Below, one piece after another: positions 1 through 39,913 of a DNA stretch of 39,913 nucleotides. The DNA is from an uncultured Bacteroidales bacterium (GTDB taxonomy: Bacteria; Bacteroidota; Bacteroidia; Bacteroidales; UBA4417). The notes beneath the pieces are model-generated. The model was not told where the DNA came from, made no database searches, and saw only the letters and a list, made by a program, of their open reading frames with translations. Each line of letters begins with the position of its first letter. The first letter of the stretch is position 1. The position numbers and the translations under genes were made by a program. The DNA lies in contig CAIPFN010000359.1 of assembly GCA_903864265.1 (NCBI GenBank), forward strand, positions 1-39,913, in the 5' to 3' direction.

Positions 1-141
1 ACCATACTTATGGATGGTATGGAACAGCATATACACTTCAAAGCATGAGCCGGAAGACCAATCTGGATAAATTCGAGGCCGTAATGTTCGACGACCGCAA
101 AGATCTTAACCATCTTACGCCTGTAGAACAGGATCAGGTAA
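1..141. repeat. Terminal direct repeat, left copy (contig circularity overlap)
   Basis: Bases 1-141 are identical to 39773-39913. The copy holds the end of the glycosyltransferase gene and the first 97 bases of terS. A length of exactly 141 is a common maximum k-mer in short-read assemblers, so this is most simply an assembly overlap showing a circular or circularly permuted molecule, not a packaged terminal repeat. Unique genome length is then 39,772 bp. Confidence 0.93.
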
Positions 142-662
142 TGAGATACAGGTTCGCTTTTGCCAGATGCCTGGATAATCCTGCCATTTCAGATAAATTA
201 CTTCGCGATGAGCTGATGAATGAGTTCGGCATCGGATCGTCGCAGGCTTACGTAGATATTTCGAATATTAAAGTGATCCTCCCGAATATAAGGAACGCGG
301 GTAAAGAATGGATGCGCTATTTATTCAATGAAGAGATAAGAGCTAACATCGCGAAGTGTAAGGATGATGAAGGAAATATTACTGACGTCGATAAACACAG
401 AAAAGCACTTGATGTACTTGCAAAGTACAATAAACTTGATCAGAAGGATACTGATCAATTGCCATGGGATGATATTATCCCTGTGCAGATAGAACCTACC
501 AGTGATCCTACCGTTCTCGGTATAACTCCTCTGGCTAATAAGGAGGAAGTGATCCGTAAACTTTACGAAAAATACAAGGGAGATATCGAAGTTGAAGATA
601 TCGATTACCAGGAAATGAACGACAGGAATGAGCCAGGAAAAGAAACAGATCTATTTCAATAA
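45..662 (+). CDS. terS: Terminase small subunit-like DNA-packaging protein
   Basis: This 205-residue protein precedes and overlaps the large terminase by 35 bases, the classic place for the small subunit, which recognises packaging sites on concatemeric phage DNA and hands them to the motor. The N-terminal half is helical with a helix-turn-helix-like stretch (LLRDELMNEFGIGSSQAYVD, about residues 53-72), fitting DNA binding. The middle is a helical oligomerisation candidate, and the acidic C-terminus (EVEDIDYQE) could contact the motor. Its start overlaps the preceding glycosyltransferase stop as ATGA at the circular join (equivalent position 39817), so the two are probably translationally coupled. 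The family call is by position and helical pattern; sequence similarity to known TerS proteins is weak by eye. Confidence 0.7.
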   Translation: MSRKTNLDKFEAVMFDDRKDLNHLTPVEQDQVMRYRFAFARCLDNPAISDKLLRDELMNEFGIGSSQAYVDISNIKVILPNIRNAGKEWMRYLFNEEIRANIAKCKDDEGNITDVDKHRKALDVLAKYNKLDQKDTDQLPWDDIIPVQIEPTSDPTVLGITPLANKEEVIRKLYEKYKGDIEVEDIDYQEMNDRNEPGKETDLFQ

Positions 663-2253
663 TCCGCAGCTCGAGTTCCGTTATGTTGCGGCGCATACGT
701 CAGTGATTGTCGGAGGCAGGAGACTTGGAAAAGGCCATGGCATCATCGCACCCTGGATGTTGCGCAATGCGCAGCATATGCCGCGGAGCTCGGGAGGAAT
801 TGTAGGAAGTACATTTCAGCAATTGCTTACCAGGACATTACCTGGGACAATGAAAGCCCTGGAAGACATGGGATATATTCGCGATATCCATTATTTTATC
901 GGGAGAAAACCTTCACCGGAATCAGGATTCAGAAAGCCCGTAATTGAGCCCGTGAGTTACGATCATGTGATGAGCTGGTATAATGGGTCAATTAACTATT
1001 TAATCTCGCAGGATGTACCAGGATCGAGTAATTCGCTCACGCTGCAGTCGCTTCTAATTGATGAAGCTAAGTACACAAACTACGACAAGTTAAAAGACGA
1101 AACTTTCCCTGCGAACGGAGGCTATAAAGGTCCGTGGAAAAATTGCCCGTGGCTCAATTCCATCCTGATCACGAGCGACATGCCGACTACTAAAAAAGGC
1201 AGCTGGTTCCTGAATTATAAAAATAAGATGGATCCGGAGCTGATTGATGGGATTAAGTCACTGGTGTATGACATTTATTTACTCAAACAGAAAGAACAGA
1301 CTTCTTATACAATAAGGAGAATAAAGGAAATGTCGCTTCTCCTGGCACAGTTCCGGAGTGTTGCAGTATATTATCGGGAATGGAGTACTATTGAAAACGT
1401 TGAATTGCTTGGAAAGAAGTACATCGCCCAGATGAAGCGGGATCTTCCTCCGCTTGTATTCATGACTTCGATCATGAGCATTCGCCCTGGTAAACTTAAA
1501 GATGGATTTTACCCGGCTCTGCGTGAATCGGTTCATTACTATACTGCATTTGATAACAGCTATCTTCAGAATTTAGATTATGATTTTGATAAAGCCCGCA
1601 TGCAAGACTGCCGGCAGGATGCTGATGTGGATTTATCGCGGCCGATTTGTATTGCATTCGATTATAACTCAAATATAAACTGGCTTGTTGCCGGTCAGCA
1701 GCATGGCATTAAAGCTTTGGTCCTGAAATCATTTTATGTGAAGTATCAGCGTAAGCTTCGCGAAGTTGTTGATGATTTCTGCAATTATTACCGGCATCAC
1801 CGCTCCAGGGAAGTTGTTATTTATTACGATAGCACGGCGCTAGGATCTAACTATGCCGTAAGCGACGAAGATTTCATATCAGTAATCTGCAGCCAGTTTG
1901 AAAAGAACGGCTGGAACGTGCAGCGCCAGCATATTGGAGGAACTCTTAAACACAATGAGAAATACCTTATCATCGACCAGGGATTAAAAGGTCAGAAATA
2001 TCTGATGCCACAAATTAACGCTCCAAATAATGAAGCGTTAAAACTTGGCCTCGAACATTGCGGAGTTAAGATCGGTCCACTTGGTTTTCAAAAAGATAAA
2101 TCAGGAGAAAAACTAGCCGAAACCGAGGAAGATCTTCTCGAAAATAGAACCGATGGTACAGATGCTTTCGATACGTTGATGCTTGGAATGTTTTTCTATC
2201 CAAACCAAAGCTATTCAAGCTCATCAAGTGGCGGAACTTCTACCTTTTTATAA
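628..2253 (+). CDS. terL: Terminase large subunit (packaging ATPase-nuclease)
   Basis: This 541-residue protein is the ATP-driven motor that pumps DNA into the prohead and cuts the concatemer. A Walker A-like loop GGRRLGKGHG lies near residues 29-38, and a Walker B with catalytic acid, LLIDEA, near 143-148. The C-terminal half shows RNase H-fold nuclease acids: IAFDYNSN (about 342-349), YYDST (about 394) and DGTDAFDTL (about 510). Length is normal for the family. The start at 628 overlaps terS; an upstream ACAGGA may assist initiation. No clear terminator follows, and a 283-base AT-rich gap separates it from the next gene. On the circle it follows the capsid and tail tube block, with the portal about 1.3 kb downstream. 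Confidence 0.92.
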   Translation: MSQEKKQIYFNNPQLEFRYVAAHTSVIVGGRRLGKGHGIIAPWMLRNAQHMPRSSGGIVGSTFQQLLTRTLPGTMKALEDMGYIRDIHYFIGRKPSPESGFRKPVIEPVSYDHVMSWYNGSINYLISQDVPGSSNSLTLQSLLIDEAKYTNYDKLKDETFPANGGYKGPWKNCPWLNSILITSDMPTTKKGSWFLNYKNKMDPELIDGIKSLVYDIYLLKQKEQTSYTIRRIKEMSLLLAQFRSVAVYYREWSTIENVELLGKKYIAQMKRDLPPLVFMTSIMSIRPGKLKDGFYPALRESVHYYTAFDNSYLQNLDYDFDKARMQDCRQDADVDLSRPICIAFDYNSNINWLVAGQQHGIKALVLKSFYVKYQRKLREVVDDFCNYYRHHRSREVVIYYDSTALGSNYAVSDEDFISVICSQFEKNGWNVQRQHIGGTLKHNEKYLIIDQGLKGQKYLMPQINAPNNEALKLGLEHCGVKIGPLGFQKDKSGEKLAETEEDLLENRTDGTDAFDTLMLGMFFYPNQSYSSSSSGGTSTFL

Positions 2254-2536
2254 TTTATTTTATCTTCTTTTATTTATCTCAGAAAATTCCGGCTTATCAA
2301 AAAGTAATTTGCTGTTTAATAGCCTAAAAAGTCTAAAAACAGTTAGGATTATTCCATTTTTCAGAATCTAGACCCCGCACCGCGCTGAAACGTGTCGGTG
2401 AATACCATTTTCGAATTTTACGATATATGCATGTCATGATTAATATATAATTATTCTAAATAATTAGTTACGGAACCCATTATTCATCTCGTAATTACCA
2501 TTTTATTATATTGCATATATTTAAATGCTTCATAAG
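2254..2536. other. AT-rich intergenic region with palindrome upstream of a secreted-protein gene
   Basis: No gene is visible in this stretch. It contains an 8-bp perfect inverted repeat with a 3-base centre, TAATTATT-CTA-AATAATTA (2448-2466), and a weak stem CACCG/CGGTG near 2387-2402. The 14-mer AATTATTCTAAATA in the palindrome recurs in the repressor/Cro intergenic region near 23983, so it may bind the same regulator. A promoter-like TTATATTG lies at 2506-2513. No convincing T-rich terminator for terL is seen. Confidence 0.4.
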
Positions 2537-2926
2537 ATGAAAAGAATCATGGTTTCAATCTTTGTTTTGATTTGTGTTTACGCGCAATGTCAGACTACGA
2601 ATAAATCATACTCACCTTTTAAATTAAAGAGTGGGCAGATATTAAAAGTAGGTGATACAATTCACCTGGTTAAAGGATCAATGCCGGATGGTACATTCAG
2701 ATGCGGAATACTGTTGCAAAACAAATGGGTTGAAGACTACGGCAATGCTCCACTGGTTTATCTTGGCAAGACTTATGCGAAGAAATTTTATATCATTAAT
2801 TACTTTATTACTCATAAGATTGGATCAGGGCTTACTTATGCGGCATTTACAATAAATAATAGATATCGGGCTGAACTTCTCATTGAGTGCGCTATAGCTT
2901 CCGGTGAAATTAATCTACATAAATAA
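2537..2926 (+). CDS. Small secreted protein of unknown function (moron candidate)
   Basis: This is a 129-residue protein if started at the ATG at 2537 (MKRIMVSIFVLICVYAQ); an upstream in-frame ATG at 2525 adds four residues but makes a poorer signal peptide. The Lys/Arg start, hydrophobic core and AQ end form a typical Bacteroidota type I signal peptide. No lipobox is seen. The mature part is about 110 residues, beta-rich with a conserved-looking LKSGQILKVGDTIHL stretch, perhaps a small beta-barrel. It stands alone between terL and another secreted gene with its own AT-rich upstream region, as expected for an accessory gene added to the late region. Possible roles are cell-envelope modification or superinfection exclusion; I recognise no family. 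Confidence 0.6.
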   Translation: MKRIMVSIFVLICVYAQCQTTNKSYSPFKLKSGQILKVGDTIHLVKGSMPDGTFRCGILLQNKWVEDYGNAPLVYLGKTYAKKFYIINYFITHKIGSGLTYAAFTINNRYRAELLIECAIASGEINLHK

Positions 2927-2927
2927 A

Positions 2928-2962
2928 TGTCCTTTACGTTTTTTCATTGCTGCTTAATTTAG
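2928..2962 (+). promoter_or_regulatory. Putative late promoter a (GTCCTTTA class)
   Basis: TGTCCTTTA at 2928-2936 is followed by TAATTTAG at 2955-2962, a spacing of 18 bp where the other six copies have 19. It begins just after the stop of the preceding gene and precedes the secreted-protein ATG at 3008. The downstream box is the weakest of the seven. See the finding on the seven-copy motif. Confidence 0.55.
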
Positions 2963-3007
2963 CAACTCTTTACAATTCACATCAGTGAAAACTAAATTAA
3001 TCAACAA

Positions 3008-3409
3008 ATGAAAAAGTTTATGCTTTGCATGCTTGTCATGCTGCTTGGCGTTGCCTTGCAATCATTCGCGCACACGCGAACACACGCTCCTCCTGTTGCC
3101 GTGGCCCTGAGCTTCGGACAGACGCAGCCGGATCAGGCTGCAATCAATGTAATAAGTGAAAAAACGTTTACCTGCAACCATTACATTATCCAGGCGCTTC
3201 CACAGGCGCGGGCTGTTCTGGTGCAAAACGTTTCATCTGCTGACCTTCCTAAGCCTCCCGATCTTTATAGTAATTTGCTTATAAAAATTCAACTTAAACG
3301 GATAGATGCGCTGGAGCGATCGGCAGTAATCAATAGTATCGGCTTTATCAGAACGATTTCACCTTCCAATGCAGATCCCTATAATCTAAGTCAGCTGATC
3401 AGGATCTAA
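3008..3409 (+). CDS. Small secreted protein of unknown function
   Basis: This 133-residue protein has a clear N-terminal signal peptide (MKKFMLCMLVMLLGVALQSFA, cleavage likely after SFA). The mature portion of about 112 residues begins with a His/Pro-rich segment (HTRTHAPP) and continues as a mixed fold with several hydrophobic strands. I recognise no domain. It is preceded by a copy of the putative late promoter and followed by a strong terminator, so it forms a one-gene late transcription unit. It is the second of two adjacent exported proteins between terL and the portal operon; both may act in the host envelope late in infection. Confidence 0.65.
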   Translation: MKKFMLCMLVMLLGVALQSFAHTRTHAPPVAVALSFGQTQPDQAAINVISEKTFTCNHYIIQALPQARAVLVQNVSSADLPKPPDLYSNLLIKIQLKRIDALERSAVINSIGFIRTISPSNADPYNLSQLIRI

Positions 3410-3434
3410 CGACAGATAAAAATAATAGCATAAC

Positions 3435-3467
3435 AAAGCCCTGCCTCCATGGCAGGGCTTTTCTTTT
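3435..3467 (+). terminator. Rho-independent terminator
   Basis: An 11-bp stem AAAGCCCTGCC / GGCAGGGCTTT around a 5-base loop (TCCAT) is followed by a T-rich run. It ends the secreted-protein unit, and its T-tract runs directly into the next GTCCTTTA promoter-like motif. Confidence 0.88.
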
Positions 3468-3502
3468 GTCCTTTACCAAAATCGCCGCCCGCTGTATCAT
3501 TG
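3467..3502 (+). promoter_or_regulatory. Putative late promoter b (GTCCTTTA class)
   Basis: TGTCCTTTA (3467-3475), 19 bp spacer, TATCATTG (3495-3502). The ATG at 3520 lies 17 bases further on. CATTGC (3498-3503) and GCAATG (3517-3522) form an inverted repeat whose right arm contains that ATG. It drives the portal/connector operon. The ORF track's TTG start at 3466 sits inside the motif and is therefore rejected. Confidence 0.72.
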
Positions 3503-3519
3503 CCGTAAACTTTATAGCA

Positions 3520-3747
3520 ATGTCCATCATCCTTATCAATCAACTCCATAAACTTATCGAGCATGGCGAATTCTCCATCGGTTTCGTAGCAGAATCGGGC
3601 GAAATCATTCATGCCAAACGGGCCATCTGCACCAGCTGGCATTCGGCCGGACGAACGATGAATATCAAGTTCCTGGATTCGAAAGAAATCCGCACCATCC
3701 GCCGCTGCACAATCATTGCCTTTAACGATCAGGAGGTAGCATTATGA
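3520..3747 (+). CDS. Small hypothetical protein upstream of the portal gene
   Basis: This 75-residue protein (MSIILINQLHKLIEHGE...) overlaps the portal start by four bases (ATGA). I chose the ATG at 3520 because the longer TTG start in the track would put the start codon within the promoter-like motif, and the ATG sits at the spacing seen in the other units of this class. The sequence shows a short N-terminal amphipathic or hydrophobic stretch, then a beta-rich C-terminal part (MNIKFLDSKEIRTIRR). Position directly before a portal suggests a head-assembly or connector accessory role. I recognise no family. Confidence 0.55.
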   Translation: MSIILINQLHKLIEHGEFSIGFVAESGEIIHAKRAICTSWHSAGRTMNIKFLDSKEIRTIRRCTIIAFNDQEVAL

Positions 3748-5114
3748 GTGAAACATTTGATATCGGTACAATTACCGTTATACCCGAAGCCAGCCTGGCC
3801 ATATTCCAGGACGACAGCCGCGATGTGTTCGACGAACCGGAACGCTTTATCACCGTAGGAGGCGAACGCATCGTTCCCTGGGGAATTTCGAATAACCGCC
3901 CTGCCGAAGTAATGCATAAGATTTCCAAAAGCGAAGTCGTTTCCTCCAATCTCGACCTGAATATCCGCATATGTTACGGACAAGGCATAAAGCCAATGAT
4001 GCGGAAAGTAGAGAACGAAAAGATCCGCTTCGTGGAATGCGAGGATCCCCGCGTAAATGCATTTTTCGAAGATAACGATATCGCCGGTTATTTCCTCGAA
4101 CAATGCACCGACCTGCAGGCGTTTTTTAACTGCTTCCCTGAAATCATTCTAAATAAGGGTTTAACCGAAATCGTTTCCCTGCGGTCCAAAGAGGCCGTGT
4201 TCAGCCGCTGGGGAGTATCCGATAAAAATACCGGAGAAATCATTAAGCATTATTATTGCGGCGACTGGGACGATGGCGCCACGGAAAACAATACCGTGAT
4301 GACCAAAGTCCTGAACCGTTACAATCCCTACCGTGATTTAACGAACCGTATTGCAAACAGGACCGTTGGCGTTCCACGCTTCATCGTTCCGCTCAATTTC
4401 CCCACTCCCGGCCGCGTGTATTACCAGCGCCCTCCCTGGTGGTCCATCTTCCGATCCGGTTCGTTCGACTTTGCCGTGATGCTCTGGGAATTCAAGAAAA
4501 ACCTGCTCAAACAGGGCCTCGCCATCCGCTACATAATTTACGTTTCGGATAAGTACTGGGACCAGATCTTCCAGGAGGAAAAGATCGACCGCAACGACCC
4601 GAAAGCCGTTAAAGATCGCAAAGAAATAGAATTTGCCAAATTCCGCGATTTCCTTTCCAACGAAAAGAACGCCGGGAAAGGCATCATAGCACTGAAGAAA
4701 ATGATCGCTTCCGGAACCAGCGCCATCGAGGAAAAATATATCACTATCGAGGAAATCAAAACAGGCGCCAAGGGAGGCGAATACCTCGAGGATAGTTCCG
4801 AAGTAAACAGCACCCTGAGCTATGCCATGAGCGTGTACACACAGCTGATCGGTTCCACGCCCGGGAAGACCGGCGGCAGCCTTTCGGGCACCGATAAGCG
4901 CGAAATGTACATGATCAAGTCGGCCCTTATGAAACCATACCGCGACCGCCTTATCCGACCGCTTCAGCTGATCAAGCGCTTCAACAAATGGCCCGAAGAA
5001 TTAGTTTTTACGGTGCCCGATTACGAGTTCACCACGCTCGATAAGAACAAATCTGGCAAACAAATGAACGACAATACACCCGATCCAAACTCTATAGCCG
5101 ATGTTAATCAATAG
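3744..5114 (+). CDS. Portal protein (probable)
   Basis: This 456-residue protein is the best portal candidate, forming the dodecameric channel at one capsid vertex through which DNA is packaged and to which the tail connects. An N-terminal acidic beta-rich wing is followed by a helical stem-like region, a crown-like C-terminal helix and a disordered tail (QMNDNTPDPNSIADVNQ). The motif PGKTGGSLSGTDKREMYMIKSALMKPYRDRLIRPL near residues 375-410 resembles the portal stretch in Bacteroidota prophages where membership of an oligomer ring is set. An unusually good Shine-Dalgarno (AGGAGGT) lies 5' of the ATG. It overlaps the small gene upstream by 4 bases and the DUF6712-like gene downstream by 14. 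The call rests on length, context and remembered family resemblance. Confidence 0.72.
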   Translation: MSETFDIGTITVIPEASLAIFQDDSRDVFDEPERFITVGGERIVPWGISNNRPAEVMHKISKSEVVSSNLDLNIRICYGQGIKPMMRKVENEKIRFVECEDPRVNAFFEDNDIAGYFLEQCTDLQAFFNCFPEIILNKGLTEIVSLRSKEAVFSRWGVSDKNTGEIIKHYYCGDWDDGATENNTVMTKVLNRYNPYRDLTNRIANRTVGVPRFIVPLNFPTPGRVYYQRPPWWSIFRSGSFDFAVMLWEFKKNLLKQGLAIRYIIYVSDKYWDQIFQEEKIDRNDPKAVKDRKEIEFAKFRDFLSNEKNAGKGIIALKKMIASGTSAIEEKYITIEEIKTGAKGGEYLEDSSEVNSTLSYAMSVYTQLIGSTPGKTGGSLSGTDKREMYMIKSALMKPYRDRLIRPLQLIKRFNKWPEELVFTVPDYEFTTLDKNKSGKQMNDNTPDPNSIADVNQ

Positions 5115-5970
5115 CATAGAACAACTCAAAGCGTACATTCCCACGGTGATGGGATCCAGTCTCGATCGTTACAGCGTTTTTCTGGAATCGGCAGAGCAAT
5201 ACCTGCTTACCGAACTCATCGGCGAAACCCTGTTCGATAAACTTTCGACCGTGGCAGCCAACCCGGATGCCGAACCTCCCATCGAGGCCAATACGCCGGA
5301 TCCGAAACTGCTCCGCCATTGCGAACAGATCGTTTGCCTGAAAGGTTACCTGGATGCCATCCCGATGCTCGACCTGGTGGAAACCGATACCGGCTTCGCG
5401 GTTACCTCCAACCCGAACCTGGCGCCGGCTTCGCAGCAACGCGTGGCCGCCCTGGTGAAAGGGCTCGAAATACGCCTAAGCGACAGCATAGAATTGCTTT
5501 TATCGTTCCTCGAGACGAGCATTGATCACCTCGGGGACTGGGCCGGTTGCAAAGCCTACACGCTCAACCACGACAGCTTCATCTTCACGCTTACCGAATT
5601 CCGGCGCTATGCCAGGTATGAAGGTTCGCACCTCGAATGGAAGAAAGATTTGTACAAGGTTACCCAGGCCATGATGATGATCCGCAACGTGATCAGCTCA
5701 GAACTTACCGACCTTATCCTGCAGCAGCTGAAAGAGAATTCGCTCAGCGACGTTAACCAGGCGATTATTGAACCGCTCCGCCACGCGTTGGCCGCTTTTA
5801 TTACAGGCTCCGACCCGATGGGCATGAACATGCTCAGCAAAGCCCGAAATATTCTCCTGGCTTCGGTGGACGATTATCCCGAATTCAAAGCCAGCAAGAT
5901 CTACACCGACTGGCTCGCACAGCTTCCTGTTGACGTAAACACGCAATCCATTGCCAATTTCGGCGTATGA
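5101..5970 (+). CDS. DUF6712-like phage structural protein
   Basis: This 289-residue mostly helical protein opens MLINSIEQLKAYIPTVMGSSLDRY, the pattern I associate with the DUF6712 family found next to portal genes in Bacteroidota phages and prophages. The N-terminal ~100 residues resemble head-tail connector adaptors in being all-helical (LESAEQYLLTELIGETLFDKL). The C-terminal part is a long helical bundle. It overlaps the portal gene at its start and the next gene by 4 bases (ATGA), so it is firmly within the neck operon. The likely role is adaptor or connector between portal and tail; the biochemical function of the family is not established to my knowledge. Confidence 0.65.
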   Translation: MLINSIEQLKAYIPTVMGSSLDRYSVFLESAEQYLLTELIGETLFDKLSTVAANPDAEPPIEANTPDPKLLRHCEQIVCLKGYLDAIPMLDLVETDTGFAVTSNPNLAPASQQRVAALVKGLEIRLSDSIELLLSFLETSIDHLGDWAGCKAYTLNHDSFIFTLTEFRRYARYEGSHLEWKKDLYKVTQAMMMIRNVISSELTDLILQQLKENSLSDVNQAIIEPLRHALAAFITGSDPMGMNMLSKARNILLASVDDYPEFKASKIYTDWLAQLPVDVNTQSIANFGV

Positions 5971-6734
5971 GCAACCAGGTGATCCATATCACGCTTCCCG
6001 AACGCTGGGACCAGCTCAGCGAAAAGCAGCTCGAGTTTGTCGCTAAGCTGCTGCTGCGCGAAATCCCGGCCGTGGAAATGATCACCCGCTGCTTTTTCAA
6101 TTTCACCGGCATCAAAATCCTGCATAAGGACCCGGTGATGCTCGACGGCGAACTCTGTTACCTGTTCAAGAAATACCACGTAGGGCGCTTCCCGCTCGAC
6201 GTGGATCTTACCGCTTCCATCATACAGCGCCTGGAGTGGCTAACAGGTGAGGTTACCTTATTCGCCAACCCGGCAGCCATTAAGCATTACACCGGGTGCC
6301 ACTTCAAGCTGTATGGTGTTACGCTCGAGGAATGGCTTATCGCCGACCAGATGTACATCGCCTTTGCCAAAACGAAGGACCCGAAATTCCTGGATAAGAT
6401 GCTGGCTGTTTTTTACACCAAAGCCGGCGAAAAATGGAACGCCGATACATCGCTCAAAAGCCGCGAAAAGCGTTTCCGCCGCGTGCCGCGCTTCCGCAAA
6501 TACCTGGTCTTTCTCTGGTACACTTCCGTGAAGCTCTGGCTTAAATCGGAATACCGTTTCCTGTTCACACCGCCGGAAAGCAAAGGCAGCCAGTCGCCAA
6601 ATGAGTATGTCCTGGGCTTGCTTTCAGCTTTGAACGAAGGCGACGTTACGCACAACCCAGCGCTAAAAGCCACCGATTGCCACGAGGTGTTTTACGAGCT
6701 TAACCGCAAAATCGAAAAATCTTTAAACTTCTGA
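5967..6734 (+). CDS. Hypothetical neck/tail-assembly protein
   Basis: This 255-residue protein starts in an ATGA overlap with the DUF6712-like gene. It is mostly helical, begins with ITLPERWDQLSEKQLEFVAKLLL, and has aromatic-rich helices around residues 110-140 (LEEWLIADQMYIAF) and a basic patch SREKRFRRVPRFRKY around 167-181. The pattern recalls helical assembly or chaperone factors encoded between portal and tail genes, but I cannot name a family. A host-like repeat follows the stop. Confidence 0.5.
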   Translation: MSNQVIHITLPERWDQLSEKQLEFVAKLLLREIPAVEMITRCFFNFTGIKILHKDPVMLDGELCYLFKKYHVGRFPLDVDLTASIIQRLEWLTGEVTLFANPAAIKHYTGCHFKLYGVTLEEWLIADQMYIAFAKTKDPKFLDKMLAVFYTKAGEKWNADTSLKSREKRFRRVPRFRKYLVFLWYTSVKLWLKSEYRFLFTPPESKGSQSPNEYVLGLLSALNEGDVTHNPALKATDCHEVFYELNRKIEKSLNF

Positions 6735-6745
6735 AATAACCCGTC

Positions 6746-6767
6746 ACCCTGAGCGAAGTCGAAGGGT
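6746..6767. repeat. REP-like palindromic repeat (ACCCTGAGCGAAGTCGAAGGGT)
   Basis: This imperfect palindrome with arms ACCCT/AGGGT lies in the 54-base gap between two neck genes. From memory, close variants of this sequence (CCTGAGCGAAGTCGAAGG) are dispersed intergenic repeats in many bacterial chromosomes, including Bacteroidota. One copy is seen here. Confidence 0.6.
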
Positions 6768-6788
6768 TTAACTCAAAATACAAAAGCC

Positions 6789-7223
6789 ATGTTCAATGCG
6801 TTTGAATATTTCCAAACCATCTTCGAAGCAGTCGGCCTGCTGAAGATCTATAAAGCCTCCGGCATTGCTTCCGTTGAAGAGCTGCTTTCTGATCTCAAAA
6901 ACAATCCCGAAAACTGCCTGGTGGTCCGCGACTCCGGCGACGGCCATCTCGACTTTAAGGACCGCCGCCTCGATACCGGCTACCATACCCTGTATATCTT
7001 CCAGCGCGGGAAATTTAACGACCACAGCGCCAACCTGGCAGCCAAGCGTGCCGCCATGGCAAAAGCCATTACCCTGTTTACGCTGATGAAAAAGGACGCG
7101 CAGAGCTTTAACCAGCCGGCTTACGGTTTCGACGACAGCCGCGTGGATTACGCCGAAATTGGTCCCATCGGCCTCAATTACTACGGCTATTCCTTTTCAT
7201 TTACCATGGAGCATAGTTTTTAA
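6789..7223 (+). CDS. Hypothetical neck/tail protein
   Basis: This 144-residue alpha/beta protein (MFNAFEYFQTIFEAVGLLKIYKASG...) shows a pattern of strands around a conserved-looking DSGDGHLDFKDRRLDTGYHTLYIFQRG segment and a C-terminal GPIGLNYYGYSFSFTMEHSF, which could be a packing strand. Size and place, after the portal/adaptor genes and before the tail genes, are those of head-completion or tail-terminator proteins. I recognise no family. It is the last structural gene before the accessory island at 7265-8463. Confidence 0.5.
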   Translation: MFNAFEYFQTIFEAVGLLKIYKASGIASVEELLSDLKNNPENCLVVRDSGDGHLDFKDRRLDTGYHTLYIFQRGKFNDHSANLAAKRAAMAKAITLFTLMKKDAQSFNQPAYGFDDSRVDYAEIGPIGLNYYGYSFSFTMEHSF

Positions 7224-7264
7224 TTTTTTCTTATCTTGCATGGTCTAACTTAATATTATTGACC

Positions 7265-7441
7265 ATGGGAATTATTATTCTTTATCTCGTAATTGGATTT
7301 ATTTACTTCGTACCATCATTTAATGCCTACAAAAGGCCAGAGTTCTGGGCAACATTTGTCGTTAATCTTTTATTTGGATGGACAGTTGTTGGATGGATAA
7401 TAGCCCTGGTTATGAGCTGGCATAAAAATGAAAAAAAATAA
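7265..7441 (+). CDS. Superinfection immunity protein (T4 Imm-like)
   Basis: This 58-residue two-pass membrane protein opens MGIIILYLVIGFIYFVPSFNAYKR and ends NLLFGWTVVGWIIALVMSWHKNEKK. The order hydrophobic helix, FVPSFNA..R, N-L-x-x-G-W-T-x-x-G-W-I-x-A-L is the signature of the superinfection immunity family that includes T4 Imm, which blocks DNA entry of related phages at the inner membrane. I prefer the ATG at 7265 to the track's TTG at 7259. It is a moron-like insertion in the late structural region, with AT-rich sequence on both sides and its own promoter-like TATCTTG at 7232. It may be expressed from the prophage or in infection to exclude rivals. Confidence 0.78.
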   Translation: MGIIILYLVIGFIYFVPSFNAYKRPEFWATFVVNLLFGWTVVGWIIALVMSWHKNEKK

Positions 7442-7488
7442 ACATCACTCAGCATCAATTTTACATTTTCATTGTATATTTACCCTAT

Positions 7489-7510
7489 CGTTTAGCCAGA
7501 CATCTAAACG
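7489..7510. promoter_or_regulatory. Inverted repeat, possible operator of the antirepressor unit
   Basis: CGTTTAG (7489-7495), 8-base spacer, CTAAACG (7504-7510) is a perfect 7-bp inverted repeat in the 217-base gap between imm and ant, upstream of the structured leader. Position near an AT-rich, promoter-like segment (TATATTTACC) suggests an operator; which protein binds is unknown. Confidence 0.4.
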
Positions 7511-7561
7511 AAGTTCCGATACGACCAAACCATGTCCAGAGTTCATATTACGTACTTAATA

Positions 7562-7642
7562 GGGGAAACCCTCGTTTATCTTGGCTCAGCAATGAGCCAG
7601 AAGCCTTGGTCGGCTTTGGAACGGATGAGCGAGGGTTTCCCC
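7562..7642 (+). ncRNA. Structured 5' leader RNA of the antirepressor gene
   Basis: A perfect 13-bp outer stem GGGGAAACCCTCG (7562-7574) / CGAGGGTTTCCCC (7630-7642) encloses two hairpins: GGCTCA-GCAA-TGAGCC (7583-7598, a GNRA tetraloop) and AAGCC-TTGGTC-GGCTT (7601-7616). The result would be a three-way junction ending four bases before the AAGGAG ribosome binding site (7646-7651) of ant. No T-run follows, so it is not a terminator. A 56-codon ORF runs through it (7532-7702) in another frame. Candidate riboregulator, leader-peptide control region or target of a small RNA; no known riboswitch recognised. Confidence 0.6.
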
Positions 7643-7658
7643 ATTAAGGAGACAAATT

Positions 7659-8222
7659 ATGGAAACGACAGTAACCACTGTTGCCCGTGTCAACGAAGTT
7701 GACATTCAAATCATCATGAACGGCGAAAAACAAGTTGCCGTTAAACCAATTTGCCAGGCTCTTGGCATCGCATTCGAAGCCCAATTTGTAAAGCTGAAAA
7801 CTGATCCGATTTTGAGTTCAGTTGTTATGACCAGCATAACAACTGGATCGGATAAAAAGCAGTACGAAATGGTCACCATTCCGCTTAAATTTGTTTTTGG
7901 ATGGTTGTTTCGTATCGACAGCCGCAACGTAAAACCCGAAGCCAGGGAAGTTGTGTTAAAATATCAGTTGGAATGTTACAACGCCCTTTACAACTACTTT
8001 ACCCGTCACGACGAATACCTGGAGTGGCGCGATAAGGTTATCGCCGAAAGGCTCACGCTCTATGATGCCGCCCGGTTGGAATTCCGCGACGCAAAGGATA
8101 AAGTGCAGGATGCCCGCGACCTGCTCAACGAAGCCCGCAAAATTACCGAGGAAGCTTATTTTGCAGATAAGGACCAGCTGCGTATCCAGTTTGGTGAAGA
8201 AAGCGAGGTAACCAATGCCTGA
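7659..8222 (+). CDS. ant: Phage antirepressor, P22 Ant N-terminal family
   Basis: This 187-residue protein has the P22_AR_N-type domain over about residues 10-115: VAVKPICQALGIAFEAQFVKLKTDP, then a beta hairpin, then TIPLKFVFGWLFRIDSRNVKPEAREVVLKYQLECYNALYNYF. Proteins of this kind bind and inactivate phage repressors, promoting induction. The C-terminal ~70 residues form a charged coiled coil (ERLTLYDAARLEFRDAKDKVQDARDLLNEARKI) in place of the usual second domain. A strong AAGGAG lies 8 bases before the ATG and a complex RNA structure just upstream, implying tight post-transcriptional control. It overlaps the next small gene by 8 bases. It lies about 15 kb from the repressor it would be expected to antagonise. 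Confidence 0.85.
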   Translation: METTVTTVARVNEVDIQIIMNGEKQVAVKPICQALGIAFEAQFVKLKTDPILSSVVMTSITTGSDKKQYEMVTIPLKFVFGWLFRIDSRNVKPEAREVVLKYQLECYNALYNYFTRHDEYLEWRDKVIAERLTLYDAARLEFRDAKDKVQDARDLLNEARKITEEAYFADKDQLRIQFGEESEVTNA

Positions 8223-8463
8223 AGCCAAAAACATCATGCACATAGGCAAAGTGGTTCTCCAGGACGAATGCCTTCACTATATCGAAACATTGCAGGAAAA
8301 TGATAACGAAGGTATCGACAGCCGTACGCGAACCATGCTCGAAGCTATCATGTTTCTGACCATACTTCGCGAAGGATTAGGAACAGGTAAAAAAGACCGG
8401 TTCGAATATGTAATTGAAAGCCTGGCCCATATGTCCGAAGAATTCGAACAACTCAAAGCATGA
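8215..8463 (+). CDS. Small helical protein co-translated with the antirepressor
   Basis: This 82-residue acidic, all-helical protein (MPEAKNIMHIGKVVLQDECLHYIETLQ...) starts inside the last codons of ant and ends just before a terminator, so the two make a bicistronic unit. No motif is recognised. It could be a partner or modulator of the antirepressor. Confidence 0.55.
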   Translation: MPEAKNIMHIGKVVLQDECLHYIETLQENDNEGIDSRTRTMLEAIMFLTILREGLGTGKKDRFEYVIESLAHMSEEFEQLKA

Positions 8464-8503
8464 TAATATAAGCGTATCCATTGCAGGATTCCCCACGCTT
8501 ATC

Positions 8504-8530
8504 AGCCCCGCCCACAAAGCGGGGCTTTTG
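8504..8530 (+). terminator. Rho-independent terminator after the antirepressor unit
   Basis: An 8-bp GC-rich stem AGCCCCGC / GCGGGGCT with a 7-base loop is followed by TTTTGTTTTG. The T-run merges with the next GTCCTTTA motif, as at two other sites. Confidence 0.88.
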
Positions 8531-8533
8531 TTT

Positions 8534-8569
8534 TGTCCTTTACCCTGATGTGCAAACACGTTTAATTTG
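8534..8569 (+). promoter_or_regulatory. Putative late promoter c (GTCCTTTA class)
   Basis: TGTCCTTTA (8534-8542), 19 bp spacer, TTAATTTG (8562-8569). The first tail gene begins 57 bases downstream, leaving a longer leader than the other copies, with a repeated ACTTTCAACTTTATAAACTTTCAACTT tract. Confidence 0.62.
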
Positions 8570-8626
8570 TTTCATCCTAAAACGGAACTTGATGAACTTT
8601 CAACTTTATAAACTTTCAACTTATTT

Positions 8627-9052
8627 ATGAGTGAAAATACCAATATTAAACTTACCGTCGAAGCCTGGGCCGATATCGTGATAAAGGAATTTATCAAAAA
8701 GGCCAATGCCCTCAATATCGGCAGTTCCGGCGCTTCGATGAACAGTTTTGTAAATACCGTTTACACGGCAGCCGGTGGCGATCCTTCGCGCGTGGTGTTC
8801 GCTTTCGAGTGGTATTTGAAGATGGTCGATTACGGCGTAGGAAAGCATGTGAGCCTTGCCGATCGCGACGGCATGATCGCCGGTGGAATGACACGCCGCC
8901 GCCCGAAGCCCTGGTTTACCGATACCTTTTACAAGCAGCTAGAAGTGCTCCGCCACCTGCTCGAGGAAAAGAACGCGCTGGGCATCGAGCGTTTCGTGGT
9001 GCGGAACATAGAGGACAATGCCGATTTCGGCTTTAATGAAATTAACGTATGA
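8627..9052 (+). CDS. Tail completion-like protein
   Basis: This 141-residue protein lies directly before the tape measure gene and overlaps it by 4 bases (ATGA). Its core, FAFEWYLKMVDYGVGKHVSLADRDGMIAGGMTRRRPKPWFTDTFYKQLEVLRHLL, resembles the head-tail joining/tail completion proteins (HK97 gp10-like) with the (R)RRPKPWF.D.FY pattern before a terminal helix seen in Bacteroidota phages. The protein would sit at the head-proximal end of the tail tube. It is the first gene of the tail unit driven by putative late promoter c. Confidence 0.6.
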   Translation: MSENTNIKLTVEAWADIVIKEFIKKANALNIGSSGASMNSFVNTVYTAAGGDPSRVVFAFEWYLKMVDYGVGKHVSLADRDGMIAGGMTRRRPKPWFTDTFYKQLEVLRHLLEEKNALGIERFVVRNIEDNADFGFNEINV

Positions 9053-12021
9053 GCAAACAGGCGAAAGTAGATGTAATCATAAACGGCGAACAGGCCAAAG
9101 CCGCATTGAAGGAAATACAAACTCAGCTGGCCGGCGTAAAAGCCATGCGCGATAAAGCCATGACCGATGGCGATGTAAAAGGATTCAACCAGCTGAATGC
9201 CGAATTCAAAAAACTTACTACCGAAGCCACAAAACTTAGCAGACAGACACTCGATGTAAACGATGTATTGAAAAACCTTTCTTCCGCATCTGTACGAGAA
9301 CTGCAGGGCGCTTTCCAGCAATTAAATAGGGAATTGATTGCAATGAAGCGTAATGATCCTGGATATAACGAAAAAAAGGTACAGGTACAGGCGCTTAAGA
9401 AAGAACTCGATAGTGCATCGGGTAGTATCAGGAACCAGGGGATGACTTTTAGCGAATTAAAGTCGAAAGCCATCGTGTGGGCTGCTGCCATTATGGCTGT
9501 AGGTTATGCATTTAAAAAATTGTATGATGCTTACGAAGAACAAAGAGTTGCTGATAAACGACTTCTTTTTGCTGTAAATGGAAATATTGATGCTTTTCAA
9601 CAACTAAATGAACAATCGAGTAAATTACAGCAGGCAACAGGTATTGATGATTCTGTAATAAGTCAGATACAAATGCTTGGTGTGCAAAGTGGTAAAAGTA
9701 CCGCAGATGTTAAAAAAATTACTGAAGCTGCCATTGAATTATCTTCTATTACCGGTGAAGATCTTCAGGGTTCATTTTTACAGTTGAATGGTACATTTGC
9801 TGGTAAACTCGGAAAATCACTTCCTCGTTTGTCAGCAGATTTTAAAGATTTAACAAAGGAGCAACTTGCTAATGGAGCAGCTATTGATATGGTGCTTCAA
9901 AAATATGGCGGAACAGCTGCCGAAAGCGCAACATCCTTATCTAAAATGACTCAAGCCTGGGGAGAATTTATGGAATCTCTGGGTGGTGGTACAACCGGTC
10001 CTATTAACTGGGTAATTGAGAAAATGACCTATTTATTAAAACTATATAAAATTGGTGCCGATGTATTATTATCATTTGGTGGTAATGTTCGGGCATGGGA
10101 AGCACAACAGGAAGGAATTCAATCTACTACCGAAAGTGTTAACAGATTTCGTGAAGCTATAGAAAAATCGAAACCTTCCGTTTCTGAACTTAAAAAACAA
10201 AGAGATGAGCTAACTGAAGGATTAAAAAAACAAGAAGATGCACTTAAAAATTCAAATAATTTATCTGGAGTCGCTGAGCAGCTGGAAAAGAATTCTATAA
10301 ATACGATTAAATCGAAAATAGCAGTTCTGAATGAATTGATTAACCCTCAAAAAAAAGCTCCTGATCCCAATGCGGATAAAGCACTGGAAGATGCTTATAA
10401 ACAAGAACAAACAATAGCCATCCAGGCACGTGATGCAGCCATTGCAATCGAAATGGAAGGTTACAAGAAAGAACTGGATACATTACATTCTGCTTATGCT
10501 GATAAACGCGAAGCAATTTTACATGAGCTTGCAACAAATAAAAAATTAACTGTAGCTCAAAAAGATGAATTAAATGCAACTCTTATCAGTCTCGATACAA
10601 AATATGTACAGGATGCTGATAAGCTTGCAAAAGAGAGAGATTTAAAACAACTCCAATACGACAAACAACTTATCGAATTGAAATTGGCGGATACCCGAGA
10701 AGGTTCAGTTGAAGAATATCAATTGGAAAAACAATTGCTTGATAACAGTATGCAAATTGAAATAGCTTCGGTTACTGGCACCGAAGCGCAAAAGGCAGCT
10801 CTGACAAAATCTATTCGTGCAAAATATGCCAGGCAACAGGCCGATGCTGATGAGAAATACAGTTTGCAATTCCTCGATGAACGCTTAAAGAAGGAAATTA
10901 CAAATCTTACCGATGCCGAACAAAAAAAAGAAGCGGCCTTAAAGCAAAAACGCGCTGATGGTACGATTTCGCAAAAGGAATTTCATAAAGAATGGATTGC
11001 ATTACAAAATCAATTTACAAAAGATAGTCTGCAAATTGCCATAGGCAAAGCTGAACGTGAAATTGAAATAATAAAAAAAGCCGGTGGCGATGTAACGCAG
11101 GCAGAACAAGATTTAGCGGCATTACGTTTTAAATATGAATCAGTAGGAACTGATACCGGTGATGGCAGTAAGGATAAAACGAAATATACGGCTGAACAGG
11201 CCGGTCGCGATGCCATTGATGCAGCTACAACAATTGCAAATACAGAATTTCAGATATCCAGGGATAAAAACCAACGCATTCTGGACGATAAGCTTAATTC
11301 GATTGCTAAGGAGCGCGATGCTGAATTGTCAAATAAAAATCTGACCGAAGCCCAGAAAGATGCAATCAATAAAAAATACGATGCCCAGGAACGGGCAGTT
11401 AAAAAAGCAGCCTGGGAAAAACAGCACAAGGCTGATATTGCACAGGCATGGGTAAACCTGGCATTAATGGTTGGTAAGGCAGCTATTAATATGTGGCCGG
11501 TACCGGCTATCCCAATGATGGCCGCAGCTGCAATAGAAGGAGGCATGCAAGTTGCTGCAGTAACTGCACAAAAGGTTCCTGAATTTCAATTTGGCGGATA
11601 TACGGATAAAGATACCAACGACAGCAAACCAACCGGTATCGTACACGCCAACGAATTTATAGGCTCAGCCCAAGCCGTACGCAACCCATCCGTGAAAAAG
11701 ATTTTCGATATCATCGATTACGCGCAGAAATCGGGGACCATCTCGCAGATAGACCTGCCGGCGGTAATTGCTTCCACCACGTATAAAGGCAGGCAGTCGG
11801 GAGGTTATGCTTCCGATACAGACAGTGTAACACCCGGTGCCGGGAAAGTATTCAATTCTGTTCAGCCGGATAAAAACAATGCCTTGGCCCGGGCGCTAGA
11901 CCGCGTCTCCAATGTGCTGGAGAAAGTTGAGAAAGATGGCGTAAAAGGGAAATGGGTGTATTTCGATTTCGAAAAGATAAAGGCCGAGAAAGACAACATG
12001 GAATCATCAACAAATATGTAA
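9049..12021 (+). CDS. Tail tape measure protein
   Basis: At 990 residues this is the second-longest protein in the genome, dominated by coiled coil, as expected for the ruler that sets tail length and helps DNA pass the membrane. Residues 1-130 are a coiled coil (VIINGEQAKAALKEIQTQLAG), a hydrophobic helix (IVWAAAIMAVGYAF) lies near 143-156, a long Lys/Glu/Ala-rich coiled coil spans about 365-770, and a second hydrophobic region (VNLALMVGKAAINMWPVPAIPMMAAAAIEGGMQVAAV) is near 803-840. The C-terminal segment contains FGGYTDKDTNDSKPTGIVHANEFI, common near tape measure ends. Using the usual ~0.15 nm per residue, the tail would be around 150 nm (inference). Bases about 9500-11300 are more AT-rich and less regular in codon use than the gene's two ends. 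Confidence 0.9.
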   Translation: MSKQAKVDVIINGEQAKAALKEIQTQLAGVKAMRDKAMTDGDVKGFNQLNAEFKKLTTEATKLSRQTLDVNDVLKNLSSASVRELQGAFQQLNRELIAMKRNDPGYNEKKVQVQALKKELDSASGSIRNQGMTFSELKSKAIVWAAAIMAVGYAFKKLYDAYEEQRVADKRLLFAVNGNIDAFQQLNEQSSKLQQATGIDDSVISQIQMLGVQSGKSTADVKKITEAAIELSSITGEDLQGSFLQLNGTFAGKLGKSLPRLSADFKDLTKEQLANGAAIDMVLQKYGGTAAESATSLSKMTQAWGEFMESLGGGTTGPINWVIEKMTYLLKLYKIGADVLLSFGGNVRAWEAQQEGIQSTTESVNRFREAIEKSKPSVSELKKQRDELTEGLKKQEDALKNSNNLSGVAEQLEKNSINTIKSKIAVLNELINPQKKAPDPNADKALEDAYKQEQTIAIQARDAAIAIEMEGYKKELDTLHSAYADKREAILHELATNKKLTVAQKDELNATLISLDTKYVQDADKLAKERDLKQLQYDKQLIELKLADTREGSVEEYQLEKQLLDNSMQIEIASVTGTEAQKAALTKSIRAKYARQQADADEKYSLQFLDERLKKEITNLTDAEQKKEAALKQKRADGTISQKEFHKEWIALQNQFTKDSLQIAIGKAEREIEIIKKAGGDVTQAEQDLAALRFKYESVGTDTGDGSKDKTKYTAEQAGRDAIDAATTIANTEFQISRDKNQRILDDKLNSIAKERDAELSNKNLTEAQKDAINKKYDAQERAVKKAAWEKQHKADIAQAWVNLALMVGKAAINMWPVPAIPMMAAAAIEGGMQVAAVTAQKVPEFQFGGYTDKDTNDSKPTGIVHANEFIGSAQAVRNPSVKKIFDIIDYAQKSGTISQIDLPAVIASTTYKGRQSGGYASDTDSVTPGAGKVFNSVQPDKNNALARALDRVSNVLEKVEKDGVKGKWVYFDFEKIKAEKDNMESSTNM

Positions 12022-12038
12022 CTAATCAGCAATCACCA

Positions 12039-13178
12039 ATGTTAACTATACTTCAGCACCCGGCATTTCTCATACAATCGCAGCAACCGGTCGTATTCAA
12101 AGTACAAAGCGATGCAACCGGTTCGCCCCTGCGCATCGGCGGCGGCGTTACATCCGATTCGGGTGGCGATATCATCCCGGCCGATGGCGATAAAAAGGCA
12201 ACATTCGAACTCTCCGACTGGCTCCAGGGATTAATCACCGAGCGGGGTAAAACAGCCAACGTGCCGGCTGTTTATTCAGGAGTTCCCAGGCAGCTCACAT
12301 TTTCCTTCCTGGAATGGATCGGAAACCCACAGGCGACTGGCGACGATATCGAAACGCCCACTTACTGGCTGCTCGATGGCCGTGTGCCGGCATCCATATC
12401 CCAGGCATTTTATGCCGCGCATGCCAGCCTTCTCGCTTACCTGGTAAGCACAAAACGCTTCCTCAGCTGGTGGCCTGCAGGCGAAACCCGGAAAGTACTT
12501 CCACTGCAGCACGAATTTCTGAATTTTTTGCAGCTCTCCAGCCAATCACCCATCACCATCACGCTGAAGCTGCTGCTCACCTTTACCGATGCTACCTCGG
12601 CCGAACAAACGGCCTTTACCGTGCTCAACTGCGCATATATGCAGTTGGTTTATTTCCCTACCGGAGCTACGCAATTGGGTATTCCGATCATCATGTCTTC
12701 GGCCTACCCGGATAAAATGCTGGCCAGCTATTCCGTTTATGTTAAATCAGGATCTTCACTTATAAGTGAAGTTGTGAAATACCAGGTCGACGATGCTTGG
12801 TACCAGAACCCGAGGTTCCTGTGGGTGCGCAATGGCTTTGGTTTATGGGAAGTACTGCTATGCACCGGGCAGGCCAGCCAGGAAAATGAGATTAAGCCCG
12901 AGCAGGCCATTACCGATGGACAATCGCTGCCCGATAAGCTGAACTGGAAAACTACTAAAACCGACGCGGTGAAAGTTAACACCGGGTTTAAACCGGAAGC
13001 CGTCATGCAATGGATTTCGGATCTCGATTTCCGCGAAGCTTACGAGATGATCGGGGGCAACCTGGTACCCATCGTAATGCATGATCTGAAACTTCCGGTC
13101 GTGCATGATGGAATTTACCAATACTCCGCAGATCTGGAGTATGAGTATGTACATTACGAAAACATTGAACAGGGATGA
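12039..13178 (+). CDS. Distal tail-like protein
   Basis: This 379-residue protein starts at the ATG at 12039; the track start at 11952 lies within the tape measure gene and adds an unlikely N-terminus. It is beta-rich (FLIQSQQPVVFKVQSDATGSPLRIGGGV...) and is placed immediately after the tape measure, where siphophages encode the Dit protein that forms the tail tip hub. A C-terminal stretch with REAYEMIGGNLVPIVMHDLKLPVVHDGIYQYSADLEYEYVHYENIEQG looks like a closing beta-sandwich. It overlaps the next gene in an ATGA. Assigned mainly by position and length. Confidence 0.6.
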   Translation: MLTILQHPAFLIQSQQPVVFKVQSDATGSPLRIGGGVTSDSGGDIIPADGDKKATFELSDWLQGLITERGKTANVPAVYSGVPRQLTFSFLEWIGNPQATGDDIETPTYWLLDGRVPASISQAFYAAHASLLAYLVSTKRFLSWWPAGETRKVLPLQHEFLNFLQLSSQSPITITLKLLLTFTDATSAEQTAFTVLNCAYMQLVYFPTGATQLGIPIIMSSAYPDKMLASYSVYVKSGSSLISEVVKYQVDDAWYQNPRFLWVRNGFGLWEVLLCTGQASQENEIKPEQAITDGQSLPDKLNWKTTKTDAVKVNTGFKPEAVMQWISDLDFREAYEMIGGNLVPIVMHDLKLPVVHDGIYQYSADLEYEYVHYENIEQG

Positions 13179-13936
13179 GCACGATTTTAATTTCAAATGT
13201 TCCCGGAAAAATACCCACAGTTAACCAACTGGATAGGACGGATTCCGGATTAGGGTATAACCGAGCAGATGGCTTAATTTATGCTTTGCGTGTGGTAGGT
13301 AGCTTTAAATCTGTAGTTGCCATCAACGGTACAAATCCACCTGTTATTGTTCCTGCAGGAGATTTCAAAGGCACAGCGACACTCGTTACCAATCCCGGAA
13401 GCCCTACATCCGATGAGTGGTGGAGCGCCACTGAAGTTGGTGTATACACGCATTTTGGTAACATCGTAGTATCTACAATGACTGAGGTATTTAATTACCT
13501 GAAATGGACCCAGGCAACTACATCCTGGAGCGTGGAGACTGTTAATGTGCATTCGGAAACAGTTATAATACCTCGTATTATCGAATTGAAGGTGGTAAGT
13601 GATATTCTTAATCCCCTTGTTGGTGATGGGAAACTAATCTTCTGCATTCCCCAGGAACTGAATGGCATGATACTCTCCAGGGCGCATTGTTACCTTACTA
13701 CCTCCGCTGTAGGAGTTACAACATTACAATTGAGGAATATCACAACTACGCACGATATGCTTATTACCAGGATCACAATAGATTCAGGCGAACTTACAAG
13801 TTATACAGCTGCAGCAGCACCGGTAATCAACCCGGCATACCGGCAGGTTTTCACCGGTGATCTTATCGCGGTTGATATTGACACTGTGGCCGAAGCAAGT
13901 AAAGGATTAGGAGTCATTTTAACATTTAACGCATGA
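13175..13936 (+). CDS. Tail tip/fibre protein
   Basis: This 253-residue beta-rich protein has an N-terminal motif PTVNQLDRTDSGLGYNRADGLIYALRVVG that resembles the repeated GELAINTADGKLYT-type segment in phage fibre proteins. The C-terminal half (LIFCIPQELNGMILSRAHCYLTTSAVGVTTLQLRNITT...) is a predicted jelly-roll-like fold. It overlaps the Dit-like gene by 4 bases and precedes two further fibre genes. It is probably a peripheral baseplate or host-contact protein. Confidence 0.5.
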   Translation: MSTILISNVPGKIPTVNQLDRTDSGLGYNRADGLIYALRVVGSFKSVVAINGTNPPVIVPAGDFKGTATLVTNPGSPTSDEWWSATEVGVYTHFGNIVVSTMTEVFNYLKWTQATTSWSVETVNVHSETVIIPRIIELKVVSDILNPLVGDGKLIFCIPQELNGMILSRAHCYLTTSAVGVTTLQLRNITTTHDMLITRITIDSGELTSYTAAAAPVINPAYRQVFTGDLIAVDIDTVAEASKGLGVILTFNA

Positions 13937-13940
13937 AATT

Positions 13941-14384
13941 ATGAGTAAGACAGATGCATTCGAAATATCGATATTAAGTCATATATTCAAAAATACTGCC
14001 TTGGCGAATATAGGAGATAGCTCGGGATTACAGCCGTCAGCTGCAGCAGGAAATTTATATGTTGCTCTATTCACAACAGCCACAACGGTAAACGATTCAT
14101 CCGCTGGTACAGAATGCGCATATACAGGTTATGCACGCGTTGCCGTTGTTCGTTCTGCAACCGGATGGAATGTTACAATTGGCCTTGGCCAGGCCAGTAA
14201 TGCGGCTCCAATAACATTTCCGCCATGTTCGGCTGGCGCTGAAACAGTCGCGTATTTTGCAATCTATACTGCTTTAACCGGGGGAGACAGAATATTATGG
14301 GGACAATTAAATGTTGCTTTACCTGTAGTTGTTGGAGTAACACCTGAATTTAGTACCGGTGCTCTTGCTTTTATTGAGGATTAA
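13941..14384 (+). CDS. Tail fibre-like protein (small phage tail fibre family)
   Basis: This 147-residue protein matches the pattern of a widespread small 'phage tail fibre' family: IL.HIFKNTA near the N-terminus, GNLYVALFTTAT, then GTEC.YTGYARVAV, ITFPPCSAGAETVAYFAIYTALTGGDRILWGQL and a closing F.TGALAFIED. The fold is beta-rich throughout. It directly follows the previous fibre gene (4-base gap) and its stop codon shares a base with the next ATG. A likely structural component of the tail tip or a fibre-attachment domain. Confidence 0.68.
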   Translation: MSKTDAFEISILSHIFKNTALANIGDSSGLQPSAAAGNLYVALFTTATTVNDSSAGTECAYTGYARVAVVRSATGWNVTIGLGQASNAAPITFPPCSAGAETVAYFAIYTALTGGDRILWGQLNVALPVVVGVTPEFSTGALAFIED

Positions 14385-15088
14385 TGGGAAATTTATCTGG
14401 ATATAACATAGGTGGCACTGGGAGTGTAGCTGATCTGTTTGTACAGAGCCAGATCAAAAGGCGTGAGAATATTTCTACCTATCAAACTGCCAATATAAAA
14501 AACAGGAGCAATCTACAGGGGACATCCTTTATTTCTCTTGATTCACATACAATTGCAAAAGGTCAAAATGCCATTAATTTTACTGTAGGTTATAATTTAG
14601 TGCAAACAACTGCTAATCTTTCAGGACAAATAACATCCCTTAAAGTTCTTGTATATGTTCCGAATTTGCCGCTCCTGGCTTCAGGCAACATTAAAGCTTA
14701 CATTTATTCAGTAGACCTTAATGGAAATCCGAATAACCTTCTCTATGAATCGGAGAATTCATTGGATATAAGTACACTCAATGTTACTTACACTTACCCT
14801 GAATTTAATTTCATTAATGCTTTAGTTGATGGAAGAATAGCTGTCGGATTTGGAATCATTAATTCCGTACAAGCTGAAGGATTGGTGGCACTTATTTGCC
14901 AATATGAACCGTTGATAAATGGATATATCTACGGTAATTGCTTCAATAAGCATAAGATTACAGGTGCTGTCGTTGATTATTATGGTGGACTCATGGACTT
15001 ATCTGTAATAATTACATTTCTTGCTAAATCAGCAAGCGGAATCATGCTCGATCGCAGTTCATTCACTCCACAAATCACATTTTTATAA
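14384..15088 (+). CDS. Hypothetical beta-rich tail-region protein
   Basis: This 234-residue protein begins at the ATG sharing a base with the previous stop (TAATG). An N-terminal ~50-residue, Gln/Arg/Ser-rich linker precedes a beta-sandwich-like domain (LKVLVYVPNLPLLASGNIKAYIYSVDLNGNPNNLLYES), with strand spacing resembling carbohydrate-binding folds. It is AT-rich compared with the neck genes and has no close family that I recognise. Host-contact or fibre-tip role is inferred from location only. It is the last gene before putative late promoter d. Confidence 0.45.
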   Translation: MGNLSGYNIGGTGSVADLFVQSQIKRRENISTYQTANIKNRSNLQGTSFISLDSHTIAKGQNAINFTVGYNLVQTTANLSGQITSLKVLVYVPNLPLLASGNIKAYIYSVDLNGNPNNLLYESENSLDISTLNVTYTYPEFNFINALVDGRIAVGFGIINSVQAEGLVALICQYEPLINGYIYGNCFNKHKITGAVVDYYGGLMDLSVIITFLAKSASGIMLDRSSFTPQITFL

Positions 15089-15089
15089 T

Positions 15090-15125
15090 TGTCCTTTAAC
15101 AACAATTCAATCAGGATTATAATTG
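15090..15125 (+). promoter_or_regulatory. Putative late promoter d (GTCCTTTA class)
   Basis: TGTCCTTTA (15090-15098), 19 bp spacer, TATAATTG (15118-15125), then the ATG of the repeat protein 18 bases further on, fitting the common geometry. Confidence 0.7.
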
Positions 15126-15143
15126 CAACACATACAATAGAAC

Positions 15144-16562
15144 ATGAGCCTCGATCTTACAAAAGCCATCAGCGACCACAAGTTAATCCGGGAAATATAC
15201 AGCATCATGGCTACGGGTATTAATCCGCCGCCGCTTAACCTGGACCAGTTAAATAGTACTAATAAATATGTAAAAGAAATCTACCGTCTACAATCGGGAG
15301 GACAGGAGTTTTCAGTTCTTGATTTTAATGCAGGAAACAGCACAATAAAATATCTCAGGGAAATCTATAGGCTAATGGCCAAAGATATTATTCCGCCTCC
15401 TTTGGATATCAATGCTGCCCTGAGCTGCAACAAACTTCTAAAGGAGATTTACAGGATGATAGCAGGTGAAAATGCTGCACTGGATATTAATAGTTCGCAT
15501 TCGATTAATAAATATTTAAAAGCAATATATCAACTTTTAGCAAATGGGAACCCTTCTGAAAATTTTCTTATAGGAGCCTATACATCCGAAGATGGTAATT
15601 ATGTTTTAATCAATACAGATAAAAATATAATGCTTCCAGCCAAAGATGACATAGTTATTAAGGAAGATGGAGTACCCGTTTCTATTTTATCAATAGAAAT
15701 ATATAATGAAAAATCTATCAAAGTTATAATGAGTAATGCTTTATTACCTGGCTCAGATTTAAGTCTTACTTTATTAAATAGTATCGATATTATTGAAGAT
15801 GGAGAAATTGCTCCGGTATTAGATTATCCGATTGATAATCTTATAGTTCAGCATCTTTCATTTTTGCAAATAGTAGATGTTAAATTAAGTGAGCTTGGAG
15901 ATTATATTGATATAATCTTTAATGAGGCTTTTTTATTCGAATATACTGATACTACAGGTTTTGATATCACATCTTCATTGGGGATATATATTGAAGGATT
16001 TTCTATAATAGAAGATAATATCCTAAGGTTAAATATAGGTTGTGAAAATTTACTCTTCTATACTGATATTTTTACTTTATCCTATACTCAAAAAAAAGGT
16101 ATTATAGTAACAAATGAAGAAGGGGTTGAATTAGCTGCTTTTTCTGAATTATCTATTGAGAATACACTTTGGGAACCTCTTGGTATAACTCCAATAGAAT
16201 CTGATTATGCTATGGTGAGCGTTATAGATAATCCCATTGCTCAGTATTTTATCACTCCAGCTAGTAGAAATCCTTATATTGAAATTGTCCAATCAAATAC
16301 AGGGAGTTTTCTACCCGGAAGAGGTGTACAGATTATTGGGGATGGTAATATACTGGATGTTAATGATTCTGATTTTGTTAATCAAGCAGGTGATATATTT
16401 AGATGTACTGTAGATCAAACTAATGGAGAATTTATAAAATTTGTGATTGAGATTATTCCATTTGATGAGAATACATTAGTAGACTTGGATAGTAATGGTA
16501 TCTATGTAACAGCAACACATGGGACAGATCAGGCAATTGGGTTAATAACTTTGACAATTTAA
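15144..16562 (+). CDS. Receptor-binding/fibre candidate with five N-terminal repeats
   Basis: This 472-residue protein begins with five degenerate ~27-31-residue repeats built on LD-x(2)-x-A-x-S-x-NKYLKEIYRLMA-x-(G)-x-(PPP) over residues 1-145. Each looks like one amphipathic helix with a proline-rich turn, possibly a trimeric stalk. The rest (about 150-472) is beta-rich, with SwmB/Ig-like strand patterns such as VKLSELGDYIDIIFNEAFLFEYTDTTGFDI and LSIEIYNEKSIKVIMSNALLPGSDL. The gene is markedly AT-rich after about 15560 and has its own putative promoter and terminator. A virion host-binding protein replaced by transfer fits, but a late non-virion role cannot be excluded. Confidence 0.5.
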   Translation: MSLDLTKAISDHKLIREIYSIMATGINPPPLNLDQLNSTNKYVKEIYRLQSGGQEFSVLDFNAGNSTIKYLREIYRLMAKDIIPPPLDINAALSCNKLLKEIYRMIAGENAALDINSSHSINKYLKAIYQLLANGNPSENFLIGAYTSEDGNYVLINTDKNIMLPAKDDIVIKEDGVPVSILSIEIYNEKSIKVIMSNALLPGSDLSLTLLNSIDIIEDGEIAPVLDYPIDNLIVQHLSFLQIVDVKLSELGDYIDIIFNEAFLFEYTDTTGFDITSSLGIYIEGFSIIEDNILRLNIGCENLLFYTDIFTLSYTQKKGIIVTNEEGVELAAFSELSIENTLWEPLGITPIESDYAMVSVIDNPIAQYFITPASRNPYIEIVQSNTGSFLPGRGVQIIGDGNILDVNDSDFVNQAGDIFRCTVDQTNGEFIKFVIEIIPFDENTLVDLDSNGIYVTATHGTDQAIGLITLTI

Positions 16563-16613
16563 AATTATGATCAGAATAATTTTTTAACCGAATAATCCTT
16601 CTGAATCTTTTAA

Positions 16614-16645
16614 AAAAGCCCTGAACCCGTCAGGGCTTTTCTTTT
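16614..16645 (+). terminator. Rho-independent terminator
   Basis: A perfect 11-bp stem AAAAGCCCTGA / TCAGGGCTTTT around ACCCG is followed by CTTTT. Bases 16631-16653 are identical to 3453-3475, which join another terminator arm to a promoter-like motif. Confidence 0.9.
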
Positions 16646-16680
16646 GTCCTTTAACAAAACCACATTCTAAATTATCATTG
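16645..16680 (+). promoter_or_regulatory. Putative late promoter e (GTCCTTTA class)
   Basis: TGTCCTTTA (16645-16653), 19 bp spacer, TATCATTG (16673-16680). A perfect 10-bp inverted repeat CATTGCTTAT (16676-16685) / ATAAGCAATG (16694-16703) overlaps the box and the ATG at 16701. It drives the cadherin-like and the zinc-finger/sigma-like genes. Confidence 0.75.
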
Positions 16681-16700
16681 CTTATCTAAAAACATAAGCA

Positions 16701-17378
16701 ATGAAAAAATTACTGATTATCCTGCTCCTCTTCATCGCAATAGGAGTATCCGGACAGGTTACCTGCCCGCCAACAGTTGCACATCTTTATTTTAATGTTC
16801 CCAAACCGCTTGTGCTGAATCAGAAGATTGGTTCAGTAAAAATCTGCGATCCTGATGCAGGGCAACATGATACGCTTGAAATTTTACCAGGCACATCTTC
16901 CAACTTATTCGGCTTGCTTGGAAATGACATCCTGGTAAGTAATTCCTCCACGATCAACAGCAGCACTGCAGCCACCTATTCCATCACGCTCAGGGCGTCG
17001 GATAATGGTTCTCCTCCCCTGTTTACAACGGCCATTGTGACATTTACCATTACCCAGGATAACGTTCCACCGGCGGTGGTAAACCAGGTATTTTATATTA
17101 AAGCTTCAGGAACAAATCCGGTGACCTTTGGTCCATTCCTGGCAACGGACCGCAATTTCGGTACAACACTATCCTATGCCATCGTATATGGCAATTCCGA
17201 GAATTTCTTTTCCATCAACCAGGCAACCGGTTATATTACAATGAAAGGCACGGCCGGTAAAACGTTTAAATCGTCGCGAACCTGGAATCTGATCATTGCC
17301 GTAACGGACACGCCTGTGGTATCCGGTGGCAAGACGAATACGGTTAAAGCCTGGGCTAAAATAACAGTCACGAAATAG
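16701..17378 (+). CDS. Secreted cadherin-like repeat protein
   Basis: This 225-residue protein has a clear signal peptide (MKKLLIILLLFIAIGVSG, cut before Q19). The mature part holds two cadherin-like beta-sandwich repeats: one about residues 30-118 (IGSVKICDPDAGQHDTLEIL...YSITLRASDNGSPPLFTTAIVTFTIT) and one about 125-224 (VFYIKASG...ATDRNFGTTLSYAIVYGNSENFFSINQATGYITM...WNLIIAVTD). The DPDAG and ASDNGS segments fit calcium-binding positions. Such domains mediate calcium-dependent adhesion. An exported phage protein might decorate the host surface and block other phages or bind a carbohydrate. It sits 1 base before the sigma-like gene and shares its promoter. Confidence 0.72.
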   Translation: MKKLLIILLLFIAIGVSGQVTCPPTVAHLYFNVPKPLVLNQKIGSVKICDPDAGQHDTLEILPGTSSNLFGLLGNDILVSNSSTINSSTAATYSITLRASDNGSPPLFTTAIVTFTITQDNVPPAVVNQVFYIKASGTNPVTFGPFLATDRNFGTTLSYAIVYGNSENFFSINQATGYITMKGTAGKTFKSSRTWNLIIAVTDTPVVSGGKTNTVKAWAKITVTK

Positions 17379-17379
17379 C

Positions 17380-18270
17380 ATGGCCTACGGTATAATCGAA
17401 TATGATGCTGCGGGTCTTCCAAAATGTGAACTGTGTGGCGAATATTTTAACAGGGTCGTATCGCATGTGCGTCAGAAACACGATTTAACGGCACGGGAAT
17501 ATAAGAAGCAATTCGGTTTTGATGTGAGTAAAGGAATTTGCAGTGCCGAAAGCAGTTTGCTTACCCGCGAAAAAACACTTTCAAATTACGATAAATGTAT
17601 CAGTCGAAACATTATAGGTCATAACCACAAATTTAAAAAACACCACAAAGGACGCACGCGCGACCAGGTATCGGAACAAACCAGGATTATGCTCCGTAAA
17701 CGGCTTGAAGGTGTTGATCAGGAAAAAGTTAAAGCACACTGCAGCTTACTTGGACTATCCGGGATAGGTAATAAGGCAAAGCGCTACAAACGATTAAGGG
17801 CAGGACGAACCGAATTTTTTGATACAGAACTTGTAAAAAACCGAAACCGTTTACTTGCTCATTTTGATGAAGAAATTGTAAGCTGGACGATAGATGAAGC
17901 GCTACGTTGCCATGCGAACTGGAATCCGAAACGATGCGGGATGCATACCTGGTTGTATTCTATTGCAAATCATCTGAAGCTGCAGCATGAATTTAAAAAG
18001 GAACGACTTACCTATATTGAGGATTATTCCCGCATGGCTTCGTATTCGATATGCAGCCAGGAACCTTCACACGACTCGAAACTTATAACTAAATGCATGG
18101 GCGAACTTACCGAACGGCAGCGCGAAGTAATCCGCCTGCTGAGCGAAGGGTATAAAGTGGGAGAACTGGCCGTACGTTATGCGAAAACGCCAAAGGCTAT
18201 GAAAGCCTATGTATGGAGCATAAGGCAGTTATTTCGCGGGAAACTGATTGAAAATGATATTATGGTTTAA
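17380..18270 (+). CDS. Ros/MucR-type zinc finger fused to sigma-70-like protein; candidate late sigma factor
   Basis: This 296-residue protein begins with a C2H2 finger C16-x2-C19-x9-H29-x4-H34 followed by LTAREYKKQFGFDVSKGICS, the Ros/MucR DNA-binding pattern. After a basic linker, residues about 165-215 resemble sigma-70 region 2 (FDEEIVSWTIDEALRCHANWNPKRCGMHTWLYSIANHLKL), the core-RNA polymerase and -10 binding segment. Residues about 243-290 resemble region 4 (ELTERQREVIRLLSEGYKVGELAVRYAKTPKAMKAYVWSIRQLFRGKL), the -35 reader. No region 3 or anti-sigma gene is seen. It lies in a unit whose promoter is one of seven similar motifs, so it may activate its own synthesis and late genes. The domain fusion is by eye; binding to the motif is inference. 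Confidence 0.7.
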   Translation: MAYGIIEYDAAGLPKCELCGEYFNRVVSHVRQKHDLTAREYKKQFGFDVSKGICSAESSLLTREKTLSNYDKCISRNIIGHNHKFKKHHKGRTRDQVSEQTRIMLRKRLEGVDQEKVKAHCSLLGLSGIGNKAKRYKRLRAGRTEFFDTELVKNRNRLLAHFDEEIVSWTIDEALRCHANWNPKRCGMHTWLYSIANHLKLQHEFKKERLTYIEDYSRMASYSICSQEPSHDSKLITKCMGELTERQREVIRLLSEGYKVGELAVRYAKTPKAMKAYVWSIRQLFRGKLIENDIMV

Positions 18271-18280
18271 TAATGCGTTT

Positions 18281-20512
18281 ATGAAATTAATTATAGGTAA
18301 TTCCAATATTCCTTTAGCAACAGGCATCAGCCTTCCGCTTGTTCTCCGTTCGCCACTTTTCGACACCAGCGACGGCAAAACCCCGGGAAGTTTTATCTTT
18401 AATTTTAATCTTCCGGCAACGCCTGATCTTCGTCGACAATTTGGACAGGCTCACCGGACACTTCGCGGCGGAAGGGCAACGGCAACGCTGCCATATAAAT
18501 TAAAAGATGGAAGTTTAAAATACGAAGGAACCTGCACACTTATAGAAGCCGATTCAGATTCATACTCAATTAGTTTTGCGGTCGAAAATGGTGATCTGGC
18601 ATTTGCGTTAAAAGATAAAACGTTGAAAGATCTTGATCTGGGGGGAGACATACCTGTAGCAGATGTTTTTTCGCTTGCAAATATGCCCACCGAGGGAGAT
18701 TTGATAAATATTCAAACGGATCACGAACAGCATTTCGCGGGTACTTTTAATTCTGGATTGATAATCCAGGATCTTACCAATTCAATGAGTAGTAATGGTG
18801 GAATTTTTACAGCTCCTAATGCCGTATCGTTGACTCTTCGCCTGAAGATTATTTATCATTACCTGGATGGTAATTGCCTGTTGCGTTTAAAGGTAAACGG
18901 TATTGATGCAGTTGTTTTGACAATGAATGATAAATCAATCTATTGGGCCGAATTGAATGAATCTATTGCATTGAATTTATCGGCAGGAGATGTAGTTTCG
19001 ATCTATTTTGATTTAATTACAACCTATGATGCATTACATAATGGATGGTATCTGTATTATAAAATGGGTAAGGGAGGATTCATTGAATTTTCATCTGTGA
19101 ATATATTCAATATGGCATGCCAGGGGAATCAGAATACGTTTGATTTTGCCATTTTCCCGGTCGAAAATCCTGAGTTTTTTACCAATTTCCCGGATGATCA
19201 TTTCATGCTAGATAATCGAAGCCTAAAGGAATTATATTCGAAATATTTTCCGGTACAGAATTATTACAAGGATGGACAATTTTCGATGATCCTGGGAGGA
19301 CACCTGGAGGGAGAATATTTAAGCGCATCAAATTTGTTTACTCCATTCGTTTATTTTAATACCCTTTTAAATAAAATCTCTGCAGCTGCCGGGTACCGCA
19401 TTTTAAACAGCCCATATACCGGAAACGAATCGACTGCGAACAGCCATTACAATGCTGTTCTATATTATCCTTTTGCCGAAAATACCTATCTGGAAAGCGA
19501 TACACATATTGCTCCAGTAAAGCCAACTTTTAATCTCATTGACCATGTTCCGGCCATGAGCCAGATCGAGTTCCTTCGCGAAGCTGCCAAGGTAGCCGGC
19601 ATGCGTCTGGTGGTAAGTAACAATGAGCGTACCATTACCTTTGTTTCGCTTCAGGATCAGATAAATCTAGCGCCAAAACAATTCCCGGGAATTCTTCAGG
19701 CAAATCCATTGATAAAAGTATCCCCTGAATACAAAGGCATTAAGTTCGAATTTAAAAAAGCGCCGCGCGATAATTACATTGCCGGTCACCTTAAGGAAAT
19801 TGATCCGACAATCGTGTATAAAGGTTCTGTCGCCAATCCTCACGATCTTTTTGCCATAACAGGTCAGAAAATAAACGATTGTTATCTGATGCTGGCCGTA
19901 AACGAATTATATGTCTGGAGATACGATCCCAAAACATACCAGGTTGGCTGGATGTTCTACAGTACGAACTTTTTTCTTTCATACCAGGAAGGCGTAGAAC
20001 CATTCCTTACCATAAGCAACGAATTTTGCCCGCTCCTTACCCATGCAACAATGGATAATACGGTTGTATCTGCCGTTGAACGCGGTTGGCTTATACCAGT
20101 AACCTCGCAGCCGGGTATTATGGAAGGCGTTCCGAATACCGATAACGAATTCAGCAAACAGATCTTGTTTTACCGTGGTATGCAACTCGATGGACAAGGG
20201 AATCTATACCCGCTCGGGACACCTGGAAATAAGAACTTCAACAACGATATTTTCGGTTTCAGTGTTGCTCTTTGTGCTGCCGGAGATTCCGCTAATATGT
20301 ATCTCGCCCACAAAACCTTTATGAATTGGCTGGCCTATGATGCAAAGCCGGTTACATATAAGGCAATATTTACGCGCGGCCAGCTCGCGGCCACTAAACT
20401 GCATGAGCCCTACATTGATACACACGGCGTTGTTTTCCTGATAAAAGAAATCCGCATCAATTTGATGACCGATGGATTGAGCATTGCCGAAATGGATATC
20501 TATACCAGGTAA
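18281..20512 (+). CDS. Large tail hub/tail-associated protein
   Basis: This 743-residue protein starts at the ATG at 18281 (MKLIIGNSNIPLATGISLPLVLRSPLFDTSDGKTPGSFIFNFNLPAT); the TTG start in the track lies within the previous gene. It is beta-rich with few long helices. The N-terminal ~110 residues follow a pattern I recognise from large proteins encoded after the tape measure/fibre genes in Bacteroidota siphophages, probably the baseplate hub or a tail-tip lysin-like structural protein. A segment at about 425-470 (MSQIEFLREAAKVAGMRLVVSNNERTITFVSLQDQ) recalls the hub module of gp27-like proteins. It precedes the lysis unit. No catalytic motif is evident. Confidence 0.62.
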   Translation: MKLIIGNSNIPLATGISLPLVLRSPLFDTSDGKTPGSFIFNFNLPATPDLRRQFGQAHRTLRGGRATATLPYKLKDGSLKYEGTCTLIEADSDSYSISFAVENGDLAFALKDKTLKDLDLGGDIPVADVFSLANMPTEGDLINIQTDHEQHFAGTFNSGLIIQDLTNSMSSNGGIFTAPNAVSLTLRLKIIYHYLDGNCLLRLKVNGIDAVVLTMNDKSIYWAELNESIALNLSAGDVVSIYFDLITTYDALHNGWYLYYKMGKGGFIEFSSVNIFNMACQGNQNTFDFAIFPVENPEFFTNFPDDHFMLDNRSLKELYSKYFPVQNYYKDGQFSMILGGHLEGEYLSASNLFTPFVYFNTLLNKISAAAGYRILNSPYTGNESTANSHYNAVLYYPFAENTYLESDTHIAPVKPTFNLIDHVPAMSQIEFLREAAKVAGMRLVVSNNERTITFVSLQDQINLAPKQFPGILQANPLIKVSPEYKGIKFEFKKAPRDNYIAGHLKEIDPTIVYKGSVANPHDLFAITGQKINDCYLMLAVNELYVWRYDPKTYQVGWMFYSTNFFLSYQEGVEPFLTISNEFCPLLTHATMDNTVVSAVERGWLIPVTSQPGIMEGVPNTDNEFSKQILFYRGMQLDGQGNLYPLGTPGNKNFNNDIFGFSVALCAAGDSANMYLAHKTFMNWLAYDAKPVTYKAIFTRGQLAATKLHEPYIDTHGVVFLIKEIRINLMTDGLSIAEMDIYTR

Positions 20513-20515
20513 TAA

Positions 20516-20551
20516 TGTCCTTTATATAAATATAAGTAAAAGTGTAATTTG
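20516..20551 (+). promoter_or_regulatory. Putative late promoter f (GTCCTTTA class)
   Basis: TGTCCTTTA (20516-20524), 19 bp spacer, GTAATTTG (20544-20551), the most diverged downstream box except copy a. The ATG at 20568 is 16 bases further on, matching copies b, d, e and g and supporting that start for the holin. Confidence 0.65.
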
Positions 20552-20567
20552 TAATAAAATGAAAAAC

Positions 20568-21023
20568 ATGTACAGGATCCCCTACATCATTCATCAGATT
20601 TGCGCTACAATAGTTCAGATTTTTGCATTTGTAATTCTTTATCTCACTCCTATTGCCAACTATGTTCATATTGTCCTGGTGCTGATTGCTATCGACCTGA
20701 TCACGGGTATCTATGCATCGCTCAAAGAAGGACAGAAATTCGAAGCGAGGAAACTTCGTGACACGGTGGAAAAATTTGTCTTTTATGCGCTGGCAATAAT
20801 ATCAGCATATATGCTGCAGCGTATTATTTCGGAAGGTGTTGAACTTCCCAGGATAGTAGCGATATATATAGCCAGTATCGAAGTAAAATCAATTTACGAA
20901 AACATCAGCCGGATCACTAAAACTGATTTAGCAATGGCGCTTTGGGAAACGCTGAAAACAAAACTTGATGCCCTAATGAGTAATATGAAAGAAAAAAATA
21001 GCCAGGCAAATGACAAAGCTTAA
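20568..21023 (+). CDS. Holin
   Basis: This 151-residue membrane protein has three likely membrane segments: ICATIVQIFAFVILYL, HIVLVLIAIDLITGIYASL and FYALAIISAYMLQRII. Between the second and third is the cytoplasmic loop KEGQKFEARKLRDTVEKF typical of the toxin secretion/phage lysis holin family (Phage_holin_4_1), which makes the pore that releases endolysin at a set time. I prefer the ATG at 20568 (MYRIPYIIHQ) because it stands 16 bases from the downstream box of putative promoter f; ATG 20559 is an alternative. The C-terminus overlaps the endolysin gene by 14 bases, giving a holin-amidase cassette. Confidence 0.85.
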   Translation: MYRIPYIIHQICATIVQIFAFVILYLTPIANYVHIVLVLIAIDLITGIYASLKEGQKFEARKLRDTVEKFVFYALAIISAYMLQRIISEGVELPRIVAIYIASIEVKSIYENISRITKTDLAMALWETLKTKLDALMSNMKEKNSQANDKA

Positions 21024-21492
21024 ATACCTCGTAATTCATTGTACGGCCACCCCTGAAGGCCGAGAAGTAACTAGTGAACAGATACGTCACTGGCACCTCG
21101 ATCCTCCTCCTGCAGGCCGCGGATGGCGTCAGGTAGGTTATACTGACCTTATTAACCTGAACGGAGGCGTTGAACGCCTGGTAGCGAATAACGAAGACGC
21201 CAATGTGGATTCCTGGGAAATCACGAACGGCGTCGAAGGAATCAATTCCATCTGCCGGCATGTCGTTTATGCCGGTGGTTTAACAGCTGATGCCAAATCG
21301 CCGAAAGATACCCGGACGAATGATCAGAAGGTGGCCATGATCAAATACGTTCGCGAATTCCTGGTAAAGAATCCGCAAGCATTGGTAGCCGGTCACAACC
21401 AGTTCGCACAAAAAGCCTGTCCTTCCTTCAATGTGCCTGCATGGCTTAAAGCCATCGGAATTAATTCAAAGAACATTTATATCCACCTGTAA
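21010..21492 (+). CDS. Endolysin, N-acetylmuramoyl-L-alanine amidase
   Basis: This 160-residue protein is a type 2 amidase of the T7 lysozyme family that cuts the bond between muramic acid and L-alanine in peptidoglycan. Zinc ligands are visible as H10 (VIHCTATP), H129 (AGHNQF) and C137 (KACPSF), with catalytic Y44 (VGYTDLI) and K135. Their spacings (129-135-137) match T7 lysozyme H122-K128-C130. It is a bare catalytic domain with no cell-wall-binding extension, normal for a Gram-negative host. It starts within the holin gene and its stop shares a base with the next ATG. Confidence 0.93.
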   Translation: MTKLKYLVIHCTATPEGREVTSEQIRHWHLDPPPAGRGWRQVGYTDLINLNGGVERLVANNEDANVDSWEITNGVEGINSICRHVVYAGGLTADAKSPKDTRTNDQKVAMIKYVREFLVKNPQALVAGHNQFAQKACPSFNVPAWLKAIGINSKNIYIHL

Positions 21493-22082
21493 TGAAAAAA
21501 TACTTCAGTTCAATCGCTTTTATCATTCTGGGAGCCGTTATTATGGCCGCGCTGATGAGGGAATGCGATCACCAATCCGAAACAATCAAATGGAAAGCGA
21601 TTACATCCGTTAAGGATTCAATCGTTGAAATTCCTGTGGATAAAACGCATGATAAGCCAGCTCCAACAGATAAACACGATACCGTTATCCGTGAAGTTGA
21701 TTCAGCCGCTATCCGGAATAATGCAATTGTTACGTTTTACGCTTACAATGCCAGGTATGAATATGATCTCCCGATTCTCGATGACTCAACCGGAAAATAT
21801 AACCTGGTCACATCAGTGCAATTCAATCAACTGGGAAAATACAGGCTGGTAGGCCATGGTTATGTGAAATACCGCATCAAAACAACCGAAAGAACCATTC
21901 CTGCCATAACAAGGAATAAAGTGTTTATAGGGGCTTCTTTGGCTTCGGACAGGATTTATCTTTCCACGTCGGCAGATCTTTACCTGGTCACAAAGCGCGA
22001 TAATCTTTACCAGGCATCTATCGATCCATTTAAGCATATTTATAAGGCCGGTACCGCCGTAAAAATAAGACTCCGGAAGTAG
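21492..22082 (+). CDS. Membrane-anchored lysis-module protein (spanin-like place; DUF6808-like)
   Basis: This 196-residue protein has an N-terminal membrane anchor (SIAFIILGAVIMAALM, residues 6-21), then a Lys/Asp/Pro-rich periplasmic linker and a beta-rich C-terminal domain (YRLVGHGYVKYRIKTTERTIPAITRNKVFIGASLASDRIYLSTSADLYLV). Place and topology, after holin and endolysin with a single signal anchor, are those of spanin-type proteins that disrupt the outer membrane, and the pattern recalls DUF6808-type proteins of Bacteroidota phages. No separate outer-membrane lipoprotein gene is seen, so a two-component spanin is not shown. Confidence 0.55.
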   Translation: MKKYFSSIAFIILGAVIMAALMRECDHQSETIKWKAITSVKDSIVEIPVDKTHDKPAPTDKHDTVIREVDSAAIRNNAIVTFYAYNARYEYDLPILDDSTGKYNLVTSVQFNQLGKYRLVGHGYVKYRIKTTERTIPAITRNKVFIGASLASDRIYLSTSADLYLVTKRDNLYQASIDPFKHIYKAGTAVKIRLRK

Positions 22083-22117
22083 GAATAAGAGCGTTCTTTG
22101 ATTTTTTCGATTCCTGG

Positions 22118-22150
22118 AACGGGCTGCAGCAATGTGGCCCGTTTTATTTT
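22118..22150 (+). terminator. Rho-independent terminator of the lysis unit
   Basis: A 7-bp stem AACGGGC (22118-22124) / GCCCGTT (22137-22143) is followed by TTATTTTTT. It lies between the convergent lysis genes and integrase; the T-run overlaps the integrase stop. Confidence 0.82.
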
Positions 22151-23343
22151 TTCAGCTGGCTCAGGAACGCCGGACGGAAATCCATAACCTTCTGCGACTT
22201 TTCACCGAAATGCTGGTGAACATACCGAATCGTACTTTCGACAGAGGTATGTCCCAGGTGAGATTTTACTTCAGCGATCGTTGCTCCGCTCTCCAGGAGT
22301 TTACCCGCTCCGGTATGTTTGAAGCTGTAAAACTTATATAACTGCGATAAATTAAGCGCATCCCTGTGTGTTGCAAACCTGTTCGTAAAATGATTCTTAC
22401 CATGTGGCTCAGTACCTGGTATTCCCTTTTTCCCGAAAACATAAAAATTTCGCTGGTATCCCATGAGTTTAAAATCGTGACAAAGCTCGAGCATTGCATC
22501 CGGCATTGAAATACGCCTGGCGCCGGTCTTACCGGTATCAATCCGGATATAAATCCGCTGGTTATGAAAATCGATATCCTCTATTTTCATAAGGCGCAAT
22601 TCATTCCCGGGCCTGCAGCATAAATAAAATTCGAACAGGCTGGCCAGGAACATCTGGGGATCATTTATCGCCACATAATTAAGGAAAGTTACCATGTCTT
22701 CGTCCATAATCGGCCTGGCGGCCATATCCTTTGTCTTTTTTCCCCTGGGGAGATCTTCCATGGGAATGGTTTCAACAATCTTTTTTTTCTTGAAATACTG
22801 GAACATCATGCCCACATTCTGCCGGTATTTATTGATCGTAATGCGGTCCAGTTTGCGATCGTTCACCAGGTAGTTGAAAAAATCCTTCACCATATCGTTT
22901 GTTATTTCAAACGGCCGGATATTATTCAATCCTTTATTCTCCAGGTATTGGCAGAACAGGCGGATCTTTGAGTTATAGGACTCATAACTCTTGGGAGAAA
23001 TCTCCTGTTTTTTCTCCAGGAGAAACTGCGACATGTACTTCCGGAGATGGTTGAAGTCCTTCTTATTCGCGCCCCAGTGCGCTTTTACCTGGCCGTATTC
23101 GATCTCATCGGTATAGATGTATTTTGTTTTGTCCCATGGGCGCCAACCGCTGGTGAGCTTTCGGGTATAATATTCGATCAGCTCATCGGCATATTTTCGC
23201 TTTTCGGGATCCGGTTTATTTTTAAATCCCTTATAAACGCGAAATCGCTGCATCAATCCTTTTGGATTAAAGCAGCGATATTCAACAAACCATCCCGTAT
23301 CTCCCGATACCAAATAAGGCAAAACAACTTCGACGTTTTTCAT
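22144..23343 (-). CDS. int: Tyrosine recombinase (phage integrase)
   Basis: This 399-residue integrase catalyses attP-attB recombination for lysogeny. An N-terminal arm-binding-like part (1-100) is followed by a SAM-like core-binding domain (about 100-190) and the catalytic domain (about 205-395). Active-site residues visible: R244 (CCRPGNELR), K272 (DTGKTGARR), H365 (HLGHTS) and Y374 (IRYVH). The canonical HxxR is replaced by Y339-S-F-K342 (YSFKHTG), a variant I know from Bacteroidota phage integrases. It is convergent with the lysis genes; its 5' side holds the 18-bp repeat and putative arm sites. Confidence 0.92.
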   Translation of the reverse strand: MKNVEVVLPYLVSGDTGWFVEYRCFNPKGLMQRFRVYKGFKNKPDPEKRKYADELIEYYTRKLTSGWRPWDKTKYIYTDEIEYGQVKAHWGANKKDFNHLRKYMSQFLLEKKQEISPKSYESYNSKIRLFCQYLENKGLNNIRPFEITNDMVKDFFNYLVNDRKLDRITINKYRQNVGMMFQYFKKKKIVETIPMEDLPRGKKTKDMAARPIMDEDMVTFLNYVAINDPQMFLASLFEFYLCCRPGNELRLMKIEDIDFHNQRIYIRIDTGKTGARRISMPDAMLELCHDFKLMGYQRNFYVFGKKGIPGTEPHGKNHFTNRFATHRDALNLSQLYKFYSFKHTGAGKLLESGATIAEVKSHLGHTSVESTIRYVHQHFGEKSQKVMDFRPAFLSQLKK

Positions 23344-23358
23344 TTTTCAAGTTATTCT

Positions 23359-23376
23359 GCGTCCCCACGCCATAAC
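23359..23376. repeat. 18-bp direct repeat, copy 1 (integrase leader)
   Basis: GCGTCCCCACGCCATAAC lies 15 bases upstream of the integrase ATG. An identical copy is at 24861-24878, 10 bases upstream of the first early small gene. The core GCGT-CCCC-ACGC is itself an inverted repeat. Candidate shared operator or att/core site. Confidence 0.75.
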
Positions 23377-23605
23377 TTTTTGTCTGAAAAACCTGTCTAT
23401 TTTTTCATTCAATTCCTGGAAGTCCCTATTAACGGTACTTTCCGGGGTTTTGTGGAGCGTATGGGAAGCGTATAATTACTCCAAACCATGCAGCTGGTCA
23501 GCTACTTACAATTTGTCTGTTTTGTATTTTTTTGATCTCATACTTTACTTTTTGTCTGGAAATTAATCTTTACAGCTTATTATATTTACTATGTATAACC
23601 TTAAG
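23375..23605. other. Putative attP region with repeated arm-type sites
   Basis: This gene-free stretch lies 5' of integrase. TTTGTCTG occurs three times (23379-23386, 23512-23519, 23551-23558), two of them within the identical 12-mer ACTTTTTGTCTG (23375-23386, 23547-23558). AGCGTAT occurs twice at 11-base spacing (23456-23462, 23467-23473), one helical turn apart. Such clustered short direct repeats next to int are typical of integrase/excisionase arm sites. The crossover core cannot be named without the host site. Confidence 0.55.
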
Positions 23606-23968
23606 TTAGCCTGAATTTGACTTCCTTGATGGTGGTGATACTCCTATTTCCCTATTCAACTGCGCAATAATTTTTTCTTTATGATGTAGTTGTTCTTTCA
23701 AAGTCTCAATAATGCCATCCTTTTTTAAGCAATCCTTGCAATCTCCATATTTTTCTATTGGTTCAGCAACTGATGTATATTTTTCACCGAAAAAATAAGA
23801 GATAGGAATTCTAAGGTGACTCGATAGAATTTCAAGATCCTTTACCGTAAATGTTTGATTATTAAGTTTATTATCCAAACCTGTTACGGTAACGCCTAAT
23901 ATCTCTGCGAATTCCTTCCGTGTTAATCTGAATTTATTTTTAAGTAAGGTTAACTTGCTGTAATCCAT
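23606..23968 (-). CDS. XRE-type phage repressor (CI-like)
   Basis: This 120-residue protein has an N-terminal helix-turn-helix (residues ~5-60: LLKNKFRLTRKEFAEILGVTVTGLDNKLNNQTFTVKDLEILSSHLRIPISYFF) like lambda CI/Cro-family regulators. The C-terminal half is short and helical, with a C-x2-C pair (CKDCLKK) and a coiled coil LKEQLHHKEKIIAQLNREI, fit for dimerisation. There is no LexA-like autocleavage domain, so induction may depend on the Ant-type antirepressor and not on RecA self-cleavage. It is divergent from the Cro-like gene across 136 bases of palindromes, and is the main candidate for lysogeny control. Confidence 0.82.
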   Translation of the reverse strand: MDYSKLTLLKNKFRLTRKEFAEILGVTVTGLDNKLNNQTFTVKDLEILSSHLRIPISYFFGEKYTSVAEPIEKYGDCKDCLKKDGIIETLKEQLHHKEKIIAQLNREIGVSPPSRKSNSG

Positions 23969-24104
23969 TGACTTTTAATTAGAATTATTCTAAATATAGA
24001 TTTATTTCTACTTAAAAGTAGAGTTTACTTGACTTTTGAGTATTAATTAGTTTACATTCGCATTGTAAAAATTACAACTTTTAACAGAACAATACAATCA
24101 AAAG
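23969..24104. promoter_or_regulatory. Divergent repressor/Cro promoter-operator region
   Basis: Three palindromes are visible: TTAGAAT-T-ATTCTAA (23979-23993), TCTACTT-AA-AAGTAGA (24007-24022) and TTGTAA-AAA-TTACAA (24063-24077). The direct repeat TTGACTTTT occurs at 23969 and 24029. For the rightward promoter TTG at 24029 and TACATTCG at 24053-24060 approximate the Bacteroidota -33/-7 elements; for the leftward one TATATTTA (reverse strand) overlaps the first palindrome. Operators thus overlap both promoters. Confidence 0.68.
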
Positions 24105-24317
24105 ATGGATTTCTCCGGAAAATTAAACTTTACAGACTATTACAAAAGCTACTCAGAATCTCAGGGTGAACTGCGCCGAAGGATATGTGACAGGCTGGAA
24201 ATAAGCTTCAAAACATTCTATAATAAAATGAATGGAAATTCATGGACAACAATAGAACTGGAAGCTATTGAAAAAATAGTAAACGATTTGAATACCGAAC
24301 TTTCAAATGCATTCTGA
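24105..24317 (+). CDS. Small Cro-like DNA-binding protein
   Basis: This 70-residue protein has the helix pattern of a small HTH regulator: GELRRRICDRLEISFKTFYNKMNGNSWTTIELEAIEKIVND. It is divergent from the XRE repressor, starts the rightward early unit, and ends two bases before the LuxR-type gene. By analogy with lambdoid switches it should oppose the repressor and favour lytic growth. This role is inferred from position; the HTH is a moderate match by eye. Confidence 0.68.
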   Translation: MDFSGKLNFTDYYKSYSESQGELRRRICDRLEISFKTFYNKMNGNSWTTIELEAIEKIVNDLNTELSNAF

Positions 24318-24318
24318 T

Positions 24319-24858
24319 ATGAGCAAAGAAATCTATTGGAACGAAACCCGGAATGTTCTTCTAACCGAAGTCATCGAAACCGCTAAAAATATGCGCCTGG
24401 ATGAATGGCCGGGTGAAGATATTCAGCGATACGATTCTGAAATTGCCAGTCAGCGGCCTAAGGTATATAAAGCCCTCTGTGAAGGGTTTGGTTATGGTCC
24501 GCAATTCGCTTTCAACAGGGTTTACCAGTTCTCGGCCTGTAATTTTTCCACGCACGACGGCCGGGCCGATATCGGTGTCGACTGGCTGTTCACGGTCGAA
24601 CGTGTGCCCTGCCCTGTGAGGCATAAATGCAGTGCCGGTTATTGCTCCAACGAAAACATGCTTTCCGTAAGGGAAACGGAGATCGTTAGATTATTCGCCC
24701 AGGGCTGTGACGAAGACTCGATAGCCGTGAAGCTTTTCATTGCGCGCTCAACCGTGCACAACCACATGACGAATATCTACCACAAATTAGGTCTGTCAGG
24801 AAATACCCATCCCGAACGCCTGTTGCTGAGCTACGCCTATTCAAACAAAATAATCTAA
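24319..24858 (+). CDS. LuxR/GerE-type HTH regulator with Cys-rich middle
   Basis: This is 179 residues from the ATG at 24319, one base after the Cro-like stop; an upstream in-frame ATG at 24307 overlaps that gene and is less likely. The C-terminal ~60 residues carry the GerE HTH pattern LSVRETEIVRLFAQGCDEDSIAVKLFIARSTVHNHMTNIYHKLGL. Before it, CPVRHKCSAGYC may bind a metal. The N-terminal half (to about 90) is an alpha/beta domain of unknown type, with no response-regulator motif. Encoded with the Cro-like gene, it may activate early or late genes. An 18-bp repeat follows its stop. Confidence 0.7.
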   Translation: MSKEIYWNETRNVLLTEVIETAKNMRLDEWPGEDIQRYDSEIASQRPKVYKALCEGFGYGPQFAFNRVYQFSACNFSTHDGRADIGVDWLFTVERVPCPVRHKCSAGYCSNENMLSVRETEIVRLFAQGCDEDSIAVKLFIARSTVHNHMTNIYHKLGLSGNTHPERLLLSYAYSNKII

Positions 24859-24860
24859 CC

Positions 24861-24878
24861 GCGTCCCCACGCCATAAC
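24861..24878. repeat. 18-bp direct repeat, copy 2 (early-operon leader)
   Basis: Identical to 23359-23376. It falls between the LuxR-type gene's stop and the ATG at 24889. Together the two copies bracket the repressor/Cro/LuxR control block of about 1.5 kb. Confidence 0.75.
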
Positions 24879-24888
24879 AATCAGAATC

Positions 24889-25071
24889 ATGAAAAGAAAA
24901 ATGTCCCTTTTTCGCGTGTACTATTCCATGATCGTGAATGGTACCGAGTATCCCAAAGATGCACCGTTTTCAGCTGTTTCAACCGATGATGCCGAAAAGC
25001 AGCTGGAGGCCAAATTAAAAGTCTACGGCGTGACTGATTACAAAATCAAAGAAACCCTTAAAGAATCCTGA
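24889..25071 (+). CDS. Small early protein of unknown function
   Basis: This 60-residue basic alpha/beta protein (MKRKMSLFRVYYSMIVNGTEYPKDAPFSAVSTDDAEKQLEAKL) is the first of a run of small early genes. The track start fits a position 10 bases after the 18-bp repeat; ATG 24901 is an alternative. A compact fold with two or three strands and a helix resembles double-psi or KH-like small domains only vaguely. One base separates its stop from the next ATG, so the run is an operon. Confidence 0.5.
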   Translation: MKRKMSLFRVYYSMIVNGTEYPKDAPFSAVSTDDAEKQLEAKLKVYGVTDYKIKETLKES

Positions 25072-25072
25072 C

Positions 25073-25315
25073 ATGAACGAAGACAGCGCATTGAAAATTT
25101 ACCGCGAGCTCTCGATATCTCAGTGCTCGTACAGCAGAACGCTAAAACAGATCAGGAAGGATCTGAACCGTATCAAATATCCTTTTCAGTCACGCAAAAG
25201 CCTGCTTCACGAAGAGCAGCGCATCCTGGAGATGAAGCAATCCGTCGATCTCTCCATCGAAAAAATGGCCGATAACCTCGATAGTTCAATGCTCAAACAA
25301 TTAGGCATATGCTGA
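25073..25315 (+). CDS. Small helical early protein
   Basis: This 80-residue basic helical protein (MNEDSALKIYRELSISQCSYSRTLKQIRKDLNRIKYPFQSR...) follows the previous gene by one base and overlaps the next by 7. Two helical segments rich in Lys/Arg/Glu suggest a small coiled-coil hairpin. No motif is recognised. Confidence 0.5.
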   Translation: MNEDSALKIYRELSISQCSYSRTLKQIRKDLNRIKYPFQSRKSLLHEEQRILEMKQSVDLSIEKMADNLDSSMLKQLGIC

Positions 25316-25563
25316 ATCCGGCGATCATCTTACTTATTATCCTGGGCAGCGCTTTCGTGCTGCTGGTCCTGAGGACCATTTATCTGAACAAGAAAACAGA
25401 TCATTTCAGGAAGAATGTGGAAGTAGGAATGCTTTGCCGTTTCTACGTTAAGGAAGAAAAAAGGATTGGTGTCGTATCTACATATAACGATGGAGATATG
25501 ATCGTAACCGACGAATACAACGACATACATCTTTTGGAAACTTCAGAAATCTACCCGGTATGA
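25309..25563 (+). CDS. Small membrane protein with YajC-like layout
   Basis: This 84-residue protein has a single N-terminal membrane helix (AIILLIILGSAFVLLVLRTIYL, residues 4-25) and then a short basic linker and a small beta-rich domain (VEVGMLCRFYVKEEKRIGVVSTYNDGDMIVTDEYNDIHLLETSEIYPV). Helix plus SH3-like barrel is the layout of YajC, the Sec translocon accessory, but key residues are not similar enough to claim homology. It overlaps both neighbours. As an early inner-membrane protein it could alter host membranes or exclude other phages. Confidence 0.5.
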   Translation: MLNPAIILLIILGSAFVLLVLRTIYLNKKTDHFRKNVEVGMLCRFYVKEEKRIGVVSTYNDGDMIVTDEYNDIHLLETSEIYPV

Positions 25564-25751
25564 CTTATCTACACGTCGAATCCAAGCCATTGCTCCAGAT
25601 CCTGCTCGATTCCTGCAAGGTGAATTTATCGTGCAAAAAAGCAGCTATCGAAGCAAAGCCCGACGATCTCTCCGACCTGAAATGGAAGGTAGCCTATATC
25701 CGGGAGCTGCAGCAGCTTCACGATCATATCGAGGGATTGTTACGAAAATAG
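25560..25751 (+). CDS. Small helical early protein
   Basis: This 63-residue helical protein (MTYLHVESKPLLQILLDSCKVNLSCKKAAIEAKPDDLSDLKWKVAYIRELQQLHDHIEGLLRK) overlaps the previous gene by 4 bases (ATGA). The two-helix hairpin look (C19/C25 near the turn) suggests an oligomer or a binding partner. No family is recognised. Confidence 0.48.
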   Translation: MTYLHVESKPLLQILLDSCKVNLSCKKAAIEAKPDDLSDLKWKVAYIRELQQLHDHIEGLLRK

Positions 25752-25758
25752 TAAGGTC

Positions 25759-26208
25759 ATGTACAAATATGAAATCGTTCCGGATGGTACCGGCTTCTCT
25801 GTCGGTATTACATTTTCGATAAACTCGAAGCAGGTGGAAAGCATCAACCCTTTTTTCTTCAGCGGCGACGATGCATATACCTATGTCGAAAAACATATGA
25901 CGCGCTGGATCCACGATACGCTGGTAAAAATCGTGAGTCATTCCGAAAACGTGAAGCATTGCTCCTTTAACGGCGAATACAAGAATAAACGTCGCAAGAT
26001 GGCCAGCAACCGCCTGAAGGCTTACATCAGAACTTCCGAAACTGAAACTTTGCGCGGAATTACAATGCAGGTACTCAATTATGAGCAAGATCTGCGCGCC
26101 ATTCTTCCTTTTCCAACAAACCCATCTTACCAGAAATCCCTTAATAAACTCGACGACCTGGTAAGTGTCTGTTTACGCATCCGCAAACAATTAAAAAAAG
26201 CAATTTAA
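25759..26208 (+). CDS. Hypothetical early protein
   Basis: This 149-residue protein has an N-terminal alpha/beta part (MYKYEIVPDGTGFSVGITFSINSKQVESINPFFFSGDDAYTYVEKHMTRWIHDTL) and a basic helical C-terminal half (NKRRKMASNRLKAYIRTSETETLRGI). It lies 7 bases after the previous gene and 2 before the next. I recognise no domain; nucleic-acid binding is possible from the basic helices. Confidence 0.5.
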   Translation: MYKYEIVPDGTGFSVGITFSINSKQVESINPFFFSGDDAYTYVEKHMTRWIHDTLVKIVSHSENVKHCSFNGEYKNKRRKMASNRLKAYIRTSETETLRGITMQVLNYEQDLRAILPFPTNPSYQKSLNKLDDLVSVCLRIRKQLKKAI

Positions 26209-26210
26209 AA

Positions 26211-26429
26211 ATGGGAACAGAAATCAGCAGCGCAATTCACTTGCATATCAGCGATTATCAAATAATTGAAAAGGCATTATTGGCATTAAGTAAGAAAAAT
26301 AAAGGTAATGCGGCAAAAACTAAAACAGGTTATGGCACATGCAAAAGTGCTGATAAGCATGATAATCTTATAGCAGAAGCGGAACGTTGCGAAGAAATTA
26401 TTGCATTGCTTTCTGAAGAATTTTCTTGA
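26211..26429 (+). CDS. Small early protein
   Basis: This 72-residue helical protein (MGTEISSAIHLHISDYQIIEKALLALSKKNKGNAAKTKTGYGTCKSADKHDNLIAEAERCEEIIALLSEEFS) is two helices joined by a Lys/Thr/Gly-rich loop. It follows the previous gene by two bases. Codon use is more AT-rich than in its neighbours to the left. No family is recognised. Confidence 0.45.
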   Translation: MGTEISSAIHLHISDYQIIEKALLALSKKNKGNAAKTKTGYGTCKSADKHDNLIAEAERCEEIIALLSEEFS

Positions 26430-26440
26430 ATCATTTTGCC

Positions 26441-26653
26441 ATGTTATCAAAATCAGAAGCGAATCAACTTCAAAATAATGGCCGCATAATCTTACGATCG
26501 CAAATAATAAAAGGAAAATGGGTAATCGTATGCAAAACTTTAAAAGGAGCCTGGTCGCGATACACCAGTGAATGGTATGATTCTCAATTAATGGCCGATT
26601 CAGCCATTCTTAGTCTTGCAGAAAATGATCCAAAAATTTATCACTATAAATAA
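26441..26653 (+). CDS. Small early protein
   Basis: This is 70 residues from the ATG at 26441 (MLSKSEANQLQNNGRIILRSQIIKGKWVIVCKTLKGAWSRYTSEWYDSQLMADSAIL...); the track's TTG start at 26426 overlaps the previous gene and is less likely. A small beta-rich domain with several aromatic residues. No family is recognised. It ends 4 bases before the HNH gene. Confidence 0.45.
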   Translation: MLSKSEANQLQNNGRIILRSQIIKGKWVIVCKTLKGAWSRYTSEWYDSQLMADSAILSLAENDPKIYHYK

Positions 26654-26657
26654 TTCA

Positions 26658-27476
26658 ATGAGCTATCAGAAATTATACTGGCCAAAAGGCGCCGAAAAAT
26701 ATCTCCGGGATAATTACTGCAGGTTTACTACCAAAGAACTTGCCGGTCAGTTTGGGATTACTTATAACCAGGTTAAGAGAAAAGTCATGGAGATGGGATT
26801 GAGAAAAATAGCAGACGAAACAAAATGGAGCAAAGGAGCAATTACATACCTGGTCAACAATTACAAGAATACACGCACGGATATCCTGGCTGAAGCTTTC
26901 AAAATTACAATCTGGCAGGTATATCGGAAAGCGCACCAGCTTGGCCTGATTAAAAGTGAAGCATTTAATGGTTCTGTCCAAAATGGAAGGCTGAATAATC
27001 TTACAGAATCCGGTAAGCGATACAGATTTCCCAAAGGACATATTCCCGCGAATAAGGGAAAGAAAATGACGCCTGAACTTTATGAACGCGCCAGGCAAAC
27101 AATGTTTAAACCTGGACAAGTGCCACAAAATACACTCATCGACGGAATGATTGTTACCAGGCATAATCACAAGGAAAGGGATAGTAAACCATATAAATGG
27201 ATCCGGATTTCAAAAATGAACTGGGAAATGCTACATGTATATAACTGGAAGCAGGTAAACGGCCCGGTTCCGAAGGGAATGATTATCGTTTTCAAAAATG
27301 GAGATACGCTTAATTGCGAAGTGGACAACCTGGAGCTGATCACCAGGCGCGAAAACATGCATAGGAATACGATTCACCGGTATCCGAATGAAATTAAACA
27401 GGTGATCAGAACACTCGAGAAGTTAAACAAAACAATCAGAAATCATGAGCAACAACAATCTGCAGGCACTGCGTAA
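26658..27476 (+). CDS. HNH endonuclease-like protein with tandem HTH repeats
   Basis: This 272-residue protein starts at the ATG at 26658 (MSYQKLYWPKGAEKYL). Two tandem ~45-residue helical repeats, WPKGAEKYLRDNYCRFTTKELAGQFGITYNQVKRKVMEMGL and WSKGAITYLVNNYKNTRTDILAEAFKITIWQVYRKAHQLGL, look like paired HTH DNA-binding units (residues ~7-95). The C-terminal part has the HNH_3-like pattern MLHVYNWKQVNGPVPKGMIIVFKNGDTLNCEVDNLELITRRENM. The stretch GMIIVF lacks the second His common in many active HNH enzymes, so activity is unsure. Such proteins are common in early regions of Bacteroidota phages, often as free-standing homing or packaging nucleases. Confidence 0.7.
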   Translation: MSYQKLYWPKGAEKYLRDNYCRFTTKELAGQFGITYNQVKRKVMEMGLRKIADETKWSKGAITYLVNNYKNTRTDILAEAFKITIWQVYRKAHQLGLIKSEAFNGSVQNGRLNNLTESGKRYRFPKGHIPANKGKKMTPELYERARQTMFKPGQVPQNTLIDGMIVTRHNHKERDSKPYKWIRISKMNWEMLHVYNWKQVNGPVPKGMIIVFKNGDTLNCEVDNLELITRRENMHRNTIHRYPNEIKQVIRTLEKLNKTIRNHEQQQSAGTA

Positions 27477-27723
27477 TCACCTCTTTGATGTGATCGAAAG
27501 ATTAAAAGAATCGAACGATCCGTCAGCGGATACAAAAGACACGATAAGCCTGGAAATAGCAAAAGAGATAACCGAAGCTGCAAAGGTTATCGTCAACTCC
27601 TCTAAGATAGAAGTTGATTTCCTTAGAGTAGCTGAAAAATTGGATAGTTCAGATAAACTGGTCCATAACATGAATCAAACCGGATTTTTTTTAACTGATG
27701 GATCAACACAAACAAAAAAATGA
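27445..27723 (+). CDS. Small helical early protein
   Basis: This 92-residue helical protein (MSNNNLQALRNHLFDVIERLKESNDPSADTKDTISLEIAKEITEAAKVIVNSSKIEVDFLRVAEKLD) overlaps the HNH gene by 32 bases and the SEC-C gene by 4. The pattern NLQ.L..HLF..IERL then I..AK.I...AK.I.NSAK.E.DF recalls a family of small proteins widespread in prophages, with no known function to my knowledge. Confidence 0.55.
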   Translation: MSNNNLQALRNHLFDVIERLKESNDPSADTKDTISLEIAKEITEAAKVIVNSSKIEVDFLRVAEKLDSSDKLVHNMNQTGFFLTDGSTQTKK

Positions 27724-28148
27724 GCAAAAAGCACCCCAAAAACCCAACCACCACCGGCACATCCTATTTCCCTGATCAGAAAAAAGGCCAGCTGATCAGC
27801 ATAAAATACCGCCCGAATAATCCCTGCTTCTGCGGTTTCGGAAAGAAGCAAAAACGATGCTGCGGCGACAAAAACCGATTCATGTCCTCAAACCCAAAAC
27901 CAAATGAGCAAATTATTCAGAAAATCAAGATTGCTGCTGAAGCTCCAGTTTTACCTGCTGAAACTCCAGTTCCTGTACCTGTTATACCTGATAATAATGA
28001 TCCTGCCGCAATGCACGGCAACAAGCCCAAACGCGCGAAGGTATCAACCAAGTCACCACCGCAGGATCCATTACCGCCTCGACCGGTCGAGCATGCGGTA
28101 CCGCGACGTAAGAGGAAAGGATTACTTCCTGTACAACCGGCCGAATAA
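27720..28148 (+). CDS. SEC-C motif protein with proline-rich tail
   Basis: This 142-residue protein has a single SEC-C-type metal-binding motif near residues 36-49 (NNPCFCGFGKKQKRCCG; the usual family pattern is PCPCGSGKKYKKCHG, so the last His is Cys here). It is followed by a long Pro/Thr/Lys-rich, probably disordered tail ending in the basic PRRKRKGLLPVQ. SEC-C motifs bind zinc and often assist protein-nucleic acid or SecB contacts. It lies just before the primase-helicase gene, separated by an AT-rich leader of ACTTTTAA-type repeats, and could be a replication accessory. Confidence 0.65.
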   Translation: MSKKHPKNPTTTGTSYFPDQKKGQLISIKYRPNNPCFCGFGKKQKRCCGDKNRFMSSNPKPNEQIIQKIKIAAEAPVLPAETPVPVPVIPDNNDPAAMHGNKPKRAKVSTKSPPQDPLPPRPVEHAVPRRKRKGLLPVQPAE

Positions 28149-28197
28149 GGTATACTAACTTTTAACTTTTAATTTTTCACTTTTCACTACCCTACCA

Positions 28198-31100
28198 ATG
28201 CTGATCCCCGACGATAAAAAAGCCGAAATTCTCCAGAAATCCGATGTTTTCGATGTGCTTTCCGATTTCCTCGACCTTAAAAAATCAGGCAGCGCCTACG
28301 TGTGCGAATGTCCCATGTGCCACGCTTCCGGAAAAGGCAAAGGACTCCAGGTCACAAAGGCGAAAGGCATTTACAAATGTTTCGGCTGTGGCTTTGGCGG
28401 AAACACTGCAGTAAGTTACCTGCTCGAAGTCGAAAAAAAGAGTTACCCGGATGCGCTGAAATGGCTGGCCGATAAATACAATATCGTTATCGAGGATGGC
28501 CATCCCAAAGGACCACAACGCAAACTCAATAAAAAGCCTGAAACCTTCCGGGACAAACAGCTGAAGCTTTCCGGTATCCCGGATGCTCAGCAAAAGGCAA
28601 CCGTATGGGACGGCGATAAGCAGATTATTGTCGATACCTACGTCGCCGGTACCAGGAACGAATATTACCAGCTCGATTTCTCGAAGGAGACCGACATGAT
28701 CATCTGGTATTACAACCTCGAAGGCCGGCCGGTGATGTACCAAAAACCCAAGAGTACCAAAACCGAACACCTCTACCGGGTCCGCTGGCAGAACCCGAGC
28801 CTGCATTGCGACAAGAGCGGACGTCCGATGAAATATTCATCGCCCTACGGAAGCGGGTCGCATCTGTATATTCCCGAAATGATCAGGCAGATGTACCGCG
28901 ATAAGCGCGTGATAAAACGCCTGTACGTGCAGGAAGGCGAAAAAAAGACGGATAAGTCCTGCATGCATGGTCTGCCAAGCGTGGGCATCATGGGCATCCA
29001 CAACATCGCTTCGGAAGGGAAACTGCCTTACGAATTCCAGCAGATCATAAAGGATTGCCACGTGCAGGAAGTAATGCTCCTGCTCGATGCCGATTGTTAC
29101 GACCTGGGACAAAACCTGCTCCCGGGCGAACGCGTTGATAAGCGTCCCTACAGCTTTTTCTATGCTGTAAGGAATTTCCGGGAATACTTCAAAGCTTTCG
29201 AGAATGAAGGAATCTATCTCGAGATCTATTTCGGCCACGTGAAGCCCAACGAGAAGCACGACAAAGGCATCGACGACCTGTTGACAAATACCCTTACCGG
29301 CAGGGAAATCGCTCTCATGGATGACGTAAACCGGTCGGTGCTCATGAAGGATGGATCGGGCGAATTCGTACAGGTGCATAAGATCTCCACCATGGCCGAT
29401 CTGAAGCTTCTCGAGCTGTGGAACCTTCACAATACCGAATCGTTCGCCAGGCGTTACAAAACGGAACTTTCGGTGCTTCCTGAATTCCTGATCGGGAAAC
29501 ACAAATGGCGCTTCGACGAAAACGGGAAGCTCGAGCCGGCACAGCCGCTGCAGGAAGATGAGATCTACTTCGAAAAGATCACCAGGCGCACACGCGGCGG
29601 CGACGATTACGACACCTTCAAATTCAAATACCGGAAGTGCTATAAATTCCTCAGCCGGCGCGGTTTCGGCCGCTACGAATACGGCGGCCAGGATAAATAC
29701 ACCTGGGTGCATATCGAGAACCGGATCGTAAAGGAAATCGTTCCGCATAAAGTGCGCGATTACGTGCTCGAGTTTACCGAGGCCATCGCCGAGCAGGCCG
29801 ATATCGACGAAGTGATGGACATGTTTTTCCGCGGCTCAAAAATGTATTTGGGCCCCGACAGCCTCAGCCATCTCTCTTATGTATATCCGCATTTTGAGAC
29901 TTCTGAAAAGGATTCACAGATCATGTTTTTCCGCGATAAATACTGGATGATCACGGCCGAAGGCATTGAAGAGCATCCCATGGGCGACCTGAAGCATATG
30001 GTGTGGAAGGATAAGGTGCGGGAATTTGATGCCAGGCTCGTAGCGAAGGAATTCAACGTGGTTACGCGCATCGACGACGACTTCCTGAAGGCGAACCCGG
30101 CGAAAGCTGCAATGCTTGAGGACTACAAAGGGCAGTTTGATATCATTGCTTCCAAAGAAGCCAGGGAATGCCATTTCCAGCAGTTCCTGATCAACACCGG
30201 CGAATTCTTCTGGGATAAATTCATCGATAACAAGGAGGGCTGGAAACCAAAGCTCGAGAACGGCAAGCCGGTGGATACCCGCTCGCTGGCCGAGAAATTT
30301 GAAACAAACCTGCATTTCCTGAGCAAAACGACCGCATTCGGGTTCCTGCTGCATCATTACCGTGATAAGAGCTGCGAGAAAGCTGTGATAGGCATGGATG
30401 GCAAGATTGGCGTAGTAGGCGACTCGAACGGCCGCTCAGGGAAAAGTATTTTCGGTTTCGGCCTGGCGGAAGTCGTGCCTCAGCATGTGATCCCAGGGAA
30501 GGCCAAGGACCTGATGGAAGATAAGTTCCTCCTGGAGGGCGTTACCGAGAAAACGGAAAACATCTTCATCAACGACGTGCGCGCCAATTTCGATTTTGAA
30601 TTCCTGTTTCCGCTTATCGAGGACAAGCTCGTGATCAACGCCAAGGGCTCGCAGAAATACACCCTGCCCAAATCATCCATCCAGAAGTTCTACATTGCCA
30701 CGAACCACGCCATCAACGGCGACACCGGGTCGTACCGGGACCGGCAACACCTGATCGCCTTCAGCGATTACTACAACGAAAATCATAAGCCGGTTGATGA
30801 TTTTGGCGTAACCTTTTTCGATGCCTGGGACGACATCCAGCGCAACCTGTTTTACAATTACGCGGCCTATGCCTTGCATCTTTATTTCAAGGCCGCCAGG
30901 ATGGGTTGGGGCGTGAATGGTTCCGGTCTCATCCAGTGCCCGGTGCAGCGCCTCGAACGCCGTAAGCTGCGGCAGTTTATCGGCGAAACATTCCTCACCT
31001 GGGCCGACGAATATTACGGCGCCGGCGACGATATCCGTGAAGCCGATATCGGGCAGGATCCGGGTACCGGTCTCCCGATCACGAATTCCCATATCAACAC

Positions 31101-31323
31101 ACGCATCTTCCGGAAGGAATTATGGGACGATTTTATCGAGAACAATAAGCAGGAAAGCAAGTATATGAACGCCCATAAATTCAAGAAAAAACTCATCGCC
31201 TGGTGCAAGTTCCGCGGCCTGGCTTTCAATCCGCAGAAACAGGAATTCGACGGCATGATAAGCGACGATAAATCGGGCGGAAAGGAATTTTTTACGGTTG
31301 CAAATTCGAGGTATGCTTTATGA
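28198..31323 (+). CDS. Primase-helicase (CHC2 zinc finger, TOPRIM, SF3-like helicase)
   Basis: At 1041 residues this is the largest protein here and the core replication enzyme. The N-terminus carries a CHC2-type zinc ribbon (C38-x2-C41-H42 ... C61-x2-C64) as in DnaG primases. A TOPRIM-like core follows, with LYVQEGEKKTDK (near 242) and VMLLLDADCYD (near 295) supplying the acidic metal sites. The C-terminal third has a D5/SF3-like ATPase: Walker A GDSNGRSGKS (about 740-749), acidic ENIFINDVRANFDFEFLF as Walker B equivalent (about 786-803), sensor KFYIATNHAINGD and arginine-finger-like SYRDRQ. It would prime and unwind DNA at the origin. It is coupled to the next gene by a 4-base overlap. Confidence 0.88.
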   Translation: MLIPDDKKAEILQKSDVFDVLSDFLDLKKSGSAYVCECPMCHASGKGKGLQVTKAKGIYKCFGCGFGGNTAVSYLLEVEKKSYPDALKWLADKYNIVIEDGHPKGPQRKLNKKPETFRDKQLKLSGIPDAQQKATVWDGDKQIIVDTYVAGTRNEYYQLDFSKETDMIIWYYNLEGRPVMYQKPKSTKTEHLYRVRWQNPSLHCDKSGRPMKYSSPYGSGSHLYIPEMIRQMYRDKRVIKRLYVQEGEKKTDKSCMHGLPSVGIMGIHNIASEGKLPYEFQQIIKDCHVQEVMLLLDADCYDLGQNLLPGERVDKRPYSFFYAVRNFREYFKAFENEGIYLEIYFGHVKPNEKHDKGIDDLLTNTLTGREIALMDDVNRSVLMKDGSGEFVQVHKISTMADLKLLELWNLHNTESFARRYKTELSVLPEFLIGKHKWRFDENGKLEPAQPLQEDEIYFEKITRRTRGGDDYDTFKFKYRKCYKFLSRRGFGRYEYGGQDKYTWVHIENRIVKEIVPHKVRDYVLEFTEAIAEQADIDEVMDMFFRGSKMYLGPDSLSHLSYVYPHFETSEKDSQIMFFRDKYWMITAEGIEEHPMGDLKHMVWKDKVREFDARLVAKEFNVVTRIDDDFLKANPAKAAMLEDYKGQFDIIASKEARECHFQQFLINTGEFFWDKFIDNKEGWKPKLENGKPVDTRSLAEKFETNLHFLSKTTAFGFLLHHYRDKSCEKAVIGMDGKIGVVGDSNGRSGKSIFGFGLAEVVPQHVIPGKAKDLMEDKFLLEGVTEKTENIFINDVRANFDFEFLFPLIEDKLVINAKGSQKYTLPKSSIQKFYIATNHAINGDTGSYRDRQHLIAFSDYYNENHKPVDDFGVTFFDAWDDIQRNLFYNYAAYALHLYFKAARMGWGVNGSGLIQCPVQRLERRKLRQFIGETFLTWADEYYGAGDDIREADIGQDPGTGLPITNSHINTRIFRKELWDDFIENNKQESKYMNAHKFKKKLIAWCKFRGLAFNPQKQEFDGMISDDKSGGKEFFTVANSRYAL

Positions 31324-32006
31324 AAAATGCTGTGAAAACACAAAAAACAGAACATCCAATCTTATTCAGTACGTCCATGGTTCAGGCAATTCTGAAAGGC
31401 CAAAAAACGAAGACCAGGAGAATTTTAAAGGTTAAAGGATGCAAATCATTTATTCCTGCTCCTTCACAAGACTGGGATGTTGAAACCCTGATCAAATGGG
31501 GCGCTTTGGATAAGTGTAATTATGGAAAGATCGGAGACAAACTTTGGGTGCGCGAAACATTTGAAGAAGGATGCATGGGTGATTATATATATAAGGCCGA
31601 TCGTTCTGAACTTGAAATAAAGCAATATAAAGAATGCGGCTATACATGGAAGCCCTCCATCTATATGCCTAAAAAAGCTGCAAGGATCTGGTTGCAGATT
31701 GAATCTTTGAAAATTGAACGATTGCAGGATATCAGCGAAGATGATGCTAAATCTGAAGGAATAAAAAGAGCTTTTTATGATGACGAATATCATTACCTGG
31801 TATATCCACCAAAAGAAAAAAACAAAGGCTTATTTGCTGGTCCGTGCAGAATAGATGGATCATATGTTTCAGTTAACAGTGCTTTCGGAGGTTATACACC
31901 AGCTACATATTCTTTTCATTCATTATGGGATTCCATCAATGGTGGTGGTAATTGGGATAAAAACCCATGGGTATGGGTAATCGAGTTTAAACGAATTAAT
32001 TTATAA
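31320..32006 (+). CDS. ASCH-like phage protein
   Basis: This 228-residue protein shows the pattern ILFSTSMVQAILKGQKTKTRR, then KIGDKLWVRETF, YKAD..., WKPSIYMPKKAARIWLQIESLKIERLQDISEDDAKSEGI, and NPWVWVIEFKRI. This arrangement is common in phage-encoded proteins with an ASCH/PUA-like RNA-binding fold. The family is frequent near replication genes in phages of many hosts; its job is not established. It overlaps the primase-helicase by 4 bases and is AT-rich relative to that gene, suggesting separate origin. Confidence 0.6.
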   Translation: MKNAVKTQKTEHPILFSTSMVQAILKGQKTKTRRILKVKGCKSFIPAPSQDWDVETLIKWGALDKCNYGKIGDKLWVRETFEEGCMGDYIYKADRSELEIKQYKECGYTWKPSIYMPKKAARIWLQIESLKIERLQDISEDDAKSEGIKRAFYDDEYHYLVYPPKEKNKGLFAGPCRIDGSYVSVNSAFGGYTPATYSFHSLWDSINGGGNWDKNPWVWVIEFKRINL

Positions 32007-32009
32007 TTT

Positions 32010-32429
32010 ATGGAAACAAAAACAGCCTATAAAGGTCCAACCCTCGGCTCACTGCTGGAAGCTCCTGCAGAACCGGTCATAACACTTCAGCAGGCCGATC
32101 CTGCGCAATGGATGTTCCATACCTTCCGCAATGCCTGGGACTGGTGCGAAGCGCTCTCAGAAGCCGACAAACAATACCTGGCCGATGTTATTTCATTCGT
32201 GAAGGATCTGCCGGAAGCTGTAACGCTTATCAGCTCCAAGGTAAAGACTGAGAACCAGGAAATCTTTTACCGCTCATGCAGCTACGCGATGATCATGTAT
32301 AGCCTGTTTAACCAGGTAACATTTAATTCGGATTACACGGCGCTGAAACGCATTCCATATCTGCCTGAGATTGCGATAGAAATCCCTGCAGGGGAATTAG
32401 TGGAGGAAAATGAAGCTATAAACAGTTAA
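32010..32429 (+). CDS. Hypothetical early protein
   Basis: This 139-residue mostly helical protein (METKTAYKGPTLGSLLEAPAEPVITLQQADPAQWMFHTFRNAWDWCEALSEADKQYLADVISFVKDLPEAVTLISSKVKTENQEIFYRSCSYAMIMYSLFN) has an unstructured Pro/Ala-rich start and an acidic C-terminus. It follows the ASCH-like gene by 3 bases. Helical pattern with aromatic residues; no family recognised. Confidence 0.48.
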   Translation: METKTAYKGPTLGSLLEAPAEPVITLQQADPAQWMFHTFRNAWDWCEALSEADKQYLADVISFVKDLPEAVTLISSKVKTENQEIFYRSCSYAMIMYSLFNQVTFNSDYTALKRIPYLPEIAIEIPAGELVEENEAINS

Positions 32430-32439
32430 TTAAGCGAAC

Positions 32440-32661
32440 ATGGCAAAGAAAAGAAGCTTACAAATCGACGTTCGGGGCCCCATGCCGGATCATGAGGATA
32501 TTATCGAAATGACTTTATCTGTCGATGGCCGCGACTGCAGGATATATACTTCCAGGGCAAATTATAAAGCGCTCATTTTTGATGGTGTATTTATTCGGGA
32601 TGGTAATGAGCGCGACAGTGCAAATATGCTGAATACGACGAATGTTTATTTAGAGCAATAA
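32440..32661 (+). CDS. Small early protein
   Basis: This 73-residue beta-rich protein (MAKKRSLQIDVRGPMPDHEDIIEMTLSVDGRDCRIYTSRANYKALIFDGVFIRDGNERDSANMLNTTNVYLEQ) has alternate strands and turns typical of a small barrel. It lies 10 bases after the previous gene. No family is recognised. Confidence 0.48.
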   Translation: MAKKRSLQIDVRGPMPDHEDIIEMTLSVDGRDCRIYTSRANYKALIFDGVFIRDGNERDSANMLNTTNVYLEQ

Positions 32662-32711
32662 TTTATATAAAATAAAGCCCTGGGCGGGCATTGTAAAACC
32701 CACAAACAAAT

Positions 32712-33020
32712 ATGGATGAAAGCTTAAATTTTGGACAGGCTGTTGAAGCCTTAAAACAGGGTAAAAGAGTATCACGACAACAATGGGAGAATGAAGATGG
32801 TATCTTCTTTATTTTCGAACAAGTACCGTCAGAGATAGGATTAGAAATTATTCCTAAAATGCAATCCCTTCCTCAATCTGTTAAAGATGAATTTGTCAAG
32901 CGAGGCGAAAGTATCCGATACTGCAATCAGTTGGCAATGGTAGATCCTGACAATACGATCACTGGTTGGGATGCCGGAGCTTCTGATATATTAGCAGAAG
33001 ATTGGTGCATACTCGACTAA
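32712..33020 (+). CDS. tad2: Tad2 anti-Thoeris protein (DUF2829 family)
   Basis: This 102-residue protein shows the family layout of DUF2829/Tad2: LNFGQAVEALKQGKRVSRQQWENEDGIFFIF at the N-terminus and IRYCNQLAMVDPDNTITGWDAGASDILAEDWCIL at the C-terminus. Tad2 proteins bind and sequester the cyclic ADP-ribose-type signal made by Thoeris ThsB, so the ThsA effector is not triggered. Between the blocks lies an insert of about 25 residues (EVPSEIGLEIIPKMQSLPQSVKDEFVKRGES region). It is the last gene of the early unit, followed by a cluster of hairpins. Family assignment is strong by eye; which Thoeris signal it binds is not readable from sequence. Confidence 0.85.
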   Translation: MDESLNFGQAVEALKQGKRVSRQQWENEDGIFFIFEQVPSEIGLEIIPKMQSLPQSVKDEFVKRGESIRYCNQLAMVDPDNTITGWDAGASDILAEDWCILD

Positions 33021-33050
33021 CCAACGATGCGACACCCGTCGCATCGTTGG
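33021..33050. terminator. Perfect 13-bp hairpin directly after tad2
   Basis: CCAACGATGCGAC (33021-33033), loop ACCC, GTCGCATCGTTGG (33038-33050). It starts at the base after the tad2 stop. No T-run follows on the + strand, so it may be an mRNA-stabilising or rho-assisted end, or a protein site. Confidence 0.6.
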
Positions 33051-33091
33051 ATAATTAATCATGAGCGCGCAGCGCGAATTCCTTAATCCTT

Positions 33092-33138
33092 AGCCCGCCC
33101 TTCGCGGGCTTTTTTAATCCTCCGCACTTTGTGCGGAG
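33092..33138. terminator. Rho-independent terminator plus adjacent hairpin
   Basis: AGCCCGC (33092-33098) / GCGGGCT (33104-33110) is followed by six T's, a standard terminator for the early unit. A second perfect stem CTCCGCAC (33120-33127) / GTGCGGAG (33131-33138) lies five bases on. With the tad2 hairpin this makes three stems in 118 bases. Confidence 0.8.
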
Positions 33139-33187
33139 ACCTTTTAACTTTCTTCAAAAAGTGTACGCCCCCGCCACCCCCTTTATG

Positions 33188-33480
33188 TTTGTGAATTAAT
33201 TTTAGTGCAATTGAACAGAGGAAAATTTGTAAGTCGTTGGCTAATAAATATATATAAATACTTATATAATACTCTCTTTTTAAGAAGATACTTCATTAAA
33301 AATAGGAAAAAAATCGTGCATTTGTTTTTTAGTACAATACGCTGATTATCAATAGCACTTTCGTACTAGTACGTACAATCACGTACGAATATCGGATTCG
33401 TGCAGCACGAAAAAATATAATATACTAATATTTAGCGAATTATAAAAATAACTGATATTTTGCACTCCTGTACTAAAATT
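33188..33480. other. AT-rich palindrome cluster, candidate replication origin
   Basis: No gene lies between 33021 and 33618. AT-rich tracts (for example TAAATATATATAAATACTTATATAATACT) are followed by GTACTAGTAC (33363-33372), TTCGTAC/GTACGAA (33360-33366, 33383-33389) and TTCGTGC-A-GCACGAA (33397-33411). GTAC occurs five times between 33332 and 33386. The mix of an easily melted tract and clustered repeats with a shared TTCGT core resembles phage origins or iterons; the alternative is an operator array between early and late regions. Confidence 0.42.
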
Positions 33481-33591
33481 TTACCGTTTTTCTGCAAGTC
33501 CAACTAACAAGCCAACCAGTCACCAATCACTAATCACAAATTACCATCACATTTTTTCGAAAAAGCCCTTTTATTTCCTTATTTATCCTTG

Positions 33592-33599
33592 CAACTTTG
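33592..33599 (+). promoter_or_regulatory. Host-type -7 element upstream of the 33619 gene
   Basis: CAACTTTG (TAnnTTTG-like, 7 of 8 if C is allowed for T) ends 19 bases before the ATG. A good -33 is not obvious. GTCCTTTA is absent, so this gene seems to be under host-type control. Confidence 0.4.
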
Positions 33600-33618
33600 C
33601 TTTAAATAGTGTATATAA

Positions 33619-34119
33619 ATGGGATGTGATTCAGTAACTTACCGTACCATTAACCTGGAACTAAAGAAGCCCTGGTATCTCAATTATCTTAAATATGTTT
33701 TCGGCGACGATTCAGAGCCGATAAAGATCAACCGGAACGAAGAAATCGGCCAATACTTATTCTCCAGGGTGCGCACGGCGCAATTCCCGGTACAGATCAT
33801 GCTCGACCGTCCGTACGTGAAGCTGATCATGCCCAATAATGAATTGGACACGGCCAAGTATAAATTCATGTACTATTCGGCCGAGGATGTGATCCGGATA
33901 AGCGATTACATCGAAAGCATGGCATACATCGATCTGCGTTCCATGATCGCGACCGGTTCCATCGACCTGGAGATGGATAAAAAAACGGTGATGTCGATCT
34001 ATTCCCAGCTCATTTATGGCGACGATCGCTACGAAACATTGAAGAAAGATGAGTACCGGAAGCGGAAAAAAATGAAACTTTGGTTGCAAAAGACAGCTAA
34101 AGAGTTTGGTTACAGGTAG
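33619..34119 (+). CDS. Hypothetical protein at the start of the head region
   Basis: This 166-residue protein (MGCDSVTYRTINLELKKPWYLNYLKYVFGDDSEPIKINRNEEIGQYLFSRVRTAQFPV...) is alpha/beta in the first half, then helical, with YSAEDVIRISDYIESMAYIDLRSMIATGS and a basic C-terminus RKRKKMKLWLQKTAKEF. It is the first gene after the non-coding block, with a host-type rather than GTCCTTTA promoter. It could be a late regulator or a replication/repeat-binding protein; I recognise no family. Confidence 0.5.
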   Translation: MGCDSVTYRTINLELKKPWYLNYLKYVFGDDSEPIKINRNEEIGQYLFSRVRTAQFPVQIMLDRPYVKLIMPNNELDTAKYKFMYYSAEDVIRISDYIESMAYIDLRSMIATGSIDLEMDKKTVMSIYSQLIYGDDRYETLKKDEYRKRKKMKLWLQKTAKEFGYR

Positions 34120-34190
34120 TTAATAAAAAATTCTGCCATATGTCCCCTGTAGAGGGACAAACAACAGATAAAACCATAAAATCTCATAAA

Positions 34191-34571
34191 ATGATCATCC
34201 TGGCACTCGATTACAAATTCACCGAAAACGGGACCTGGGTCCCCATCCCGATACAACAATATTCAGGATCATTCGTCGAACAACCCGAACAAACCGATGC
34301 CGGCATCCTGATGTCAGCGGAAGTTACCGCATACATGCCGGTGATCGATGATACCAAAAATGCAATGGTCGGTCAGCTGAACCGCCGTCCGGCTATTTTC
34401 CGGGTAACAGATGCCTGCAACCATTATTTTGAAATCGGCAGCGATGCCGAGCTGGCTGTTTTTTCGGGATCGGAAAAAATAGGTCCTAACCCTGGCGTTG
34501 CCTATGGCTGGGATATCAAGATTACATGCCTTTCTGTGTTGGGTGCAAAAATGTCGTCCTTTACCAATTAG
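34191..34571 (+). CDS. Hypothetical protein upstream of the head protease
   Basis: This is 126 residues from the ATG at 34191 (MIILALDYKFTENGTWVPIPIQQYSG); the earlier in-frame ATG at 34140 gives an unlikely N-terminus. Beta-rich with a repeated VTAYMP/IKITC strand pattern, fitting a small structural or decoration protein. It contains upstream element g of the putative late promoter near its stop, so the protease unit begins within this gene's end. No family is recognised. Confidence 0.48.
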   Translation: MIILALDYKFTENGTWVPIPIQQYSGSFVEQPEQTDAGILMSAEVTAYMPVIDDTKNAMVGQLNRRPAIFRVTDACNHYFEIGSDAELAVFSGSEKIGPNPGVAYGWDIKITCLSVLGAKMSSFTN

Positions 34572-34590
34572 CCTTACCGATTTATCATTG
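34555..34590 (+). promoter_or_regulatory. Putative late promoter g (GTCCTTTA class)
   Basis: CGTCCTTTA (34555-34563), 19 bp spacer, TATCATTG (34583-34590), then the protease ATG at 34607, 16 bases on. ATCATTG (34584-34590) and CAATGAT (34605-34611) form an inverted repeat that includes the ATG. It would drive the head/tail-tube/terminase unit around the circle. Confidence 0.72.
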
Positions 34591-34606
34591 TGCATAATAC
34601 CGCGCA

Positions 34607-35854
34607 ATGATTCAACCTCATTTCATATCTGCCATTTTAAACGAGCCCTGGGCAATTTCAGAAATCCATGCTTTAGGCTTATCTTCATTATTATCCCGGA
34701 TTTTCGATCCTAAAATCGAATTCGAAAAAGGTTCTCCCTCGCTGCCTTCGCTTCATGCTGCTTCCTCACCGACTGCCGGTCCCGCTTCCCGGGGATCGGC
34801 AGTAGGTGATCCTGGCGTTAAACAGATCCAGGTCATTACCATTTCCGGTCCGCTCATGAAAAACGACCAATACTGCGGACCTGCCGGAATGAAAAGCATG
34901 GGTAACTGGATAAAGCAGGCCGATAAGGATCCCGGCGTAGATGGCATTCTGCTCGTGATCGATTCGCCTGGCGGAACCGTCAGCGGTACCGAAGATCTGG
35001 GCGCTATCATTAAAGGCACCAAAAAACCTATCGTGGCATACGTCGAAGATCTTGCAGCTTCAGCCGGTTACTGGCTGGCCTGCAACTGCGATGAGATCAT
35101 TGCCAATACGACCACAGCCCAGGTAGGATCCATCGGCGTACTTCTTTCATTTATGGACATACAGCCGGCGCTCGAACGCGAAGGCGTTGTTTTTCATACC
35201 ATCACCGCTCCCCAGAGCACGGAGAAAACCGCCATGTTCGACAAGATCCGGGCAGGCGAATACGAAGAATACAAAAACACAGTACTGGCGCCACTGGCAG
35301 CAAAATTCATCGATACGGTAACGGGCAACCGTGCCAACGTTAACGAATCCCAGACCAAAGGCGCTGTTTACTTCGCCAAAGATGTAATCGGCTCCCTGGT
35401 CGACAGCATCGGCACATTCGACCAGGCGCTGCAGCGTGTTGCAGAACTGGCCACTCCATCCGCCACCTTTAATCCACCAAATACAACCATGACAAAACCT
35501 GAATTGAAGCGGCTTGCAAAAGCTGCAGCTATTCCGCATTTCGAAACTGCGGATGGCACGATTTCGCTTTCGGCCGAGAATGCACTGGATGTTGAGTCCG
35601 CCCTCGAAGCGCACGAAACGGCCCAGGAAGATCTCCAGGCTAAAGTGGATGCTTCTACCAATCAGCAGGCGAGAATTACTGAACTTGAAGGAAACCTCAA
35701 GACAGCCAACGACCGCATTGCCGAACTCTCAAAGGAACCCGGAGCAGATACGGCAACTGTAGATAAAAATACAGACGCAAATGAGGGCCTTCAGACCGAA
35801 GGAAATTTCTGGTCGCGGTATTTTGCACTTGCACCCAAACCTAAAACCAAATAA
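34607..35854 (+). CDS. Head maturation protease (S49/SppA-like) with C-terminal scaffold
   Basis: This 415-residue protein has an S49-type serine protease domain at about residues 70-280: ITISGPLMKND, LLVIDSPGGTVSGTEDLG, then the catalytic serine in AYVEDLAASAGYWLACNCDEIIANTTTAQVGSIGV (S152). It probably cleaves scaffold and capsid N-termini during prohead maturation. The C-terminal ~120 residues (from TTMTKPELKRLAKAA) form a charged coiled coil (DLQAKVDASTNQQARITELEGNLKTANDRIAEL) typical of scaffolding proteins, with an in-frame internal ATG at 35489. It lies four bases before the capsid start, as in lambda C/Nu3. Confidence 0.85.
   Translation: MIQPHFISAILNEPWAISEIHALGLSSLLSRIFDPKIEFEKGSPSLPSLHAASSPTAGPASRGSAVGDPGVKQIQVITISGPLMKNDQYCGPAGMKSMGNWIKQADKDPGVDGILLVIDSPGGTVSGTEDLGAIIKGTKKPIVAYVEDLAASAGYWLACNCDEIIANTTTAQVGSIGVLLSFMDIQPALEREGVVFHTITAPQSTEKTAMFDKIRAGEYEEYKNTVLAPLAAKFIDTVTGNRANVNESQTKGAVYFAKDVIGSLVDSIGTFDQALQRVAELATPSATFNPPNTTMTKPELKRLAKAAAIPHFETADGTISLSAENALDVESALEAHETAQEDLQAKVDASTNQQARITELEGNLKTANDRIAELSKEPGADTATVDKNTDANEGLQTEGNFWSRYFALAPKPKTK
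35489..35854 (+). CDS. Nested scaffolding protein (possible internal start)
   Basis: An ATG at 35489 in frame with the protease gene follows an A-rich leader (CACCAAATACAACC) that looks like a Bacteroidota initiation region. It would produce a 121-residue coiled-coil protein identical to the protease C-terminus, matching the Nu3-within-C arrangement of phage lambda. Evidence is pattern only; initiation here is inference. Confidence 0.45.
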   Translation: MTKPELKRLAKAAAIPHFETADGTISLSAENALDVESALEAHETAQEDLQAKVDASTNQQARITELEGNLKTANDRIAELSKEPGADTATVDKNTDANEGLQTEGNFWSRYFALAPKPKTK

Positions 35855-35858
35855 TCCA

Positions 35859-36827
35859 GTGGCAATCACAATCAATCAAACACTGATCGACGCAGGTATT
35901 CAATACCGCAAAGATCTCCTCACTATGCCGGTTGCACAGCTGGCTGAAGTGGCCCAGTTTATGACCATCAAAACCGGCGTACAGGGAAAAATCATCGGAG
36001 GTATCCTGAATACCAACGCTGAGCTTCGCCCTTATAAAACGGATAAGAATGTTCAGACTGACGGCACAACCATCGAGCCCTACGAATCGGAGAATTACCT
36101 GGGCGATGTTGTGAAAGAATTCGACCCGAATGCAATTTTGGGTACACTCTACACCGAAATTACGGCTAAAAAACCTAGCGAGCGCGAAATCGCACGTATG
36201 GTTGCCCTCGGGATGGCCGCAAAAGTTGGCGAGGCATTGTACGATGAGCTGTTTACAGCCGTCCGCAATGTAGCCGGAACAACCACCCACGATCTTTTCG
36301 ACGGGTTTTCGACACTGGCCGCAAAAGCCATCATTGCCGGAACGCTTTCCGCTGCAAAGAAAAATTACCAGGATCTTACCGAAACCACCATCACCACCAG
36401 CAACTGCGGTGAAGTTCTGAAAGCTGCCTATCGTAACTGCAATAAGCTGTTCAAGAAAAAAGCCAATGTTTTCCTCTACCTCCCGACTTCCATCCTGGAG
36501 ATGTACGAAGACTGGTACCAGGTGGAGTATGGAACAGCTCCATGGAATGCCGGATTCCAGCAGAGGAAACTTGTTGGTTCGTCCGAAAAATGCACCTTCG
36601 TTCCGCTCGCCAACATGGAAGACCAGGACTATATGTTCTTTTCTGTTAGCGACAACATGCAGATCCTTGTTGACCAGGAATCGGATAAAGAGATTGCAAG
36701 AATTCGTGAGTGCGACAACCCAAAGGCTGTTCAGTTCTTCATGATGTCTTACTTCGGAACCGGTTACGACAACCTGGACAAAGCATTCATCAACGTTCTT
36801 GAATTCACCACCGAATCCGATAGCTAA
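35859..36827 (+). CDS. Major capsid protein
   Basis: This is 322 residues from a GTG at 35859, four bases after the protease stop; the track's ATG at 35781 lies in the protease gene and gives an unlikely N-terminus. With GTG read as Met, the protein starts MAITINQTLIDAGIQYRKDLLTMP. A helical N-arm is followed by alpha/beta segments (AKVGEALYDELFTAVRNVAG, FKKKANVFLYLPTSILEMYEDWYQVEYG) and an end NLDKAFINVLEFTTESDS, consistent with an HK97-fold capsid subunit. Position, between protease/scaffold and tail tube, supports the call. Confidence 0.8.
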   Translation: MAITINQTLIDAGIQYRKDLLTMPVAQLAEVAQFMTIKTGVQGKIIGGILNTNAELRPYKTDKNVQTDGTTIEPYESENYLGDVVKEFDPNAILGTLYTEITAKKPSEREIARMVALGMAAKVGEALYDELFTAVRNVAGTTTHDLFDGFSTLAAKAIIAGTLSAAKKNYQDLTETTITTSNCGEVLKAAYRNCNKLFKKKANVFLYLPTSILEMYEDWYQVEYGTAPWNAGFQQRKLVGSSEKCTFVPLANMEDQDYMFFSVSDNMQILVDQESDKEIARIRECDNPKAVQFFMMSYFGTGYDNLDKAFINVLEFTTESDS

Positions 36828-36838
36828 ACCCCAGCGAT

Positions 36839-37432
36839 ATGTCAAATTTATTGGAATCATTGGAATGGGCTGACGGACAGATCAACCCTTCAGGCATCGG
36901 AACCACGGTGTATTATGCGCTGAAATCCGAGATCAAGACCATGGCACGTATCGTTCGGACACCTGCTCCTGCGACAGCGGAAGATAACGTGAACCTCGCA
37001 GGAGATCACGAGATGCAACCTGGCAAATTCTTCAAGAAACTTTACACGACTCAGGGAGTCGGGAAAGTATTCTGGGAACCCCTCGGCGAAAAGGACCATA
37101 AGATGTTCCTCAACAAAGGAATGTTTTCCTTTCCCGATATCGGCGTTGAAGCCAGGTCGTTCGCAAAACAGAGCATCAACAGCAATGTTGTGTTCATCGT
37201 GAAGATGCCTCACGAATCGGAGGTCCGTTTTGTGCAGATCGGCGATGCTGATTACGACGTTACCGTGACCATTAAAGGAGATTCAGGCGACAAGCCAGGT
37301 TCTGCAAAGGGCCTTACTTTCGACGTGGAATCGCCTTGCACCACACCGCTTCCCGGTTACGTGGGAGCTATTGTTCTCGAAGATGGTACCCTGGATTGCG
37401 AAACAGGAGAATTCACCGAATCGATATCTTAA
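36839..37432 (+). CDS. Major tail tube protein (probable)
   Basis: This 197-residue protein begins MSNLLESLEWADGQINPSGIGTTVYYALKSEIKTMARIVR, a pattern seen in siphophage tail tube proteins of Bacteroidota, with beta-strands packing around a central helix. The C-terminal region (DVTVTIKGDSGDKPGSAKGLTFDVESPCTTPLPGYVGAIVLEDGTLDCETGEFTES) is a likely surface domain. It follows the capsid gene by 11 bases, and a strong hairpin follows its stop, so it is set for high expression with reduced read-through downstream. Confidence 0.7.
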   Translation: MSNLLESLEWADGQINPSGIGTTVYYALKSEIKTMARIVRTPAPATAEDNVNLAGDHEMQPGKFFKKLYTTQGVGKVFWEPLGEKDHKMFLNKGMFSFPDIGVEARSFAKQSINSNVVFIVKMPHESEVRFVQIGDADYDVTVTIKGDSGDKPGSAKGLTFDVESPCTTPLPGYVGAIVLEDGTLDCETGEFTESIS

Positions 37433-37449
37433 TTTAAAACTTGATCATC

Positions 37450-37490
37450 AGCCCTGCCTTGTGTTATTTAACCCGGGGCAGGGCTTAATT
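37450..37490 (+). terminator. Terminator or attenuator after the tail tube gene
   Basis: A 9-bp stem AGCCCTGCC (37450-37458) / GGCAGGGCT (37477-37485) with an 18-base loop is followed by TAATTTT. It would lower transcription of the downstream helical protein, glycosyltransferase and terminase relative to capsid and tail tube. Confidence 0.72.
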
Positions 37491-37499
37491 TTAAAAAAG

Positions 37500-38306
37500 A
37501 TGGAAAATACAGCACATGAAGAAATAAAAGCATGGATCGATGATCCCGGGCGTTCATTCCAGGCAGGTTACGACCTGTTCGTGAAGTATTCGCGCAATAA
37601 AAACATCATGCTTTACCTGGCCCGGAAACAGGATAACGCAAAATTAGAATATGAGATTAAAAAACTTTACCAGATCCCCGTGCTGAAATCGGACGAGGTT
37701 AAGTTGACCGCACCAATGGGAAGGATTATTTCATCAAACGGGAAAATGGAAAGGGAGCTGCGCAAAGTCAGCGGGCAGCTGGATAAGACTTTCGGTATTA
37801 TCATCGGACACCTGAACAAGATTAACGCGGAAATGCTCCCGGAAGCGCAAAAGAAGATCCATGCCGAGATTTCGGAAGCTTACAAGCTGCAGCGCGTTTA
37901 CCATGAAAAAATGAAGCTCGCCGTTACGGTTGAAGATCGTAAAGCAGCCCGCGAAGAAATCGTGAAACTCGACGACTTGATATCAGATGGCTGGAAAGGA
38001 CTGGATGCGTTCATTAAATCGGGCGATAAAGTTCCGGCCAAAGCAAAAGCCGTTACGGCGCTCGAGATGAGCAAAGAGATCAACGCCTGCAGGAGCTACA
38101 TTTCGCGCGGCATCAACGATCTCGAAAAACTCGACGAAAAGAAAAAGGGAAAACGCATCGCAGAAATGAAGGTGCGGATTGAAAAACTTGTTTCCTACGA
38201 TGCACCTGTTACAGGAGAAACGCGCAGCGAGCTGATCCGGCTCGGCATCATCGCGAAAAATGCACCGCTTCAGGCTGAAGCTCCGATTGCCGTTAAAGAG
38301 TTATAA
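37500..38306 (+). CDS. Helical structural or assembly protein
   Basis: This is 268 residues from the ATG at 37500 (MENTAHEEIKAWIDDPGRSFQAGYDLFVKYSRNKNIMLYLARKQDNAKLEYEIKKLYQ); the track's start at 37371 would run through the terminator and the tail tube end. The first ~60 residues form a compact helical domain, and the remainder is a long basic coiled coil (KLQRVYHEKMKLAVTVEDRKAAREEIVKLDDLI...). It may be a tail assembly or packaging accessory. I recognise no family beyond general resemblance to Bacteroidota phage proteins. Confidence 0.55.
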   Translation: MENTAHEEIKAWIDDPGRSFQAGYDLFVKYSRNKNIMLYLARKQDNAKLEYEIKKLYQIPVLKSDEVKLTAPMGRIISSNGKMERELRKVSGQLDKTFGIIIGHLNKINAEMLPEAQKKIHAEISEAYKLQRVYHEKMKLAVTVEDRKAAREEIVKLDDLISDGWKGLDAFIKSGDKVPAKAKAVTALEMSKEINACRSYISRGINDLEKLDEKKKGKRIAEMKVRIEKLVSYDAPVTGETRSELIRLGIIAKNAPLQAEAPIAVKEL

Positions 38307-38320
38307 GTAAAAATGATTTT

Positions 38321-39820
38321 ATGTATAATAATGAGCAGGTCACATTCAACATGGCCACCATGCCTGCACGCGTCGAAGCTTTGCAGGATACTGTTTTAAC
38401 GATCCTTCCCCAGTGTGATCTGCTCAATATTTACCTCAATAACTTCGATGAAGTGCCGGCCTTCCTGGTGCATCCGAAAATAAAAACCTTCCTGGGGAAA
38501 AAACACAAGGGAGATCTCGGAGATGTCGGGAAATTCTATAAAGTAGCGAACCAGAAAGGATACATCTTCACTGTTGACGACAAAATATTGTACCCTCCCG
38601 ATTATGTACGTAAGATGGTTCAGACCATTGAGCGCACCGGGAGAAAAGCCGCTGTTTCGAACCATGGCCATAACTTTCATACAAACAGGCCATCCAGCTC
38701 TTATTACTTTGATATCGCCAAAGCATTTCATTACCAGTCGGCCAGCGAACTGACGTTTGTGCATAATGTCGGGACCGGTGTACTGGCATTCCACAGCGAT
38801 ACGCTTATGCTGGATTTATCCTGGTTCCCGCATTCGAATATGACTGATATTTATTTCAGCCTGGAGTGCCAGAAGCGGAATATCCCGCTGGTCATCCACC
38901 CGCACGCGAAAGGATGGCTGAAGTTGGGAACCAAACACGACGAGAATTTCTCAATACACGCTTTTTGTAACAGGAAAGACGGGTTTCAGACGAAGGTAAT
39001 CAATGCTTTCTCCTGGAAGATTATAAGCTGCAAAGTAGAACCGTTATTCCCGGTCAGAATCGGATTCGAAGAAAGCCTGGAAGTACGGATAGGTGAACTG
39101 AACTGCAGCGTTTTTTCGCCTGAACTGGCCGTAATTGTGCCTGTTTTCAATAACCTGGAATTCACGCGCAAGCTTATCGAAGGTTTAAAGCAAAATACCT
39201 TTTCTCCTTATACACTTATAATCATTGATGATGCCTCCACGGATGGTACTATTGAGTATATAAGTAAGCTGAAAGCGACAGTTCCGCTTATTTACTACTA
39301 TAATGAAGTTAACAGGGGCGTTAATTATTCCTGGAACAAGGGAATCCGCATTGCCAGAAGCATAGGAGCCGAATATATGGCAATACTGAACAACGACCTG
39401 GAGTTAGCGCCCAAATGGGATCTTCCGCTTAAAAATAAGCTGGATGATGAAAACATAGGAATCGTGAGCCCTTATTCCACTTATGGCAACCAGTTACACA
39501 GGAGATTCCCCCTGGTGGGATCGGTAAACCCTTTGGGACTTGAAATTTTGGGTTGCTGTTTCATGTTCAGGAGCAGTTTGATCGATCGTATCGGTTATGT
39601 TCCTGAAGATTTACGGCATTATTATGGCGATAACTGGTTCCAGGATATCACAAAAGAGGCCGGCATGCAGGTCGTTTATGCGCCGGAAAGCCGGGTGCAT
39701 CATTATTACCAGCAAACAACTAGCAAAACGCGGCAGAATGAAATTGTAACCCACGATAAAAAGGCTTATGAAACCATACTTATGGATGGTATGGAACAGC
39801 ATATACACTTCAAAGCATGA
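38321..39820 (+). CDS. Tandem-domain glycosyltransferase in the virion operon
   Basis: This 499-residue protein has two GT-A-like domains. The N-terminal one (about 5-205) begins TFNMATMPARVEALQDTVLTILPQCD and has a DD in YIFTVDDKILYPPDY. The C-terminal one (about 260-470) is a clear family 2 glycosyltransferase: LAVIVPVFNNLEFTRKLIEGLKQNT, IIIDDASTDGTIEYI, YMAILNNDLELAPKWDLP. A predicted sugar-nucleotide site and acidic metal-binding residues are present. The target may be a virion protein, phage DNA or host surface. It overlaps terS by an ATGA across the circular join. The two-domain layout with terminase coupling is unusual for a phage enzyme. Confidence 0.8.
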   Translation: MYNNEQVTFNMATMPARVEALQDTVLTILPQCDLLNIYLNNFDEVPAFLVHPKIKTFLGKKHKGDLGDVGKFYKVANQKGYIFTVDDKILYPPDYVRKMVQTIERTGRKAAVSNHGHNFHTNRPSSSYYFDIAKAFHYQSASELTFVHNVGTGVLAFHSDTLMLDLSWFPHSNMTDIYFSLECQKRNIPLVIHPHAKGWLKLGTKHDENFSIHAFCNRKDGFQTKVINAFSWKIISCKVEPLFPVRIGFEESLEVRIGELNCSVFSPELAVIVPVFNNLEFTRKLIEGLKQNTFSPYTLIIIDDASTDGTIEYISKLKATVPLIYYYNEVNRGVNYSWNKGIRIARSIGAEYMAILNNDLELAPKWDLPLKNKLDDENIGIVSPYSTYGNQLHRRFPLVGSVNPLGLEILGCCFMFRSSLIDRIGYVPEDLRHYYGDNWFQDITKEAGMQVVYAPESRVHHYYQQTTSKTRQNEIVTHDKKAYETILMDGMEQHIHFKA

Positions 39821-39913
39821 GCCGGAAGACCAATCTGGATAAATTCGAGGCCGTAATGTTCGACGACCGCAAAGATCTTAACCATCTTACGCCTGTAGAA
39901 CAGGATCAGGTAA
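39773..39913. repeat. Terminal direct repeat, right copy
   Basis: Identical to bases 1-141. It contains the glycosyltransferase end and a second copy of the start of terS (ATG at 39817), which should not be counted as a separate gene. Confidence 0.93.

Follow-up and report, generated by a model that had tools for sequence, protein, structure and literature searches.

The 102-residue open reading frame at 32712-33020 of the window, by which we mean the whole 39,913-nucleotide stretch of contig CAIPFN010000359.1 analyzed here, raises two questions: which nucleotide signal is held by the Tad2-family protein that it encodes, and how is its expression set? The initial annotation described a protein that sequesters the signal of Thoeris. 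We consider it probable that the protein is a cyclic-dinucleotide sponge with an altered second pocket, whose expression is set by an RNA pseudoknot. Such a sponge would be a small oligomeric protein that binds the nucleotide alarm signal of the infected cell and withholds it from its effector. Tad2 itself is a known kind of protein; the new parts of the finding are the divergent pocket and the leader. The gene and the two protein segments that matter for its ligand are the following.

32712-33020, + strand: tad2-like gene, 102 aa, ATG start, an insertion-bearing Tad2 (PF11195), from Pfam, PDB sequence matches and a structural model
32784-32810, + strand: β1-β2 loop, codons 25-33, W-E-N-E-D-G-I-F-F, which is WNGKG/WNGKN in all solved Tad2s, from alignments
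32817-32920, + strand: β2-β5 insertion, codons ~36-70, with motif PKMQSLPQSVKDEF and homology to the insertion through which SptTad2 and HgmTad2 bind cyclic dinucleotides, from alignment and model

The reading frame and ATG start are as originally annotated, and the proposed membership in Tad2/DUF2829 is borne out by the profile search, in which PF11195 (Tad2-like) matches the protein with E=2.4e-15 and a score of 57.2 bits, the cut-off being 25. Every solved Tad2 is matched by sequence, namely SptTad2 (8wjd, 1.6e-18), ModTad2 (9eib, 2e-14), HgmTad2/AcrIIA7 (8kbi, 2.7e-11), and SPO1 gp34.65 (8sme, 5e-7). In agreement with this, the AlphaFold2 monomer model (mean pLDDT 91.8) has the Tad2 fold: at E<=0.001 it has 24 structural matches, every one a Tad2 chain and the best SptTad2 with cGG (8wjd, E=1.2e-10, TM 0.81). 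The core residues of the family, G17, R22, W25, W86, D92, D97, and W98, are all present, and the protein is 61-64% identical to homologues from several unrelated phages. The gene is a genuine member of an already known family, with a match far beyond chance.

The genome around the gene is that of a phage. The features that define this setting are listed below.

7659-8222: anti-repressor, identified in the window
22144-23343, - strand: tyrosine integrase, identified in the window
32010-32429, + strand: 139-aa open reading frame, an orphan with no match
32440-32661, + strand: 73-aa open reading frame, an orphan with no match, ending 15 nt upstream of the leader
33021-33050, + strand: 13-bp inverted repeat (CCAACGATGCGAC/GTCGCATCGTTGG) immediately 3' of the tad2 stop codon, read from the sequence
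33092-33115, + strand: intrinsic-terminator-like hairpin followed by a T run, from a terminator call

The first 141 bases of the contig (1-141) overlap exactly with the last 141 (39773-39913), so the contig represents a circularized genome of ~39.77 kb. These circular ends, together with the integrase, the anti-repressor, and genes for a tape measure protein, a head maturation protease, and an amidase, indicate a complete temperate phage that was placed in a host bin, and not a piece of chromosome; the temperate lifestyle is suggested by the integrase and the anti-repressor. No near-identical phage was found in GenBank. The inverted repeat and the hairpin at 33092 mark tad2 as the final gene of its operon. 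The small genes at 32010-32661 had been put forward as further anti-defense candidates by association; neither has relatives in Pfam, PHROGs, PADLOC, NCBIfam, or IMG/VR contigs, leaving position as the sole link.

Three other genes of the phage can be described. A 1041-aa replication protein (28198-31323, + strand) carries an N-terminal CHC2 primase zinc finger, and its C-terminal part is related to phrog_28855, an unknown phage family. The C terminus of a 183-aa protein (24307-24858, + strand) is a LuxR-type helix-turn-helix that matches many response regulators. A 499-aa protein (38321-39820, + strand) weakly matches GtrB-like O-antigen conversion glycosyltransferases and is possibly receptor-modifying cargo.

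The β2-β5 insertion of the protein aligns over its full length with those of SptTad2 (PNVKSLPDAVKK) and HgmTad2 (NQVKSLPESFKR). Tad2 holds two cyclic dinucleotides through this insertion, at sites separate from its gcADPR pockets (reviewed in PMC12043709), and the PDB titles record SptTad2 with cGG and AcrIIA7 (HgmTad2) with 1',2'-cADPR and cGG. SPO1 Tad2, whose aligned chain has no β2-β5 insertion, does not bind 3'3'-cGAMP (PMC11722364). Furthermore, SptTad2 is a weak trigger of Panoptes, a cyclic-dinucleotide guard system (PMC12657218). Because both gcADPR and cyclic dinucleotides are bound by homologues that carry this insertion, a CBASS-type target is at least as likely as Thoeris, and the insertion would point to capture of CBASS-type signals with at least the likelihood of an anti-Thoeris action. 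The insertion may also be conserved for folding rather than for binding. The insert of ~25 residues that had been noted between the two conserved blocks is thus real, and the idea that it affects signal specificity is sound, but this effect is already known for the family, and the insert is common to SptTad2 and HgmTad2 rather than peculiar to this phage.

Of the solved relatives, SptTad2 (8wjd, cGG) is the nearest in both sequence and fold and shares the insertion signature SLPxxVK, but it has WNGKG and ASQTD where the window protein has WENEDGI and AGASD, and it falls in a separate clade. HgmTad2, which is AcrIIA7 (8kbi/8kbj/8kbk), has the same fold and insertion, and two ligand sites have been reported for it; its loop is intact, and its identity to the window protein is about a third. 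ModTad2 (9eib, His-ADPR), with which the window protein shares family and an xSDILAEDW segment, and SPO1 Tad2 (8smf/8smg, gcADPR), also of the same family, both differ from it in having no full insertion.

In a tree of 79 rows and 96 columns, the window protein belongs to a clade of 69 rows (98 SH-aLRT, with weak support inside the clade), and both SptTad2 and HgmTad2 lie outside. Their ligands consequently need not carry over, and the window protein is best said to work like, not to be, an Spt or Hgm Tad2, since it does not group with either. The insertion motif is present in 69 of the 69 rows, a conservation inflated by the recruitment of many loci through insertion motifs. Five proteins of Bacteroidota phages or gut phages that tblastn recruited without these motifs (L050, L237, L225, L226, and L230) retain a KMQS(L/F)P or NMQSLP core. 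As the insertion is always present in this Bacteroidota-phage clade, capture of a CBASS-type cyclic dinucleotide would be its most likely conserved activity. Three near-invariant residues, Q37, Y70, and Q73, are specific to the clade and missing in Spt and Hgm, so that its ligand may differ from cGG itself.

The second pocket, which in other Tad2s receives the TIR-made signals gcADPR or His-ADPR, tells a different story. The walls of the gcADPR pocket include the β1-β2 loops of two protomers (PMC12043709). SPO1, Mod, Spt, and Hgm Tad2 carry WNGKG or WNGKN in this loop; the window protein has QWENEDGIFF, of other length and charge. In the 76 complete proteins that do not belong to the insertion-motif group, the corresponding residues occur at frequencies of 1.00 (G), 1.00 (W), 1.00 (N), 0.97 (G), and 0.91 (K). 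The change is recent, given that the closest relatives, L058 and L059 (~72% identical), retain WNGKG. WNG(K) is missing from 25 of the 69 rows of the clade and from two of the five tblastn-recruited proteins, and its state requires 15 changes on the tree, at least four of them forced by well-supported branches. Because the WNGK[GN] loop of all solved members is replaced by WENEDGI, we do not class the protein as a gcADPR-binding, anti-Thoeris Tad2. As judged from the alignments, the pocket is remodeled at its β1-β2 loop, which may have weakened, re-tuned, or abolished it. Loss of ligand-pocket residues, which the initial annotation had held to speak against its own reading, is therefore seen in part: the loop has gone from WNGKG to WENEDGI.

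An ordinary anti-Thoeris Tad2, which would sequester gcADPR or His-ADPR with a loop that merely re-tunes the pocket, is the most serious competitor, although we regard it as rather unlikely. It would account for the intact core residues and for the homology of the window protein to all Tad2s solved with TIR-made signals. The β4-α3 segment SDILAEDW also favors it, as its S-D is that of the His-ADPR binder ModTad2, unlike the QTD of SPO1, Spt, and Hgm, and a His-ADPR-type pocket is possible from this resemblance. Against it stands the gcADPR-pocket loop, whose length and charge both differ (ENEDG in place of NGKG) and which has been lost repeatedly within the clade.

A further point in its favor is that ThsB-like TIR genes are found in 4 of 15 genomes of the same genus. 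This does not extend to the earlier prediction that hosts of the phage encode Thoeris, which does not follow from the gene; no ThsB_TIR was found in the bin itself, which is 64% complete. One of the 15 genomes (G013) has a CBASS CD-NTase, with AGS_C, that adjoins a SLATT_6 2TM effector; elsewhere in this genome a SLOG gene adjoins three ThsB-like TIR genes, and a similar SLOG and ThsB cluster is present in G002. Both signal classes, TIR-made and cyclic-dinucleotide, thus appear to be available in the likely hosts. A search for prokaryotic STING, the natural cGG effector, gave no match in 198 genomes of the order, and its positive control likewise gave none.

Thoeris-like clusters occur at L338 (3029-5544) and L339 (642-4304). 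In each, an LD_cluster3 SLOG gene has two or three ThsB-like TIR genes as neighbors, and the L339 cluster contains, between these genes, a small open reading frame with an apparent membrane segment. In another genome of the same order, one short contig carries two Tad2-like domains in tandem (L218 and L221, G178:C181:1026-1708).

Of the proposed sequestering of a Thoeris signal, the assignment to Tad2 holds, but the target as stated is unsupported, the homologues with the insertion binding cyclic dinucleotides too and the β1-β2 loop being altered. On comparison with the solved relatives, a cyclic dinucleotide is a more likely ligand than had been assumed, with an altered pocket for TIR-made signals.

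We compared the upstream sequences of tad2 homologues and found an element shared by otherwise different phages, present in the window as AGCCCTGGGCGGGCATTGTAAAACCCA (32676-32702). Its parts in the window are as follows.

32677-32701, + strand: H-type pseudoknot leader, 25 nt, ending 10 nt before the tad2 ATG, from comparison of homologue upstream regions, structural scans, and covariation
32677-32680 with 32686-32689, + strand: stem S1, GCCC paired with GGGC
32682-32684 with 32699-32701, + strand: stem S2, GGG paired with CCC
32690-32698, + strand: loop L3, ATTGTAAAA

The general fold consists of S1 (GCYY/RRGC, 4 bp), a single U as L1, S2 (GGR/YCC, 3 bp), one base as L2, and L3 (NUUGUAAAA). 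An exact 21-letter pattern occurs in 26 IMG/VR stretches, each time directly 5' of an ATG, and a looser pattern in 94. A structural scan of all collected loci for both stems plus TAAAA gave 76 strong matches, 73 of which have an ATG within 4-14 nt. There are 75 distinct copies, nearly all 8-14 nt upstream of an ATG, and the genes behind them belong to 29 unrelated families of small phage genes, the largest being tad2 (18), followed by crAss001_48-like proteins (15) and a third family (8). An unbiased test used loci L001-L137, for which the Tad2 protein was the sole criterion of recruitment: of the 8 strong structural matches in these 1.94 Mb (both strands), 7 fall 8-12 nt upstream of a tad2 start codon, and the reversed sequences gave none.

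The leader precedes tad2 genes of the window clade as well as tad2 genes with Hgm-like motifs (L244, L261, and L263), and lies 5' of a DUF2829 gene in the isolate Bacteroides phage BS162P1. Most phages have one copy, and no second copy was found in the window. Among 198 bacterial genomes of the order, it occurs in only two, one of them being the present window. Leader-like elements of cultured phages include those at 801-827 of L335 (Flavobacterium phage FL-1) and at 801-832 of L336 (Bacteroides phage BK735P4), the latter less regular.

Covariation supports the leader well as a structure. Over 41 distinct sequences, 99.3% of the cells are paired, falling to 26-65% with slid partners, and four of the seven pairs are changed on both sides. 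Cells with changes on both sides number 19 versus 4.9 in shuffles, and the covariation score is 0.307 versus 0.187. Columns 9/24, which were left free in the search patterns, are G-C in 26 sequences, A-U in 13, U-A in one, and another combination in one; columns 4/12 appear as C-G, U-G, and U-A. In phage FL-1, S2 is GAG/CUC, again compensated. Compensatory changes thus support both of the interleaved helices, S1 and S2, as expected of an H-type pseudoknot.

This interleaved covariation (columns 9/24 and 4/12) is not predicted by a DNA palindrome, which makes it improbable that the element is a DNA signal such as a promoter, an operator, or a recombination site of mobile gene cassettes, even though GGGCTTTGTAAAACCC is a partial palindrome and the genes downstream are diverse. 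The tight spacing to the ATG also speaks for RNA, as does the upstream gene arrangement: a co-directional open frame ends near the leader in 62 of 74 cases, in about half of them within 25 nt. Two other candidates were rejected. An intrinsic terminator is ruled out, with no T run behind the stem and no terminator call at the site, and mere flanking homology of tad2 genes is ruled out by the 29 unrelated families that the leader precedes.

The position and orientation of the leader suggest that it acts within the mRNA. By analogy with the tisB mRNA pseudoknot, which acts in translation initiation and binds 30S and S1 (PMC7708055), the pseudoknot in this intercistronic leader may set tad2 expression as a translation-initiation element that docks on 30S, sited where the Shine-Dalgarno sequence sits in other phyla. 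We take this to be the most likely of the modes considered and put its chances near even. The start codons downstream have A at -3 in 58 of 75 cases; Bacteroidetes are without Shine-Dalgarno sequences, and A at -3 is a Kozak-like feature in this group (PMC6847099). Second comes the tentative possibility that a conserved host regulator binds the leader, while a switch responding to a small molecule is conceivable though unsupported, and we think it highly improbable. That phages mostly carry a single copy speaks against the leader being generally required for translation, and for one gene having a particular need in its expression.

The leader and the terminator also bear on whether the gene functions at all. 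The gene might instead be decaying or non-functional, or encode a structural domain that is no sponge, the loop change then reflecting relaxed selection; this would fit a loop unlike that of any relative and the occurrence of DUF2829 as a domain within longer phage proteins. We hold this to be quite improbable, as the reading frame is intact, the core residues and the insertion are all kept, identity to proteins of several unrelated phages reaches 61-64%, and the gene has its own leader and terminator. An AcrIIA7-type anti-CRISPR that inhibits Cas9 is the least probable of all and very doubtful: HgmTad2 and AcrIIA7 are the same PDB chain, AcrIIA7 contains DUF2829 (PMC6739104), and 3 of the 15 same-genus genomes have large open reading frames with a Cas9-type HNH_4, but the solved complexes of HgmTad2/AcrIIA7 contain nucleotides, the hosts of AcrIIA7 homologues span many CRISPR subtypes, with only one homologue lying alongside II-A self-targeting (PMC6739104), and no HNH_4 was found in the bin itself.

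No family of Rfam 15 matches the leader, and a literature search found no paper describing one. The preQ1-I riboswitch and the luteovirus frameshift pseudoknots are, like the leader, compact H-type pseudoknots with an A-rich third loop. The leader differs from the former in having no preQ1 core motif, as well as no Rfam match, and from the latter in not preceding a slippery site. The pseudoknots of tisB and of the rpsO translational operator also act in translation initiation, but are larger, differently positioned, and belong to bacterial genes. The pseudoknot of T4/T2 gene 32 is likewise located in a phage mRNA leader, and in 2010 was called possibly the sole viral case in translational autoregulation (PMC3014915); it is situated 67 nt upstream and is bound by the product of its own gene, whereas the leader described here lies 8-14 nt from the ATG of 29 unrelated families.

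For the joint reading, we weigh the chances for and against about equally. It holds that the leader would be an undescribed class of phage regulatory RNA, attached to roughly one small accessory gene per Bacteroidota phage, mostly tad2, and driving or gating translation without a Shine-Dalgarno sequence, and that its Tad2 clade would have shifted from Thoeris signals to cyclic-dinucleotide capture.

For the Tad2 family, the locus means that homology should not be taken to say that the host has Thoeris. The two ligand sites of Tad2 would here have been separated by evolution, providing a natural experiment on whether the insertion is by itself sufficient for a CBASS sponge. Phages FL-1 and BK735P4 are usable experimental models for the leader. 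In a phylum that lacks Shine-Dalgarno leaders, a pseudoknot locked in position before start codons offers a handle on the start and control of phage translation, and its presence could flag accessory genes, including tad2, without the aid of protein homology.
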